From assembly GCF_006717075.1 (NCBI RefSeq), contig NZ_VFQC01000001.1, positions 744,001 through 808,000 on the forward strand: DNA of 64,000 nucleotides, given 5' to 3'. Positions 1 through 64,000 of the stretch are shown here, piece by piece. Under the pieces are notes generated by a model, which saw only the letters and a list, made by a program, of their open reading frames with translations, was not told the DNA's origin and did not search any database. Source of the DNA: Haloactinospora alba (lineage in GTDB: Bacteria > Actinomycetota > Actinomycetes > Streptosporangiales > Streptosporangiaceae). The translations under genes and the position numbers were made by a program. Position 1 is the first letter of the stretch, and each line of letters opens with the position of its first letter.

Positions 1-557
1 CAGTAGTACTGGCCGCGCTGCTCGTCGTAGGTCCAGTTGGACTGCTCCGTGTCGACGAATATGACGCGGGCGTCGGTGTAGCGTTCGGTGGTGTCGGACC
101 ACACGTAGAAGTCGCCGTAGGGGCCGTCGGGATCGGAGCGGGACGCGAGGAACCACGGGTGCTGGTCGCTGGTGTGGTTCATGACGAGGTCGGCGATGAT
201 ACGCAGCCCCCGCTTGTGGGCCTGCTCGACCAGTTCCGCGAAGTCGCCGAGGTGCCCGAACTCGGGCAGGACCTTCATGTAGTCGGAGATGTCGTACCCG
301 CCGTCCCGCAGTGGCGACTCGTACAGCGGAAGCAGCCAGATGCAGTCGACCCCGAGCCACGTCAGGTAGTCGAGCTTCTCCATGAGACCGCGGAGGTCAC
401 CGGTGCCGTCGCCGTTGGAGTCGTAGAAACCCCGGACCAGGACCTCGTAGAAGACGGCGTACTTGTACCAGTAGGGGTCGCGGGGCATCTCGTGGGTGGC
501 GGGGTCGGACGCCGCTGGCTCGGGTGTCGGGTCGGGCGCCGGCTCGAGTGTTGTCAA
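1..557 (-). CDS. treS: trehalose synthase / maltose alpha-glucosyltransferase, N-terminal part
   Basis: This is the amino-terminal part (about 185 residues) of a GH13 alpha-amylase-fold enzyme; the rest lies off the left edge. The opening [17 protein letters not shown], then [24 protein letters not shown] and [11 protein letters not shown], is the TreS signature. The enzyme interconverts maltose and trehalose in the cytosol. The start is a TTG preceded by an in-frame TAA three codons upstream and a GGAG nine bases before it, so no longer protein is possible; an internal ATG at codon 24 is a weaker alternative. It follows glgE by about 60 bp on the same strand, the usual glgE-treS order of the GlgE alpha-glucan pathway, where TreS and a maltokinase supply maltose 1-phosphate to GlgE. 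Family certain, start likely. Confidence 0.9.
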
Positions 558-616
558 CGAGAATTACTCCACCAGTTCGTTGTTGCGTTCTTTCCTCCGA
601 AGGGCCGGATTTCCGG

Positions 617-2599
617 TCAGGACGGCTGTCCTGTGGGAACGGCCGTGAATATGTGTGCAGTTTGGATATGCGGGTCGAGGTGGACATAGTTCGCCTCGCC
701 CCAGGTGTATGTGTCGCCGGACAGGTGGTCGGTGACGAGCATTGTGCTGTCTGCGGCCACTCCCAGGTCGGGAAGGGAGAGTCGTACTGTCGCCTCGTGG
801 CTGTGGTGCGGGTCGAGGTTGACGACGACCAGAACGGTGTCGGCGTTGTTCGCTCCGCCGGAATTTCCCAACCGTTTGGAATAACAGATGATGTCCGGAT
901 TGTCGGTGTCATGGAACCGCAGGTTCCGCAGTTCCTGGAGCGCCGGATGGTTGCGCCGGAGATAGTTTAGTGTGCGGATCAGCGGGGTGATGGTCATTTC
1001 CGCTGCTTCGGCCGCGTCCCAGTCACGTGGTTTGTACTGGTACTTCTCCGAGTCCAGGTATTCCTCGCTTCCGGGAGACGCGGGCGTGTTCTCGCAGAGT
1101 TCGTATCCCGAGTAGATTCCCCAGGTCGGCGCCATCGTGGCCGCGAGGATCGCGCGCACCTCGAAGGCGGGCCTGCCGCCGTTCCGCAGGTAGCCGCTGA
1201 GGATGTCGGGTGTGTTGGTGAAGAGGTTGGGGCGCAGGTAGGACGCTGACGCCGAGCTGAGCTCGCCCAGGTAGTCCTCCAGCTCCTCCTTCGTGTTGCG
1301 CCAGGTGAAGTAGGTGTAGGACTGGTGGAAACCGGCCCGGGCCAGGGTGCGCACCATGGCGGGCCGGGTGAACGCCTCGGCCAGGAACAGCACGTCCGGG
1401 TCGGAGTGTGCGACGTCGCCGAGCAGCCTCTCCCAGAACGCGACGGGTTTGGTGTGCGGGTTGTCCACCCGGAAGATGCGCACCCCGTGCGCCATCCAGT
1501 GCCGCACGATCCGCAGAACCTCGGCGTAGAGCCCCTCCGGGTCGTTGTCGAAGTTCAGGGGGTAGACGTCCTGGTACTTCTTCGGAGGGTTCTCCGCGTG
1601 CGCGATCGAGCCGTCCGGACGGACCGCGAACCATTCCGGGTGCTGGCTCACCCAGGGGTGGTCGAGGGAGCACTGCAACGCGAGGTCGAGAGCGACCTCC
1701 ATACCGTGCTCGCGGGCCTCGGCGACGAACCGGTCGAAGTCCTCGAGGCTCCCGAGATCGGGGTGTACCGCGTCGTGGCCACCCTCCTGCGAGCCGATGG
1801 CCCATACCGAACCGGGATCGCCGGGCCCGGCCCGCAGCGCGTTGTTCCTGCCCTTGCGGAACGACGTTCCCACGGGGTGGATCGGCGGCAGGTAGACGAC
1901 GTCGAACCCCATGTCGGCGATGGCGGGAAGCCGCTTGGCCGCGCTCGCCAGGGTTCCGGAACGGTGCGTGCTCTCGGGGCCCTCGACCACCGCTCCCTCC
2001 GAGCGTGGGAAGAACTCGTACCAGGATCCGAAGAGCGCGCGTCTGCGGTGCACGACGACGGGGTGGTGCCTGGAGCGGGTGACGTGGTCGCGCGGGGGGT
2101 CGGTGGCGAGTTCCGCTGCGGTCCCGGGGTCGGTGGCGACGGCGAGGCGCTCGATGGCCGGACGCGTGGGGTCGCGCATCACGGCGGCGACCCGGTGCAG
2201 AGCGGGACGGCGCGGGACGTGCCTGCTCGCCCGCTCGAACAGTCGGGCCCCCTCCTCGAGCATCAGCTCGGTGTCCTGGCCGCGCGGAATCTTGATCTCC
2301 GCGTTGCGCCGCCAGCTGGCCAGCGGGTCGATCCACGCCTCCACGGCGAAGGTCCACCGCCCCTCGGCGGGAAGGGCGACCTCGGCGCTGTAGCGGTCAC
2401 TGCCCGGAACGGACTCGCGCATGGTCACCGCCTGGAAGCGGTGCCCCTGCGGGTCGTGGAGGAGAGCCCTGACACCGAGAACGCCGTCCCCGGTACAGGG
2501 AACGGTCGCGCTGACGGGGAAGGTCTCGCCCGCAGCCGCCTTCGCCGTGCCGTAGTCCAGAACGGGAGCGACATCAAGGATGGGAATGCGTCCGATCAC
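617..2599 (-). CDS. glgE: alpha-1,4-glucan:maltose-1-phosphate maltosyltransferase GlgE
   Basis: GlgE (660 aa) transfers maltosyl units from maltose 1-phosphate to linear alpha-1,4-glucan in the cytosol. An N-terminal all-beta domain (about 10-105) precedes the GH13 barrel. The conserved stretches GSWYEFFPRSEG (about 191) and VRIFRVDNPHTKP carry the nucleophile Asp379, and FLAEAFTRP carries the acid/base Glu408. The reading frame is open upstream, but the family begins with [MV]IGRIP, so the GTG at 2597-2599 is the likely start. It has no strong Shine-Dalgarno. Length matches streptomycete GlgE (about 660-675). treS follows downstream and glgP is divergent, so storage glucan synthesis and phosphorolysis share one control region with a CRP-type palindrome. 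Confidence 0.95.
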   Translation of the reverse strand: MIGRIPILDVAPVLDYGTAKAAAGETFPVSATVPCTGDGVLGVRALLHDPQGHRFQAVTMRESVPGSDRYSAEVALPAEGRWTFAVEAWIDPLASWRRNAEIKIPRGQDTELMLEEGARLFERASRHVPRRPALHRVAAVMRDPTRPAIERLAVATDPGTAAELATDPPRDHVTRSRHHPVVVHRRRALFGSWYEFFPRSEGAVVEGPESTHRSGTLASAAKRLPAIADMGFDVVYLPPIHPVGTSFRKGRNNALRAGPGDPGSVWAIGSQEGGHDAVHPDLGSLEDFDRFVAEAREHGMEVALDLALQCSLDHPWVSQHPEWFAVRPDGSIAHAENPPKKYQDVYPLNFDNDPEGLYAEVLRIVRHWMAHGVRIFRVDNPHTKPVAFWERLLGDVAHSDPDVLFLAEAFTRPAMVRTLARAGFHQSYTYFTWRNTKEELEDYLGELSSASASYLRPNLFTNTPDILSGYLRNGGRPAFEVRAILAATMAPTWGIYSGYELCENTPASPGSEEYLDSEKYQYKPRDWDAAEAAEMTITPLIRTLNYLRRNHPALQELRNLRFHDTDNPDIICYSKRLGNSGGANNADTVLVVVNLDPHHSHEATVRLSLPDLGVAADSTMLVTDHLSGDTYTWGEANYVHLDPHIQTAHIFTAVPTGQPS

Positions 2600-3064
2600 A
2601 ATGCACCACGCATGTCGGTTGTGTTTCGTTGGAAAGGTGGGGAATGCGGACGTTTCCTCGCGTCCGCGTGCGAACACACGGGCCCTGGGGTGTTCCGGAG
2701 ACCGGGTTTCCGTGCTCGTTTCCATCGTCGGATCACAGCGTCCCGTGAGGGTCGGGCGCTCCGGGCGTGCCGCTGTGATAGTGGTCACATTATCCAGGGT
2801 TTTTGGTCACGCCCGGTTTAAATTTTCTCCGGAGGTGTTGAGCCGGAGGATGAGTGTAAAGATTATGTGATTTTCCCTTTTTCTGTGATGACAGGTTTGT
2901 GGTGGTTATGTCCAAATATATGGAAGATAAAATGCATGAATTCCGCGGTGGTTGGGACGGAAACCGGGCGCGGTGGAACGCTGCCGGGTGTCCGGTACTC
3001 TCGTTCCGGCGGAGAAGGTGATTCGAGTGGCGAGACGATGCGCGTTTGGCTAATCTCGCGGTGT
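2600..3064. other. divergent glgE/glgP control region
   Basis: About 465 bp without a gene. Its middle (2815-2945) is clearly AT-richer than its surroundings. It holds a perfect CRP-type palindrome at 2774-2789. Two further TGTGA half-sites on the plus strand lie at 2866-2870 and 2884-2888 without a TCACA partner. A TAATCT -10-like box at 3051-3056 sits eight bases before the glgP GTG. Confidence 0.6.
2774..2789. promoter_or_regulatory. perfect CRP/GlxR-type operator
   Basis: The sequence reads TGTGA-TAGTGG-TCACA, an exact match to the CRP-family consensus TGTGA-N6-TCACA used by E. coli CRP, mycobacterial Crp and corynebacterial GlxR. It sits 175 bp upstream of the glgE start and about 275 bp upstream of glgP. 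It could therefore make storage-glucan metabolism respond to cAMP. No crp gene is in the window; binding is inference. Confidence 0.65.
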
Positions 3065-5665
3065 GTGAAAGCAATCCACAGATTCACCGTTCGCCCTGAC
3101 ATTCCCGATGAACTCTGCGAGTTGGAACGGCTCGCCGGAAACCTCCGATGGGCCTGGCACACGCCGGCCCGAGACGTGTTCGAACTGATGGACCCCCGGC
3201 TGTGGGCCGATGTCGGGCACGATCCGGTGCGTGCACTCGCCGAGGTCAGTGGCGGGCGACTGGCCGAGCTCCGCGCTGACACCGAGTTCCGGGAGCGGTT
3301 GCGCGAAGCGAGCGCCGACCTCGAGGCTTACCTGACCGAACCGCGGTGGTACCAGAGCCTGGACACCGATACCCCGGAAGAGGCGCCGCCAGCGGCGGTA
3401 GCGTACTTCTCCGCCGAATACGGGATCACCGCCACCCTGCCGCAGTACTCGGGCGGACTGGGAATCCTGGCCGGAGACCACCTGAAGAGCGCCAGCGACC
3501 TCGGAGTTCCCCTGATCGGGGTCGGGCTCCTGTACCGGTGCGGCTACGCCGCCCAGAGCCTCTCCCCGGAGGGGTGGCAGCAGGAGGAGTACCCCGAGAT
3601 CGACCCGGCCGTGCTGCCCATGACGCGACTGCTGGACGGCGACGAACCGGTACGCGTCCGGATCGGGTCCCCGGACGGGAACACCGTGACGGCCGGTGTA
3701 TGGGTGCTGCGCGTGGGACGCGTTCCGCTGCTGCTGCTGGACACCTACGCCGAGGAGAACACCCCCGAGGCGCGTGAGGTGACCGACCGCCTCTACGGCG
3801 GGGACGCCGAGCACCGGCTTCGGCAGGAGCTACTGCTGGGTGTGGGCGGGATGCGCGCCGTGCGCGCCTACTGCGGGATCACCGGCCACCCCGAGCCCGA
3901 CGTCTTCCACATGAACGAGGGACACGCTGGTTTCCTCGGGGTGGAACGCATCCGGGAGTACTGCGAGAGCGCGGGACTCACCTTCGACGAGGCGGTCGAG
4001 GCCGCACGCGCGGGCACCGTCTTCACGACCCACACGCCGGTCGCCGCCGGGATCGACCGCTTTCCCCGGCAGCTCGTGGAACGCTACTTCACCGCGGGCA
4101 CACCGGCGGTCCGCGGCCTGCCGGCCGGGCAGGTACTCCGGCTCGGCGCCGAGGACCACGCCGGGGGCGACCCCGCCGTGTTCAACATGGCTCTCATGGG
4201 GATGCGCCTCGCGCAGCGCGTGAACGGTGTGAGCCGGTTGCACGGCGAGGTGAGCAGGGAGATGTTCCAGGGACTGTGGCCCGGCTTCAACGTCGCCGAC
4301 GTCCCGATCACGTCCGTCACCAACGGGGTGCACGCCCGTAGCTGGGTGGCTCCGGAAGCCCAGCGGCTCGCCCAGCGCACCGTTCCCGACCCCGACGAGT
4401 TCACCCGCACCGAAGGGTGGCGGAAAGTGAGCTCCGCCAGTGACGCCGAGCTGTGGGAGATGCGCCGCGAGCTGCGTTCGCGTCTCGTCGCCGAGGCACG
4501 CGTCCGACTGGCGGAGTCCCAGCGTCACCGGGGAGTCGGTCCGACCGGCGGGGCCGATCCCCGGAACGCGCTCGACCCGGACATCCTCACCCTCGGGTTC
4601 GCGCGCCGCGTCCCGTCCTACAAACGGCTCACCCTCATGCTGCGTGACCCGCAGCGCCTCAAGGCGATCCTGACCCATCCGCGGTACCCGGTGCAGCTCG
4701 TCATAGCCGGCAAGGCCCACCCGAACGACGAGGACGGCAAACGGCTCATCCAGGAGATCGTCCGGTTCGCTGACGACCCCGAGGTGTCCCACCGGATCGT
4801 CTTCCTCCCGGGATACGACATGGACCTCGCCCGTTCGCTCGTGCAGGGCTGCGACGTCTGGCTGAACAACCCGCTGCGCCCGTTGGAGGCGTGCGGGACG
4901 TCGGGGATGAAGTCCGCGCTGAACGGGGGGCTCAACCTGTCGGTACGGGACGGGTGGTGGGAGGAACTGTTCGACGGTTCCAACGGCTGGGAGATCCCCA
5001 CCGCCGAGGACGCGGCCGATCCCGACCAGCGGGACGCCAGGGAGGCCGAGGCGCTGTACGAACTGGTCGAACGGCAGGTGGCGCCGCTGTTCTACGAACG
5101 GGACGGGGACGGGTTGCCGCGCCGCTGGCTGGCGATGGTCAAGAACACGCTCGTGTCCCTCGGCCCGCGGGTCCTGGCCAGCCGTATGGTGCGCGACTAC
5201 GTGACCCGTATCTACCAGGGGGCGGCCGAGTCCAGCCGCTGCTTGGCGGGATCCGACGGGAAGGGGGCCCGCGAGCTGGCCGCGTGGAAGCAGCGCGTGC
5301 GTCAGGCGTGGCCCAAGGTGCGTATCGAACGCGTGGAGCTTCTCCCCGAGAGTGCCGGGGCCGGAAGCGACGGGGGAGCGACGGTTCGGGCGACGGTGGA
5401 CCTCGGTGAGCTCACCCCCCGGGAGGTCGCGCTCGATGTCGCGTCCGCTCCCGGGACCGGACGCGCCGACGCCGCATCCGGTCCGCTCGGGGGCGTGCTG
5501 AACGCGGTGGACGGTTCGGCGTCCCGTGCCCGCGTCCACTACACCGGAGTGGTCCCGTGGCCGGAGGCGGAGCTGGCCTCCTGCACGGTGCGGGCGCGTC
5601 CCGCGCACCCGCTCCTGTCCGGGCCCGCCGAGATGGGGTTGGAAACCGCCCGAGTCTGCGGGTGA
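3065..5665 (+). CDS. glgP: alpha-glucan (glycogen) phosphorylase
   Basis: An 866-residue phosphorylase that releases glucose 1-phosphate from alpha-1,4-glucans using PLP. It belongs to the actinobacterial type that begins VKAI.RFTVRP and has an N-terminal extension domain. Visible marks are AYFSAEYGI (about 115), GGLGILAGDHLKSASD, DVFHMNEGHAGFL, VPSYKRLTLM, IAGKAHP, and the PLP-lysine region ACGTSGMKSALNGG. The GTG at 3065 is chosen because the family starts there; an in-frame ATG at 3038 is possible. A TAATCT box ends eight bases before this GTG and no clear Shine-Dalgarno is present, so the message may be leaderless. Divergent from glgE-treS. Confidence 0.92.
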   Translation: MKAIHRFTVRPDIPDELCELERLAGNLRWAWHTPARDVFELMDPRLWADVGHDPVRALAEVSGGRLAELRADTEFRERLREASADLEAYLTEPRWYQSLDTDTPEEAPPAAVAYFSAEYGITATLPQYSGGLGILAGDHLKSASDLGVPLIGVGLLYRCGYAAQSLSPEGWQQEEYPEIDPAVLPMTRLLDGDEPVRVRIGSPDGNTVTAGVWVLRVGRVPLLLLDTYAEENTPEAREVTDRLYGGDAEHRLRQELLLGVGGMRAVRAYCGITGHPEPDVFHMNEGHAGFLGVERIREYCESAGLTFDEAVEAARAGTVFTTHTPVAAGIDRFPRQLVERYFTAGTPAVRGLPAGQVLRLGAEDHAGGDPAVFNMALMGMRLAQRVNGVSRLHGEVSREMFQGLWPGFNVADVPITSVTNGVHARSWVAPEAQRLAQRTVPDPDEFTRTEGWRKVSSASDAELWEMRRELRSRLVAEARVRLAESQRHRGVGPTGGADPRNALDPDILTLGFARRVPSYKRLTLMLRDPQRLKAILTHPRYPVQLVIAGKAHPNDEDGKRLIQEIVRFADDPEVSHRIVFLPGYDMDLARSLVQGCDVWLNNPLRPLEACGTSGMKSALNGGLNLSVRDGWWEELFDGSNGWEIPTAEDAADPDQRDAREAEALYELVERQVAPLFYERDGDGLPRRWLAMVKNTLVSLGPRVLASRMVRDYVTRIYQGAAESSRCLAGSDGKGARELAAWKQRVRQAWPKVRIERVELLPESAGAGSDGGATVRATVDLGELTPREVALDVASAPGTGRADAASGPLGGVLNAVDGSASRARVHYTGVVPWPEAELASCTVRARPAHPLLSGPAEMGLETARVCG

Positions 5666-5842
5666 GACCGGGGACGGGCGGCGTTCCGGAGCCGGGACCT
5701 GTTCGGTGGAGGCGTGCGCGTCGCCCGGTACCACCTGGCGGCGTTCCCGTCGGCCGACAGAGGGTCCCGCTCCGGACTCCCCCCGTCCCGCCAGCGCCCG
5801 ACGGGCCGGGGGACTACGTGTGCGGGTCGGGGGGGGGGTGCC

Positions 5843-5873
5843 TTGACCCGGTCGCCCCCGAAGCACGCATAAT
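5843..5873 (+). promoter_or_regulatory. putative promoter of the thiamine-riboswitch transcript
   Basis: TTGACC at 5843-5848 and CATAAT at 5868-5873 form a sigma-70-like pair with a long 19-bp spacer. A transcript starting about seven bases downstream would begin just before the TPP aptamer. A run of nine G lies just upstream (5829-5838 region). Confidence 0.5.
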
Positions 5874-5883
5874 AGAGACGGAA

Positions 5884-5975
5884 CCGACAGGGGAGCGCTA
5901 CGGCGCTGAGAGTGCGGAACGAACCCGCAGACCCTTAGCCACCTGACCTGGGTAATACCAGCGAAGGAAGTCGAG
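5884..5975 (+). promoter_or_regulatory. TPP (thiamine pyrophosphate) riboswitch, THI element
   Basis: The aptamer contains the conserved blocks GGGGAGC, GCTGAGAGTGCGG, CCGCAGACCC, ACCTGACCTGGGTAATACC and AGCGAAGGAAG. Flanking CGAC (5885-5888) and GTCG (5970-5973) close helix P1. It binds thiamine pyrophosphate and lowers expression of the downstream transporter when thiamine is plentiful. Downstream, the segment CCCGGCC at 6043-6049 can pair with either of two GGCCGGG copies (5983-5989 and 6060-6066), which could be the switching platform. Confidence 0.95.
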
Positions 5976-6106
5976 GACGAACGGCCGGGTGCGGTCGGTG
6001 CGCTTCCGGACGGCGCCGACCACGGGAACACGCCCGCACCACCCCGGCCGGCACTCTTTGGCCGGGCCCTCTCGTGTCGCGACGTGAAGACGCGAAGGGA
6101 CACCTG

Positions 6107-6712
6107 TTGACCTCCACCCCGCCCGAACAGCCGACGTTCGACACCCCTCCCCGCGCCACCTGGCGCACCGTGGACCTCGTGGTGGCAGCCGTCGTGGGAG
6201 CCGCCGTCGGAGTGGTCTTCTGGTTCTGGGGAATGCTCTGGGCGGCCACCCAACCGCTGTTCGTCTTCTTCCCCCCGGCGCAGGCGGTCCTCTACGGCAT
6301 CTGGCTGCTGCCCGGAGTCCTGGGGGGACTCATCATCCGGAAACCCGGGGCGGCGGTGCTGACCTCCACGGCCGCGGCCTTCGTCTCCATGGTTCTGGGC
6401 ACCCAGTGGGGGGTGATGGTCATCCTGTCCGGCGTGCTGCAGGGGCTTTTCCCGGAAGCCGTCTTCGCGGCGCTCCGCTACCGCAGGTGGGGCACGGTCG
6501 CCGCCGTGGCGGCAGCCGTCGCCGCCGCTCTCGCCCCAGCCGTCATGGACAATCTCCGCTACTACCCCACCTGGCCGTTGACGTTCCAACTCGCCTTCGC
6601 CGGGATCGTCCTCCTCAGCTCCGCGGTGATAGCCGGCCTCGGCGGGCGCCTGCTGACCACGGCCCTGGCCAGGTCCGGCGCCCTCACCGCTTTCCCCTCC
6701 GGACGCGAGTGA
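6107..6712 (+). CDS. ECF transporter substrate-binding subunit, YkoE type (thiamine/HMP)
   Basis: A 201-residue integral membrane protein with about six hydrophobic segments (VDLVVAAVVGAAVGVVFWF, then FVFFPPAQAVLYGIWLLPG and others). It matches the YkoE family of S components that bind thiamine or its pyrimidine precursor HMP. I chose the TTG at 6107 because AAGGGA lies six bases before it; a GTG eleven codons upstream (6074) is in frame but lacks a good ribosome site. The stop overlaps the next start by one base (TGATG), so it is translationally coupled to the ATPase gene. The TPP riboswitch immediately upstream supports a thiamine role. Confidence 0.88.
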   Translation: MTSTPPEQPTFDTPPRATWRTVDLVVAAVVGAAVGVVFWFWGMLWAATQPLFVFFPPAQAVLYGIWLLPGVLGGLIIRKPGAAVLTSTAAAFVSMVLGTQWGVMVILSGVLQGLFPEAVFAALRYRRWGTVAAVAAAVAAALAPAVMDNLRYYPTWPLTFQLAFAGIVLLSSAVIAGLGGRLLTTALARSGALTAFPSGRE

Positions 6713-8253
6713 TGGGACACACGGGCGCCCGGGTCGAGCTCTCGAACTGGGGATGGAGGTACGCGGGACGCAACCGGTGGACGCTGTACGGCGTCGACCT
6801 CCGGATCGAACCAGGGGAGCGGGTGCTGCTTCTGGGAGCGTCCGGCTCGGGCAAGAGCACCCTGCTGCACGCCATGGCCGGACTCACCGGGCCGGACCGG
6901 GCCATAACCGGCGAACAGCGCGGAACACTGCGCGTCGACGGCAAACCCGCCGACGCGACACGCGGCACCACCGGCCTGGTAGGCCAGGACCCCGAGACGC
7001 AGCTCGTCATGGCGCGGTGCGGCGACGACGTGGCGTTCGGCCTGGAGAACCTGGAGACGGAGCCCGCGCGGATCTGGCCCCGGGTGCGTTCCACCCTGCG
7101 CGACATCGCCTTCGACCACGAGCTGGACCATCCCACCGCCGTGCTCTCCGGCGGGGAGAAACAGCGCCTCGCGGCCGCCGGGGTGCTCGCCATGAGCCCG
7201 CGGCTGCTACTGCTCGACGAACCCACCGCCAACCTGGACCACGACGGGGCCCGCCGTATGCGGGAACTGCTGGACACGCTGCTGGCGACCACCGAGGCGA
7301 CCATGGTGCTCGTGGAACACCGCGTCTCCGACGTCCTCGAGCGTGTGCACCGTGTCGTGGTGGTGGAACCGGGCGGGGGAGTGCTGGCGGACGGTCCCCC
7401 CGAGGTGGTGTTCGACCGCCACGGTGACCGGTTGGCCGAGCACGGCGCCTGGGTGCCCGGGCGGGATCCCGAACCGCTCCTGACACCGGAACCCGGTGGG
7501 GAGGCCGTACTCGAGGCGACCGGATGCCGCGCCCGTACGCCGGCCGGGCTCGGACCCCACGCGGCCCGGCCACGCAGGGTGCTGGACGGCGCGGACGCGA
7601 CCGTCAGCGCCGGGACGGCGACCGCCGTCACAGGGGAGAACGGTTCGGGGAAGTCGACCCTGTTGAGCCTCCTGGCCGGGCTGTCCCCGCCCGAGGCGGG
7701 AGCGGTCCGGCCGCGTGGCCCCCTGGCGCGGGTCAGCAGGCGCCCGCTGTCGCGGTGGCCGGCGCGACAGCTCGCCCGCCACGTCGGAACGGTGTTCCAG
7801 CACGCGGAGGACCAGTTCGTCACCGGGCGCGTCCACGACGAGCTGCGGTTCGCGCCCCGACGCGCCGGGTTGTCCGGGCGGGAAGCCGACCGTTGGGCGG
7901 CCGAGCTGCTGGAACGGTTGTGGCTGGCCCCACTGGCCGACGCCCACCCCTTCACCCTCTCCGGCGGGGAGAAACGGCGGCTGTCCGTGGCGACAGCGCT
8001 GAGCGCCGGCCCCGCCCACGCGCCGGACGTGCTGTTGCTGGACGAGCCCACGTTCGGCCAGGACACGCGCACGTGGCGCGAGCTGGTCGAGCTGCTCGAC
8101 CGGTTGCGGGGGCAGGGACGGGCGATCGTCGTGGCCACCCACGACGAACTGCTGTTGTGCCGTTTCGCCGGTACCGAACTGCGTGTGCGCGACGGCGGGG
8201 TCACCGCGCTGGAGGCGCCGTCCCGCCCCGGGAGAGGGGACGGAGAGTGGTGA
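6712..8253 (+). CDS. ECF transporter duplicated ATPase, YkoD type
   Basis: A 513-residue protein made of two fused ABC ATPase domains that power the energy-coupling-factor transporter. Domain 1 has Walker A GASGSGKST (42-50), signature LSGGE (145-149) and Walker B LLLLDE (165-170). Domain 2 has Walker A GENGSGKST (308-316), then LSGGEKRR and VLLLDEPTFGQD. The ATG overlaps the YkoE stop and the stop overlaps the next GTG, so the three genes form one tight operon. Both nucleotide sites look intact. The linker between domains (about 250-300) is rich in Pro and Gly. Confidence 0.93.
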   Translation: MGHTGARVELSNWGWRYAGRNRWTLYGVDLRIEPGERVLLLGASGSGKSTLLHAMAGLTGPDRAITGEQRGTLRVDGKPADATRGTTGLVGQDPETQLVMARCGDDVAFGLENLETEPARIWPRVRSTLRDIAFDHELDHPTAVLSGGEKQRLAAAGVLAMSPRLLLLDEPTANLDHDGARRMRELLDTLLATTEATMVLVEHRVSDVLERVHRVVVVEPGGGVLADGPPEVVFDRHGDRLAEHGAWVPGRDPEPLLTPEPGGEAVLEATGCRARTPAGLGPHAARPRRVLDGADATVSAGTATAVTGENGSGKSTLLSLLAGLSPPEAGAVRPRGPLARVSRRPLSRWPARQLARHVGTVFQHAEDQFVTGRVHDELRFAPRRAGLSGREADRWAAELLERLWLAPLADAHPFTLSGGEKRRLSVATALSAGPAHAPDVLLLDEPTFGQDTRTWRELVELLDRLRGQGRAIVVATHDELLLCRFAGTELRVRDGGVTALEAPSRPGRGDGEW

Positions 8254-9038
8254 GAGCTTCCGTCTCCGGTTTCCGGAGCGGGCCGGAGGGGAGATCCGCG
8301 CCCGTGCGTCCACCGGCTGGGCGCCCCTGGCTGGCGCGCCTCAACCCGCTCGCCAAGTTCGCCGCCGCGTTCCTGGTGACGGCCGGGCTCATCCCGGTAC
8401 TGGACCCGGTGACCGCCGGGGTCGTACTCGTCGCCGCGGCGGCTCTGCTGCCGGTGAGTGGTCTGGGGGTACGCGCCCTGGTCACGCTCGGGGGCTCCCT
8501 GTTCCTCATGAGTGTCTCCATCGGAACGATCAACCTGGTGTTCGGCGACGAGGGTGCCCTGCCGGCGCTGGGTACGGCCGTGCGGCTGCTGGCCATCGCG
8601 CTGCCCAGTGTGCTGGCCGGCATGACCAGTGACCCCACCGAGGTCGCCGACGCCCTGGTGCAGAAACTGCGTCTGCCCGAACGCCCCGCTCTGGGAGTGC
8701 TGGCCGCGCTGCGGCTGGTTCCCCTCCTGGCGGGACAGTGGCGCACCCTGGGACTCGCGCGCCGTGCCCGCGGGGTCGAGTCGGGCGGCAACCCGATCGC
8801 CGCCGTCGGGATCTTTGCCGGCAAGGCCTTCGCGCTGCTGGTACGGGCGATCCGCACCGGTACGCACCTCGCCGCGGCCATGGAGGCGCGCGCCTTCGGC
8901 TCCGGTGGGCGCAGCCACGCTCGAACGAGCCGCTGGACAGCGGCCGACACGTGCCTCCTCGTGGGAACCGCGGCCGTGCTGTTCCTGGCGCACGGTCTGT
9001 CCATGTACCTGGGCACCTGGCGGCTGCTGTTCGGTTGA
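8247..9038 (+). CDS. ECF transporter transmembrane subunit EcfT/YkoC
   Basis: A 263-residue membrane protein with the CbiQ/EcfT pattern: LNPLAKFAAAFLVTAGLI near the start, several hydrophobic helices, and the coupling motifs with Ala-Arg-Gly (LARRARGVE and AMEARAFG) that contact the ATPases. It completes the YkoE-YkoD-YkoC thiamine-precursor uptake system. Tandem GTG codons at 8247 and 8250 are both possible starts; 8247 is placed six bases after GGAGAGGGGA. It overlaps the ATPase gene by seven bases and ends 18 bp before a convergent SMR gene. Substrate is inferred from the riboswitch. Confidence 0.92.
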   Translation: MVRASVSGFRSGPEGRSAPVRPPAGRPWLARLNPLAKFAAAFLVTAGLIPVLDPVTAGVVLVAAAALLPVSGLGVRALVTLGGSLFLMSVSIGTINLVFGDEGALPALGTAVRLLAIALPSVLAGMTSDPTEVADALVQKLRLPERPALGVLAALRLVPLLAGQWRTLGLARRARGVESGGNPIAAVGIFAGKAFALLVRAIRTGTHLAAAMEARAFGSGGRSHARTSRWTAADTCLLVGTAAVLFLAHGLSMYLGTWRLLFG

Positions 9039-9056
9039 CGGCCGGGGCGGAGCGGC

Positions 9057-9428
9057 CTACTGCGTCGGGGCGCTGCTGTCCTCGGCGGTCCCCACGGCTC
9101 CGTCGGCGGGGCCGTTTCCCGCTTCGAGGGCGAGAACGCCGCTCATGGTGAGGACGAGCCCGAACCCCTGGAGCCATGTGAACCGGTCCTCGAGGAGGAC
9201 GACCCCGATCAGGGCGACGGCTGCCACCCCGAGGGCGGCCCAGATGCCGTAGGCGACGCCGATGCCCATGCCGCGCCTCAGCACCAGGGACAGCAGGTAG
9301 TAGGCGCCGAGAACGCCGACGAGGGCGACGAGGGTCGGCAGGAGTGCGGTGAATCCGTGGGAGAAGCGGGTGGCGACGGCTCCGACCACCTCGGAGAGGA
9401 CCGCCGCGATCAGATAAACCCAGGTCAT
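9057..9428 (-). CDS. small multidrug resistance (SMR) family exporter, subunit 1
   Basis: A 123-residue protein with four membrane helices and the SMR proton-coupling Glu in helix 1 (AAVLSEVVGAVATRFSHGF). It should export cationic compounds by proton antiport as a dimer in the plasma membrane. The C-terminal tail of about 15 acidic and small residues is longer than usual. The ATG at 9426-9428 has GGAGGA eight bases upstream, deciding the start. It is transcribed divergently from a second SMR gene 196 bp away and is about half identical to it. A TATATC -10-like element (minus strand, 9491-9486) lies beside a 16-bp operator. Confidence 0.93.
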   Translation of the reverse strand: MTWVYLIAAVLSEVVGAVATRFSHGFTALLPTLVALVGVLGAYYLLSLVLRRGMGIGVAYGIWAALGVAAVALIGVVLLEDRFTWLQGFGLVLTMSGVLALEAGNGPADGAVGTAEDSSAPTQ

Positions 9429-9492
9429 TTCTGGTTCCTCCTTGTCGTGGTGTGCCCACCGGCCGTATGGACACACGCCACACTAGATATAG

Positions 9493-9508
9493 TTGTACGA
9501 AAGTTCAA
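9493..9508. promoter_or_regulatory. TetR-type operator, copy 1
   Basis: TTGTAC-GAAA-GTTCAA, a near-palindrome of 16 bp with one mismatch between arms. It sits next to a TATATC box reading toward the minus-strand SMR gene, so a bound repressor would block that promoter. It differs from copy 2 at one arm position and in the centre. Confidence 0.65.
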
Positions 9509-9558
9509 TTAGTTTGCCGGGGGCGATGGCACCCGGAGTTCATGGCAACCACATGATA

Positions 9559-9574
9559 TTGAACATTCGTTCAA
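9559..9574. promoter_or_regulatory. TetR-type operator, copy 2
   Basis: TTGAAC-ATTC-GTTCAA, a perfect 6+4+6 palindrome. It begins 66 bp from copy 1 and about 50 bp upstream of the plus-strand SMR start. The TetR gene downstream is the natural candidate to bind both copies. Confidence 0.7.
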
Positions 9575-9624
9575 CCTTATGTCAGGCTCGTCCTGCGGAC
9601 ACAGCTGCAAGAAGGAGGATGAGT

Positions 9625-9954
9625 ATGACTCTCGCGTACGTGTTTCTCGTCGGCGCCGTCCTCGCCGAGACCATCGGGGCGGTCGCCACCCGGTTCTCCC
9701 ACGGGTTCACCCGTGTCCTACCGACCACGGTGACCGTGCTCAGCGTCCTTGGTGCCTACTACCTGCTGTCCCTGGCGCTGCGCGCGGGTCTGGAAATCGG
9801 CGTCGCCTACGCGATCTGGGCGGCGAGCGGGGTGGTCACGGTGGCCCTGCTCGGTGCGCTGCTCTTCGGGGACCGCCTCTCCAAAACCCAGGTGGGGGGT
9901 ATGGCGCTGGCTGTCGGCGGTGTTCTCGCCCTGCAGCTCGGCGGTGCGCACTGA
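9625..9954 (+). CDS. small multidrug resistance (SMR) family exporter, subunit 2
   Basis: A 109-residue four-helix SMR protein with the essential Glu in VGAVLAETIGAVATRFSHGF. Together with the divergent subunit 1 it probably forms a paired SMR exporter. Two ATGs lie close together (9619 and 9625). GAAGGAGG ends directly before the first and six bases before the second, so 9625 is the start. The TetR gene 148 bp downstream may share its transcript. Whether the active pump is a homo- or heterodimer cannot be told from sequence. Confidence 0.93.
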   Translation: MTLAYVFLVGAVLAETIGAVATRFSHGFTRVLPTTVTVLSVLGAYYLLSLALRAGLEIGVAYAIWAASGVVTVALLGALLFGDRLSKTQVGGMALAVGGVLALQLGGAH

Positions 9955-10102
9955 GACGGACGGCGACGCTCCGGCGGCCCCGAACCGGTTGCTCGCTTCC
10001 GGCACCGCCGTCCGCGCTGCGGTAGCCTCTGCGGTGCGCACCGCGCTCGTGCCGTCGCGCGGGAAGGGCATCTCCGTTGGGGCGACCGGATGGGGGCACA
10101 TC

Positions 10103-10666
10103 GTGAACCAGGCCGCCGGGGAGTGGAGCGATGGTCGGCGTGCCCGGGGAGAACGCAAACGGCAGGCCATCATCGCGGCGACCCTCCGGGTGCTGGAGCG
10201 GGACGGGACCGCGGGGGTGACCCATCGCGCCGTCGCGCGGGAGGCGAACGTTCCGGCCAGCTCCGCCGTCTACTACTTCGCGACGCTGGACGACCTGCTC
10301 GTCGCCGCGCTCACCGAGGCCACCGACTCCTACATACGGCAGCTGCGCGAGACCAGTGAGCGTGCGGCGGACGAGATCGAGGGGTTGGCCCAGCTCATCG
10401 TCGAGGCATGCGGGCCGAACCGTCCCCGTGCGCTGGCCGAGCGCGAACTCACGCTGTTGGCCGCCCGCCGTCCCGCCCTGCGGCCTGCCGCGCAGCGGTG
10501 GCGGGACACGGTCGCCGAGGTGGCCCGGAAACGGACGGACGACCCCCTCAGCGTGCAGGGAGTGGTGGCGGCCGCTGACGGGCTGTGCGCCCGCGTTCTG
10601 CTGGGAGACGAACTCACGGTGGCCGAGGTCAGCGAAGTCCTGTACAACGCCCTGCGTCCGCGGTGA
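10103..10666 (+). CDS. TetR family transcriptional regulator
   Basis: A 187-residue regulator. The N-terminal helix-turn-helix is clear: RQAIIAATLRVLERDG, then VTHRAVAREANVPASSAVYYF at about 20-65, followed by a helical ligand domain. The GTG at 10103 is preceded by GGGGG at about six bases; the upstream open frame has no better ribosome site. Its position directly behind the SMR gene, with two TTGWAC-N4-GTTCAA operators in the divergent SMR promoter region, suggests it represses both exporters until a cationic drug binds. Ligand unknown. Confidence 0.88.
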   Translation: MNQAAGEWSDGRRARGERKRQAIIAATLRVLERDGTAGVTHRAVAREANVPASSAVYYFATLDDLLVAALTEATDSYIRQLRETSERAADEIEGLAQLIVEACGPNRPRALAERELTLLAARRPALRPAAQRWRDTVAEVARKRTDDPLSVQGVVAAADGLCARVLLGDELTVAEVSEVLYNALRPR

Positions 10667-10788
10667 TTCCGCCGGGTACCTGACACGGTTCCGCCCGGGG
10701 CGCCGACCTCCCGCCGGGGCGGTGCGCGGAGGGCGGGGATCGTGGTAGGGAACAACAGCCGCAGTGTCCCGAAACGAAAGGTGCCGAC

Positions 10789-11577
10789 ATGGGCGAGTTC
10801 GTACGTGTGGAGACCGACCCCGACCACCCGAGCGTGGCGGTGATCCGGTTGGACCGGCCCAAGATGAACGCGCTGAACGCGCGGATGCAGCGCGAGATCG
10901 GTGCGGCGGCCGCGCAGGTGAGCGAGGACGACTCGGTTCGTTCCGTGATCCTCTACGGCGGGGAACGCGTCTTCGCCGCGGGGGCCGACGTGCACGAGAT
11001 GGCGGAGATGAGCTACGCCGAGATGCTCACGCACTCCCGCAGACTCCAGGAGTCCTTCAACGCGGTCGCGGCGATACCCAAACCGGTCATCGCCGCTGTC
11101 ACCGGCTACGCACTCGGCGGCGGCTGCGAACTGGCCCTGTGCGCGGACTTCCGGATCGCTGTGGAGGACGCCGTGTTCGGCCAGCCCGAGATCCAGCTGG
11201 GCATCATCCCGGGAGCCGGGGGGACGCAGCGCCTGCCGCGGCTGGTGGGTCCGGCCAAGGCCAAGAACATGATCTTCACCGGGCAGCACGTCACGGGCAA
11301 CGAAGGGGCGAAGATAGGACTCGTCGACGAGACGGTCGGCGCCGGGGAGGCCTACTCCCGGGCCCTCGAGGCGGCGAGCCGTTACAGCGACGCCCCGGCC
11401 GTGGCACTGGGTGCCGCCAAACAGGCGGTCGATGACGGCCTGGAAAGCGACCTCGCGACGGGACTGGAGACGGAACGCCTGCACTTCTCCGGACTGTTCG
11501 CCACCGAGGACCAGAAGACCGGCATGCGCAGCTTCGTCGAGGAGGGCCCGGGGAAGGCGCGTTTCACCGGGCGCTGA
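10789..11577 (+). CDS. enoyl-CoA hydratase/isomerase family protein
   Basis: A 262-residue crotonase-fold enzyme. The oxyanion-hole segment GGERVFAAGADVHEM (about 57-71), the GYALGGGCELALCADFRIA block with the first catalytic Glu, and FGQPEIQLGIIPGAGGTQR with the second catalytic Glu are all present, so it should hydrate 2-enoyl-CoA in fatty-acid oxidation. GAAAGG lies about nine bases before the ATG. A YbaK-like gene starts ten bases after its stop, so the two are probably co-transcribed. Exact acyl-CoA substrate unknown. Confidence 0.9.
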   Translation: MGEFVRVETDPDHPSVAVIRLDRPKMNALNARMQREIGAAAAQVSEDDSVRSVILYGGERVFAAGADVHEMAEMSYAEMLTHSRRLQESFNAVAAIPKPVIAAVTGYALGGGCELALCADFRIAVEDAVFGQPEIQLGIIPGAGGTQRLPRLVGPAKAKNMIFTGQHVTGNEGAKIGLVDETVGAGEAYSRALEAASRYSDAPAVALGAAKQAVDDGLESDLATGLETERLHFSGLFATEDQKTGMRSFVEEGPGKARFTGR

Positions 11578-11587
11578 GGAGGAACGG

Positions 11588-12133
11588 ATGTGGTACCTGC
11601 GCACCGAACCGGCCCGGCTGCGGACCGACCTCCTGGCGCCGCCCGTCGCGGAGGAACTCGCCGCCTGGCAGCCCTCCGCCGGTGCGGCGGAGCCTCGCGT
11701 CGCCGGGATCGACCCGGCGCTCGCGGACACGGAGAACTGCAGCGCCGCCTACGGTGTGCCGCTGGAGGCCTCGGCGAACTGTGTGGTGGTTTCCGCCAGA
11801 CGGGGCGGCCGTACGTGGCTGGCGGGGTGCGTGGTGCTGGCGACGACACGGGTCGACGTGAACAGGGTGGTGCGCGGTCAGCTCGGCGCGCGGAAGGCGT
11901 CGTTCGCGGACCAGGCGGAGGCGGTCGCGGCCACCGGAATGGAGTACGGCGGTATCACTCCCGTCGGACTCCCGTCGGAGTGGCCGTTGCTGGTCGACAC
12001 CCGGGTTCCGGAACAACCCTGGGTCGTCGTCGGGAGCGGCACCAGGTCGGCCAAGCTGGTGCTGCCGGGCGCGGCACTGGCCGAGCTTCCCCGGGTCCGG
12101 GTCGTGGCCGGGGTGGGCACGCCACAACAGTGA
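11588..12133 (+). CDS. YbaK/aminoacyl-tRNA deacylase-like protein
   Basis: A 181-residue protein resembling the YbaK/ProX editing domain that hydrolyses mischarged tRNA. It shows LPLLVDTRV-like and GSGTRSAKLVLPG motifs near the C terminus, the region where such proteins carry the substrate pocket, and ANCVVVSARRGG earlier. GAGGAGGAACG places the ATG at 11588. The conserved Lys expected around the middle may be the one in LGARKASFADQAE. It is probably translated from the enoyl-CoA hydratase transcript. Editing activity is inference. Confidence 0.75.
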   Translation: MWYLRTEPARLRTDLLAPPVAEELAAWQPSAGAAEPRVAGIDPALADTENCSAAYGVPLEASANCVVVSARRGGRTWLAGCVVLATTRVDVNRVVRGQLGARKASFADQAEAVAATGMEYGGITPVGLPSEWPLLVDTRVPEQPWVVVGSGTRSAKLVLPGAALAELPRVRVVAGVGTPQQ

Positions 12134-12502
12134 CAAAGCCGGGGCGGGGCCGACGAGCCCGGTCCGCCGTCCCGCGGGTGTCCCGGCCGCTCGGGTCCGG
12201 GCACCCCGGGACGAATTCCGGGTTCCCCGCGGCGGGAGCCCGGAACGGGAGGCGGATGTTATCCGTCATAATCGAGTGAGTGTTGGATGGCCGCGCCACA
12301 GGCGCTGGCGGTTTCGGCCCCGGAAACCGGCGCGGCCTCCCTTCGTCCTGGCCGGGGGCTCCCGGCGTGTAGTGAATGCAGCTTGTGGTTACCGAGTGTG
12401 GCGGTCGGCCCCGTGCGGCCGTTGTCCCGCCACCGGATCCGCGCGTCCGTGGCCGTTAGGCTAGACAGGAGGGCGTGCGGCGTTTGAGGGGATGAGTTCG
12501 CT
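12134..12502. other. intergenic region before the kinase gene
   Basis: 369 bp with no convincing gene. GTCCCGG at 12180-12186 and CCGGGAC at 12206-12212 form a weak terminator-like stem after the YbaK-like gene. A TAGGCT box in the 12455-12465 region is a possible -10 for the kinase transcript; no matching -35 was seen. Confidence 0.4.
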
Positions 12503-14557
12503 ATGACAGTGCCCTCCTCGGCAGGTTCCCCCGATGGCGAGGAGCTGCCGGAACGCGTCGGGCGGTACCTGATCCGCCGGCGTATCGGGCAAGGCGGCAT
12601 GGGCGTGGTGTACCAGGCCGAGGATCCCCACCATGACCGGCCGGTCGCGATCAAGGTCCTCAAGTCCGAGGTCGCGGGGGACGAGGTGGCGCGGGCGCGG
12701 CTCGCCCGCGAGGTCGAGACGATGCGCCGCGTGCACAGCCACAACGTCGCCGAGGTGATCGACGCGGATACGCAGGCCGAGCTTCCGTGGGTGGTCACCG
12801 AGTACGTGCCGGGTCCCACCCTGGACTCCACGGTCACCGACCACGGCCCGTTGCGGGGGCGGGCGCTCACGCGCTTCGTCTCCGGCCTCGCCCGGGCCAT
12901 TCGGGACATCCACGCTGTCGACGTCATCCACCGTGACCTCAAACCGGGCAACGTCATCATCTCCAACGGCGAGCCCATCGTCATCGACTTCGGGATCGCG
13001 CACGCGGTCGACGGAGCGAAGCTGACCCAGACGGGCACGTTCGTCGGGACACCGAGCTACCTCTCCCCGGAGGTGATCGAGGGTACCGACCTCGGCCCCG
13101 CGACGGACGTGCACGCGTGGGGAGCGACGGTGGCGTTCGCCGCCACGGGGAACGCGCCCTACGGCGCGGGCTCGTTCGAGGTCATCTTCTTCCGCATCCT
13201 CAACGGCGAGATCTCCCTGGACGGGATGCCGGACGGCCTGCAGCCGCTGGTGCGGGCCGCGGTCTCGCGGGATATGGGAGACCGGCCGAACGCCGACCGG
13301 CTCGTGGCCGAGACCGAACGGCTCAACCTCGACCTTCCGCTGCCGGAGGAGCTGTCCGACTACCGGCAGACGGGGGTGACCGGAAAGCACACCATCCACG
13401 GAGCGACGCCCGGCTCCTCCTCGGAGGGGTCCGGCGCCGGCGCGGCCGCGCCGGCCGCCGCGGGGGCGGCCGCTGGTGCGGAGACGGCCGAGGCCGCTGA
13501 CCGTTCCGGGGCCTCCGCCGGTGGCACCGGGCAGGAGGAGGACGCCGGGACCACCATGGTGGCGGGGTCCGGCGGCCTCGACCAGACGACGCGGGTCGCC
13601 GGTGCGGGGGAGGCGTCCGACCCCGGTGGCGGCGAGGCCGAGCGCACAATGGTGGCGGGCTCCGGTGGTGCGGACCAGACGATGCGGGTTCCCGCGGACG
13701 ACCCGCAGTCCACGGGGCTGTTGGGCGGCGCCGGGGACGAGCGCCACGCCCCCGGCTTCGGTAACGACCCCGCGGAACCCCGTGGCCACTACTACGACTC
13801 CACGCTGCGTCCCGAGGACTTCCGCGACGTCCTTCCCCCGGTCGACGAGCAGGGGTCCAGCCGCTCCGCGCGGCAGGACCCGGACGACTCCCAGGAACAG
13901 GGCTCAGGGCTGTTCGGGATGTTCCGCCGCTCCAGCGGGGACCGGATCAGTGACTACTTCGGTAACTCCGAGGGCGGGGCCTACGCCTACGACGAACCGC
14001 GCCAGCTCCCGTGGCTGCTCCTCCTCCCCGCGCTGGGGATACTGGCCGGGATATCCCTGCTCCTGCCGACGATAGGGCTGGTCATCGGGCTGGTACTCGC
14101 GAGCTTCCTCGGGGCGCTGGACACGGTGAAGAGCGAGCACGCCCGACGTGTCCAGGCGCGGGGGCCGCGCAGTTCGGACACCATGGTCGTGGTGCTGAGC
14201 ATGCCGTGGGCGGTTCTGCGCACGCTGGGGCGAGCGTTGCTGTTCGGGCTGGGCTACCTGGCGGTCGGCATCGTGATCGGTCTGATCTTCGGCCTCGTCC
14301 TGGGGGACAACTCGGCCAACTACGTCGGTTCCTACGCGCTCTTCCTGGTGGTGGTGCTCAGCTTCGTGGGTCCCAACGGCGCCGGTGCCCGCCGCCAGGC
14401 GCTCCAGCTGACCGAGCGGATCGGAATCCGCAACGTCTACGTGTACTGGGGGGTCATCGTCGCCGTCGTGCTGCTGGCGATGCTGATCCTCTCGTGGGGA
14501 TTCGGAGGGTTCGCGCCGCGGTGGGACCCGATGTCGGGCCCCTCCGACTGGTTCTAG
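12503..14557 (+). CDS. membrane-associated Ser/Thr protein kinase
   Basis: A 684-residue Hanks-type kinase. The glycine loop GQGGMGVVY (29-37), ATP lysine K51, catalytic HRDLKPGN (143-150), DFG (162-164) and activation segment GTPSYLSPE are intact. A long low-complexity linker (about 290-500, rich in Ala, Gly, Ser, Asp) follows. The C-terminal 185 residues contain about four membrane helices with RQALQLTERIG between them, instead of PASTA repeats. The linker holds two copies of a TMVAGSGG-DQT-RV unit (349-396), with Thr residues that could be phosphosites for FHA partners. It stands alone. Right after its stop begins a 152-bp inverted repeat. Confidence 0.9.
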   Translation: MTVPSSAGSPDGEELPERVGRYLIRRRIGQGGMGVVYQAEDPHHDRPVAIKVLKSEVAGDEVARARLAREVETMRRVHSHNVAEVIDADTQAELPWVVTEYVPGPTLDSTVTDHGPLRGRALTRFVSGLARAIRDIHAVDVIHRDLKPGNVIISNGEPIVIDFGIAHAVDGAKLTQTGTFVGTPSYLSPEVIEGTDLGPATDVHAWGATVAFAATGNAPYGAGSFEVIFFRILNGEISLDGMPDGLQPLVRAAVSRDMGDRPNADRLVAETERLNLDLPLPEELSDYRQTGVTGKHTIHGATPGSSSEGSGAGAAAPAAAGAAAGAETAEAADRSGASAGGTGQEEDAGTTMVAGSGGLDQTTRVAGAGEASDPGGGEAERTMVAGSGGADQTMRVPADDPQSTGLLGGAGDERHAPGFGNDPAEPRGHYYDSTLRPEDFRDVLPPVDEQGSSRSARQDPDDSQEQGSGLFGMFRRSSGDRISDYFGNSEGGAYAYDEPRQLPWLLLLPALGILAGISLLLPTIGLVIGLVLASFLGALDTVKSEHARRVQARGPRSSDTMVVVLSMPWAVLRTLGRALLFGLGYLAVGIVIGLIFGLVLGDNSANYVGSYALFLVVVLSFVGPNGAGARRQALQLTERIGIRNVYVYWGVIVAVVLLAMLILSWGFGGFAPRWDPMSGPSDWF

Positions 14558-14558
14558 T

Positions 14559-14710
14559 CCCGTCCGGCGGACGCTGCCCGCGGCGAGCGGTGTGTCCGGT
14601 GCCGCGCTGGCACGGCCGAGGGGGAGTTGGGACCCTCCGCCGACCGACGGGCAACGCGGCCAGGGCGGCACCGGGACGCCGCCCAGTGGGGCAAGCGTCC
14701 GCCGGACGGG
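14559..14710. repeat. 152-bp nested inverted repeat (MITE-like or structured RNA)
   Basis: Perfect 17-bp arms, CCCGTCCGGCGGACGCT (14559-14575) and its reverse complement (14694-14710), bound the element. Inside, further arms pair in register: GCCC/GGGC, GCGGCG (14580-14585) with CGCCGC (14677-14682), and CCGGTGCCGC (14596-14605) with GCGGCACCGG (14665-14674). The whole element can fold into one long imperfect hairpin. It starts two bases after the kinase stop. No clear target-site duplication flanks it. It could be a terminator, a non-coding RNA or a decayed miniature element. Confidence 0.7.
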
Positions 14711-14768
14711 GTCCAGCAGCGGCGTCGCTCCCGCGGATGGTTCTTTCGGCCAGTGGCAGGGGTAACAT

Positions 14769-14796
14769 TTGCCCCAGAGCTACTAATCAGTAACAT
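14769..14796 (+). promoter_or_regulatory. putative etfBA promoter with operator in the spacer
   Basis: TTGCCC (14769-14774) and TAACAT (14791-14796) are separated by 16 bp. The palindrome TACT-AATC-AGTA (14781-14792) fills the spacer and overlaps the -10, the arrangement expected for a repressor-controlled promoter. A transcript would have a leader of about 155 bases before etfB. The regulator is not in the window. Confidence 0.5.
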
Positions 14797-14960
14797 CAAG
14801 AGTGCGAGCACTACGATCAGGCGGGATGGCGTGACGTGAACGCCAACCCAGTGCCGAACCGCAGTGAGACGTTTGGCACCCTGAGGGCCACGGACGCGCC
14901 GCGCGTCCGCACCGTCCGAGCGGGCGATGTATGGGAGTGCAGGGAGGTCGGCCACCGGCC

Positions 14961-15740
14961 ATGAATATTGTCGTATTGGTCAAGCAGGTCCCGGACACGG
15001 CGACCGAGCGGAAACTCGCACCGGAGGACAACACGCTGGACCGCGCGGCGTCCGACGGAGTCATCAACGAACTCGACGAGTACGCCATCGAGGAGGCGCT
15101 GCTCCTCAAGGAGAAGCACGGCGGAGAGGTCACCGTCCTGACCATGGGACCGGACCAGGCCACGGAATCGATCCGCAAGGCCCTGTCCATGGGTGCGGAC
15201 AAGGCCGTGCACGTCAACGACGAGGCGCTGCACGGTTCCGACGCCCTGCAGACGGCCTACGCGCTGTCCCAGGCCCTGGGAACCCTCGAGTTCGACATCG
15301 TGGTGCTGGGCTCGGAGTCCACCGACGCGCGTACCGGCCTCGTGGGGGCCGCCCTGGCCGAGTACCTCGAGCTTCCGCAGCTCACTCTGGCCGGCAAGGT
15401 CGAGGTGGACGGTTCCTCCGTGACGGTGCAGCGCCAGACGGACTACGGCTACGACGTCGTCGAGGCCAAGCTGCCGGCCGTGGTCTCCGTCGTGGAGAAG
15501 ATCAACGAGCCGCGGTACCCGTCCTTCAAGCTCATCATGCAGGCGAAGAAGAAGCCGGTGGAGAAGCTGACGGTTTCCGACGCCGGGATCGAGCAGGACA
15601 AGGTCGGACTCGCGAACGCCGCGACCGAGACCGTGGACTTCGCGCCGGCTCCGCCGCGACCCGCGGGCACTGTCGTCAAGGACGAGGGCGACGGCGGCAC
15701 GAAGGCCGCCGAGTTCCTCGCCGAGAAGAAGTTCGTTTAG
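14961..15740 (+). CDS. etfB: electron transfer flavoprotein beta subunit
   Basis: A 259-residue protein that begins MNIVVLVKQVPDT and contains LDEYAIEEALLLKE, VTVLTMGP and SESTDARTGLVGAALAEYLELP, all characteristic of EtfB. With EtfA it accepts electrons from acyl-CoA dehydrogenases and passes them to the quinone pool; EtfB binds AMP. The ATG at 14961 fits the family start; GGGAGG lies 12 or more bases upstream. etfA follows 31 bp downstream, so the two are one operon. Confidence 0.95.
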   Translation: MNIVVLVKQVPDTATERKLAPEDNTLDRAASDGVINELDEYAIEEALLLKEKHGGEVTVLTMGPDQATESIRKALSMGADKAVHVNDEALHGSDALQTAYALSQALGTLEFDIVVLGSESTDARTGLVGAALAEYLELPQLTLAGKVEVDGSSVTVQRQTDYGYDVVEAKLPAVVSVVEKINEPRYPSFKLIMQAKKKPVEKLTVSDAGIEQDKVGLANAATETVDFAPAPPRPAGTVVKDEGDGGTKAAEFLAEKKFV

Positions 15741-15771
15741 GTCCGGCGGAGACGAAAGAGGGAATCGAGAA

Positions 15772-16716
15772 ATGGCTGAGGTCCTCGTCCTCGTCGACCA
15801 CGTCGACGGGGAGGTAAAGAAGGTCACCAACGAGCTGCTCACCGCCGCGCGACGCGTCGGTGAACCCGCGGCCGTGTGGGTCGGCGCCGGCGCCGACGCC
15901 GCCGCACCGAAACTCGCCGAGTTCGGCGCGGAGAAGGTGTACACGGCCAGCTCCGAACTCAACGACTACGTCGTCGCCCCCAAGGCGGAGCTCCTCGCCA
16001 AGCTGGCCGGGGAGAACTCTGCGGCTGCGGTTCTGGTGTCCGCCACCCCCGAGAACAAGGAGGTGGCCGCGCGTACCGCGGTCAAGCTGGGATCGGGCGC
16101 CCTGACCGACGTGGTGGACGTGACCCCCGAGCTGGTGACCGAGCACAGCATCTTCGGTGGCGCCACCGTCACCCACGCCAAGGTGCGCACCGGTGCCCCG
16201 GTGGTCGCCCTGCGCCCCAACTCCGTGACCGCCGAGGCCTCCCAGGGGGCCGGGGCCCAGGAGGAGGTCTCCGTGGACCTCCCCGAGTCCGCGACCTCGG
16301 CGAAGGTCGTGGAACGGGTCAAGCAGGAGCGCGGCGCACGCCCCGAACTCACCGAGGCCGCGATCGTCGTCTCCGGTGGCCGGGGCGTCGGTTCCGAGGA
16401 CTTCTCCGTGGTGGAGTCCCTCGCGGACTCGCTCGGTGCCGCCGTGGGCGCGTCCCGTGCCGCTGTGGACTCCGGCTGGTACCCCAACGAGTTCCAGGTC
16501 GGCCAGACCGGGAAGACGATCAGCCCGAACCTGTACATCGCGCTGGGCATCTCCGGAGCGATCCAGCACCGGGCGGGTATGCAGACCTCGAAGAACATCG
16601 TCGCGGTCAACAAGGACCCGGAGGCTCCCATCCACGAGATCAGCGACTTCAGCGTGGTGGGGGACCTGCACAAGGTGGCGCCGCAACTGACCGACGAGGT
16701 CAACAAGCGCAAGTGA
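15772..16716 (+). CDS. etfA: electron transfer flavoprotein alpha subunit
   Basis: A 314-residue FAD-binding subunit. The C-terminal FAD signature is complete: QTGKTISPNLYIALGISGA, QHRAGMQTSKNIVAVNKD, then APIHEISDFSVVGDLHKV. The N-terminal AEVLVLVDHVDGEVKK is the EtfA nucleotide-fold start. GAGGGA lies about nine bases before the ATG. It should work with the acyl-CoA dehydrogenases at 57.2-59.5 kb and others elsewhere in the genome. Confidence 0.96.
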   Translation: MAEVLVLVDHVDGEVKKVTNELLTAARRVGEPAAVWVGAGADAAAPKLAEFGAEKVYTASSELNDYVVAPKAELLAKLAGENSAAAVLVSATPENKEVAARTAVKLGSGALTDVVDVTPELVTEHSIFGGATVTHAKVRTGAPVVALRPNSVTAEASQGAGAQEEVSVDLPESATSAKVVERVKQERGARPELTEAAIVVSGGRGVGSEDFSVVESLADSLGAAVGASRAAVDSGWYPNEFQVGQTGKTISPNLYIALGISGAIQHRAGMQTSKNIVAVNKDPEAPIHEISDFSVVGDLHKVAPQLTDEVNKRK

Positions 16717-16812
16717 GCTGCCTGCTGGCCGGGGGAGTGGGACATCCGACCCGTTCCCCCGACCGCCCTGCGGGACAGCGGGCACGCGCCCGGCCGTATC
16801 CTGGGCAGTGCC

Positions 16813-17976
16813 ATGGTGTATCTGGATCACGCCGCCACAACAGCCGTCCGCCCCGAGGCCGTCGCCGACATGACCGAGGAGTTCGGTCAGCTCGGCAACG
16901 CCTCCTCACTGCACGGGGCCGGCCGCCGGGCGCGCCGGGTGGTCGAGGAGGCCCGCGAGGACATCGCCGGGGCCTTCGGCGTCACTCCCTACGAGGTGGT
17001 GTTCACCGGTGGGGGGACGGAGGCGAACAACCTCGCGGTCAAAGGGCTGTTCTGGGCGCGTAACCGTGCTTCCCCCGAGCGCCGGCGCATCCTGGTGAGC
17101 GCGGTGGAGCACCACGCCGTGCTCGATCCGGCGCGTTGGATGGCCGACGCGCAGGGGGCGGTCTACGAGGAGCTCCCGGTCGACGAGTACGGCCGGGTCC
17201 CGCCGCGGGAGCTGCGTGCCGCGATCGAGAGGAACCCCGCCGACGTCGCCCTGGTATCGGTCATGTGGGCGAACAACGAGGTGGGAACGCTCCAGCCCGT
17301 GCACGCGTTGGCGGAGATCGCCCGGGAGTACGGCATCCCGTTGCACACGGACGCCGTGCAGGCGGTCGGTACGCAGCCGATCGATATGGGCTCCGTGTCC
17401 GCGCTCACGGTGTCCGGCCACAAGATCGGCGGTCCGATGGGGGCGGGCGCGCTCCTGCTCGCGCGCGGGGTGGACCCCGTCCCGGTCCTGCACGGTGGCG
17501 GACAGGAGCGGGAGGTGCGCTCCGGAACGGTCATGACACCACTGCTGCGCGGAATGGCCACCTCGGTCCGGATGGCTGTCGAGGAGCGGGAGCCGCACGC
17601 GGCCCACCTCGCCAAACTCCGGGACGAACTGGTCACGGCGGTGCGGGACGCTGTCCCCGAGGCCGTGGTGAACGGTCACCCCACCGAGCGCCTCCCTGGC
17701 AACGCTCACGTCTCGTTCCCCGGTTGCGAGGGGGACGCCCTGCTCATGCTGCTCGACGCTCGCGGCATCCAGTGCTCGACGGGCTCGGCCTGCTCCTCCG
17801 GCGTGGCACAGGCGAGCCACGTGCTGCTCGCCATGGGCGCCGCGGAGGAGACAGCGCGCAGTTCCCTGCGTTTCTCACTGGGGCGGGACTCCTCCAGTGC
17901 CGACGTCTCCGCCCTGTACTCGGCCCTCGGCCCCGCGGTCGAACGTGCTCGCCGCGCCCGGGAGAAGCGCCACTGA
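16813..17976 (+). CDS. cysteine desulfurase (NifS/IscS family)
   Basis: A 387-residue PLP enzyme that removes sulfur from cysteine as a persulfide for tRNA thiolation and iron-sulfur assembly. YLDHAATT opens the protein, VEHHAVLDP carries the active-site His, the PLP lysine is in VSGHKIGGPMGAG, and the persulfide Cys is in CSTGSACSSG. TATCCT at 16797-16802 ends ten bases before the ATG and there is no clear Shine-Dalgarno, so a leaderless or near-leaderless transcript is possible. mnmA lies 1.6 kb downstream and needs this sulfur. Confidence 0.94.
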   Translation: MVYLDHAATTAVRPEAVADMTEEFGQLGNASSLHGAGRRARRVVEEAREDIAGAFGVTPYEVVFTGGGTEANNLAVKGLFWARNRASPERRRILVSAVEHHAVLDPARWMADAQGAVYEELPVDEYGRVPPRELRAAIERNPADVALVSVMWANNEVGTLQPVHALAEIAREYGIPLHTDAVQAVGTQPIDMGSVSALTVSGHKIGGPMGAGALLLARGVDPVPVLHGGGQEREVRSGTVMTPLLRGMATSVRMAVEEREPHAAHLAKLRDELVTAVRDAVPEAVVNGHPTERLPGNAHVSFPGCEGDALLMLLDARGIQCSTGSACSSGVAQASHVLLAMGAAEETARSSLRFSLGRDSSSADVSALYSALGPAVERARRAREKRH

Positions 17977-18026
17977 GCACCGCCGGCCGTGGCACACCGG
18001 GCGCGGGGAGGGTGCGGACGGGCGGG

Positions 18027-19205
18027 TCAGGACCCCAGCTGGCGCCGGAACATGGTACGTAGCTGGTTGATGGACTGCCATTCCGGGTCGAGCCGGCTCT
18101 GTACCGTGGAGCGGCCTTCGGACCACTCACGCACGGCCGCTTCCACCTCGGGGAGAACGCCCGACTCCGGATCGAGGTAGTAGTGCAGCTGCCGGTGCCC
18201 TCCCACCGTCTGCTGGGCGAGGAGAGCTCCGTTGTCGCCCAGGATGCCGTCGACACGCGTGACGAACTCGTCCAGCGCGGACGCGGAGGGCTCCACCGGG
18301 CGTTTGTCGTTGTCGCTGTGGGCGTAACCGAGTGACACCTGGACGTAAAGCGTGAAAGCGGGAAAGTCGCGCCGGTGCAGCGGGTGGCGGAGGGAGAACT
18401 CGACGATCCCCCGCAACGGGACGCGCATCTGCAGCGTGGGCCAGCTGTTCGCGTTCCCGCCGCCGGAGAGCTGACGCACCACGGCAGGCAGCGAGGTCGG
18501 GGGCAGCGGGTCCAGCGGCCGTTCCGCCAGGGGCTCCACTCCGGCTATCCAGCGCACGTAGTCGTCCTCGCCCAGCGCGAGCATCACCACGTGCTCGGCC
18601 AGACTGGTTTGGGTCTCCTCGGGAAGGAACATGTTGTCCGGGTGGTACACCCCGGCGTCGATCGTGCCCTGCCGCTGGTCCACCCGGAGGGACAGGGCGG
18701 CGTGTGACAGGTCGAACGTGTGGTCGTCCCAGGTGATCGAGCTGGTGAGCTGCTCGTGGTCCGCCGGGTAGGCGGGGTGGAACTGCCACTCCGCGTCCTT
18801 GGGGGCGGAACGCAGCCACCGCTCGGTGAGGATGCGCGCCGAGTCGTCCGGCCCACCACTGAGGGTCAGCGCGTAGGAAGCCGTACTTCCCAGCAGCGCC
18901 AACGGATCGTCCATGTCGGACATCCGCGCCATGAGTTCCTCGGGATCCTCGTCCCCCATGGTGCCGAGGTCACCGGGTCCGCTGTCCGCGGAGCGGGAAA
19001 CGGCGGAGACCTCCCATGTCAGTTCGGGATGGATCCGCTGTACCCGTTCGGTGACACGGGCGGCGGTCTCCTCGGGAACCGGTTCGCCCGCGTCGACCGA
19101 CGCGGCCAACGTGCCACGGACGTCGTCCCAGTGTGCCCAGAACTCGTCCACGGCTGCGACGGATCCGGTCTCGTCAGCGGAGCGGCGACGGCGAAACAGA
19201 GCCAT
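18027..19205 (-). CDS. DUF695-like protein of unknown function
   Basis: A 392-residue soluble protein starting MALFRRRRSADE. The C-terminal half (QTVGGHRQLHYYLD, then REWSEGR and DPEWQSINQL) resembles DUF695 domains; the N-terminal half has two further repeat-like blocks with Trp-rich beta strands (ITWDDHTFDLS, WPTLQMRVPL). No signal peptide, membrane helix or catalytic motif is visible. It lies between the cysteine desulfurase and mnmA but on the other strand, converging on the desulfurase with 50 bp between stops. A function in thiolation is not implied by sequence. Confidence 0.75.
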   Translation of the reverse strand: MALFRRRRSADETGSVAAVDEFWAHWDDVRGTLAASVDAGEPVPEETAARVTERVQRIHPELTWEVSAVSRSADSGPGDLGTMGDEDPEELMARMSDMDDPLALLGSTASYALTLSGGPDDSARILTERWLRSAPKDAEWQFHPAYPADHEQLTSSITWDDHTFDLSHAALSLRVDQRQGTIDAGVYHPDNMFLPEETQTSLAEHVVMLALGEDDYVRWIAGVEPLAERPLDPLPPTSLPAVVRQLSGGGNANSWPTLQMRVPLRGIVEFSLRHPLHRRDFPAFTLYVQVSLGYAHSDNDKRPVEPSASALDEFVTRVDGILGDNGALLAQQTVGGHRQLHYYLDPESGVLPEVEAAVREWSEGRSTVQSRLDPEWQSINQLRTMFRRQLGS

Positions 19206-19588
19206 ACCCCTAATTTTCGCAGAGCCGCGCGGTGAGCGCGCCACATGAGCGCTCGGCAGCGGGCCCGGTTCCCGAACCGAGCACAGCGCGACGGCGCATA
19301 GGCTTGCGGGACTATAGACTGAGAGTGGCTTGGGGTAGGGGCGTCCGTGCTGCGGACAGCGCTCGGTCCGTGCTCGCGCCAGCTCCGGCCGCCGTCGCAC
19401 CGACCGCCTGAGCGGACACTGTTCGTCACGGCGGCGCGGGAGCCTCGCGTGGCAGGACGAGTGCCCGCCGTAGGAGCCCTCTACCCGTCTGTCCGTTCCG
19501 GGACGGGCAGCGACCTCGACACCACGCAGAAGGAAGGAGAACGGGCGTTTTCCCGCCGAGGGGCTGGAAACCGTCCTGGGGACCTCTG
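19206..19588. other. divergent region between the DUF695-like gene and mnmA
   Basis: 383 bp without a supported gene. TAGGCT (19299-19304) and TAGACT (19315-19320) are two possible -10 boxes reading toward mnmA, 270-290 bp before its start. No good -35 partner was found. Confidence 0.4.
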
Positions 19589-20686
19589 ATGACGTTGCGC
19601 GTACTCGCCGCCATGTCCGGCGGTGTCGACTCCGCAGTTGCTGCTGCCCGCGCGGTTGAGGCGGGCCACGACGTGACCGGTGTCCACTTGGCGCTGTCCA
19701 AGAACCCCCAGTCGTACCGCAGTGGAGCACGGGGGTGCTGCACTGTCGAGGACTCCCGCGACGCGCGCCGGGCCGCCGACGTGATCGGTATCCCCTTCTA
19801 CGTTTGGGACATGGCTGAGGAGTTCGAACGCGAGGTCGTGCAGGACTTCGTCGAGGAGTACTCCGCCGGCCGCACACCCAACCCGTGCATGCGTTGCAAC
19901 GAGAAGATCAAGTTCGCCGCTGTCCTGGACCGCGCCGTGGCGCTCGGCTTCGACGCGGTGTGCACCGGCCATCACGCGCGGCTGGTCGGCGGCAGGCTGC
20001 GGCGCAGTCCGGACGAGGCCAAGGACCAGTCCTACGTGCTGGGTGTGCTCACGCGGGAGCAGCTTGACCACGCCATGTTCCCGCTCGGGGACTGCACCAA
20101 GGACGAGGTGCGGGCGGAGGCCGACCGGCGCGGCCTGGCGGTGGCCGAGAAACCGGACAGCCACGACATCTGCTTCATCGCGGACGGGGACACGTCCGGG
20201 TTCCTCAACCAGCGGCTGGGTTCCGAACCGGGGCCGATCAAGGACGAGTCGGGCGAGGTGCTGGGTACCCACGACGGTGCGCACACGTTCACCGTGGGCC
20301 AGCGCAAGGGGCTGAACCTGGGCGGCTCGGTGAACCGGCGCTACGTGCTGTCCATCGAACCGGTGGAGAACACGGTGACAGTGGGTCCGCGGGAGTCGCT
20401 GCGGGTGGACGAGATCGTGGGGAGCTCGCCGGTGTGGAGCGGCTGCGATCCGCTCACCGAACCCTTCTCCTGCACGGTGCAGCTGCGTGCGCACGGCGAG
20501 GTGTACTCGTGCCGGGCATGGCAGCGTTCCGGTGAGCTCGTGGTCCGGTTGGCCGAGCCCGCGACCGGTATCGCGACGGGGCAGGCGGCCGTGCTCTACG
20601 ACGGCGATGTGGTGCTGGGGTCGGCGACGATCTCGGAGACGTCCTTCGTCGGCGAGGGGGAGGAGCAGCCGGTCCCGTCGGTCTGA
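19589..20686 (+). CDS. mnmA: tRNA-specific 2-thiouridylase
   Basis: A 365-residue enzyme that thiolates U34 of tRNAs for Lys, Glu and Gln. The PP-loop SGGVDSA (10-16) binds [16 protein letters not shown] carries the first catalytic Cys and [17 protein letters not shown] the second; VGQRKGL is a further family mark. The ATG follows GGGGA at six to seven bases. The cysteine desulfurase upstream is the expected sulfur donor, a pairing common in actinomycetes. Confidence 0.95.
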
Positions 20687-20739
20687 GCCGTGCTCCGGTG
20701 TGTGGTTTCCCGGAAGGTCCGGAATCCCTGTCGCCTGAC

Positions 20740-20758
20740 TTAGGTTAGGCATACCATA
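20740..20758 (+). promoter_or_regulatory. iron box (IdeR/DmdR/DtxR-type operator)
   Basis: TTAGGTTAGGCATACCATA matches the DtxR/IdeR consensus TTAGGTTAGSCTAACCTAA at 15 of 19 positions, including the whole left arm and core. It overlaps a TACCAT -10-like box and lies 36 bp before the DedA-like start. Iron-loaded IdeR would be expected to repress the gene. Confidence 0.6.
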
Positions 20759-20793
20759 GACATGTTCCAGGTTGGTCGGGACCGGAGGGCACG

Positions 20794-21345
20794 ATGGACT
20801 ACGGCTTTTTGGAGGGGGAACCCTTCTGGACCGTGTACCTCGTCCTGGGCGTGATCGCCCTGCTGCGGACCCAGACCATCTACTGGCTCGGACGCTTCCT
20901 GGGCAAAGGAGTGCGCCGTTCCCGACTGGCCATCCGCCTCGGGGAGCGGTTGGACCGCGCGCAGCGCATGATCGACCGGTTCGGCCCACCCGCGGTCACC
21001 CTCTCCTACCTCACCGTGGGGATCCAGTCCGCGATCCACCTCACCGCGGGGGCGATGCGCATGTCCTTCCCGCGCTACCTCGCGGCCGCTCTCCCGGGAA
21101 GTGCCCTGTGGGCGGCGGTGTACAGCCTCGGCGGCATGGCCGCCCTGACGCTGTGGTGGCGGGCTTTCCTCCGCTCCCCGCTGGTGGCCGTCACGGCGGC
21201 CACGCTCCTCCTCCTCCTGGCCATCGTCCTGCTGGTGGTGTGGCGCCGCCGTTCGGGCGCCGGACCGCGCACGGCCAACGACACCGGGGTCCACACTCCC
21301 GAACTCACCGGCTCGCAGTGCCGTAACCTTGGTCAGTGTGAGTGA
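20794..21345 (+). CDS. DedA/SNARE-associated-like membrane protein
   Basis: A 183-residue membrane protein. IYWLGRFLGKGVRRSR, RFGPPAVTLSYLTVGIQSAIHLTAGAM-like and MSFPRYLAAALPGSALWA motifs match the VTT/DedA fold, which includes lipid flippases and proton-dependent transporters. About four membrane segments are present. The protein is short at the N terminus compared with typical DedA (about 200-220). GGAGGG precedes the ATG by about five bases. Its stop lies inside the start of the MetE-like gene. A DtxR-type iron box covers its promoter, so a link to metal or siderophore physiology is possible but inferred. Confidence 0.75.
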   Translation: MDYGFLEGEPFWTVYLVLGVIALLRTQTIYWLGRFLGKGVRRSRLAIRLGERLDRAQRMIDRFGPPAVTLSYLTVGIQSAIHLTAGAMRMSFPRYLAAALPGSALWAAVYSLGGMAALTLWWRAFLRSPLVAVTAATLLLLLAIVLLVVWRRRSGAGPRTANDTGVHTPELTGSQCRNLGQCE

Positions 21346-22357
21346 GCTGCATCAGTACCCCTGGCCCGAGGCGAGTTCCACCGGTGTCGGTTCCTTCCCG
21401 GGAACGGACGCGGGTGAGGCGCTGCGCACCGTTCTGGGTGAGCTGCCCGACCTCGCGCACCTCCCGGAACTGCCCGAGCGCGGGACCGGGGCGGACTCCA
21501 CCGGTCGCAGCGCGGCGCTACTCGCCGACCTCCCCGTGGAGACGGGACCGTTCGCGTGGCGGGTGACGCAGCGACCGGGCCGGGACGCCCGACGTGCCGC
21601 GAGTTTCCTCTCCTACGATCTCGAGGCGCTCGAAACGCACGGACACGACTACCAGGGTCTGCTGAAGATCCAGGTCCTCGGTCCGTGGAGCCTCGCGGCC
21701 CGCCTCGAGTTACGCGGCGGGGAGAAACTGCTGTCCGACCCGGGAGCGGTCCGGGACCTGTGCGAGTCGCAGCGCGAGGGAGTGCGGGAGCACATAGCCG
21801 ACGTGCGAGCACGCGTCCCCGGTGCCGGACTCCTCGTGCAGATGGACGAGCCCCTCCTGCCGGACGTGCTGCTCGGCGCGGTCCCGTCAGCCAGTGGTTA
21901 CCGCACCCTGCCCGCGGTCGACCGCGTCACCGTCGAGGAGCGGCTTCGTGCTCTCTACGCCGCCATCTCCGAGTCGGGGGCCGTCCCGGGCGCGCACTGC
22001 TGCCGGGCGGATCCGCCCGTCGACCTGCTGCGCCGCAGTGGCGCACGCGCGCTGAGCCTGAACGCGCGGGCGCTACCGACCGGGGCCGAGGACGCCGTCG
22101 GCACCGCCGTGGAGGACGGCGTCGGTCTTCTTCTCGGCACGGTGGCGAGTACGGACACCGATCTGTCCGACCCCGCCGTTAACGTTGCCCCCGTGCGCGA
22201 ACTGTGGAACCGGATCGGTTTCGCGCCGGAACTGTTGTCGGTGGCAGTAGCGGTGACTCCGGTGTGCGGGCTGGCCGGCGTTCCTGTCGACCATGCCCGC
22301 GCGGTGCTGGAGGCCTGCGGCACAGCGGCCCGCGTGCTGCGCGACGACCCCTGTTAG
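21338..22357 (+). CDS. short cobalamin-independent methionine synthase-like protein
   Basis: A 339-residue single-domain protein of the MetE C-terminal/UROD-like fold. TGVGSFPGTD is the usual opening; the zinc ligands are recognisable in PGAHCCRAD (His-X-Cys) and TPVCGLAG (Cys), and LVQMDEPLLP matches the MetE DEP segment. Full MetE has about 750 residues, so the N-terminal half is absent; such short forms may use simpler methyl donors. The GTG at 21338 overlaps the DedA-like gene by eight bases. A TAACCT box (21324-21329) ends eight bases before it, so it may also be made from its own leaderless transcript. Confidence 0.75.
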   Translation: MSELHQYPWPEASSTGVGSFPGTDAGEALRTVLGELPDLAHLPELPERGTGADSTGRSAALLADLPVETGPFAWRVTQRPGRDARRAASFLSYDLEALETHGHDYQGLLKIQVLGPWSLAARLELRGGEKLLSDPGAVRDLCESQREGVREHIADVRARVPGAGLLVQMDEPLLPDVLLGAVPSASGYRTLPAVDRVTVEERLRALYAAISESGAVPGAHCCRADPPVDLLRRSGARALSLNARALPTGAEDAVGTAVEDGVGLLLGTVASTDTDLSDPAVNVAPVRELWNRIGFAPELLSVAVAVTPVCGLAGVPVDHARAVLEACGTAARVLRDDPC

Positions 22358-22363
22358 GACTGA

Positions 22364-24556
<2,193 letters not shown>

Positions 24557-24750
24557 CACGGAAAGTGACCGCGGTGCACGAGGGGCGCGGACATGGCGGT
24601 GTAACCGTCCGTCAACCGCGCAGGGCAGCGGTGCCGGGTTCCGCGCGGCGCCGCCAGCGCCGGTGACAGTCCGCGAGCGGAACGGTTCCGCCGCTGTGGT
24701 GCCGTGCTTCACCTAAAGTCCCTACGTGGCGACATGTGGTGATGAAAGGA

Positions 24751-24852
24751 CGTACGCTGGATTCCGCACCCGGCACACGCCCGGGTGCGTTACGACAGGT
24801 ACCGGCGGGTGGTGGCGGGCGGCATCGTCCGGTCCGGCCGTGACAGCGTGCG
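24751..24852 (+). ncRNA. candidate structured leader RNA
   Basis: A 9-bp closing stem (CGTACGCTG 24751-24759 with CAGCGTGCG 24844-24852, one G-U pair) encloses a perfect 9-bp hairpin (CGCACCCGG 24765-24773 with CCGGGTGCG 24781-24789) and a second GC-rich segment. A TAAAGT -10-like box at about 24714 lies upstream and a strong Shine-Dalgarno 73 bp downstream. It does not fit the ydaO, GEMM, TPP or SAM consensus that I know. It could be a riboswitch-like leader for the small ORF or for the GGDEF-EAL gene. Confidence 0.4.
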
Positions 24853-24938
24853 ACACTCCGTGAGTGACGGCGCGGGCCGCTCCCCGGGAGGGACCCCCGC
24901 CACCAGCACCAGCCACCACCGACGAAGGAGGTGACCCG

Positions 24939-25154
24939 GTGGTTATGTCCCGTACAGGACAGCCGACCCACGTCAGGGTGCTTCCTCAGCACCGGACTCC
25001 GGAGCGTGCGGCTGTTCCCCCCGGGAAGCGTGTCGCCGCACCCCGCCCCTGTCGGGCATCGTCCGGCCCGTTCCTACCGGAGGCGACGGAGGGGGCGTCG
25101 CCAGGGACGTGCCCACCCCCACCGCGGCAGGCGGGAAGCTCCGTTGCGAACTAA
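24939..25154 (+). CDS. small ORF of unknown function with near-perfect Shine-Dalgarno
   Basis: A 71-residue ORF starting GTG-GTT-ATG. The stretch AAGGAGGTGA (24925-24934) is an almost full complement of the 16S rRNA tail and lies four bases before the GTG and ten before the ATG. The peptide is basic and rich in Pro, Arg and Ala (MSRTGQPTHVRVLPQHR at its start), with no membrane segment or known motif. It lies between the structured leader and the GGDEF-EAL gene. It may be a real small protein or a translated leader; I recognise no family. Confidence 0.4.
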   Translation: MVMSRTGQPTHVRVLPQHRTPERAAVPPGKRVAAPRPCRASSGPFLPEATEGASPGTCPPPPRQAGSSVAN

Positions 25155-25544
25155 CCACGTCCGGAACGTCCACTGTCCGGGAGTCCGCCCCGGTTCGCGC
25201 CGCGTCTCCCGCCCGCTCGCGAGCCCGAACCAGACGACCTCCCCGCGGTCGTCGGCGCGTCGGGCCGCATCCGGAGACCAGCCACGGGCCGAGCCACGTA
25301 CGACGCACTACCGGGCCGCAGGCGGCCGCGCGCGAACGTTGGCGAAATGCCCTACGTCGTCACCGTTCGGATCGGTCCGCCTACCACCGGTAGTTTCCCT
25401 GTCCGCGCCCCCGGCGCGTCGCGGCACACCGGCCACCCCCGGCCACCCGCCGCGGCGCGTGAGCGGACACGCCTACACCGGGCGAAAGGAGGAGGGCGTC
25501 CGTCCGTCCGCTGCACAGCGACGGTACCCGCGCCCGAAAACGCG
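25155..25544 (+). other. leader region before GGDEF-EAL gene 1
   Basis: 390 bp of GC-rich sequence without a clear gene. GAAAGGAGGAGG at about 25492-25503 is a strong Shine-Dalgarno-like run but no start codon follows at the right distance. An upstream frame ends in a TGA (25546-25548) that overlaps the GGDEF-EAL ATG. Confidence 0.35.
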
Positions 25545-27605
25545 ATGAAGGACCCCAATAACACCCGGGACATCGGCCCCAGGGTCGGAACGCCGTTATG
25601 GTGCTACTTCTCCGCCGTAACGGCGCTCGGCGGCGTACTGCTGGGGCTCTCCCTGTTCTGGCTCGGTGCCGACAGGTTGCAGAGTCTCGCCTTCCAGCCG
25701 CTGATCTGGGTCGTGTTGTGCATGGTGGTCGTCGGTGAGCTGCGGCCGATCACCACGCCGAGCATGCCGAACGACAACGGCGCCCCCACCTCGCTGCCGT
25801 TCGCCTTCGCGCTGCTCATCTTCTACGGGCTGCCCGTGGTGGGCCTGGTCCAGGCTGTCGCCACCGTGGTGGCGGGGGGTGTGCGTGGCCACGCGCCGCA
25901 CCGCACCGCCTTCAACCTCGCCCAGTACATCGTGAGTTTCGGCGCCGCCGAAGCCGTACTGTGGCTGCTCGTCCCCGAGGCCCCGGCGGTTTCCTGGACC
26001 CCGGAGGGCGCGCAGCTGCTTGTCGTGGCACTGGCCGCCGCGGCGTACTTCGTGGTCAACCTGATGCTGGTGGAGTGCGCGGTGGCGATGCACGAGCGTT
26101 CCACGCTGAGCGCCATGCTGGCCAAGGACATCGGACAGCGGCTGTTCGTGAACGGTGTCCTGCTCAGCCTGGCGCCGCTCGTCGTCATCGCGATGGTCCA
26201 CTCCGTCTGGTTGGTCCCGCTGTTCGCGTTCCCCCTCGTCGCCCTGTACAGCAGCGCCACCCTGTCCGTACGGCGGGAGTACCAGGCCAACCACGACGAA
26301 CTCACCGGCCTGGCCAACCGCAAGCTGCTCACCATGCGCACCCGGCAGGCACTCGAGGACGCAGCGCACGACGACAGGCGTGTGGGGCTGCTGCTGTTGG
26401 ACCTGGACCGGTTCAAGGAGGTCAACGACACGCTGGGCCATCCCACGGGGGACCGGCTGCTGCAGGTCGCCGCCCACCGTCTGACACACAGCGTGCGTCC
26501 GGGAGACGTGGTGGCCCGCCTCGGCGGTGACGAGTTCGCGGTGCTCCTGCCGCGGGTCCGGGACGCCGAGTCCGCGCGTGAGGTCGCCGCGCGGCTGCGT
26601 GTGGCACTGGCGGAACCGATCCACCTCGACGGTATGGAGTTCGACCTGGAGGCGAGTGTGGGTATCGCGCTCCACCCCGACCACGCCCCCGACTTCGAGC
26701 TGCTCATGCGGCGTGTGGACGTCGCCATGTACGTCGCCAAGGAGCAGCGCACCGGTGTCGAACTGTACGCGCCGCACAAGGACCGCAGCTCCACGGTCCG
26801 GATGGGACTCTTCGGTGAGCTGCGCCGCGCCCTCGCCGACAGGGAACTGGAGATGTTCTACCAGCCCGTGGTGAGTACGGACGGTCACCGTGTGGTGGGA
26901 ACGGAGGCCCTGGTCCGCTGGCGCCACCCGCGGTTCGGCCTCCTGTCCCCCGAGGAGTTCGTTCCGCTCGTGGAACAGTCCTCCCTCATGCGCGACTTCA
27001 CCCGCGAGGTGTTGGACCTCACGCTGTCGCAGGTCAGTCACTGGCGTTCCCAGGGGGTTCGGACACCGGTGGCCGTCAACCTGAGCGCGCGGGAACTGTT
27101 CGACCCCGGACTGCCGGAGATCGTGGAATCCGCGCTGCGCAGGAACAGCGTCCCCGCCTCCGCGCTCTGGCTGGAGGTCAGCGAACACGTCCTCGTGTCC
27201 GACGCCGAGGTCGTGTCCCCGACCGTGCACGCTCTGGCGGACCTCGGGATCGGAATCGCCCTGGACGACTTCGGGACCGGTTACTTCACACTGGCGCGGC
27301 TGGGCGGTCTGCCCGTGTCGGAGGTCAAGCTCGACTCCTCCTTCGTGCGCCGCATCGCCGACGAGCCGGACGGCCGGGTCATCGTGGGGTCAGCGGTGGG
27401 ACTGATCCAGAGACTGGGGATGCGCGCGGTCGCCGAAGGCGTGGAGGACGACCGGGTCGCCGAGGCGATGCGCGAACTGGGGTGCGACGCGGCCCAGGGG
27501 CGGCTCTTCGTTCCCCCCGTGGAACCGGCGGATGCCACCAGGTGGCTCCTGGAGCACAACGAACGCGTCGGGGTTCCCGTGGACGGGAGCACCCACCCGG
27601 CCTGA
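25545..27605 (+). CDS. membrane GGDEF-EAL protein (cyclic di-GMP turnover) 1
   Basis: A 686-residue protein. About seven membrane helices fill residues 15-235; a GGDEF domain begins at [10 protein letters not shown] and has an intact GGDEF plus an inhibitory RPGD I-site five residues before it. A C-terminal EAL domain follows with [34 protein letters not shown] and AEGVED, so all metal and catalytic residues appear intact. It could make and degrade c-di-GMP at the membrane. The ATG at 25545 is chosen because the membrane domain follows at once; its ribosome site is weak. The frame is open for 66 codons upstream, so a longer product is possible. Confidence 0.85.
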
Positions 27606-27796
27606 GACCGTGCGGCGCCGTCGGGACGCCCCGGACCCGGCGGCGCGGAACACCCGGCGCGCGCCGTTCCGCGCCGCGTACCGTCCGCGGGGCCGCGGTG
27701 CCGGAACACGCGGACTGGGCGCGGCTCCCCCGCAGCGGCAATAGGATTGAGCTGTCATTATCTTTCGCTGGTAACCGAAGGAACGGTTTTTCATTC

Positions 27797-28096
27797 ATGA
27801 CCGCCATCACCCGCGATGAGGTCGCGCACCTCGCCCGGTTGTCGCGGCTGGCGCTGCCCGAGCACGAGTTGGACCAGCTCGCCTCCCAGCTCGACGTGAT
27901 CATCTCCTCCGTGGCCAAGGTCCAGGAAGCCGCCACGGACGATGTTCCACCGAGCTCGCACGCACTGCCGCTGACCAACGTGTACCGAGCCGACGAGGCC
28001 CGCCCGGGGCTCACTCCCGACCAGGCACTGTCGGGCGCCCCCGCGGTGGAGGACCAACGGTTCCGTGTCCCGCAGATCCTGGGGGAGGAGGAGTAG
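27797..28096 (+). CDS. gatC: Asp-tRNA(Asn)/Glu-tRNA(Gln) amidotransferase subunit C
   Basis: A 99-residue small subunit of the tRNA-dependent amidotransferase, beginning [19 protein letters not shown] and containing [11 protein letters not shown] and [10 protein letters not shown], as GatC does. It stabilises GatA and GatB. GAAGGAA lies 13 bases before the ATG. Its stop overlaps the gatA GTG by one base. TAGGAT at about 27743 is a possible -10 box. Confidence 0.95.
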
Positions 28097-29595
28097 TGAG
28101 CACCGATCCGACCAGGATGAGCGCGCACGAGCTCGGCGCCGCCATCCGTTCCGGAGAGCTCTCCTCGGCCGCGGTCACCGAGGCCCATCTGGACCGGATC
28201 GCCGAGGTGGACGGGAACGTCAACGCGTTCCTGCACGTGGACCGCGACGCGGCGATGGAGCAGGCCCGCGCCGTGGACACGCGGCTGGCGGCCGGCGAGG
28301 ACCTCGGTCCTCTGGCCGGCGTCCCGATCGCGCACAAGGACCTCTTCACCACCACGGACATGCCGACCACGGCCGCGTCGCGCATCCTCGAGGGATGGCA
28401 GCCCCCCTACGACGCGACGGTGAGCCAGCGGTTGCGGGACGCCGGACTGGTCATCCTCGGCAAGACCAACATGGACGAGTTCGCCATGGGTTCCTCCACC
28501 GAGAACTCGGCCTACGGCGTCAGCCGTAACCCGTGGGACCTGTCCCGCGTGCCGGGCGGGTCCTCCGGGGGGTCCTCAGCGGCCGTCTCCGCGTTCGAGG
28601 CCCCCCTGGCCACCGGCACCGACACGGGCGGGTCGATCCGCCAGCCGGCTGCCGTCTGCGGCCTCGTCGGAGCCAAACCGACCTACGGCGGGTCCTCGCG
28701 CTACGGGGTGATCGCTTTCGCGTCCTCCCTGGACACGCCGGGACCGTTCGGACGCACCGTGCTGGACACCGCACTGCTGCACGAGGCGTTCTCCGGGCAC
28801 GACCCGCGCGACTCCACCTCCATCGACGCGCCGGTGCCGCCGGTGGTGGACGCCGCCACCCGCGCCGACGTGGCGGGCATGCGCATCGGCGTGGTGACCG
28901 AGCTCGACGGTGAGGGCTACCAGCCCGGGGTGATGCAGCGTTTCCGGGAGTCGGTGGCGCTGCTCGAGAGCCTGGGGGCCACGGTCGTCAACGTCTCCTG
29001 CCCCAGTTTCGAAACCGCCCTCTCCGCCTACTACCTGATCGCTCCCAGCGAGTGCTCCTCCAACCTGGCCCGGTTCGACGCGATGCGTTACGGGCTGCGG
29101 GTCGCCGACGACGGCGACCACGGCACGGAGGACGTCATGTCGCTGACCCGGGCGGAGGGCTTCGGCCCCGAGGTCAAGCGCAGGATCATGCTGGGAACGT
29201 ACGCGCTCTCCAGCGGTTACTACGACGCCTACTACGGTTCGGCCCAGCAGGTGCGCACCCTCATCAAACGGGACTTCGAGGCCGCCTTCGGCGACGTCGA
29301 CGTGCTCGTGTCGCCCACGACCCCCACCACGGCCTTCCCGCTGGGGGAGCGCGCCGAGGACCCGATGGCGATGTACCTCGCCGACCTGTGCACGATCCCC
29401 ACCAACCTCGCCGGCAACGCCGCGCTGTCGGTGCCGTGCGGGCTGGCGCCCGAGGACGGCCTGCCGGTGGGGCTGCAGGTGATGGCCCCGGCGCTGGCCG
29501 ACGACCGTACCTACCGGGTCGGTGCCGCCGTCGAGGCCGCCCTGGGTCAGAACAACGGCGGAGCGCTGCTGACCCGCGACGCCGTGGCGGTGTAG
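28096..29595 (+). CDS. gatA: Asp-tRNA(Asn)/Glu-tRNA(Gln) amidotransferase subunit A
   Basis: A 499-residue glutaminase subunit of the amidase-signature family that releases ammonia for GatB. The Ser-cisSer-Lys triad is visible: Lys in [10 protein letters not shown], the Gly/Ser-rich [15 protein letters not shown], and the nucleophile Ser in [12 protein letters not shown]. The start GTG overlaps the gatC stop. Unusually, gatB does not follow directly: a convergent surface-protein gene lies between them. Confidence 0.96.
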
Positions 29596-29633
29596 GGAGA
29601 GGCACCGCCGGAACCGGCCGGACAGCAAAAACG

Positions 29634-29667
29634 AGCGCCCGCCGCCTCCGTGGAGGCGGCGGGCGCT
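29634..29667. terminator. bidirectional terminator between gatA and the surface-protein gene
   Basis: A perfect 15-bp stem (29634-29648 with 29653-29667) with a CGTG loop. A run of five A on its left (about 29627-29631) gives a U-tract for the minus-strand transcript; the plus-strand side ends in CTTCT. It separates two convergent genes. Confidence 0.85.
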
Positions 29668-29701
29668 TCTGGTCAGCCGGGGCGGACCCTGGCCTACCGG
29701 T

Positions 29702-30892
29702 TTACTCCTCTGCCATGTTGCTGCGGCGCTTACGGCTGAGGTAGATCGCGGCACCGCCGGCGCCGACCGCGGCCACCGCGGCCGCCACGAGGCCGCCGAG
29801 CGCCGTACCGGTGACGGGAAGCCCCTCGTCATCCTGCTCCGGTTTCTCCGGGGCGGGCTTCTCCTGGGTCTGGGTCGGCGTGGGGCTGGGACTCTCGGTG
29901 TCCTCGGGAGGCGGTGTCTCCTCCGGCGGTTTGGTGGTGGGCGACTCCGTCGGGGAGGGGCTCTCCGCGGACTCCTTCCAGCTGGCCGTGGCCTGGGCGG
30001 TCACCGTGCTCTCGTCGGTGTCGGCGGTGATCAGCGTCTGGGTGGGGTCCTCCCCCTCGACGCCCTGGAACAGCCGACCGCGGGGGACCTCGGCGGAGAC
30101 GGAGGTGGAGACGGTGGCTTCGCCCTTGTCGGCGTCCTGCGGGACCGAGAAGCCGAACTGGTCGCCGTCCGCGGCCTCGGAGAGGGCATCGCCGCTGTCC
30201 GGGTCGACCAGCTCGACCCCCTCCGGAGCGTCCACGTCCAGCGAGACCGACTCGGCACTGGTGCTGAGGGTGAACTCGCCGACCACCTCGCCGGCGGTGC
30301 CCTCCGCGGACTCCGGCTCGATGCTCACCGAGGCCTCCGGCTCCTTCACCTCCTCGGCGTTGTCCACCAGGTAGTCGTAGAGGGCCGTGACCTTCTCGCC
30401 GTTCTTCTCGTCGAGGCCGAGGTCGTTGCTGAAGTGCCAGATCGCCGCCTGGGTGCCGGCGATGGCCTGTTTCTGGTTCAGCCCCTCGACACCGCTCTTC
30501 TCCGCCAGTTCGCCGACCTCGGCGGAGGGGTAGGAGTTCTGCAGGATCCAGTGGACCTTGGCCGGATCGGCGAAGTCACCCTTACCGGGGTAGTCCGACC
30601 ACTCGTCCTCCTCGTAGTCGGCCCCGCCGCGGATGTCGGTCTCGAAGTCGATGCAGTAGGTCCGCAGCATCGGGCCGTCCTTCAGGTCCAGCTGGAACAG
30701 GCTGGTACCCGCCGTGTCACCGCCCATGTGCACGTCCACGCCGTTGGCCTCGTTACCGACGTACGTGCCTTCGGCGCCGTCGGCGGCAGCGGGGGTGGCC
30801 GCGAAACCGAACGCGAGGAGAGCGGCGGTCGTGGCGGCCGCCACCGAGGCGGATTTTCGCGCACGGTTTCGGGGATAGGGGGGGAATGTCAT
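29702..30892 (-). CDS. sortase-anchored thioester-domain surface protein
   Basis: A 396-residue secreted protein. A signal peptide (about 1-38, TTAALLAFGFAATPAAADG) is followed by a thioester domain: Cys80 in RTYCIDFET and Gln148 in GTQAAIWHF are placed as in Cys-Gln thioester adhesins, which can bond covalently to host or surface amines. Then come a beta-sandwich-like region (about 185-305), a Pro/Thr/Ser/Glu stalk (305-355), the sortase motif LPVTG (358-362), a membrane helix and a basic tail RKRR. The ATG at 30892 lacks a strong Shine-Dalgarno. The motif is LPXTG rather than the LAXTG typical of class E sortase substrates. It sits between gatA and gatB. Ligand unknown. Confidence 0.88.
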   Translation of the reverse strand: MTFPPYPRNRARKSASVAAATTAALLAFGFAATPAAADGAEGTYVGNEANGVDVHMGGDTAGTSLFQLDLKDGPMLRTYCIDFETDIRGGADYEEDEWSDYPGKGDFADPAKVHWILQNSYPSAEVGELAEKSGVEGLNQKQAIAGTQAAIWHFSNDLGLDEKNGEKVTALYDYLVDNAEEVKEPEASVSIEPESAEGTAGEVVGEFTLSTSAESVSLDVDAPEGVELVDPDSGDALSEAADGDQFGFSVPQDADKGEATVSTSVSAEVPRGRLFQGVEGEDPTQTLITADTDESTVTAQATASWKESAESPSPTESPTTKPPEETPPPEDTESPSPTPTQTQEKPAPEKPEQDDEGLPVTGTALGGLVAAAVAAVGAGGAAIYLSRKRRSNMAEE

Positions 30893-31548
30893 ATTGGTCA
30901 AATCCAGTCCCGGGGGGAGAGGTACGAAATCGGATGCGTGCTGCTTGTTCCCGGCTGCGGGAAGCAGCCAATGGCCGTAGTCCGACGGGTGCGCGTGTGG
31001 TACCGGAGCACCGGACACCCGGCGCGGTATCGGCCGCGCGGGAAGCGGCGCTTCTTCTCTTCGTCGCTGAGTGACGACAGCCGGTGTCGCGTAGCGGGAC
31101 CGCGTGCCGGCGAATCGTTGGTTCCCGCGCGCTCCGATACTAACGACCCGATTCCGGACTTCCAACACGGTTCGACAAAAAGACGCGGATATATTCCCCG
31201 CGGTTTTGTGCCGCGAGAGTGGCCTCCGCTTCTCATCTGCGAGGAATCGCGTAACCGGCGGTGCTCTCCTCGGGGACCGGGAACGGTGCGCCGCTGGTGG
31301 GGGCGGTTCCGGTCGCCCGAAGGCCGCGGTTGTGGCCGTTCCCCCGGCCACGGTGCGATGGTGCTGGATGGTTCCGGTTGCCGGAATCCCGGCGGACGTC
31401 ACCGTCAGCCCTGCGGGATCGGTAGGCTACGTGGACAGGCGGGAGGTGTCCCTCCAGCAGGAACGGCCTGCCGGGAAAGGCCGGCGGGGCACGCCGCGGC
31501 GGAGCGCGCGGCGGGGAAACGAAGAACACGGAAACGGATTGTGCGGCG
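30893..31548. other. divergent region between the surface-protein gene and gatB
   Basis: 656 bp with no convincing gene. TAGGCT (31423-31428) is a likely -10 box for gatB, about 120 bp before its start. GATACT near 31135 is another -10-like box. The stretch near 31070-31260 is less GC-rich than its surroundings. Upstream of the surface-protein ATG no standard ribosome site is seen. Confidence 0.45.
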
Positions 31549-33099
31549 ATGGTTGGCGCGGTAGCGAACGGCCCCACCTCGAGCGGCGAGCCGGCCCACG
31601 TGGCCTATGACGACGCCGTGGGCAGGTACGAACCGGTGCTCGGTCTGGAGACCCACATCGAGCTGGGTACCGAGTCGAAGATGTTCTGCTCCTGTGCCAC
31701 CCAGTTCGGCGCGACCCCCAATACCCAGGTGTGCCCGGTGTGTCTGGCCCTTCCGGGGGCGCTTCCCGTGGTCAACGAGACAGCGGTGGAGAGCGCGATC
31801 CGGCTCGGTCTGGCGCTGAACTGCTCGGTCGCCCCCTGGAGCAGGTTCGCCCGGAAGAACTACTTCTATCCGGACATGCCGAAGAACTACCAGATCTCCC
31901 AGTACGACGAGCCGATCTGCACCGACGGCTACCTCGACGTCACGGTGGACTCCCCCGAGGAGGGGCCCCAGGTCTTCCGTATCGGGATCGAACGGGTGCA
32001 CATGGAGGAGGACACCGGCAAGACCGCGCATGTCGGCGGTGCGACAGGGCGGATCCACGGTGCGGACTACTCCATCGTCGACTACAACCGCGCGGGTATT
32101 CCGCTGCTGGAGATCGTGACCAAACCGATCGAGGGCGCGGGGGACATGGCTCCCCTGATCGCCCGGGCGTACGTGCGGGAGCTGCGCGACCTCGCCCGGT
32201 CACTGGGGATCTCCGACGTGCGTATGGAGGAAGGCTCGCTGCGCTGCGACGTCAACGTCTCGCTGACGCCGCGCGGCGCGGAAGCGTGGGGGAACCGCAC
32301 CGAGACCAAGAACGTCAACTCGCTGCGCTCGGTCGACCGCGCCGTCCGGTTCGAGATCGAGCGCCAGGCGGGTGTGCTCGACGCCGGCTCCCGAGTGGTG
32401 CAGGAGACCCGCCACTTCCAGGAGAACAGCGGGAGCACCGTCGCGGGCCGCAGCAAGGAGGAGGCCCAGGACTACCGGTACTTCCCCGACCCCGACCTGG
32501 TTCCGATCGCGCCGGACTCCGAGTGGATCGAGAAGCTGCGCGCCAGCCTGCCGGAGCTCCCGGCCGCGAAACGGGCCCGGGTCAAGGCCGAATGGGGCCT
32601 CTCCGACGAGGAACTGCGCGACCTCGACAACGCTGAGGCGATCGACCTGGTGTCCGCGACGGTGGACGCCGGTGCCTCGCCGGACGACGCCCGCAAGTGG
32701 TGGCTCAACGAGCTCTCGCGGCACGCCACCGAGAACGAGGTCGCGCTTGACGCGCTGGAGATCACCCCGGCGCAGGTGGCGCGGGTCGTCGCCCTCATCG
32801 CCGAGGGAACCCTGACCAACAAGCTGGCGCGACAGGTCGTCGCGGGTGTCCTGAACGGCGAGGGGGACCCGGACACGGTCGTGGAGACGCGCGGCCTGCA
32901 GGTGGTCAGCGACGATTCCGCTCTGGGCGCTGCCGTGGACCAGGCCATCGCCGACAACCCGGACGCCGCGGAGAAGATCCGCGGCGGGAAGGTCGCCGCG
33001 GCCGGTGCGCTCGTCGGTGCCGTGATGAAGGCGACCCAGGGGCAGGCGGACGCCGGGCGCGCCCGGGAGCTGATCCTGGAGAAACTCGGGGTTTCCTGA
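31549..33099 (+). CDS. gatB: Asp-tRNA(Asn)/Glu-tRNA(Gln) amidotransferase subunit B
   Basis: A 516-residue tRNA-binding and kinase subunit. [13 protein letters not shown], the zinc ligands CSCATQF and [36 protein letters not shown] and [13 protein letters not shown] are GatB signatures; the C-terminal YqeY-like tail ends the protein. The ATG at 31549 gives an N-terminal extension of about 20 residues, normal for actinomycetes; its ribosome site is poor. It is cut off from gatCA by the surface-protein gene and must have its own promoter. Confidence 0.95.
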
Positions 33100-33412
33100 G
33101 CACGGGAGAGAAAGCACACATCGTAGCCGGTCGTGATTGTTTTGTCGCTGGGTCTCTGTCCCTTCTCTATCTGGGCGTGACCTTGGCCGAGTACCGTTGT
33201 TGTGCGAGAAACCAACGCACGAGAACGAGTCGACGCGAACTGTGCCGTTGCTCGGGGAGGCGTCCGGCACCCGCTCCCGGCCATGGAGGGGAACGCATCC
33301 CGGCGCCGTGCTCGGAACGGACCGGAGCCGTTGTCTCCGGACATGGTTTCGTGGGCACGCCAGCACCCGAGTTCACGCCGGAAGGAGGCGGGCGCCCGCT
33401 CCCGTAGCGCTG

Positions 33413-33508
33413 ATGCCGGGGAGGGGCCCAACAATCATGATCACGGTCGTAGCGCCGAGACGCACCGGTTCCCTTTCCTCGACCGCGTTCCACGGAGCGC
33501 TGCGATGA
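33413..33508 (+). CDS. short upstream ORF overlapping GGDEF-EAL gene 2
   Basis: A 31-residue ORF whose TGA (33506-33508) overlaps the ATG of the next gene. An internal ATG at 33437 lies ten bases after GGGGAGGGG and would give a 23-residue peptide starting MITVVAPRR. The overlap suggests translational coupling. The peptide matches nothing I know. A GC hairpin that includes GGAGG lies just upstream (33380-33400). Confidence 0.3.
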   Translation: MPGRGPTIMITVVAPRRTGSLSSTAFHGALR

Positions 33509-36216
33509 GGCTGGACTCGCGGGTGTGGCTCGGCGGCATCCTCGTTCTCACCGTGGCCTACGCGTCGGGAACTCTGGTGGCGGTCGGCGGAATGTCGCTG
33601 ACGACCTGGCTCGGTAACTGGCCGACCGCTGTCGTTTCCGGCGTGGCGGGGGCGTCGTTGCTGTACGCCGCCCGCCGACGCGCGGTGCGCGTCGGGGAGG
33701 CCGGCCCCGACCAGGAGGAGACCCCCGGTGTGGATCCGGTGTCCGCGCTGCGTTTCCTCGGGTTCGCCGCGCTGGCGTGGTGCGCCGGTGCGTTCGTCTA
33801 CGCCGTCACCGGTCTGCTCAGTGTCAACACCGCGCTGTCCCTGAGCTTCGGTGACCTGTTCGCGCTGTTCGCGCTGCCGCTGTTCGTGATCGGTTTCATC
33901 CGTTTCGCTCCCCTACCGCAGGGGGCGCGTCCGGTTCTGCGGCACGTCACGGACAGCTACGTGTGCGCAGCCGCGCTCTTCTCCGTGGTGTGGCTGCTGC
34001 TGTTCGCCCCTCTCTACCAGGAGCTCGGAGAGGGGACCGGATTCCTGGCACTGGCCCTGGTGTACCCGGTCGCCGACATCGCCGTCCTGTGCCTGCTCGC
34101 GCCGCTGGTGTTCATGTCACCGCACAACACGCGGCGCGCGGTCCTGCTGGCGATCGGAGCGTTCGTCATCATCTGCGGGGCCGATCTCATCGGAGCCGTG
34201 AGCCGTCTGACCGGTGTCGCGCTCGCCGGGGGGATCGAGTACCCGGTACGGTTCCTCGGTTTCGCGTTGCTGGGCAGCCTGCCGTGGTTGATCCGCGACA
34301 CCGCGGCCGCGGCGCCGCGGCGTATCACCGGGCGCGGGCTGTACCGGTTCGCCCCGGAGATCGCCGCGGCGGCGGCCCTGTCCGTCGCGGCGGTGGTGCT
34401 GACCGTGGCGGGCCTCCGGCTGGACGACGTGGCTCCGGCCCTGCCGCTGGCGGCCGGTTCGTCGGTGCTCGTCCTGCTCGTGCGGGTCAGCGGCCTCCTG
34501 GAGGAGAACTCCACGCTGACGCGGATGGTGCTCACCCGGGAGCGGCACTTCCACGAGCTCGCGCGCAACAGCGGTGACGTCAACCTCATCCTCGGTTACG
34601 ACGCCACGGTGCACTATGTCAGCCCGGGTGCGGCCGAGGCGTTCGGGTACCAGCAGGACGACATTCTCGGCCACCCCATCACGACGGTCATCCACCCCGA
34701 GGACATGCCGCGGGTGACCGCTGCGGTGTCGACCTTCCGCCGGGGCGGCTCCTCGAGCGTCTACCTGCGGGTCCGGGTGCGCGCGGGCGACGGCACCTGG
34801 CGCCACACGGAGTCCACGGCGTCCCCGTACGAACAGCCGGGACTCCCGGAGCGGCTGCTGGTGACGACCCGCGACATCAGCGCCCAGGTGGCGCTGGAGG
34901 ACCAGATCAACCACCTGACGTTCCACGACGGGATCACGGGGCTGCCCAACCGGGCCTACCTGGAGGAGCGCACCCGCGAGGTGCTCTCCGGGCGGGAGCG
35001 CGGACAGGGGCCTCCCGGCGAGATCGCCGCCATCTTCCTGGACCTCGACGGGTTCACCGCCGTCAACGACTCCTCGGGGCACACCTTCGGCGACTACCTG
35101 CTCGCCCAGGCGGCGCGGCGGTTGCGGGTGACCGTCGGGGTCGGCGCCACGCTCGCGCGGTGGGGCGGTGACGAGTTCGCCGTCCTGATCGAGGAGGGCC
35201 GCCAGGCCCAGCAGGTGGTGGACCTCGCGGAACGGTTGGGCCGGATCATCAGCGCCGAACCGTTCCACATCGCCGACCGGGAGGTGCTGCTGACCGCCAG
35301 CTCCGGGGTGGCGTTCGCCGAGCGGATGACGGACAGCGGTGAACTGCTGCGCAACGCCGACATGGCGATGGTGCGTGCCAAGGAGCGCGGTGGTGGCGGC
35401 CGGCTGGAGATCTACGCGGCCGAGATGCACGCCACGGTGGTCGGGCGGTTGGAGCTGCAGACCGAGCTGCGTCAGGCACTGGCGGACGGCGCGTTCCTAC
35501 TGGAGTACCAGCCCGTGGTGGATCTGGAGAATTCCCAGGTGACAGCGGTCGAGGCGCTGGTGCGTTGGCGGCGCGGCGAGGAGCTGGAACCGCCGGAGAC
35601 CTTCATCGGTCCGGCGGAGGAGTCGGGTCTGATCGTGCCGCTGGGGGAGTGGATCCTGCGGGAGGCCTGCGCCAAGGTCGCCTTCTGGCGGGCCTCGGAC
35701 TGGGACATCGACCTGTCCGTGAACCTGTCCGTCAAGCAGATCCTCTCCACGGGGTTCGTCGAGACGGTGTCGGGGGTGCTCGCCGAAACCGGGCTACCCG
35801 CGGAGGTGCTCACCCTGGAAGTCGACGAGGAGGTACTCCTGGAGAACCCGGGCGAGTCCGTGGAGCGGCTGGCCGAACTGCGGCGGCTCGGGATCCGGTT
35901 GGCCATCGACGACTTCGGTATGGGCTACGCGTCGTTGGCGCACCTGCGGGAGCTGCGGGTGGACGCGATCAAGATCGACCCCTCGTTCATCCGGGACCTG
36001 GGAACGGACGGAACCGTCACCCTGCTCACGCACACGATCATCCGGCTCGGCCAGGATCTCGGCATGCGCATCATCGCCGAGGGCATCGAACGCCCGGAGC
36101 AGCTCGAACAACTGCGTTCGATGGGGTGCGGCCACGGGCAGGGCTTCCTCGTGGCGCGCCCGATGGTGGCCGAGGGGGTGGAGGCGCTCCTCGGCGGCTC
36201 CAGCATCCCGTTGTAG
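33505..36216 (+). CDS. membrane PAS-GGDEF-EAL protein (cyclic di-GMP turnover) 2
   Basis: A 903-residue protein. Roughly nine to ten membrane helices (5-340) precede a PAS domain (about 355-470: LARNSGDVNLILGYD, then HVSPGAAEAFGY-like text). GGDEF follows with an intact GGDEF in [12 protein letters not shown] but without an RXXD I-site. The EAL domain keeps EALVRW, VNLSVKQ, LEVDEEV, IDDFGMGY, IKIDPSF, EGIER and QGFLVARP. It should make and/or break c-di-GMP in response to a membrane or PAS signal. GGAG seven bases before the ATG at 33505 decides the start, although the frame is open much further upstream. Confidence 0.87.
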   Translation: MRLDSRVWLGGILVLTVAYASGTLVAVGGMSLTTWLGNWPTAVVSGVAGASLLYAARRRAVRVGEAGPDQEETPGVDPVSALRFLGFAALAWCAGAFVYAVTGLLSVNTALSLSFGDLFALFALPLFVIGFIRFAPLPQGARPVLRHVTDSYVCAAALFSVVWLLLFAPLYQELGEGTGFLALALVYPVADIAVLCLLAPLVFMSPHNTRRAVLLAIGAFVIICGADLIGAVSRLTGVALAGGIEYPVRFLGFALLGSLPWLIRDTAAAAPRRITGRGLYRFAPEIAAAAALSVAAVVLTVAGLRLDDVAPALPLAAGSSVLVLLVRVSGLLEENSTLTRMVLTRERHFHELARNSGDVNLILGYDATVHYVSPGAAEAFGYQQDDILGHPITTVIHPEDMPRVTAAVSTFRRGGSSSVYLRVRVRAGDGTWRHTESTASPYEQPGLPERLLVTTRDISAQVALEDQINHLTFHDGITGLPNRAYLEERTREVLSGRERGQGPPGEIAAIFLDLDGFTAVNDSSGHTFGDYLLAQAARRLRVTVGVGATLARWGGDEFAVLIEEGRQAQQVVDLAERLGRIISAEPFHIADREVLLTASSGVAFAERMTDSGELLRNADMAMVRAKERGGGGRLEIYAAEMHATVVGRLELQTELRQALADGAFLLEYQPVVDLENSQVTAVEALVRWRRGEELEPPETFIGPAEESGLIVPLGEWILREACAKVAFWRASDWDIDLSVNLSVKQILSTGFVETVSGVLAETGLPAEVLTLEVDEEVLLENPGESVERLAELRRLGIRLAIDDFGMGYASLAHLRELRVDAIKIDPSFIRDLGTDGTVTLLTHTIIRLGQDLGMRIIAEGIERPEQLEQLRSMGCGHGQGFLVARPMVAEGVEALLGGSSIPL

Positions 36217-36361
36217 AACAGCACGACACCCGGTGGGTCCCCCGCGGGGTTCCCGTCCCGCGTTCGGATACGAAGCGTCCCGCCGCGGGTGCGCAGTGTC
36301 TCCGGTCCAGTCGGATGGTGAACCGGGATGTCTCATATGGTGAGACAAAATGGCGTTTCAG

Positions 36362-36391
36362 TTGACGGTTCGCTCTGCTGTCCGCCATTGT
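36362..36391 (+). promoter_or_regulatory. putative ilv promoter
   Basis: TTGACG (36362-36367) and CATTGT (36386-36391) with an 18-bp spacer. A start seven to eight bases downstream would coincide with the GTG of the leader peptide, making it leaderless. Confidence 0.5.
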
Positions 36392-36398
36392 TAAAAGC

Positions 36399-36449
36399 GT
36401 GCAAAGCAACTCTCTCATTCTCGTACCTGGTCGGCGCGCGGCGAGCTGA
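36399..36449 (+). CDS. ilv leader peptide (attenuator)
   Basis: A 16-codon ORF starting GTG and ending TGA encodes MQSNSLILVPGRRAAS. Four consecutive regulatory codons, Leu-Ile-Leu-Val (CTC ATT CTC GTA, 36414-36425), match the products of the downstream pathway. A ribosome stalled there when branched-chain aminoacyl-tRNAs are scarce would cover the hairpin arm TGGTC (36428-36432, partner GACCA 36448-36452) and change folding ahead of the terminator at 36471-36504. Ribosome-mediated attenuation of ilvBNC is known in actinobacteria. There is no Shine-Dalgarno, which fits leaderless translation. Confidence 0.75.
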   Translation: MQSNSLILVPGRRAAS

Positions 36450-36470
36450 CCACGGTACTCATTTCGCGCG

Positions 36471-36504
36471 CCCCTCAACCGCACGGTGCGGTGAGGGGTT
36501 TTTT
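36471..36504 (+). terminator. intrinsic terminator of the ilv attenuator
   Basis: CCCCTCA pairs with TGAGGGG, with an inner CCGCA/TGCGG stem, followed by six T (36499-36504). It lies 48 bp before ilvB. GGCGCGCG (36433-36440) can pair with CGCGCGCC (36465-36472), overlapping the terminator base and giving a possible antiterminator. Confidence 0.85.
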
Positions 36505-36551
36505 GCTGTCAGGCACACCTCGATTACGAGCCTTGGGTTAAGGACGTATTA

Positions 36552-38312
36552 ATGACTGAGCAAATGACCGGAGCCCAGTCGCTGGTCAAGTCGCTGGAGT
36601 ACGCCGGCGCCGACACGGTTTTCGGAATCCCCGGCGGGGCCATCCTCCCCGCCTACGATCCGCTTTTCGACTCCGGCAGCGTGCGCCACGTACTCATGCG
36701 GCACGAGCAGGGCGCCGGTCATGCGGCTGAGGGCTACGCCTACTCGACCGGTCGCCCCGGCGTCTGCATAGCCACGAGCGGTCCGGGAGCCACCAACCTG
36801 GTCACCCCCATCGCGGACGCCCACATGGACTCGGTGCCGATGGTGGTGATCACCGGCCAGCAGGCGACCCCGCTCATCGGCACGGACGCGTTCCAGGAAG
36901 CCGACATCTGCGGCATCACGATGCCCGTGACCAAGCACAACTATCTGGTCACCGAGGCCGCGGACATTCCGAGCACCATCGCCGAGGCGTTCCACATCGC
37001 CTCCACCGGCCGCCCCGGGCCCGTTCTGGTGGACATCGCCAAGGACGCGCTGCAGGCGCAGACGACGTTCTCCTGGCCGCAGCGCCTGGACCTGCCCGGG
37101 TACCGGCCGGTGACGAAGCCGCACGGCAAACAGGTCCGTGAGGCCGCCCGGCTGATCGCCGAAGCCCGCCGGCCGGTGATCTACGCGGGAGGCGGGGTGC
37201 TGCGTTCGGGAGCCTCCCAGGAGCTGCGGGTGCTCGCCGAACTCACCGGCCTGCCCGTGGTCACGACCCTGATGGCGCGGGGCGTCTTCCCGGACAGCCA
37301 TCCCCAGCACCTGGGTATGCCGGGCATGCACGGGACGGTTGCCGCGGTGGGCTCCCTGCAGAAGGCCGACCTCGTCGTCGCTCTCGGTGCCCGGTTCGAC
37401 GACCGGGTCACCGGCAGGCTGGACAGCTTCGCTCCCGACGCCAAGGTCGTCCACGCCGACATCGACCCCGCCGAGATCTCCAAGAACCGGCACGCCGACA
37501 TCCCGATCGTGGGGGACTGCCGCGAGGTCCTCGCCGACCTGGTGGTCGCCGTCCGCAACGACCAGTCCAACGGGCGCCACGGCGACTACGCCGCATGGTG
37601 GGCCCAGCTCGACCGGTTGCGCGAGGTCTACCCGCTGGGCTACGAGGAGCCCGGCGAGGACCAGGTCGCGCCCCAGCACGTCATCAAACGGCTGGGAGAG
37701 ATCGCGGGCTCCGACGCCGTCTACGTGGCCGGCGTCGGCCAGCACCAGATGTGGGCCTCGCAGTTCATCGGCTACGAACACCCCGGCACGTTCGTGAACT
37801 CCGGTGGTCTGGGCAGCATGGGCTTCTCCGTGCCCGCCGCGCTGGGCGTCAAGGCGGGCTCTCCCGACAGGGCCGTGTGGGCGGTGGACGGCGACGGGTG
37901 CTTCCAGATGACCAACCAGGAGCTGGCGACCTGCGCCGTGGAGAACATCCCGATCAAGGTCGCGGTCATCAACAACGGCAACCTCGGCATGGTCCGCCAG
38001 TGGCAGACCCTCTACTACGACGGGCGTTACTCGAACACGGACCTGCAGACCGCCCCGCAGGACGAGAAGGTCCGGGTCCCCGACTTCGTGCGGCTCGCGG
38101 AGGCCCACGGCTGTGTGGGGCTGCGGTGCGAACGCGCCGAGGACATCGACGCCACGATCGAGAAGGCCATGGCGATCGACGACGCTCCCGTCGTGGTGGA
38201 CTTCTCGGTCAGTCACGACGCGATGGTGTGGCCGATGGTCGGCCCAGGGATCAGCAACGACAACATCCAGTACGCGCGCGACATGGCGCCCGAATGGGAC
38301 AGTGAGGACTAG
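36552..38312 (+). CDS. ilvB: acetolactate synthase large subunit
   Basis: A 586-residue ThDP enzyme that condenses pyruvate to acetolactate or acetohydroxybutyrate, the first common step of Val, Leu and Ile synthesis. The ThDP Glu lies in [14 protein letters not shown], the FAD region in [13 protein letters not shown], and the ThDP/Mg motif in [18 protein letters not shown] through [17 protein letters not shown] precedes the ATG. It is first in the ilvB-ilvN-ilvC set and lies behind the attenuator. Confidence 0.97.
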
Positions 38313-38325
38313 AAGGGCGACGACC

Positions 38326-38850
38326 ATGAGCCAGCACACGCTTTCCGTCCTCGTGGAGGACACGCCGGGTATCCTCACCAGGGCATCGGCGTTGTTCTCC
38401 CGGCGCGGATTCAATATCGACTCCCTCAGTGTCAGCACCACGGAATACGAGGGCGTCTCCCGGATGACGATCGTGGTCAACTGCGACCGCCACCCCTTGG
38501 AGCAGGTGACCAAACAGCTCAACAAGCTGGTGAACGTCATCAAGATCGTTGAGATGGACAACGACGCCTCGGTGCGCAGGGAGCTCCTGCTCGCCAAGGT
38601 GAAGGCCGAGGCGAGTAACCGCGCGGCCGTGGTCCAGACGGCCGAGCTGTTCCGGGCCAACGTCGTCGACGTCAACCCGGAGGTGGTCGTCCTCGAAGCG
38701 ACCGGAACGCCGGAGAAGCTCGACGCGTTGATCCGGAACCTGGAACCGTTCGGGATCAAGGAGCTCGTCAAGTCCGGACTGGTCGCCGTGGGACGCGGTC
38801 CGCGGTCGATCGCCGACCGCTCACTGCGGCCCGTCGAACGGACCGCCTGA
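38326..38850 (+). CDS. ilvN: acetolactate synthase small (regulatory) subunit
   Basis: A 174-residue regulatory subunit (also called IlvH) with an N-terminal ACT domain (HTLSVLVEDTPGILTRASALF, RRGFNIDSLSV) that binds valine for feedback control, and a C-terminal domain (FRANVVDVNPEVVVLEATG) that activates IlvB. AAGGGCGACG precedes the ATG, 13 bp after the ilvB stop. Confidence 0.96.
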   Translation: MSQHTLSVLVEDTPGILTRASALFSRRGFNIDSLSVSTTEYEGVSRMTIVVNCDRHPLEQVTKQLNKLVNVIKIVEMDNDASVRRELLLAKVKAEASNRAAVVQTAELFRANVVDVNPEVVVLEATGTPEKLDALIRNLEPFGIKELVKSGLVAVGRGPRSIADRSLRPVERTA

Positions 38851-38906
38851 GGCCGCGGCGCGGGCAGGAGAGCAGCCACACGACCGCGCACCACACGACA
38901 CGACTC

Positions 38907-38930
38907 GCCGGCCCGGAAGGCCGGGCCGGC
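38907..38930 (+). terminator. hairpin between ilvN and ilvC
   Basis: GCCGGCCCGG and CCGGGCCGGC form a perfect 10-bp stem with an AAGG loop. There is no T-tract. It may lower read-through into ilvC or mark an RNA-processing site. Confidence 0.5.
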
Positions 38931-38962
38931 CCGACACACTCACGAGCAAGGAGTAGGCCGAC

Positions 38963-39958
38963 GTGGCAGCAGAGATGTACTACGACGACTCAGCCGACCT
39001 GAGTGTCATCCAGGGGCGGACCGTCGCCGTGATCGGTTACGGAAGCCAGGGGCACGCGCACGCTCTTTCCCTGCGGGACTCGGGCGTGGACGTGCGGATC
39101 GGGCTCGCCGAGGGTTCCAAGAGCCGCGCGACGGCCGAGGAGCTCGGGCTGCGTGTCGTCACTCCGGCCCAGGCGGCCCAGGAGGCCGACCTGATCCAGA
39201 TACTGGTTCCGGACCACATCCACCGTGACCTGTACACCGCCGAGATCGAGCCCCACCTCAAGCCGGGGGACGCCCTCTTCTTCGGCCACGGGTTCAGCAT
39301 CCGCTACGGCCTGGTCACACCGCCGGCCGACGTCGACGTCGCCATGGTGGCCCCGAAGGGCCCCGGCCACCTGGTCCGCCGCCAGTTCGAGGAGGGGCGC
39401 GGGGTCCCGGTACTCGTCGCGGTGGAGCAGGACGCCTCCGGAAACGGCTGGGACCTCGCGATGTCCTACGCCAAGGGCATCGGCGGCACCCGTGCCGGAG
39501 CGCTGAAGACCACCTTCACCGAGGAGACCGAAACCGACCTGTTCGGGGAGCAGGCCGTCCTGTGCGGTGGCCTCTCCGAACTCATCAAGGCCGGGTTCAG
39601 CACCCTCACCGAGGCCGGCTACCAGCCGGAGGTCGCCTACTTCGAGTGCCTGCACGAGGTCAAGCTCATCGTTGACCTCATGTACGAGGGCGGCATCTCC
39701 AAGATGAACTGGTCCGTGTCCGACAACGCCGAGTACGGCGGTTACACGCGGGGGCCGCGGGTCATCACCGACGAGGTGCGCGACCGCATGCGCCAGATCC
39801 TCTCCGAGGTGCAGGACGGCAGCTACGCGCGCGAGCTCGTCGAGGAGTTCGACGCCGGCCGGCCCAACTTCCTCAAACGCCGCGAGGCGGAGCAGGAGGA
39901 ACCGATCGAGAAGGTGGGCGCGGAGCTCCGCCCCCTGATGAGCTGGCTGCAGGGCTGA
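38963..39958 (+). CDS. ilvC: ketol-acid reductoisomerase, class I
   Basis: A 331-residue enzyme that isomerises and reduces acetolactate with NADPH and Mg. The nucleotide loop [45 protein letters not shown] and YECLHE-type metal ligands ([18 protein letters not shown]) are complete; length fits class I. AAGGAG lies before the GTG. It follows ilvN by 112 bp containing a hairpin. Confidence 0.97.
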
Positions 39959-39967
39959 GTCGTTCCT

Positions 39968-40003
39968 CCCGTCCGGGCGGTGGGTGCCCACCGCCCGGAC
40001 GGG
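39968..40003 (+). terminator. terminator after ilvC
   Basis: A 17-bp perfect inverted repeat (CCCGTCCGGGCGGTGGG and its complement) separated by only TG, so four or more loop bases come from opening the tip. No T-tract follows, as is common for GC-rich actinomycetes. Confidence 0.8.
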
Positions 40004-40244
40004 CACTCCCTGCCCGGGACCGGCTACTCCGGTCCGGGCGCACCACACCGCTCACCGTTCCTTGCGATATCCGCTCTCACCAGGGAATTCGTGTCGCTCC
40101 GTCCGGAAAACCGGCCCCCTTGGCCCTAGGGCTTCCCCCTGGAGCAGTAGACTTTTATTGGCCCTGCGGCCCGCCTTGCAAGGTACGGAGATGCCGACGC
40201 CGCAACCGGTGCGGCCACATCGCAACCTACATAAGGAACAAGCT

Positions 40245-41831
40245 GTGTCCAAGCCCTCCGTTCTCGTAGCGGAAGAACTCTCGCCCGCCGGAATCGCACT
40301 GTTGGAGGAGGACTTCGACGTCCACCGCGCCGACGGTGCCGACCGCTCGCAGTTGCTGCCCGCCCTCGCGGACGTCGACGCCGTGGTCGTGCGTAGCGCG
40401 ACCACCATCGACGCCGAGGCGCTGGACGCCGCCCCCAACCTGAAGGTGGTGGCCCGCGCCGGAGTGGGACTGGATAACGTCGACGTCGACGCCGCGACCA
40501 AGGCCGGTGTGCTGGTGGTCAACGCCCCCACGTCGAACATCATCAGCGCCGCTGAACAGGCGGTCAACCTGATGCTGGCCACCTCCCGCAACACGGCTCC
40601 GGCGCACAACGCCCTGGTCAACGGGGAGTGGAAACGCTCCAAGTACACCGGGGTCGAGCTGTACGACAAGACCGTGGGGATCGTCGGTCTGGGGCGTATC
40701 GGCGCGCTCGTCGCGCAGCGACTCTCGGCGTTCGGTACGAAACTCATCGCCTACGACCCGTTCGTGCAACCGGTTCGCGCCGCCCAGATGGGCGTGGAGC
40801 TGGTGAGCCTGGACGAGGTGATGGAGCGCAGCGACTTCATCACCGTCCACTTGCCGAAGAACAAGGACACGATCGGCCTGATCAGTGACGACGCCTTCAG
40901 CAAGGCCAAACCGAACCTGCGTATCATCAACGCCGCGCGCGGGGGGATCCTGGACGAGGACGCCCTGTACCGCGCGTTGAAGGAGGGGAAGGTCGCGGGC
41001 GCCGGTATCGACGTCTGGACCAACGAGCCCTGCACCGACAGTCCGCTGTTCGAGTTCGAGAGCGTCGTGGTCGCCCCGCACCTGGGTGCCAGCACCGAGG
41101 AGGCCCAGGAGAAGGCCGGAACGCAGGTGGCACGGTCGGTGAAACTCGCCCTGTCCGGTGAGTTCGTGCCCGACGCCGTCAACGTGCAGGGCGGCGCGGT
41201 CGCCGAGGAGGTCAAACCGGCACTGCCGCTCACCGAGAAGCTCGGCCGGATCTTCACCTCGCTCGCGGGGGGTGCCGCCAGCAAGATCGACATCGAGGTG
41301 CGCGGCGAACTCGCGGCCCACGACGTCAAGGTGATGGAGCTGGCCGCCCTCAAGGGTGTCTTCGGTGGCGTCGTCGAGGAGGCGGTGACCTTCGTCAACG
41401 CCCCGCTGCTGGCCAAGGAGCTGGGAGTCGAGGTCAGTCTGGTCACCAGCGACGACAACAGTGACTGGCGCAACCTCGTCTGCGTCAGGGGCATCCTGTC
41501 GGACGGCCGGAAGGTGTCGGTCTCGGGCACGCTCTCCGGCCCGCGGAACATCGAGAAACTCGTCGAGCTCAACGGCTACACCATGGAGATCTCGCTGAGC
41601 GAGCACATGGTGTTCTTCGCCTACAACGACCGGCCCGGCATCGTCGGCAAGGTCGGCGCCGTCCTCGGCGAGACCGGTGTGAACATCGCGGGCATGCAGG
41701 TGAGCCGGGACACGGAAGGCGGGAAGGCGCTCATCACGCTCACCGTGGACTCCGCTATCCCGGACAACACGCTGAACCAGATCTCGACAGAGATCAGCGC
41801 GGCGACGACGCGCCAGGTACAGCTGTACTGA
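40245..41831 (+). CDS. serA: D-3-phosphoglycerate dehydrogenase
   Basis: A 528-residue enzyme for the first step of serine synthesis. Present are the catalytic core RAGVGLDNVD, the NAD loop VGIVGLGRIGALVA, NAARGGILDE, APHLGASTEEAQEKAG with the active His, an intervening ASB domain (KIDIEVRGELA onward) and a C-terminal ACT domain (FAYNDRPGIVGKVGAVLGE). This is the long mycobacterial-type form, usually inhibited by serine. AAGGAA lies seven bases before the GTG. TAGACT at 40148-40153 is a likely -10 box. Confidence 0.96.
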   Translation: MSKPSVLVAEELSPAGIALLEEDFDVHRADGADRSQLLPALADVDAVVVRSATTIDAEALDAAPNLKVVARAGVGLDNVDVDAATKAGVLVVNAPTSNIISAAEQAVNLMLATSRNTAPAHNALVNGEWKRSKYTGVELYDKTVGIVGLGRIGALVAQRLSAFGTKLIAYDPFVQPVRAAQMGVELVSLDEVMERSDFITVHLPKNKDTIGLISDDAFSKAKPNLRIINAARGGILDEDALYRALKEGKVAGAGIDVWTNEPCTDSPLFEFESVVVAPHLGASTEEAQEKAGTQVARSVKLALSGEFVPDAVNVQGGAVAEEVKPALPLTEKLGRIFTSLAGGAASKIDIEVRGELAAHDVKVMELAALKGVFGGVVEEAVTFVNAPLLAKELGVEVSLVTSDDNSDWRNLVCVRGILSDGRKVSVSGTLSGPRNIEKLVELNGYTMEISLSEHMVFFAYNDRPGIVGKVGAVLGETGVNIAGMQVSRDTEGGKALITLTVDSAIPDNTLNQISTEISAATTRQVQLY

Positions 41832-41847
41832 GTCCCGCCGCTGTGAC

Positions 41848-41887
41848 GTGAACACGGGGCCGCCGACCGGCGGCCCCGTACGTTCAC
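41848..41887 (+). terminator. terminator after serA
   Basis: GTGAAC and GTTCAC enclose ACGGGGCCGCCG-AC-CGGCGGCCCCGT; together they form an 18-bp stem with a two-base bulge. It lies 16 bp after the serA stop. Confidence 0.8.
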
Positions 41888-42098
41888 GGGGGTGCCCAGT
41901 AGCACGATAGTTGGACATCCGATATCCTCTTCCCTCAGGGAATAAAGACGGGCGCACGAGCTGAGCGCGGTGCCACAGCCCCGCGCAGCCGAACTCCGCC
42001 GGAACCCGGCGCGAGCGACAGCCTTCCCGCAACGGCGATCCCCGGGGAACCAGCGCGCCCAGAAACATCCGCCCCACGCGCCCCGTGCGAGGATCGCC

Positions 42099-42203
42099 AT
42101 GTATGACACCACTCCCGCTCCCGCCGGTAACGACGACGACACGACCCAGGCCGTGCAGGTCGCCCTGGACCGCCGCGACAACGGCGGGCCCTCCGGCCGG
42201 TGA
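42099..42203 (+). CDS. small ORF upstream of leuB
   Basis: A 34-residue ORF (MYDTTPAPAGNDDDTT at its start, then QAVQVALDRRDNGG) with GAGGA about six bases before the ATG. It is acidic then basic, with no membrane segment, and does not carry a run of Leu codons as a leu leader would. It lies 63 bp before leuB in the same direction. It may be a genuine small protein; no family recognised. A TATCCT box at 41923-41928 could start its transcript. Confidence 0.4.
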   Translation: MYDTTPAPAGNDDDTTQAVQVALDRRDNGGPSGR

Positions 42204-42266
42204 GGCTCACGCACCTCACCACCGTTAACTCGTTCCCACCCTCGTGAAGTGGAGGATCGGCTTTCT

Positions 42267-43331
42267 ATGCCCACTCGCAGCGTCCCGTTGGCGGTGGTTC
42301 CCGGTGACGGGATCGGCCCCGAGGTTGTCACCGAAGGGGTGAAGGTCCTGTCGGCCGCGGCCGCGCGGCACGACGTCACCCTGGAGACCACCGAGTACGA
42401 CCTGGGAGCCGGCCGGTGGCACGCCACCGGCGAGACGCTCCCGGACACCGTGGCGGAGGAGCTCCGTGGCCACGAGGCCATCCTGCTCGGCGCGGTGGGG
42501 GACCCGTCAGTGCCGAGCGGGGTCCTGGAACGCGGGCTGCTGCTGCGGTTGCGCTTCGACTTCGCGCACTACGTCAACCTGCGGCCGGTCAAGCTGTATC
42601 CGGGGGTGCACACACCGCTGGCCGACGCCGCGCCCGACGACATCGACATGCTCGTGGTCCGGGAGGGTACCGAGGGGCCCTACGCCGGTATGGGCGGAGT
42701 GCTGCGGAAGGACACCCCGGGGGAGATCGCCACGCAGGACAGCGTCAACACCCGGTTCGGCGTGGAACGCGTGGTGCGCTACGCCTTCGCGAAGGCGCAG
42801 GCGCGCCCGGCCCGGCGTCTCACCCTGGTGCACAAGGACAACGTCCTCACCTACGCCGGGGAGCTGTGGCAGCGTGTGGTACGCGAGGTCGGCGCGCAGT
42901 ACCCGGACGTGGCCGTGGACTACTGCCACGTCGACGCGGCGACCATGTTCTTCGTCTCCCAGCCGGAGCGTTTCGACGTCGTCGTCACCGACAACCTGTT
43001 CGGCGACATCATCACCGACCTCGGCGCCGCCATCGCGGGCGGGATCGGGTTGGCCGCCAGCGGCAACATCAACCCGCAGCGCGAGTTCCCCAGCATGTTC
43101 GAACCGGTGCACGGTTCCGCCCCGGACATCGCGGGCCAAGGGGTGGCCGACCCGACCGCGACGGTCCTCTCCGGCGCGGCCATGCTCGAACACCTCGGTT
43201 TGGAGGCCGCGGCGCGCCAGGTGGAGGCTGCGGTGGCCGAGGACCTGCGTGCCCGCGCCGAGTCCGGAAGCCAACGCTCCACCGAACGCGTCGGTGACGA
43301 TCTCGCCAAGCGAGTAGTCGAGCAGGGCTGA
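42267..43331 (+). CDS. leuB: 3-isopropylmalate dehydrogenase
   Basis: A 354-residue NAD-dependent decarboxylating dehydrogenase of leucine synthesis. [52 protein letters not shown] and [24 protein letters not shown] are the family marks. The ATG at 42267 has GGAGG twelve bases upstream; a GTG six codons earlier (42249) is possible but would place the Shine-Dalgarno inside the gene. Followed by a terminator and ilvE. Confidence 0.95.
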
Positions 43332-43378
43332 GGAAACCGCCTCGGCCCTGCTCCCGTACAGGCGCGCCGAGGCGCAGC

Positions 43379-43423
43379 GACGACCACGGCCGCCTGTCCC
43401 ACGCAGGCGCACCCGTGGTCGTC
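43379..43423 (+). terminator. terminator after leuB
   Basis: GACGACCACGG (43379-43389) pairs with CCGTGGTCGTC (43413-43423); the inner GCCTG/CAGGC adds a second stem. No T-tract. Confidence 0.7.
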
Positions 43424-43563
43424 GGCCCCGCCCGTGGCCGCGGTTCCGTGTTCGTTCCCCGCTGCTTGGTGCGGCTATGGCTCCGGGTGCGTCGTTTCCG
43501 CCACACTAGGATTCAGGGTCGGCAGTGCGGCCGGCCTGACGTACCCGAGAGGACCTCTTACCC

Positions 43564-44682
43564 ATGAACAGCAGCACCACCAAAAGCGGGTTGACGTTCG
43601 ACATCCAGCCCTCGGACCAGCGGAGGACCCCGCAGGAACGAGCGGCCCTACTGGACAATCCCGGGTTCGGCAATGTGTTCACCGATCACATGGTCACCAT
43701 CCGTTACACGGAGGGCAAAGGCTGGTACGACGCGAGGGTGGAGCCCTACGCCCCGTTGTCGTTCGACCCGGCCTCGGCGAACCTGCACTACGCCCAGGAG
43801 ATCTTCGAAGGGCTGAAAGCGTACCGCCACCCGGACGGCACGATCGCCTGTTTCCGGCCGGAGGCCAACGCCGCGCGTATGAACCGCAGCGCACGGCGCA
43901 TGGCCATGCCCGAACTCGACGAGGAACTCTTCACCGGAGCGATCGAGGCACTGCTCGGCCAGGACGCGGACTGGGTGCCCTCCCAGGAGGACAGCAGCCT
44001 CTACCTGCGTCCGTTCATGTTCGCCACGGACGTGGGGCTGGGGGTCAACCACCCCTCCCGGAGCTACATGTTCGTGCTGATCGCCTCCCCGTCGGGACCG
44101 TACTTCTCGGGGGGAATCAAACCCGTCTCGGTGTGGCTCAGTGAGGATTACACGCGTGCCGCTCCCGGAGGGACCGGGGAGGCCAAGTTCGCCGGGAACT
44201 ACGCCGCAAGCTTCGTCGCCCAGGCCCAGGCCCTGGAACAGGGGTGCGACCAGGTCGTCTGGCTCGACGGGGTGGAACACCGCTGGGTCGAGGAGATGGG
44301 CGGCATGAACCTGTTCTTCGTGTTCGGTTCCGGGGACGGCGCGCGGCTGCGCACCCCGGCACTGACCGGGACACTGCTGCCCGGCGTCACCAGGGACTCA
44401 CTGCTCACGCTCGCGCCGGAGTTCGGGATCCCCGTGGAGGAGGGGCGGATCTCCACCGACGAGTGGCGCTCCGCGGCGGAAAGCGGCGAACTGACCGAGG
44501 TGTTCGCGTGTGGAACCGCCGCAGTGATCACCCCGGTGGGGTACGTGAAGAGCTCCCATGGCGAGTTCCGAATCGGTGACGGGACCCCCGGACCGGTCAC
44601 GATGCGGCTGCGGGAGGAACTGGTCGGTATCCAGTACGGCAGCCGACCGGACACGCACGGCTGGATCCGCGACATGGTGTGA
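43564..44682 (+). CDS. ilvE: branched-chain amino acid aminotransferase
   Basis: A 372-residue PLP fold-type IV enzyme for the last step of Val, Leu and Ile synthesis. LHYAQEIFEGLKAYR, FRPEANAARMNRSARRMAMP, the PLP lysine in GEAKFAGNYAAS, EEMGGMNLFFV and FACGTAAVITPVG are typical. GAGAGGA lies before the ATG; TAGGAT near 43507 is a probable -10 box. It ends this amino-acid block. Confidence 0.96.
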   Translation: MNSSTTKSGLTFDIQPSDQRRTPQERAALLDNPGFGNVFTDHMVTIRYTEGKGWYDARVEPYAPLSFDPASANLHYAQEIFEGLKAYRHPDGTIACFRPEANAARMNRSARRMAMPELDEELFTGAIEALLGQDADWVPSQEDSSLYLRPFMFATDVGLGVNHPSRSYMFVLIASPSGPYFSGGIKPVSVWLSEDYTRAAPGGTGEAKFAGNYAASFVAQAQALEQGCDQVVWLDGVEHRWVEEMGGMNLFFVFGSGDGARLRTPALTGTLLPGVTRDSLLTLAPEFGIPVEEGRISTDEWRSAAESGELTEVFACGTAAVITPVGYVKSSHGEFRIGDGTPGPVTMRLREELVGIQYGSRPDTHGWIRDMV

Positions 44683-44695
44683 CCGCGGTGTCGGC

Positions 44696-44730
44696 CCGGT
44701 GGCGGGTGGACCGGGTCTTCCCGCCACCGG
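44696..44730. terminator. terminator between ilvE and the convergent protease gene
   Basis: CCGGTGGCGGG (44696-44706) and CCCGCCACCGG (44720-44730) form a perfect 11-bp stem with a 13-base loop in the convergent intergenic region. Confidence 0.75.
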
Positions 44731-44837
44731 CACCGCCACGGAACGTTCCCCGGACGGACCGGAGCGGAGCCATCCGCACATCCCCGCGCGCCGCGGCGCG
44801 GCACGGGAGCGAGCGCGGGGCCGGTTCCGCGCTCCGC

Positions 44838-45791
44838 CTAGAGCGCCTGAGCCTCGCGGTAGAGCCGGCGTACCTCATCCCCGAGGAACGGGCCGTACTG
44901 GGTCGTGGGGTCGCTCGCGTACTTGAAACTGATGACCGAGGTGACGGTCCCGGTACCGGTTTCCGGGTCGAACCCGGACAGCCACGGGCCACCACTGGAC
45001 CCCTGGGTCATCTCGCAGTCCATACCGCTGGCGGTGGTGCCGTCCTGGTCCGGGCGGGTGTCGCCGGCGCAGTAGTGCAGGTAACGACCGGAGTACCCAT
45101 CCGTGGCCGGGTAGCCGAACGCGTACGTCGGGTCCCCCGGGCGCTGGCCGAAGGCGATCCGCTGCGCGCCCACCTCGTCCTGTACGTGGTTCCCGTCGTC
45201 GGTCCCGACGACGGCCAGACCGACGTCGAAGCTGTCGTCCTCCTGCTGGGACCACTGCCGAGGGACGAGCTTCTCCCGCGCCGAGTACCGGCCGTGCGGG
45301 CTGCTCCCGTCCTCGTAGCCGGGAACGAAGGTCCAGTTCTCGGCCCAGGCCCCGGTGCCGTCCTTCAGGCAGTGCCCCGCGGTGAGGACCGTGTCCCGGT
45401 TGTCGGCCCGCACGACCGAGCCGGAGCAGGTGAAGTCCCGACCGTCCATCGTCAGGTACACCTTCCCGGTCGTCTTCGTTACCTTTCCGCCGCGGTCCCA
45501 GCGTTCACCGGTGCTGTCGTCGCTCGCGGCGCTCTGCGGCGAGCGCTCGCCGCCGCTCCCGGAGGGGGAGTCCAGGACGCGCCCGAGCGGTGTGGCCGCC
45601 TCCATGCGTTCGGGACTCCAGTAGTCTGTCGCTCCCGCGCGCTGCTGGGCGGTGGAGGAGTCACGGGTGATGCCGCTGTCCTGGGTGCCGACGTCCGGAC
45701 TCCGGGAGGTCGCCTCGGCCGGGACGCCGGAGAGGAGGAGCGCGCCGCACGCGAGCGGGGCCAGGAGTTTTCTGGTGGCAGACGGTGTCAT
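44838..45791 (-). CDS. secreted trypsin-like serine protease (S1 family)
   Basis: A 317-residue exported protease. A signal peptide (KLLAPLACGALLLSGVPAEA, about 8-27) is followed by a pro-region and the catalytic fold: His in VLTAGHCLKD, Asp in DDSFDVGLAVVG and Ser in TQGSSGGPWL. Two Cys pairs (CSGS with GHC; CAGD with MDCEM) could form the usual disulfides. The ATG at 45791 is preferred because the signal peptide begins there; a GTG one codon upstream also exists. The palindrome CACACATAGTGTG (45807-45819) lies just upstream and may be a control site. Confidence 0.9.
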   Translation of the reverse strand: MTPSATRKLLAPLACGALLLSGVPAEATSRSPDVGTQDSGITRDSSTAQQRAGATDYWSPERMEAATPLGRVLDSPSGSGGERSPQSAASDDSTGERWDRGGKVTKTTGKVYLTMDGRDFTCSGSVVRADNRDTVLTAGHCLKDGTGAWAENWTFVPGYEDGSSPHGRYSAREKLVPRQWSQQEDDSFDVGLAVVGTDDGNHVQDEVGAQRIAFGQRPGDPTYAFGYPATDGYSGRYLHYCAGDTRPDQDGTTASGMDCEMTQGSSGGPWLSGFDPETGTGTVTSVISFKYASDPTTQYGPFLGDEVRRLYREAQAL

Positions 45792-45828
45792 GACACCCGA
45801 GCATGCCACACATAGTGTGATTATTTGG

Positions 45829-46307
45829 CTACTTACGGTTCGGGTGTCGTGTTGTCGCACCGGGACGTCGTCCGCACCGCCGCAGGTGCGAGCCCGCCGA
45901 GTAGCAGACGAGCGCGACGCCCGCGCCCCGGGTGGCTCCCGGGGAGAAGCAGCGCACCAGATCGTATCCGCTGACGGCGCCCGGGGAGGCGGCAGGCGCC
46001 GCCACCGCGAGGGCGACCACCGTCAGGAGGATCATCCCCCACCGGTCTTCCGGGGAGGCGGGGGAGTGGGGAACACGGTCGCGCGCGTGTGGTGGGAGAA
46101 GCGCGGAGAGCGGTGCCCGGAGGGCGAGTCGGAACACAGCAACGCACCGGCGCCGGAGGCGACGTCGCCCCCGAGCCTCCGCGGGCCGTGCGTGGTGGCA
46201 GCGAGGGACGCGGTGTGGAGGTAGTAGGGGAGGCCGGGCGCGACCGCTCCCGCCAGGAGCGCGCCCAGCGGCAGCACCGCTGCGGGGTGGCTCGCGGTGA
46301 ACGGCAT
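45829..46307 (-). pseudogene. decayed DUF4184 family membrane protein
   Basis: Two pieces of one protein lie in different minus-strand frames. The N-terminal piece (from the ATG at 46307) reads MPFTASHPAAVLPLGALLAG then AVAPGLPYYLHTAS, the usual DUF4184 opening; it runs into unrelated residues and stops at 46032. The C-terminal piece (about 46075-45829) reads WGMILLTVVALAVAAP, GYDLVRCFSPGATRGAG and YSAGSHLRR, the usual last helices and HLRR end. Normal members have about 230-280 residues, so roughly 300 bp of the middle is gone and the frame is broken. No replacement gene is seen in this interval. Confidence 0.65.
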
Positions 46308-46466
46308 GTCCCCCGGGACGGAACCACCGGGCCGTGACGTCGCCCACCGGCACGGTCGCGGGGAAGCGGCCGTGCCGGTGGGCCCCGACGGGAGATGGTT
46401 CGGCTGGGACCGGGAAACGCCGTGGTCCGGTGGGGCGGTGCGCTGTGCCCCCGCACCACCGGGAGG

Positions 46467-48071
46467 TCAGGCCGTGGGTACCGTCAGCACGGACGGTTCG
46501 CCCTCCGGCGAGGAGAACTCCAACTGTTCGCCCCTCGCGCTCTCGTCGGTGTAGCGCGCGTCCGCGGTGTCGATGACCAGGGCCAACCGGTGTCCTTCCG
46601 GGAGGTCCCACACCACCGGTTCCAGGTCCAGGTCCAGGGTTACGGGCTCACCCGGGGAGGCGTCCCGCACGGTGTGCGGCTTGTGGGTGATCAGTGCCCC
46701 GTTCCCGTGGGAGTCGATGGCGTACAGGTAGGTGTACAGGGACTGGTTCCGGGCGGTCGGCGTCACCGTGACCCGGGCGCTGGGAGTGCCGCTGACGCGC
46801 ATCCCCTCCGGGTAGGCGTCACTGGTCCACACGCCGGCGCGGTCCCGGTTGACGAACGGGAGGGAGACGCCGGTGGGGATGTCGGCGAACTGCCGCAGAG
46901 CTCCGTCCAGCAGCACCGTCCCGCTGTCGGCCAGGGTTCCCCGGCCGGTGCGGATGTCGTAGCCCCAGCCGGGTGCCGCTTCCGGTTGCAGGCCGCCGGT
47001 GGACTGCCACTGTTCCCAGCTGCGCTCGGGTTCGCTCAGGTGCAGTTCCTCCCGCTGGTCCGCGACCGACTCCCAGTCGGGATAGCCGGTCCAGCCGCCG
47101 TCCCCGTTGCTGGGTTTCAGCCGCACCGGGTCCTCGGAGCCGACGCCGTTGTCCACTCCGCGCAGGTGGTGGTCGAACCATCGGGTGAGTTCGTCCCACG
47201 TCTCGTTGGGAAGTCCGACGGCGCCGCCGGCCTCGGAGGTGGCGTGGTCACCGGCGGAGAGCATGAGCCGTTTGGGTACGTCCAGCCGCGTGTAGAAGTC
47301 CGACATCTGGGAGGGCGGGAAGAGGCCGTCGTTGTAGGCGTTGGCGATCATGACCGCGGTGCCGTTGTCGTTGACCTGGTCGATCTTGGTGGCCACCGAC
47401 CGTTCCTGGGCGAGTTCCAGGGCGGGATCGATGTTGCCCTTGCGGTACTCCTCCTCGATGTGCTGCAGGTCGTCCCCGGGGCGCCCGGTGGCTTTCGCCG
47501 CCGTGAGCAGGAGCTCGACGGCCTGGAAACTGATCGTGTCACCGGGGTAGAGGGAAGCGCCCAGGTCGGTCCAGCCGCTCATCGCGCTGACGGCCTTGAC
47601 CCGGTCGTCCTCGGCGGCGGTGAGCATGCTGATCCCGGCTCCGTAGGAGATTCCCGCCATGCCGATCCGGTCCGGGTCGGCGTCGGTGTTCTCCAGCCCC
47701 CAGTCGATGACGCTGCTCGCGTCGGCGATGTCCTCCGGGCCGGCCACCTCGATCTCACCGCCGGAGTCCCAGAAGCCGCGTGAGGTGTAACTGATGACCT
47801 GGTATCCCGACTCCCTGGCGAGTTTCTTCGCGGCTCCCACGTACTCCACGTTGGACATGCTCCACGAGGACGGCATGACCAGGAGCGGGCGGGGCCCCTC
47901 GTGGCCGGTCGGGGTGATGACCATGGCTTTGAGGTCCGTCCCCTGGGAGCCGGGGACGGTGGTGTACTCGACGGTGCTGCCGGTGGCGGCAGCGGCGCTG
48001 TGGGGGGTGAGGACGCTGGTGGTGAGGATCGCGGTCGTGGTCAGAGCAACCAGTGCTCGCAGTCGTCGCAT
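46467..48071 (-). CDS. secreted CocE/NonD (Xaa-Pro dipeptidyl-peptidase-like) hydrolase
   Basis: A 534-residue exported alpha/beta hydrolase of the S15/CocE group. A signal peptide (ALVALTTTAILTTSVLTPHS) precedes the hydrolase domain with nucleophile Ser in GMAGISYGAG, Asp in NAYNDGLFPPS and His in GDHATSEAG; a C-terminal jelly-roll domain follows (from about residue 360 to the end, ARVTVTPTARNQSLY). It probably cleaves esters or X-Pro peptides outside the cell. GAGGT lies about six bases before the ATG at 48071. Substrate unknown. Confidence 0.87.
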   Translation of the reverse strand: MRRLRALVALTTTAILTTSVLTPHSAAAATGSTVEYTTVPGSQGTDLKAMVITPTGHEGPRPLLVMPSSWSMSNVEYVGAAKKLARESGYQVISYTSRGFWDSGGEIEVAGPEDIADASSVIDWGLENTDADPDRIGMAGISYGAGISMLTAAEDDRVKAVSAMSGWTDLGASLYPGDTISFQAVELLLTAAKATGRPGDDLQHIEEEYRKGNIDPALELAQERSVATKIDQVNDNGTAVMIANAYNDGLFPPSQMSDFYTRLDVPKRLMLSAGDHATSEAGGAVGLPNETWDELTRWFDHHLRGVDNGVGSEDPVRLKPSNGDGGWTGYPDWESVADQREELHLSEPERSWEQWQSTGGLQPEAAPGWGYDIRTGRGTLADSGTVLLDGALRQFADIPTGVSLPFVNRDRAGVWTSDAYPEGMRVSGTPSARVTVTPTARNQSLYTYLYAIDSHGNGALITHKPHTVRDASPGEPVTLDLDLEPVVWDLPEGHRLALVIDTADARYTDESARGEQLEFSSPEGEPSVLTVPTA

Positions 48072-48254
48072 TGTTAACCTCGGGGGTCGCACGGCCGGGT
48101 GCCGTGACCGGTCGGGGGATCGGTAGCGGGTGGCGGCAACCACCCCCTACTGTGAGGTAACTTACGTTCCGGTAAAAGTAAGGCACCGTGCGGAGCCTGT
48201 AAAGGGGGCAGCGGCCCGTGACCGCCCGCGGGAACGGCACTCGTCGGTGAGCTG

Positions 48255-49523
48255 GTGCGTAACAATGGAGGCGTGGCTATCGCAGAACAGTTCGTCCGGG
48301 ACACCTCGCCAGATTCCCGCCGCGATGTGGTGATCCTGGGATCGACCGGGTCGATCGGTACCCAGGCCATCGATGTCGCCCTCGCCAACCCCGAACGTTT
48401 CCGGGTCGTCGGGATCGCCGCCGGTGGCGGTCGTCCCGAACTGCTCGCCGAGCAGGCCGGAAAACTCGGTGTGCGAGCTGTGGCCGTGGCCGATCCCACC
48501 GCGGTGGACGGTGTCACCCGCCACCTGCGCGAGCGCGACAGTTCCGCCACGGTGCTCTCCGGAGCCCAGGGCGTCTCCGAACTGGCCACGTGGCCGTGCG
48601 ACGTGGTGCTCAACGGCATCACCGGCGCGCTCGGACTGGAGTCCACGTTGGCCGCCCTGCGAGCGGGGCGGATGCTGGCCCTGGCGAACAAGGAGTCGCT
48701 CATCATCGGCGGTCCGCTGGTGCGCGAGGCCGCTGGTCCCGGACAGATCGTTCCGGTGGACTCCGAACACTTCGCGCTCGCGCAGTGCCTGCCGCGCCCC
48801 GACTCCGCCGCGCTCACCAGCCTCGCGCAGGGGCAGGTAGCGGCACCGTTGGAAGAGGTGCGCAAGCTCGTCATCACCGCCAGCGGCGGCCCGTTCCGCG
48901 GAAGGTCGCGCTCCGAGCTCGCGGCGGTCACACCCGCCGAGGCGCTCGACCACCCCACGTGGAACATGGGGCCGGTCATCACCGTGAACTGCGCGACCCT
49001 CGTGAACAAGGGGTTGGAGGTCATCGAGGCGCACCTCCTCTTCGACATCCCCTTCGACCGGATCGAGGTCGTGGTGCACCCGCAGTCGATGGTCCACTCC
49101 ATGGTGGAGTTCACGGACGGTTCCACCCTGGCACAGGCGAGCCCTCCCGACATGCGGCTGCCGATCTCCTACGGCATCGGCTGGCCGCACCGGGTCGAGG
49201 CCGCGGCTCCGGGAATCGACTGGACCACCGCACAGAACTGGACGTTCCATCCCCTGGACGCGGAGGCGTTTCCCGCGGTGCAGCTGGCCTGCGAGGTCGG
49301 TGCCGCCGGGGGGACCGCACCAGCGGTGTACAACGCGGCCAACGAGGAGGCCGTCGGGGCGTTCCTCGACAACAGGCTGGCATTCCCCGCGATTGTGGAC
49401 ACAGTGGCGCAGGTAGTCTCAGAACAGCAATCAACGGGTACCGGTATCCGACTGGCCGACGTCTACGCGGCGGACGACTGGGCGCGGAGCCGCGCCCGGG
49501 AACTGATATCGCGGAGCGGATGA
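48255..49523 (+). CDS. dxr: 1-deoxy-D-xylulose 5-phosphate reductoisomerase
   Basis: A 422-residue NADPH enzyme of the MEP isoprenoid pathway. VVILGSTGSIGTQAIDV, NGITGALGLESTLAAL, ALANKESLIIGG, PVDSEHFAL, TASGGPFRG and HPTWNMGPVITVNCATLVNKGLEVIEAH cover the NADPH, metal and substrate sites. Two in-frame GTGs (48255 and 48273) are possible starts; the second directly follows GGAGGC and a TAACAAT box, so it could be leaderless. It leads the dxr-rseP-ispG cluster. Confidence 0.95.
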   Translation: MRNNGGVAIAEQFVRDTSPDSRRDVVILGSTGSIGTQAIDVALANPERFRVVGIAAGGGRPELLAEQAGKLGVRAVAVADPTAVDGVTRHLRERDSSATVLSGAQGVSELATWPCDVVLNGITGALGLESTLAALRAGRMLALANKESLIIGGPLVREAAGPGQIVPVDSEHFALAQCLPRPDSAALTSLAQGQVAAPLEEVRKLVITASGGPFRGRSRSELAAVTPAEALDHPTWNMGPVITVNCATLVNKGLEVIEAHLLFDIPFDRIEVVVHPQSMVHSMVEFTDGSTLAQASPPDMRLPISYGIGWPHRVEAAAPGIDWTTAQNWTFHPLDAEAFPAVQLACEVGAAGGTAPAVYNAANEEAVGAFLDNRLAFPAIVDTVAQVVSEQQSTGTGIRLADVYAADDWARSRARELISRSG

Positions 49524-49533
49524 GGGGATATCC

Positions 49534-50886
49534 ATGGTCGCGTTTCTGACCACGCTCGGCATCGTGCTCCTGTTCCTGGGGCTGCTTTTCTCCATCGCCT
49601 GGCACGAGCTCGGGCACCTGGCCACGGCCAAGATGTTCGGCATTCGCTGCACCCAGTACATGGTCGGTTTCGGGAAAACCCTGTGGTCGAGGACGAAGGG
49701 CGACACCGAGTACGGCGTCAAACTGGTGCCGTTGGGTGGTTTCGTCCGTATGGTCGGAATGATCCCGCCGAGTCGGAAGCAGGACACGTCGGCCAAGCCG
49801 ATGTCGCGCTGGCGCGCCATGGTGGAGGACGCCCGCGAAGCCAACAACGTCGAACTCGAGGAGGGCGACGAGGACCGCCAGTTCTACCAGCGCGCCCCCT
49901 GGAAACGGATCATCGTGATGGTGGCGGGCCCCGCGATGAACCTCGTTCTCGCGGTCGTCCTGTTCGCGCTCGTCCTCATGGGCTTCGGCGTACTGCAGCC
50001 CACCACCACGGTCCAGTCCGTGTCCGACTGCGTTGTTCCCACCACCGCCGAGGACACCAGCTGTTCCGAGGACGACCCGCCGGCGCCGGCGGCGGAGGCG
50101 GGGATGCGCCCCGGCGACGAGATCGTTTCGGTGGGAGGGGCCGCGACCCCCACCTGGGAACGCGCCAACCAGGAGATCAAAGGCTCCACCGGACCCACCG
50201 AGATCGAGGTGCGCCGGGACGGGGAGACCCGCACGCTGACCGCCGACCTCATCGAGAACACGGTGGTCAAACGGGACGACGCCGGGGACCCGGTGTACAA
50301 GACCGACGCGGACGGCGAACCGCGCACCGACGAGCGGGGCTACCGGGTGCCGGAGACCGAGAAGGCGGGGTTCCTCGGCATCGCGTTCGACCAGGAGCGC
50401 CAGCAGCTGGGAGCGGGAGAGACCGCGGCCCACATGGGCGACACGATCGTCGGGGCCGGGGAGGCGCTCGTCGCCCTGCCCTCCAAGGTCGACGACGTGT
50501 TCCGCGCGGCGTTCATGGGCGAGGAGCGCGGGATCGACTCGCCCGTCGGAATCGTGGGAGCCTCCCGCATCGGCGGTGAGGTACTCTCCCAGCCGATCCC
50601 GCTGATGGAGCGCGTGGTCCTGATGGCCAACCTGCTGGCCGGGATCAACCTGTTCCTGTTCATCGTGAACATGGTGCCGATCCTGCCGCTGGACGGCGGC
50701 CACGTCCTCGGAGCCCTGTGGGAGTCGGTGCGCAAGCGCCTGGCCCGCCTGTTCCGGCGACCCGACCCCGGACCGTTCGACGTCGCCCAGCTCATGCCCG
50801 TCGCCTACATCGTGGTGGCGTGCTTCCTGGTGTTCAGCGTGATCCTGGCGATCGCCGACATCGTCAATCCGGTACGTATCATGTAA
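49534..50886 (+). CDS. rseP: site-2 protease (RseP/Rip1-type intramembrane metalloprotease)
   Basis: A 450-residue membrane zinc protease that cuts anti-sigma factors within the membrane. HELGH in helix 1 (IAWHELGHLATAKMFG), a PDZ domain in the middle (AGMRPGDEIVSVGGAATP) and NMVPILPLDGGHVLGAL in the third helix form the catalytic site. GAGGGGA lies before the ATG, ten bases after the dxr stop. The acidic loop between helix 1 and 2 (about 85-120) is longer than in E. coli RseP. Its place between dxr and ispG is standard in actinobacteria. Confidence 0.94.
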   Translation: MVAFLTTLGIVLLFLGLLFSIAWHELGHLATAKMFGIRCTQYMVGFGKTLWSRTKGDTEYGVKLVPLGGFVRMVGMIPPSRKQDTSAKPMSRWRAMVEDAREANNVELEEGDEDRQFYQRAPWKRIIVMVAGPAMNLVLAVVLFALVLMGFGVLQPTTTVQSVSDCVVPTTAEDTSCSEDDPPAPAAEAGMRPGDEIVSVGGAATPTWERANQEIKGSTGPTEIEVRRDGETRTLTADLIENTVVKRDDAGDPVYKTDADGEPRTDERGYRVPETEKAGFLGIAFDQERQQLGAGETAAHMGDTIVGAGEALVALPSKVDDVFRAAFMGEERGIDSPVGIVGASRIGGEVLSQPIPLMERVVLMANLLAGINLFLFIVNMVPILPLDGGHVLGALWESVRKRLARLFRRPDPGPFDVAQLMPVAYIVVACFLVFSVILAIADIVNPVRIM

Positions 50887-51060
50887 CCAGCGGCGGGGCT
50901 GTCCCGGCTCCGCAACCGATAGGCTGGTTCCCGCCCGCGGAATGCCGGGAGCCTCCCGCGCGTTCCCAGAGCGGGAAACTCCTGCCCACGGCCCTCCCGT
51001 ACTTTTCGAATTCGAGCGACGCCGCCGGCGTGTCCCCGGCGGCCGACGAGGTGAGAACGC

Positions 51061-52218
51061 GTGTCCGTCGATCTTGGAATGCCCGTTGCCCGCCCGCGCC
51101 CTCTCGCATCCCGGCGCCAGTCGCGGCAGATCATGGTCGGGAATGTTCCCGTCGGCGGGGATGCCCCGGTGTCGGTGCAGTCGATGACGACCGCGGTGAC
51201 GGCCGACATCAACGCCACCCTGCAACAGATCGCCGAGCTGACAGCCAGCGGATGCCAGATCGTACGTGTCGCTGTTCCCAGCGCCGACGACGCCGAAGCG
51301 CTTCCGATCATCGCCAAGAAGTCCCAGATCCCGGTGATCGCCGACATCCACTTCAACCCGAAGTACGTGTTCGCCGCCATCGACGCGGGATGCGCCGGCG
51401 TGCGGGTGAACCCGGGGAACATCAAGAAGTTCGACGACAAGGTTGGAGAGATCGCCAAGGCCGCCGGGGACGCCGGCGTGCCGATCCGGATCGGTGTCAA
51501 CGCGGGCTCGCTGGACAAGCGTCTGCTGGAGAAGTACGGCCAGGCCACCCCCGAGGCGCTGGCGGAGTCGGCGCTGTGGGAGTGCTCCCTGTTCGAGGAG
51601 CACGGGTTCCGGGACCTCAAGATCTCGGTGAAGCACAACGACCCGGTGGTGATGATCAACGCCTACCGCAGCCTCGCCGAGCAGTGCGACTACCCGTTGC
51701 ATCTCGGCGTCACCGAGGCGGGCCCCGCCTTCCAGGGAACGATCAAGTCCTCGGTGGCGTTCGGCGCGCTGCTGGCCGAGGGGATCGGTGACACGATCCG
51801 GGTGTCGCTGTCGGCACCCCCGGCCGAGGAGGTCAAGGTCGGCAACCAGATCCTGGAGTCCCTGGGGATGCGGGAGAAAGGGCTGGAGATCGTCTCCTGC
51901 CCGAGCTGCGGCCGCGCCCAGGTGGACGTGTACACCCTGGCCGACGAGGTCACCGCGGGACTGGAGGGGATGGACGTGCCGCTCCGGGTGGCCGTGATGG
52001 GGTGTGTCGTCAACGGCCCGGGCGAGGCGCGCGACGCCGATCTCGGTGTGGCCTCGGGCAATGGCAAGGGCCAGATCTTCGTCAAGGGGGAGGTCATCAA
52101 GACCGTCCCCGAGGAGGAGATCGTGTCGACCCTCGTCAATGAGGCACAGCGTCTTGCCGAGGAGATGAAGGACAACGGCACCGAGTCGGGCGAGCCCGAC
52201 GTTTCCGTGGGAGCCTGA
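51061..52218 (+). CDS. ispG: 4-hydroxy-3-methylbut-2-enyl diphosphate synthase (flavodoxin)
   Basis: A 385-residue [4Fe-4S] enzyme of the MEP pathway. [44 protein letters not shown], the cluster ligands in [11 protein letters not shown], and [16 protein letters not shown] are all present. GAGGTGAGAACGC sets the GTG start at 51061. TAGGCT at about 50919 suggests its own promoter as well as read-through from rseP, 174 bp upstream. Confidence 0.96.
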
Positions 52219-52241
52219 CCCGGCTCCCGCCCGGGGTGTTC

Positions 52242-52271
52242 GGGGCGCCCGCTACGGGTCCGGGCGTCCCC
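52242..52271 (+). terminator. probable terminator after ispG
   Basis: GGGGCGCCCG and CGGGCGTCCCC pair with one bulge around a nine-base loop, 24 bp after the ispG stop. No T-tract. Confidence 0.45.
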
Positions 52272-52549
52272 TGCTTGGTGTGACGGAACGGGCCGCGCGC
52301 CCGGGAGGCTGCGTTCCCGTCCCTGACCCGCCGCGCGGGACGCGGAGGAACCGACCCCACCACAACGGCGGCAGGGCCGCCAGTGGCCAGTGCGGCCGGT
52401 CGTAGTGCCGTATCCCGTCGTGGGCTGCGCGCGGCCGCGGCGTGACCAGCGCGGCCGCGGAACCGGTGGCGGCGGTTCCCGAGATGCGGCGACGGTTTCT
52501 CCGCTACCGGTTTCACTGAGCGGCGCGGACCATAACGTGCATGTGATCT

Positions 52550-52620
52550 TCTGCACAACTATGCAGACTCTGTTGCGCGGATACGCAACATTCGTGGCTT
52601 CTGCGCAGATAAACGCAACA
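52550..52620. promoter_or_regulatory. cluster of palindromic operators upstream of the permease
   Basis: Three inverted repeats lie within 71 bp: TCTGCA-CAACTA-TGCAGA (52550-52567), TGTTGCG-CGGATA-CGCAACA (52571-52590) and TCTGCGCAGA (52600-52609), followed by ACGCAACA (52613-52620). The 12-bp and 14-bp arm pairs are perfect. The element CGCAAC/GTTGCG occurs three times. The surrounding 52530-52700 is visibly AT-richer than the coding DNA. It is a likely regulator-binding region for the amino acid uptake and catabolism genes downstream. Confidence 0.6.
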
Positions 52621-52749
52621 GAAACTGGTTATGTTAGCCACGTAACACCGATAGCGTTGTGCATTGGCGCAGAGCTCTCATAAGGGGAGCTATAGGGCTT
52701 TCTCGGACAAATGCCGCGCCATCCTGTCGCGCTATCGCATCCAAGGAGT

Positions 52750-54261
52750 ATGGAGTTGGTCGAGGACCACCAGACCGCGGAGGCGCCCCCGGCTTCCTCA
52801 GGGAGCGGAGCCGGGGCCTCCGGGCGCCCCCCTCTCACGACGCGACTCACCCGCCGCAAGCCGGTGGAACGGGTCGTCGACGAGACCGGCCAGGGAGACG
52901 ACGGCAGGCTGCACCGGTCGATGGGGATGTGGCAGCTCACCGCCATCAGTATCGGTGCCACTCTGGGAACCGGCATCTTCGTGGTACTCGGCGAGGCCGT
53001 CCCGGACGCCGGACCGGCGGTCGTGCTGTCCTTCGTCATCGCCGGTGTCACCGCCCTGTTCTCCGCGTTGGCCTACGCGGAGCTGGCGGGGATGATCCCG
53101 GCCTCGGGCTCGGCCTACTCCTATTCCTACGCCACCATGGGAGAGCTGCTGGCCTGGGTGTGCGGCTGGTGCCTGATGCTGACCTACGGCGTCTCCGTGG
53201 CCGCGGTGGCCGTGGGGTGGAGTGACTACATCGACAAACTCCTCGTCCTCACCACCGGCCTGTCCCTTCCCGCGGAACTCGCCGGACCGCTCGGGGAGGG
53301 CGGGATCGTGAACCTTCCCGCCGCCGCCGTGGTTCTGCTGGCGATGGTCGCGCTCCTCGGCGGGGTCCGGGAGAGCGCCTGGGCCAACCTCGTCATGGTC
53401 GTGATCAAGATCGGTGTCCTCGCGCTGTTCGTCGGGATCGGGGTGACCGCCGTACAGGACCAGAACTTCGCCCCGTTCCTCCCGCTGGGTATGGGCGGGG
53501 TCAGCGCCGCCGGCGCCACCCTCTTCTTCTCCTACATCGGGTTCGACGCGGCCTCCACGGCCGGGGAGGAGGCGAAACGGCCGCAACGCGACCTCCCCAG
53601 GGCGATCATGCTGTCGATGGTCATCGTGACAGCGCTCTACTGCCTGGTCGCCGTCGTCGCCGTGGGCGTGCTCCCCTGGGACCGGTTCGAGGGAACCGAC
53701 GCCTCGCTGGCGACCATCCTCACCATGGTGACGGGAACGCCGGTCTGGTCCCTGGTGTTCACGCTCGGCGCGCTCATCGCGATCGCCAGTGTGGTGCTGG
53801 TCGTGCTGTACGGACAGACCCGCATCCTGTTCGCGATGTCGCGCGACGGCCTGGTGCCGCGTGTCTTCTCCACCGTCGACGCCAAGGGCACCCCCCGCGC
53901 GAACACGGTCATCGTCACCGCGTTCATCGCCTTTCTCGCCGCTCTGGTCCCGCTGGGCCACCTCGCCGACGCCACCAGCATCGGCACCCTGTTCGCCTTC
54001 GGGATGGTCAACGTGGCCGTCCTGGTGCTGCGACGGATCCGGCCGGAACTGCAACGCGGTTTCCGGGTGCCGCTGTCGCCGCTCGTGCCGCTTTTGGGGG
54101 TGGCCTCGTGCGCGTACCTGATGCTGAGCATGGGGATCTCCACCTGGGTCGCCTTCGGCTCCTGGCTGGTTCTCGGCCTGGTGGTCTACTTCGGCTACAG
54201 CATGCGCCGTTCGCGTCTGGAACCGGGCAACAGCACGCACACCGCGGCCCTGCGCGAGTGA
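52750..54261 (+). CDS. APC-family cationic amino acid transporter
   Basis: A 503-residue permease with about 12 membrane helices. The opening LHRSMGMWQLTAISIGATLG-type text with GTGIFVVLGE, then AALAYAELAGMIPASGSAYSYSYAT-type and GEEAKRPQRDLPRAI segments, place it in the CAT (cationic amino acid transporter) branch of the APC superfamily, which imports Lys, Arg or related amino acids. AAGGAG lies one base before the ATG at 52750 but seven before an in-frame TTG at 52756, so the true start may be the TTG. The adjacent amidase and amino acid monooxygenase fit import of lysine or arginine. A strong terminator follows. Confidence 0.88.
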   Translation: MELVEDHQTAEAPPASSGSGAGASGRPPLTTRLTRRKPVERVVDETGQGDDGRLHRSMGMWQLTAISIGATLGTGIFVVLGEAVPDAGPAVVLSFVIAGVTALFSALAYAELAGMIPASGSAYSYSYATMGELLAWVCGWCLMLTYGVSVAAVAVGWSDYIDKLLVLTTGLSLPAELAGPLGEGGIVNLPAAAVVLLAMVALLGGVRESAWANLVMVVIKIGVLALFVGIGVTAVQDQNFAPFLPLGMGGVSAAGATLFFSYIGFDAASTAGEEAKRPQRDLPRAIMLSMVIVTALYCLVAVVAVGVLPWDRFEGTDASLATILTMVTGTPVWSLVFTLGALIAIASVVLVVLYGQTRILFAMSRDGLVPRVFSTVDAKGTPRANTVIVTAFIAFLAALVPLGHLADATSIGTLFAFGMVNVAVLVLRRIRPELQRGFRVPLSPLVPLLGVASCAYLMLSMGISTWVAFGSWLVLGLVVYFGYSMRRSRLEPGNSTHTAALRE

Positions 54262-54275
54262 CCCGTACCTCCCCT

Positions 54276-54329
54276 CCCTCCTGTGCGGGCGGGGCCGCGG
54301 TTCCTCGGCGACCACCCCGCACAGGAGGG
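54276..54329 (+). terminator. terminator after the permease
   Basis: CCCTCCTGTGCGGG (54276-54289) and its perfect complement (54316-54329) form a 14-bp stem with a 26-base loop. Confidence 0.75.
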
Positions 54330-54357
54330 CAACAGATACCGCGTTCGGCGCCGAATA

Positions 54358-54406
54358 ACGCAATGAACGGCATGGATATCCGCAAAAATCCCGACCATTG
54401 TTGCGT
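54358..54406. promoter_or_regulatory. ACGCAA/TTGCGT operator pair upstream of the amidase gene
   Basis: ACGCAA (54358-54363) and TTGCGT (54401-54406) face each other across 37 bp in an AT-richer stretch 53-101 bp before the amidase start. The same core (CGCAAC/GTTGCG) occurs three times upstream of the permease, suggesting one regulator for both transcripts. Confidence 0.45.
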
Positions 54407-54458
54407 CTACAGTGGTGTGTGAAGGCCAAACACACGGATGTGGCGCTGGGAGACGGGA

Positions 54459-55334
54459 ATGGCAGCGGATCAGCACGGGGACAGCGGGGAAGGGGCGGCA
54501 CTCCGGATCGCCCTGGACCAGTCCGCGGGACCCAGCCGGGACCCCGACGGGGCACTCGGGAGCCTGGAGCGCTCCGCCGCTGCGGCCGCGGAACGCGGCG
54601 CGCACCTGCTGGTGACACCGGAGATGTCGCTCACCGGCTACAACATCGGGGAGGCCAGCTCCGCGTTCGCGGAACCCGCCGACGGCCCGCTGGCCGGAAG
54701 CGTCGCGCGGATCGCCGCCCGACAGGGAATCGCGATCCTCCACGGTTACCCCGAACGCGAGGGGCAGGCCGTCCACAACACGGCCCAGCTCACCGACGCC
54801 GCCGGAAACACCCGCGCCGGTTACCGCAAAACCCACCTGTTCGGCCCGGCCGACCGCGGCGTTTTCACCCCCGGCGACGCCGGCCTCGTCCAGACAGAGC
54901 TCAACGGCCTACGTCTGGGCATCCTCATCTGCTACGACGTGGAGTTCCCGGAGATGGTGCGCAGGCACGCGCTCGCCGGAACCGACCTCCTGCTGGTCCC
55001 CACCGCCCTCATGCACCCGCACACCGCCGTCGCCACCTCCGTGGTTCCGGTACGCGCCCTCGAGAACCAGATCCATGTCGCCTACGTCAACCGCTGCGAC
55101 ACCGAGGGGGAACTCGACTACTGCGGACTGAGCTGTCTGGTCGACCCGTGGGGGGAGGAACTCCTCCGGGCCGGCAGCGGTCCGGAACTGCTGCTCGGAG
55201 AGGTGGACCGGCGCACGATCACCGCAGCGCGCCGCAGCGTTTCCTACCTGGCCGACCGCCGCCCCGAGCTCTACACACCACTGGCTTACCGGGAAGCCGC
55301 GCCCGGCACGACGACAGGAGACACATCCCGATGA
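54459..55334 (+). CDS. davA: nitrilase-superfamily amidase, DavA-like (5-aminovaleramidase type)
   Basis: A 291-residue hydrolase of the nitrilase superfamily with the Glu-Lys-Cys triad: E55 in TPEMSLTGYNIG, K124 in GYRKTHLFG and C158 in ILICYDVEFPE. LRIALDQ at the start and ELDYCGLSCLVDPWG later resemble Pseudomonas DavA, which hydrolyses 5-aminovaleramide to 5-aminovalerate. The ATG at 54459 follows GGGAGACGGGA; a GTG seven codons earlier is possible. Its stop overlaps the monooxygenase ATG (ATGA), so both proteins are made together. If the partner acts on arginine the substrate would be 4-guanidinobutyramide instead. Confidence 0.8.
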   Translation: MAADQHGDSGEGAALRIALDQSAGPSRDPDGALGSLERSAAAAAERGAHLLVTPEMSLTGYNIGEASSAFAEPADGPLAGSVARIAARQGIAILHGYPEREGQAVHNTAQLTDAAGNTRAGYRKTHLFGPADRGVFTPGDAGLVQTELNGLRLGILICYDVEFPEMVRRHALAGTDLLLVPTALMHPHTAVATSVVPVRALENQIHVAYVNRCDTEGELDYCGLSCLVDPWGEELLRAGSGPELLLGEVDRRTITAARRSVSYLADRRPELYTPLAYREAAPGTTTGDTSR

Positions 55335-57070
55335 CATCCGCAATGCCCACCGCCGTTCCCACCGGGGCACAAGCCCAGCGGCCGCTGACCATGTGCGGCC
55401 CGGACTTCCCGTTCGCCTACGACGACTACCTGTCCCATCCGGCCGGCCTCGGGGAGGTCCCCCCCGAGTACCACGGCACCGAGGTGGCGGTGATCGGAGG
55501 CGGCCTCTCCGGGATCGTCACCGCCTACGAACTGATGAAGATGGGGCTCAGGCCGGTCATCTACGAGGCGGGGGAGATCGGCGGACGCATGCGGACGTCG
55601 CGCGACCCCAGCTGGCCCGAGGGCGTCACCGCCGAGATGGGCGCCATGCGTTTCCCCACCTCGTCCACGTCACTGTTCCACTACATCTCCAAAACGGGCC
55701 TGGAGACCACGCCCTTCCCCAACCCGCTGGCGCCGGACACCCCCAGCACCGTCGTCGACCTCAAGGGCGAGTCGAGCTACGCCCACACCCCGGAGGAACT
55801 TCCGGAGGTGTACCAGCAGGTGGCCCGGGCATGGGACCGGACGCTGGAGGAGGGAGCGCGTCAGTCCGAGATGCAGCAGGCCATCCGTGAGCGTGACACC
55901 GCCCGGATGAAGGAGATCTGGAACGAGCTCATCCCCAGGCTGGACGACCAGACGTTCTACGGGTTCCTGTGCAACTCCCCGGCGTTCTCGTCGTTCCGCC
56001 ACCGGGAGATCTTCGGCCAGGTCGGGTTCGGTACCGGCGGCTGGGACACGGACTTCCCCAACTCCATCCTGGAGGTCCTGCGCATCACCTACACCGGTGC
56101 TGACGACGACCACCTCAGCATCGTCGGCGGCTGCCAGCAACTCCCGCAGCGGTTGTGGCGGCACGCGCCCGACAAGCTCGTGTACTGGCCCCAGGGGACG
56201 ACCCTGGCGGACCTGCACGGGGGGACACCGCGCCCCGCCGTCACCCGACTGGCACGCACCGCCCCGGATACCCGGGAGGAAAACGCGGGACACACCGCGA
56301 GTGCCCCGAACAACATCACCGTGACCGACTCCGCGGGCGCGATCCGCACCTACCGTGCCGCGGTGTTCACCGGACAGAGCTGGATGCTGCTCAGCAAGAT
56401 CGCCTGTGACGAGAACCTACTGCCGATGCGGCACTGGAACGCGGTCGAGCGCACCCACTACATGGAGTCCTCGAAACTCTTCGTGCCGGTCGACCGCCCC
56501 TTCTGGCGCGACACCGACCCCGCCACCGGCCGCGACACCATGAGCATGACGCTCACTGACCGGATGACGCGGGCCACCTACCTGCTGGACGAGAACAAGG
56601 CGTCGGGCCCCGCCACCATCTGCCTGTCCTACACCTGGTGCGACGACTCGCTGAAGTGGCTCCCGCTGCCGGTGAACGAGCGCATGAACGTCATGCTCGA
56701 CTCACTGGGGCAGATCTATCCCGGGGTGGACATCCGCTCGCACATCGTCGGCGACCCCGTCACCGTCTCCTGGGAGGCCGAGCCCTACTTCCTCGGAGCG
56801 TTCAAGGCCAATCTCCCCGGCCACTACCGGTACCAGCGGCGGCTGTTCACACACTTCAAGCAGGACCGGCTGGAGGAGCAGTACCGCGGTCTCTTCCTCG
56901 CCGGCGACGACATCTCCTGGACCGCCGGCTGGGCCGAGGGCGCGGTGCAGACCGCCCTGAACGCGGTCTGGGGCGTCATGAACCACTTCGGCGGGGCGAG
57001 CGACCCGGCCAATCCCGGACCGGGCGACCGGTTCGACGAGCTCGCGCCGCTGGAGCTCCCCGAGGACTGA
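55331..57070 (+). CDS. davB: flavin amino acid 2-monooxygenase, DavB-like (lysine 2-monooxygenase type)
   Basis: A 579-residue FAD amine-oxidase-fold enzyme. The dinucleotide motif EVAVIGGGLSGIVTAYE (51-67), MCGPDFPFAYDDYLSHPAGL at the start, VTAEMGAMRFPTSS, FGQVGFGTGGWDTDFPNS, VSWEAEPYFLGAFKA and FLAGDDISWTAGWAEGAVQT closely follow Pseudomonas DavB as I remember it. Such enzymes oxidatively decarboxylate lysine to 5-aminovaleramide; tryptophan, phenylalanine and arginine monooxygenases share the fold. The cationic permease and the coupled amidase favour lysine or arginine. It overlaps the amidase gene by four bases and ends before a strong terminator. Confidence 0.85.
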   Translation: MTSAMPTAVPTGAQAQRPLTMCGPDFPFAYDDYLSHPAGLGEVPPEYHGTEVAVIGGGLSGIVTAYELMKMGLRPVIYEAGEIGGRMRTSRDPSWPEGVTAEMGAMRFPTSSTSLFHYISKTGLETTPFPNPLAPDTPSTVVDLKGESSYAHTPEELPEVYQQVARAWDRTLEEGARQSEMQQAIRERDTARMKEIWNELIPRLDDQTFYGFLCNSPAFSSFRHREIFGQVGFGTGGWDTDFPNSILEVLRITYTGADDDHLSIVGGCQQLPQRLWRHAPDKLVYWPQGTTLADLHGGTPRPAVTRLARTAPDTREENAGHTASAPNNITVTDSAGAIRTYRAAVFTGQSWMLLSKIACDENLLPMRHWNAVERTHYMESSKLFVPVDRPFWRDTDPATGRDTMSMTLTDRMTRATYLLDENKASGPATICLSYTWCDDSLKWLPLPVNERMNVMLDSLGQIYPGVDIRSHIVGDPVTVSWEAEPYFLGAFKANLPGHYRYQRRLFTHFKQDRLEEQYRGLFLAGDDISWTAGWAEGAVQTALNAVWGVMNHFGGASDPANPGPGDRFDELAPLELPED

Positions 57071-57078
57071 CCGGCGTT

Positions 57079-57117
57079 CCGTGGCCGGGGAGCCGGCCTC
57101 GCGCTCCCCGGCCACGG
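57079..57117. terminator. terminator between the monooxygenase and the acyl-CoA dehydrogenase operon
   Basis: CCGTGGCCGGGGAG (57079-57092) and its perfect complement (57104-57117) form a 14-bp stem with an 11-base loop between convergent genes. Confidence 0.8.
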
Positions 57118-57179
57118 GTTCGGGCCCTGCCCCGGTGGACGCGCCGCCCGTGACGGACAGCGCCCCCGGGACATCACAC

Positions 57180-58298
57180 CTAGGACGGTATGTCAGCCAG
57201 CCGGGAGAGCACCCGGCGGTGCCGGTCGGGAGTTCCCAGGGCGATCGCGTCGCTCTTGGCCCGCTTCAGGTACAGGTGGAGGGGATGCTCCCAGGTGAAC
57301 CCGATCCCTCCGTGCAGCTGCACCGCCTCCTCGGTGGCCCGGACAGCCACGTCGGAGACGAACGACTGGGCCAGGGAAGCGTTCAGCTCCACCTCCGAGC
57401 TCTCCGCCGCCACGGCGTCCGCCGCGTTGCGGACCACCGCCCGGGCCTGGGAAACCCCCACCCACAGGTCGGCGAGACGGTGTTTGAGCGCCTGGAACGA
57501 GCCGACGGGCCGTCCGAACTGCGTGCGGGTCCCCACGTAGTCGACCGTGGTCTCCAGCGCCCATTCGGCGATCCCGAGCTGTTCCGCGGACAGCAGGGCG
57601 CAACCGTTCACCAGGGCGGCGCGCAGAGCGGTGTCCGCCCGTTGCCCGGATGCCACCAGCCGGCCCGAGGCCCCGGAAACGTCGACGTCCGTGAGGGGAC
57701 GCGTCATGTCCAGGCTCACGACAGCCGACCGCCGTGTCTCGGCGGCGTCGACCAGGCAGAGCGCCGGCCCCTCGGGGCCGCTCGCGGGAACGAGCAGCCG
57801 GTCCGCGGCGATCGCGTCGGCAACCCCTTCCACCGTTCCGGACAGTGTCCCGTCGGCCGCCGCCCGCACCGAGGTGGGGAACGGCGCGTCGGGAGCCGTA
57901 GCCAGCCCGACAGCCAACGCCGCGACGGACCCTCCTGTCGCCAGCGCCTCGAGGAGGGCGGCCTCGTCCCGGCCGAGGGACATCAGGGCGGAGGTCACCA
58001 TGACGGCACTGCCCAGATACGGTACGGGGGCCAGGCCGCGTCCGAGTTCCTCGGCGACGACGGCCGCCTCCCGGAACGTCGCCCCGGAACCGCCGAGTTC
58101 CTCGTCGAGGGGCAGCCCGGTCGTTCCGAGACCGGCGAGTTCCTGCCACAGCGCGGAGTCGACGACGGCCGCACCCCCCTCGTCCACACGGCCCAGGACG
58201 GCGGAGACCGGGCTCTTGTCGGCCAGCAGCGCACGAACGCTCGACCGCAGTTCCTCCTCGACGTCGGTGTAGAGGAGATCCGGTGTTGTCTCGCTCAT
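57180..58298 (-). CDS. acyl-CoA dehydrogenase, shorter partner
   Basis: A 372-residue flavoprotein of the acyl-CoA dehydrogenase family. TTGLPLDEELGGSGATFREAAVVAEELGRG, GTRTQFGRPVGSFQALKHRLAD-type text and AVQLHGGIGFTWEHPLHLYLKRAKS are typical. Like FadE partners of steroid and branched-acyl pathways, it is shorter and has a less conserved active-site loop than its neighbour. Its ATG overlaps the stop of the upstream dehydrogenase gene (ATGA), so the two are co-translated and may form a mixed alpha2-beta2 enzyme passing electrons to ETF. Substrate unknown. Confidence 0.87.
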   Translation of the reverse strand: MSETTPDLLYTDVEEELRSSVRALLADKSPVSAVLGRVDEGGAAVVDSALWQELAGLGTTGLPLDEELGGSGATFREAAVVAEELGRGLAPVPYLGSAVMVTSALMSLGRDEAALLEALATGGSVAALAVGLATAPDAPFPTSVRAAADGTLSGTVEGVADAIAADRLLVPASGPEGPALCLVDAAETRRSAVVSLDMTRPLTDVDVSGASGRLVASGQRADTALRAALVNGCALLSAEQLGIAEWALETTVDYVGTRTQFGRPVGSFQALKHRLADLWVGVSQARAVVRNAADAVAAESSEVELNASLAQSFVSDVAVRATEEAVQLHGGIGFTWEHPLHLYLKRAKSDAIALGTPDRHRRVLSRLADIPS

Positions 58299-59500
58299 CG
58301 GGGGAGGTCCTTCCATGCGAGATCCTTGTCCGTCCTCGGCTCGGCGGGAAGCCCCAGGACGCGTTCGGCGATGATGTTGCGCAACACCTCCGAGGTTCCG
58401 CCCTCGATCGAGTTGCCCTTGCTGCGCAGGTAGTGGAATCCGGCGTCGCGTTCGGTGAACTCGATGCCCTCCGGTCGGCGGAACGTCCAGTCCGTGTAGG
58501 TCAGCCCCTCCTGGCCCAGCATCTCCAGCTCCACGCCGGAGATCTCCTGGTTGAGCTCCGCGAAGGCAAGCTTCGCCGCCGAGCCCTCCGGTCCGGGTTG
58601 CCCCGCCGCGAGCTGTTGCCGCAACCGTTCCTTGGTGAGCCGGGCCGCCTCGGCCCGGACCCAGAGCCGGAGGAGCTCGTCGTGCGTACCCGGTGTGCGC
58701 AGGTCCGGGCGTGAGCGCCACGTGTCCGTGACCGTGCCGATCAGACCGCCCTCGCGTGGCTCGGGCTGTCCGCCGATGGAGACGCGTTCGTTCATCAGGG
58801 TGGTCTGGGCTACCCGCCATCCCTCACCGACGGAGCCGAGCCGTTGCGTGTCCGGGATCCGGACGTCGTTGAGGTAGACCTCGTTGAACTCCGCCTCGCC
58901 GGTGAGCTGCCGCAACGGCCGTACTTCCACCCCGGGGGCCCGCATGTCGCAGATGAAGTAGGTCAGCCCCTGGTGTTTCGGAACGTCCGGATCGGTACGG
59001 GCGAGGAGGATGGCCCAGTCGGCGTGGTGGGCGAGTGACGTCCACACCTTCTGCCCGTTGAGTACCCAGGAGTCCCCCTCCTGAACGGCGCGGGTTCCCA
59101 GGGCAGCGAGGTCGGAACCCGCACCGGGCTCGCTGAACAGCTGGCACCAGAGCTCCGCTCCGGTGTACAGCGGTCTGAGGTAACGCTGGCGTTGTTCGGG
59201 GGTGCCGAACGCGAGGATTGTGGGAGCCGCCATTCCCAGGCCGATAACCAGCCGCTCCCGGCCGGTGGGCGTGAAGCCGAACCGTGCGAACTCCGCGTCG
59301 ACGGTCTCTTGCAGGGAACGCGGCGCTCCCAGGCCACCCTCACCGGGAGGGAAGTGCACCCAGGCCAGACCGGCGTCGAAACGCGCGGCGAGGAAATCCT
59401 CCTGTTTCGTGGTTGCGGGGTCGTAGCGGGAGACGAACTCGGCTACCCGTTCCCGGAGCGCGGGCGCGTCGAGAGGGGCGTCCGTGGGGACCGATGACAT
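58295..59500 (-). CDS. acyl-CoA dehydrogenase, longer partner
   Basis: A 401-residue acyl-CoA dehydrogenase. CQLFSEPGAGSDLAALGTRA and WVLNGQKVWTSLAHHADW form the FAD and acyl pocket, LRQLTGEAEFNEVYLNDVRIP follows, and SIEGGTSEVLRNIIAERVLGLP is the C-terminal flavin contact. GGAGGT four bases before the ATG sets the start at 59500. It lies between the fabG-like gene (40 bp upstream) and the shorter dehydrogenase (overlapping). The operon probably oxidises a branched or cyclic acyl-CoA. Confidence 0.9.
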   Translation of the reverse strand: MSSVPTDAPLDAPALRERVAEFVSRYDPATTKQEDFLAARFDAGLAWVHFPPGEGGLGAPRSLQETVDAEFARFGFTPTGRERLVIGLGMAAPTILAFGTPEQRQRYLRPLYTGAELWCQLFSEPGAGSDLAALGTRAVQEGDSWVLNGQKVWTSLAHHADWAILLARTDPDVPKHQGLTYFICDMRAPGVEVRPLRQLTGEAEFNEVYLNDVRIPDTQRLGSVGEGWRVAQTTLMNERVSIGGQPEPREGGLIGTVTDTWRSRPDLRTPGTHDELLRLWVRAEAARLTKERLRQQLAAGQPGPEGSAAKLAFAELNQEISGVELEMLGQEGLTYTDWTFRRPEGIEFTERDAGFHYLRSKGNSIEGGTSEVLRNIIAERVLGLPAEPRTDKDLAWKDLPR

Positions 59501-59540
59501 GGGACCTCCGTTGCGGCGCTGTGGATGGGGACGGTCGGGC

Positions 59541-60299
59541 TCAGTCGAGCGGGCCCCCGGCGACGTAGATGACCTGGCCGGAGACGAATCCGGATTCCTC
59601 ACTGGTGAGGAAGGACGCGGTGGCGGCGATGTCCTCGGGGCGCCCCGGACGGCCGACCGGTACCCGGTCGGCCGCGGCTTTCTTGAAGTCATCGAACTCC
59701 ATGCCGAGCCGTTCCGCGGTGGCCTTGGTCATGTCGGTCTCGATGAACCCGGGAGCGATCGCGTTGGCCGTGACGCCGAACTTGCCGAGTTCGATGGAGA
59801 GCGTCTTGGTGAAGCCCTGCATCCCGGCCTTCGCGGCGGAGTAGTTGACCTGGCCGCGGCTGCCCTGGGCCGAGCTGCTGGACAGGTTGACGATGCGGCC
59901 CCAGCCGGCGGAGGTCATGTGCGCCTGGGCGGCCCGACTCATCAGGAACGCGCCGCGCAGGTGGACCCCCAGGACCGTGTCCCAGTCCTCCTCGGACATC
60001 TTGAACAGCAGGTTGTCCCGGATGACTCCGGCGTTGTTCACCAGGATGGTGGGTGGGCCGAGTCGTTCGGCCACCCGCGCGACGGCGTCGGATGCCTGCT
60101 GGGCGTCACTGACGTCCGCTCCGACGGCGGTGGCTGTGCCGCCCTCGGCGGTGATCGTTTCCACCGTGTCCGTTCCGTCGCTCTCGTGCAGGTCGACAAC
60201 ACCGACGGAGTGTCCGTCGGCGGCCAGACGGCGGGCGGTGGCCGCGCCGATCCCGCGGGCAGCTCCGGTCACGATCGCAACACGGGGGGTCTCTGGCAT
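59541..60299 (-). CDS. short-chain dehydrogenase/reductase, FabG-like
   Basis: A 252-residue SDR. The cofactor loop TGAARGIG (11-18), VNNAG (about 88-92), and catalytic Ser (NLSSSSAQG), Tyr and Lys (YSAAKAG) are intact; the C terminus FVSGQVIYVAGG is FabG-like. It is likely a 3-oxoacyl- or 3-hydroxyacyl-CoA oxidoreductase, given the two acyl-CoA dehydrogenases that follow. AAGGAGG six bases before the ATG decides the start. First gene of the operon; a TetR-type palindrome lies about 107 bp upstream. Confidence 0.9.
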   Translation of the reverse strand: MPETPRVAIVTGAARGIGAATARRLAADGHSVGVVDLHESDGTDTVETITAEGGTATAVGADVSDAQQASDAVARVAERLGPPTILVNNAGVIRDNLLFKMSEEDWDTVLGVHLRGAFLMSRAAQAHMTSAGWGRIVNLSSSSAQGSRGQVNYSAAKAGMQGFTKTLSIELGKFGVTANAIAPGFIETDMTKATAERLGMEFDDFKKAAADRVPVGRPGRPEDIAATASFLTSEESGFVSGQVIYVAGGPLD

Positions 60300-60786
60300 C
60301 GCTACCTCCTTGGGGTGGTCTGGGTCCTGGTCGACGGGGCCGTCCGTGACGAACAGTCCCTTATCAGCCAGGGCCTGGGGCACGCTGCTGCGATCCTACC
60401 TCTTCCATACCGACCAGGTGGTATGTGGTGGCCGCGCGTGGGCTCCCCGGTGTCCAGACCGAGAGTGCGGTGGCCGGGTGGCCGCCATCCGTGCGGACCT
60501 CGTTGGTGGAGCTGCCCGTCGCGGACGGCGCATCCGGTGCCGCGTTGGCAGCGCCGGGGAAGGAGGCGGAGCGGCCCTCCGTCGAGAGGACGAGAACGTC
60601 GCCGGGCGGTGCTGGGGTGCCGCGCACGCGTCCGTCAACCAGGGCCCAAGAGGCCCCCGGCCGGCTGACGCGCGGGGCGCGCCAGTACCGGCATCGGGAG
60701 GCGCTACGGATTCAAGGGTGGAAAACAGGGGGTGCTACCGGAACACTTCCGTGAGGTACGGAGCCCCGGAGCGAAGATGGCTGTGA
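60300..60786. other. region between the fabG operon and wblA
   Basis: 487 bp between the fabG-like start and the wblA stop. Apart from the promoter-operator at 60393-60425 nothing else is supported; several short open frames have no ribosome site. No clear terminator for wblA was seen. Confidence 0.4.
60393..60425 (-). promoter_or_regulatory. promoter and operator of the fabG-dehydrogenase operon
   Basis: On the minus strand TAGGAT (60398-60393) is a -10 box. Just upstream lies the inverted repeat CATACC-N8-GGTATG (60406-60425) with an inner ACC/GGT pair, resembling the ACCGACC/GGTCGGT sites of TetR regulators of fatty-acid genes. It would cover the -35 position. Confidence 0.5.
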
Positions 60787-61083
60787 CTAGACGTTCCCGT
60801 CGTGATCCGCGCGTTCGTACTCCTTGCGTGCGCGGTCGAGCAGGTCCCACCACGAGCTCACGTCGGGGCGCTTGCGCAGCAGCGCTCGGCGCTCCCGTTC
60901 GGTCATCCCTCCCCAGACTCCGTACTCGATACGGTTGTCCAGTGCTTCGGCCAGGCACTCGGTGCGTACCGGGCAACCGCGACAGATGAGTTTCGCGCGG
61001 TTCTGTGCGGCGCCCTGGACGAACAATACGTCCGGGTCGATTTCTCGACATTTCGCGTGGCTGGCCATATCCGAAGTCCACAT
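60787..61083 (-). CDS. wblA: WhiB-like iron-sulfur regulator, WblA/WhiB4 type
   Basis: A 98-residue WhiB-family protein. Cys12, Cys34, Cys37 and Cys43 (KCRE, then ICRGCPVRTEC) ligate a [4Fe-4S] cluster; VQGAAQNRAK and EYGVWGGMTERERRALLRKRP are the WblA/WhiB4 marks, including the G-V-W-G-G turn and basic DNA-binding tail. WblA controls the switch to sporulation and antibiotic production in streptomycetes; WhiB4 is a redox regulator. The ATG at 61083 follows GGGAG by eight bases and aligns with WblA; upstream in-frame ATGs at 61107 and 61128 are alternatives. Minus-strand TTGTGC-N17-TATCGG near 61330-61300 is a possible distant promoter. Confidence 0.9.
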   Translation of the reverse strand: MWTSDMASHAKCREIDPDVLFVQGAAQNRAKLICRGCPVRTECLAEALDNRIEYGVWGGMTERERRALLRKRPDVSSWWDLLDRARKEYERADHDGNV

Positions 61084-61362
61084 GTTGCCCACTCCCAAGC
61101 TCAGCATGTGTGTTTCTGTCGTTGTCATCAACGGGCGCGGTCGTTGATGGGAGCGGGAGGAAAGCACAGCGCTGCCTGATTGGGCGCGCGGCCTTACCCT
61201 CAGTTCGGCCGTCGCCAAGGATCGAGCTTTTCGGCGTGCGGTGCCCCTCCTCACCGCTGACAACGAACCTACGGATTCGTGCGTGTGATTAACAGGCCCC
61301 GATAAGCGCATTTCTGATATAGCACAAGTGAGCCATAGCTATTCCGTGAAGCGGTAACACAA

Positions 61363-61376
61363 TCCCGTGCACGGGA
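61363..61376. repeat. perfect 14-bp palindrome
   Basis: TCCCGTGCACGGGA, a perfect palindrome without spacer, about 280 bp upstream of the wblA start and 240 bp upstream of the small membrane ORF. It may be an operator; it shares the GTGCAC/TGCACG-like core with the palindrome at 61916. Confidence 0.5.
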
Positions 61377-61615
61377 CGCGGCGCTTGGCTCCCATCGCTT
61401 GTTGCGCAGAGTTTTTCCTGATGGCCGGTGGGTAGTGAGCTCGGGTCGGGGGTTGTGGCTCCATGGCGCATCCGCGCCTGGTGCGGTCTGTCGCGTGACG
61501 CAGGGGACCGAAGCGGAGCGGCTGGTGGCCGTGTTCCGGTCCGGATGGTTCGGTCATGCGGTCGTGGTGGGTCGTGGCGGTGGGACCCTGTGTTGCGGAG
61601 GGTGGGGCAGGTGTT

Positions 61616-61819
61616 GTGACGGGTCCGAGGGTGCGTGGGTTCCTCGTGGCGACAGTCGGGCTGATTGCTTTATTTGCAATGACAGTTATTGCATGTTTTG
61701 TCGGAAATCAGGGTTTCCGGGTCCGCTGTGCGCAGCCGGAAGGGCCGGACCTCCTGGTGGGAAGCCCCTCTGTCGTTTCCGGAGCGTGTCGGAAAAACAT
61801 GAGGTATGTAGCAGGATAA
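61616..61819 (+). CDS. putative small membrane protein
   Basis: A 67-residue ORF with one strong hydrophobic helix (GFLVATVGLIALFAMTV then IACFVG) near the N terminus and three further Cys-containing segments. GTG start; GGGGCAGG lies close upstream as a fair ribosome site. Base composition in the helix region (61665-61710) is much lower in GC than the window average, and codon use is unlike the neighbours, so either a recently acquired gene or non-coding sequence is possible. No family recognised. Confidence 0.35.
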   Translation: MTGPRVRGFLVATVGLIALFAMTVIACFVGNQGFRVRCAQPEGPDLLVGSPSVVSGACRKNMRYVAG

Positions 61820-61915
61820 GAACTTTGTCCGATCTCTCTGCGGAAAGGAGCCGACGAACTCCGCGATTCCACTGATCTGTCGGCCGATCGTGGCCTAGGA
61901 TGTGTGCATAGGGAT

Positions 61916-61929
61916 AATGCACGTGCATT
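61916..61929. promoter_or_regulatory. perfect 14-bp palindrome upstream of the ATPase gene
   Basis: AATGCACGTGCATT is a perfect palindrome, 15 bp downstream of a TAGGAT -10 box (61896-61901), and TGCATGCA (61937-61944) follows eight bases later. Both lie in the leader of the ATPase gene, where a bound protein would block transcription. Confidence 0.55.
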
Positions 61930-62017
61930 CGGTCCTTGCATGCATGGTTTCTCTATGGTGCCGGCCCTGCCTGGCCCGGCATCGCCAAGCGATCGAGAAG
62001 ATGTCAAGGGGATCGCG

Positions 62018-62593
62018 GTGACCGGATACATCTCCCAGGGATCGATACGCGAACAGGTTCGGGGACGCCGGTTGGTGACCGGCTCCGGACGTTCTCCAAC
62101 CGAGGGCCCCCACTGGGCCTGGTGGTTGCCCGTGCTGCGGGAGAGCCGACCGGGGGAGCCCACCCTGCCCGCGCGGTGGGCGGACGGGGTGCTCGCCTGG
62201 CGGTTGGAGCGCGACCCCGGCGCACCGGCACGCGCGCGTGAGCAATCCGCTGCGGCTGTCCGGGAATGGAACCTGTTCAGCATCCGCTCGGACATGGAAC
62301 TGGTCGTGTCCGAACTGGTGACGAACGCTTTGCGTCACGGCGCCCCTATGGAGGGCGGAGGTGCTCCGTTCGCTGTCGGTGTGGGTGACACGATACACAT
62401 AAGTCTCATGCGCTGCGAAAACGAAGTGGTTTGCGCTGTCGGTGACGGAAACGACCGGTTGCCGGTGACCCGGAAACCCGATTTCTTGCGGGAGACGGGG
62501 CGGGGACTGAATCTCGTCGCGAGCTTTTCCCGCCGGTGGGGAACACTTCCCATACCCACCGGCGGAAAGTACGTCTGGGCTTTGTTGACGTGA
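62018..62593 (+). CDS. anti-sigma-factor-like ATP-binding protein (HATPase)
   Basis: A 191-residue protein with a C-terminal GHKL ATPase fold: N-box ELVTNALRHGAP, DGNDRLP, and the G2 box ETGRGLNLVASF. It resembles the streptomycete single-domain serine-kinase-like ATPases that act on anti-sigma antagonists. AAGGGG six bases before the GTG at 62018 decides the start over the longer open frame. A WhiJ-like regulator follows 560 bp downstream, the same gene-family pairing as in whiJ loci. Confidence 0.82.
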   Translation: MTGYISQGSIREQVRGRRLVTGSGRSPTEGPHWAWWLPVLRESRPGEPTLPARWADGVLAWRLERDPGAPARAREQSAAAVREWNLFSIRSDMELVVSELVTNALRHGAPMEGGGAPFAVGVGDTIHISLMRCENEVVCAVGDGNDRLPVTRKPDFLRETGRGLNLVASFSRRWGTLPIPTGGKYVWALLT

Positions 62594-63152
62594 CTGTCCT
62601 GCCGGCGCACCGTCCTGATCCGAGAGGAGTACGCCGTACGTTTCCGGTCGGACGGAACGGACCTGCGGTTTGTCACGTGTGTGTCCTACTCTGGGTACGG
62701 CAGTAGCGGGCTGGTGGATGCCGCGGAGGGAGAACCTTCCGGGTCGGCATCTCGGGCTGGTACCGACCGGAGGTGCGGTTCAGCCACCGGGACGGACCTT
62801 CGGAGCGTCACCGGTGTCGCGGGAGAATGTGCCACGCTGGTTGCTGGCGCCTGCCCGGATACGGTCCGTGGAAGCCGGGAGGAACCGACAACGGACGGTC
62901 CTCGCCGGTTGGTTACCATTCGCCGGGTCGCGTCCGACCGTTGATCGGAAAGACTGCCGAGTACGCCGGAATGGCAGGACGCGAAAAGTCGCACCTGGAA
63001 GCGGACAGGTGCGGGGCGGTATGGTTCCGGTCCCGCACGTCCGGAAGAATGGTGAAACGATAGTGTGACCGCGCAGAGAGCAGTATTTCGCTGGAATTGT
63101 TCCATCCTTACCGAGTACGGACCGCCTATCGACGACTGGGGAGGCAGCGGCT
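62594..63152 (+). other. region between the ATPase and WhiJ-like genes
   Basis: 559 bp with short overlapping frames but none with a recognisable domain or good ribosome site. TACTCT near 62690 is a possible -10 box for the downstream gene. Confidence 0.4.
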
Positions 63153-64000
63153 GTGGACAGTGCTCGTCTGAAGAAGGGGAGCGGACCCACGGTGCGCCGG
63201 ATGCTCCTCGGCTCCGAACTACGTAAGTACCGCGACGCGAGAGGAGTGAGCCGCGCGGACGCCGGTCACCATATTCGGGGATCGGAGTCGAAGATCAGCC
63301 GGATGGAGCTGGGTCGGGTCGGGTTCAAACGGCGGGACGTCGAGGACCTGTTGAGGTTCTACGGTGTCACCGACGCGTCACTGATCAACACGATGGGCAA
63401 GATCGCCGAGGACACCAACAAGCCGGGATGGTGGCAGGAGTACGGCGAGGCCCTGCCCAACTGGTTCCAGGTGTACGTGGGGCTGGAGGAAGCGGCGACC
63501 CGGATTCGGGTGTACGAGGCGCAGTTCGTCCCGGGCCTCCTGCAGACCGAGTGCTACGCCAGGAACGTCATCAAGGGTGGGTCCGTTCCTCCCGACCCCA
63601 AGGCCGAGGACCGGCTGAAGGTCCGGTTGCGCCGGCAGCAGCACCTCGAGGACAGCGGGGTGAAGTTCTGGGCGATCCTGGACGAGGCCGCGGTGCGCCG
63701 GCCGATCGGTGGCAAGGAGTGCATGCAGGAGCAGCTGGAACGGCTGATCGAACTCTGCGACCGCCAGAACATCACGCTGCAGATCGTTCCCTTCACGGCG
63801 GGAGCGCACGCCGCGGAGGCGGGGTCGTTCACGATCCTGCGTTATCCGGAGTTCAAACTCTCCGACATCATTTACCTGGAACAGCTCACCGGTTCGTTGT
63901 GTCTGGACAAACGCAGCGATATCGACGCATACACGATGGCGATGGAGCGGCTCAGCGTGATAGCGCGGCCGCCAGCGGAGACCAAGGGGATCCTCAGGGA
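63153..64000 (+). CDS. WhiJ-like XRE regulator with DUF5753 domain, C-terminally cut by the window
   Basis: At least 282 residues. A Cro/C1-type helix-turn-helix (LGSELRKYRDARGVSRADAG, then SESKISRMELGRV; about 18-55) is followed by a DUF5753 domain (YEAQFVPGLLQTECYARNVI, then WAILDEAAVRRPIGG, QIVPFTAGAHAAEAGSFTIL and DIIYLEQLTG). GGGGAGG eight bases before the GTG at 63153 decides the start. Relatives are about 285-290 residues, so nearly all is present. In streptomycetes such proteins pair with a small DUF397 protein, expected just beyond the window edge, and often with an ATPase like the one upstream. Confidence 0.9.
   Translation, partial: MDSARLKKGSGPTVRRMLLGSELRKYRDARGVSRADAGHHIRGSESKISRMELGRVGFKRRDVEDLLRFYGVTDASLINTMGKIAEDTNKPGWWQEYGEALPNWFQVYVGLEEAATRIRVYEAQFVPGLLQTECYARNVIKGGSVPPDPKAEDRLKVRLRRQQHLEDSGVKFWAILDEAAVRRPIGGKECMQEQLERLIELCDRQNITLQIVPFTAGAHAAEAGSFTILRYPEFKLSDIIYLEQLTGSLCLDKRSDIDAYTMAMERLSVIARPPAETKGILR

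Follow-up and report, generated by a model that had tools for sequence, protein, structure and literature searches.

We found that three neighbouring genes of Haloactinospora alba probably serve a catabolic arginine-monooxygenase route, by which arginine would be converted to GABA and then to succinate. They lie in a 64,000-nucleotide stretch of DNA, hereafter the window (the whole stretch analysed), together with two pairs of operator-like repeats:

52581..52625, + strand: operator-like direct-repeat half-sites ATACGCAACATTCGT and AAACGCAACAGAAAC, 30 bp apart, upstream of the permease gene
52756-54261, + strand: permease of the APC superfamily, CAT/GkApcT-like amino acid permease; frame open from 52711 (516 aa)
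54356..54392, + strand: operator-like direct-repeat half-sites TAACGCAATGAACGG and ATCCGCAAAAATCCC, 22 bp apart, upstream of the amidase gene
54459-55334, + strand: amidase, 291 aa; DavA-like carbon-nitrogen hydrolase (nitrilase family), probable 4-guanidinobutyramide amidase by homology and context
55331-57070, + strand: monooxygenase, 579 aa; FAD-dependent basic L-amino-acid 2-monooxygenase, DavB-like, probable arginine 2-monooxygenase

The kind of pathway has long been known, and the locus, which is conserved in Streptomyces and Nocardiopsis, is most likely an ordinary one with no route to an unusual product. We tentatively suggest that it may be the housekeeping arginine 2-monooxygenase operon of actinomycetes and that its family may be the source of the PKS-linked arginoketide monooxygenases, its genes and Lrp-type operator being seemingly unassigned in the literature; our searches of the open literature gave no paper assigning the locus and led to just the papers on polyketides and cyanobacteria cited here. 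Three points are of use: the split into two clades, the residues accompanying it and the operator. If the proposed route is correct, an arginine-to-GABA route known biochemically in Streptomyces since the 1960s gains genes, a candidate transporter and a regulatory signal, and actinomycete DavB-like genes should not be annotated by default as lysine enzymes. A254, H258 and G515 would then be residues that accompany a clade other than that of the lysine enzyme, and the enzyme may be a candidate for feeding arginine-primed polyketides where the cluster lacks a monooxygenase of its own.

All three frames are open on the + strand, and those of the amidase and monooxygenase share an ATGA overlap. 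Their products match AA_permease_2 (E 2.7e-52) with AA_permease_C, CN_hydrolase (E 1.8e-42) and Amino_oxidase (E 1.8e-48) in Pfam, and together with the alignment to the solved monooxygenase 3WE0 this bears out the grouping of a permease, a DavA-like amidase and a DavB-like monooxygenase given in the first-pass annotation. The permease frame offers in-frame candidate starts at 52711, 52750 (ATG) and 52756 (TTG), the last of which has the best-placed ribosome-binding site (AAGGAG, 7 nt before the TTG). The best solved match of the amidase is the amidase 3HKX, with the Glu-Lys-Cys triad lining up at its TPE, YRK and ICYD motifs, and its nearest solved structures are nitrilase-family amidases that share these catalytic motifs. 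The monooxygenase was found in 98 loci, the window counted in. By tblastn, an amidase homologue candidate lies upstream of it in 77 of 81 loci and a permease homologue candidate in 56 of 81, counts in which some contigs end too early, and this recurrence indicates that the grouping has not arisen by chance. Recent phage cargo was ruled out, as there was no phage match and the genes upstream of the locus in the window are also those found upstream of its Nocardiopsis orthologues. Immediately 3' of the locus, two acyl-CoA dehydrogenase-like ORFs lie on the - strand (window 57180-59692), with a short-chain dehydrogenase further on; these ORFs are not usual neighbours of the locus in relatives.

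Next, we compared the monooxygenase with the L-amino acid oxidase/monooxygenase of Pseudomonas sp. AIU 813 (3WE0, 5YB6-8), a lysine 2-monooxygenase of the DavB type. The two align over their full length (E 7e-226; 310/548 residues, 57% identical), with the amine-oxidase fold and the FAD-binding Rossmann motif. The residues that its ligand-bound structures show to bind the substrate, R102, W235, D238, Y416, W418, F473, W516 and K424, are all kept, including Asp238 for the cationic side chain, R102 and Y416 for the alpha groups and the F473/W516 cage. In the Pseudomonas enzyme, which takes Lys, Orn and Arg, Asp238 binds the positively charged end of these substrates, whereas Val or Leu occupies this position in the enzymes that act on Trp and Phe (PMC5832979). 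The davAB-like chemistry on a basic amino acid proposed earlier thus agrees with the residues kept. An aromatic substrate of the IaaM type was rejected as very unlikely, given that Asp238 and Trp235 are kept and that 4IV9 is far more distant. As the Asp238 enzyme accepts Lys, Orn and Arg, however, this residue alone does not separate lysine from arginine. The window enzyme differs from 3WE0 by C254A, Q258H, A515G, E140K and Q349M; A515G is one of two pocket-widening changes in related enzymes with larger substrates (PMC5832979), and Gly replaces Ala515 in the clade to which the window enzyme belongs. In another second copy of the monooxygenase gene (L140:8825-10492), Asn stands in place of the substrate-binding Asp238, and this copy, which adjoins an amidase, a peptidase-M20 and GntR/PucR-type regulators, may have a different substrate.

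Upon placing the enzyme in a maximum-likelihood tree of 44 relatives, we observed two clades, A (11 rows) and B (33 rows), with the split supported at 100/100. Clade A holds the lysine enzyme 3WE0, alphaproteobacterial plasmid copies and two loci adjoining a GABA transaminase, whereas clade B holds the window enzyme with those of Nocardiopsis, Streptomyces, Pseudonocardiaceae and others, and the window enzyme therefore falls outside the clade of DavB proper. Six clade-B loci (L128, on a Tsukamurella plasmid, its near copy L144, L141, L147, L152 and L037) carry a gene for an arginase-family ureohydrolase in the flanking sequence retrieved, and no clade-A locus does. In the Haloechinothrix locus (L037) the order is amidase, monooxygenase, ureohydrolase, and genes for a class-III aminotransferase and a PAD_porph (agmatine-deiminase-type) protein lie close by. 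By a rough estimate, at least five ureohydrolase neighbours among 28 loci would arise by chance with P about 2e-6. The difference between clades (6/33 against 0/11) is not significant alone, label shuffling shows no significant clustering of the linkage on the tree, and no Nocardiopsis or Streptomyces orthologue checked has a ureohydrolase near the locus. Ureohydrolase neighbours fit 4-guanidinobutyrate and not 5-aminovalerate, which favours arginine in clade B; since the linkage counts are not significant alone, the weight for arginine comes from several lines together.

These further lines include the rest of the H. alba genome. We find a ureohydrolase gene (G000:C1:1599591-1600532) that is orthologous to the locus-linked ureohydrolases (63-72% identity) and whose best solved match is the guanidinobutyrase 3NIO, at 278 bits compared with 225 for the best agmatinase, although it also scores above the NCBIfam agmatinase cut-offs and would be named agmatinase by NCBIfam. 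A search for three known families of arginine decarboxylase gave nothing above cut-off in the genome, so agmatine is no obvious substrate for this enzyme. Among 150 genomes of the family, the ureohydrolase orthologue is present in 17/17 with the monooxygenase and in 62/133 without it (P 7e-6), and when counted by genus in 7/7 against 35/61 (P 0.03). Additionally, a GABA transaminase above its NCBIfam cut-off is encoded about 130 kb from the locus (G000:C1:671129-672379), and there are many succinate-semialdehyde-dehydrogenase-like genes, none above cut-off, with aldehyde dehydrogenases present. Immediately after the GABA transaminase gene lies a carbon-nitrogen hydrolase gene whose nearest match is 'deaminated glutathione amidase' (L135:7219-9458; G000:C1:670218-672457).

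In the proposed route, the permease would import an amino acid, probably a basic one, and the flavoenzyme would convert L-arginine to 4-guanidinobutyramide and CO2, an oxidative decarboxylation to the amide being suggested by the overlapping amidase gene. The amidase would then release ammonia to give 4-guanidinobutyrate, the ureohydrolase would yield GABA and urea, and the GABA transaminase with a semialdehyde dehydrogenase would lead to succinate. The earliest description of a catabolic arginine route via 4-guanidinobutyrate came from Streptomyces griseus (van Thoai et al. 1966, as cited in PMC2242806). The gene set of H. alba fits the steps of that route to GABA and succinate, a likeness by reactions, while its pathway genes are split over at least three separate genome sites. 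The first-pass annotation had noted that no davT or davD follows the locus and had taken this to favour a use other than catabolism. None adjoins it, but the conclusion fails, as the genome search returned the above-cut-off GABA transaminase and the semialdehyde-dehydrogenase-like genes as candidates for these steps away from the locus, and their lack next door is no argument for a non-catabolic use.

The earlier annotation left the substrate as lysine or arginine, and the tree clade, the ureohydrolase neighbours in relatives, the genome's own ureohydrolase and A515G together favour arginine as the probable main substrate. The main rival is a lysine route as in Pseudomonas davBA, in which lysine would pass through 5-aminovaleramide and 5-aminovalerate and, by a GabT-type transaminase and a semialdehyde dehydrogenase, to glutarate. 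This appears unlikely, though it has the full-length identity of 57% to the lysine enzyme and the kept Asp238 on its side, and the GABA transaminase of the genome could act as DavT; the position outside the lysine-enzyme clade and the substitutions C254A, Q258H, A515G, E140K and Q349M speak against it, and clade-mates linked to a ureohydrolase make no sense for lysine. Very improbable is the reading that the enzyme is mainly an L-amino acid oxidase, forming a 2-oxo acid and H2O2 since residue 254 is not Cys. The C254I change in the Pseudomonas enzyme left monooxygenase activity undetectable (PMC5832979), and the window enzyme has Ala254; Ala, however, is small, unlike Ile, and the product should be an amide, given the amidase gene that overlaps the monooxygenase gene here and is next to it in almost every relative.

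It is likewise very improbable that the window locus supplies 4-guanidinobutyrate (or 5-aminovalerate) to start a polyketide or to be exported, the use suggested in the earlier annotation. Support for this idea comes from another organism of the same class. Besides the usual monooxygenase copy, its genome has a second, clade-B one, next to which lie genes for a ureohydrolase and a VinK-type acyltransferase, along with a thioesterase-containing PKS module (L141:3055-15087; PKS at 15240-19001). A layout like this has been reported for arginine-primed marginolactone clusters (PMC4737276, PMC5082578), and L141 probably belongs to a cluster for an arginine-primed macrolactone. A further point in favour is that no arginine monooxygenase gene is present in the azalomycin cluster as it was cloned, so this gene must sit elsewhere in the producer (PMC5082578). 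The two reactions predicted here would be the same as those of the arginine monooxygenase and 4-guanidinobutyramide hydrolase of azalomycin and desertomycin biosynthesis in Streptomyces, likened by reaction rather than by sequence, and the clade of the window enzyme includes the PKS-linked L141. The window locus, in contrast, shows no adjoining PKS, CoA ligase or loading acyltransferase, and has a permease and probable Lrp-type control. No PKS family is prominent beside about 80 orthologues, and the genome-wide search for ketosynthases gave seven matches to the family with no sign of a large modular PKS, far too few for an arginine-primed macrolactone, of which a known example has 19 modules (PMC5082578). 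With the downstream catabolic genes present in the genome, the starter-unit idea fits the L141 paralogue and not the window locus, for which arginine catabolism is the preferred reading.

Upon examining the upstream regions, we observed a direct repeat of consensus about (G)CGCAAYGAAT before the permease and amidase genes of relatives, its half-sites lying 21-22 or 30-31 bp apart, a distance of two or three helical turns. The window was left out when the motif was derived from relatives, and the motif was afterwards located in it, at 52581/52611 and 54356/54378. Counting pairs at a spacing of 20-23 or 30-32 bp, we found them upstream of 42/56 permease genes and 61/77 amidase genes in relatives; 60 kb of control loci from the H. 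alba genome contained no such pair, nor did the regions preceding its genes for the ureohydrolase, the GABA transaminase and the regulator. Perfect palindromes were also considered as the operator and set aside, with no sensible palindrome enriched. Most of the relatives in Streptomyces and Nocardiopsis have an Lrp/AsnC-family gene within the locus or next to it, a homologue being seen at 64 loci. The H. alba orthologue of this gene, 84% identical, lies about 1.86 Mb from the locus (C1:2656209-2656679; L134:6210-6671) and still adjoins the GNAT gene that is its neighbour in Nocardiopsis. Such joint displacement of regulator and neighbour indicates that the locus has been split by a rearrangement directly beyond the monooxygenase gene, and the breakpoint is probably just downstream of window position 57070. 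We propose a putative pairing of this Lrp/AsnC protein with the direct repeats, through which it would probably control the permease gene and the amidase-monooxygenase operon.

Finally, we investigated the permease, which had been annotated as cationic, an assignment that is not established here. Its score for the NCBIfam cationic permease family is well below the cut-off (304 bits against 681.7), and its best family scores are for TIGR00909 (a general amino-acid transporter) and BcaP, both below cut-off and above the cationic family. The nearest solved structure is GkApcT (5OQT, 6F34), a CAT (SLC7) homologue that prefers small neutral amino acids and whose M321S variant transports Arg (PMC5803215). 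The homology extends over the full length, with Thr43, Lys191, Phe231, Ile234 and Asp237 kept. At position 321 the permease does not have the Ser of that variant; Met321 is replaced by Val, and Glu115 and Ala119 by Thr and Ser, respectively. The locus-linked permeases of relatives share the Val at 321 and the Ser at 119. The M321V and E115T changes would move the binding site towards a roomier one, in keeping with a larger substrate.
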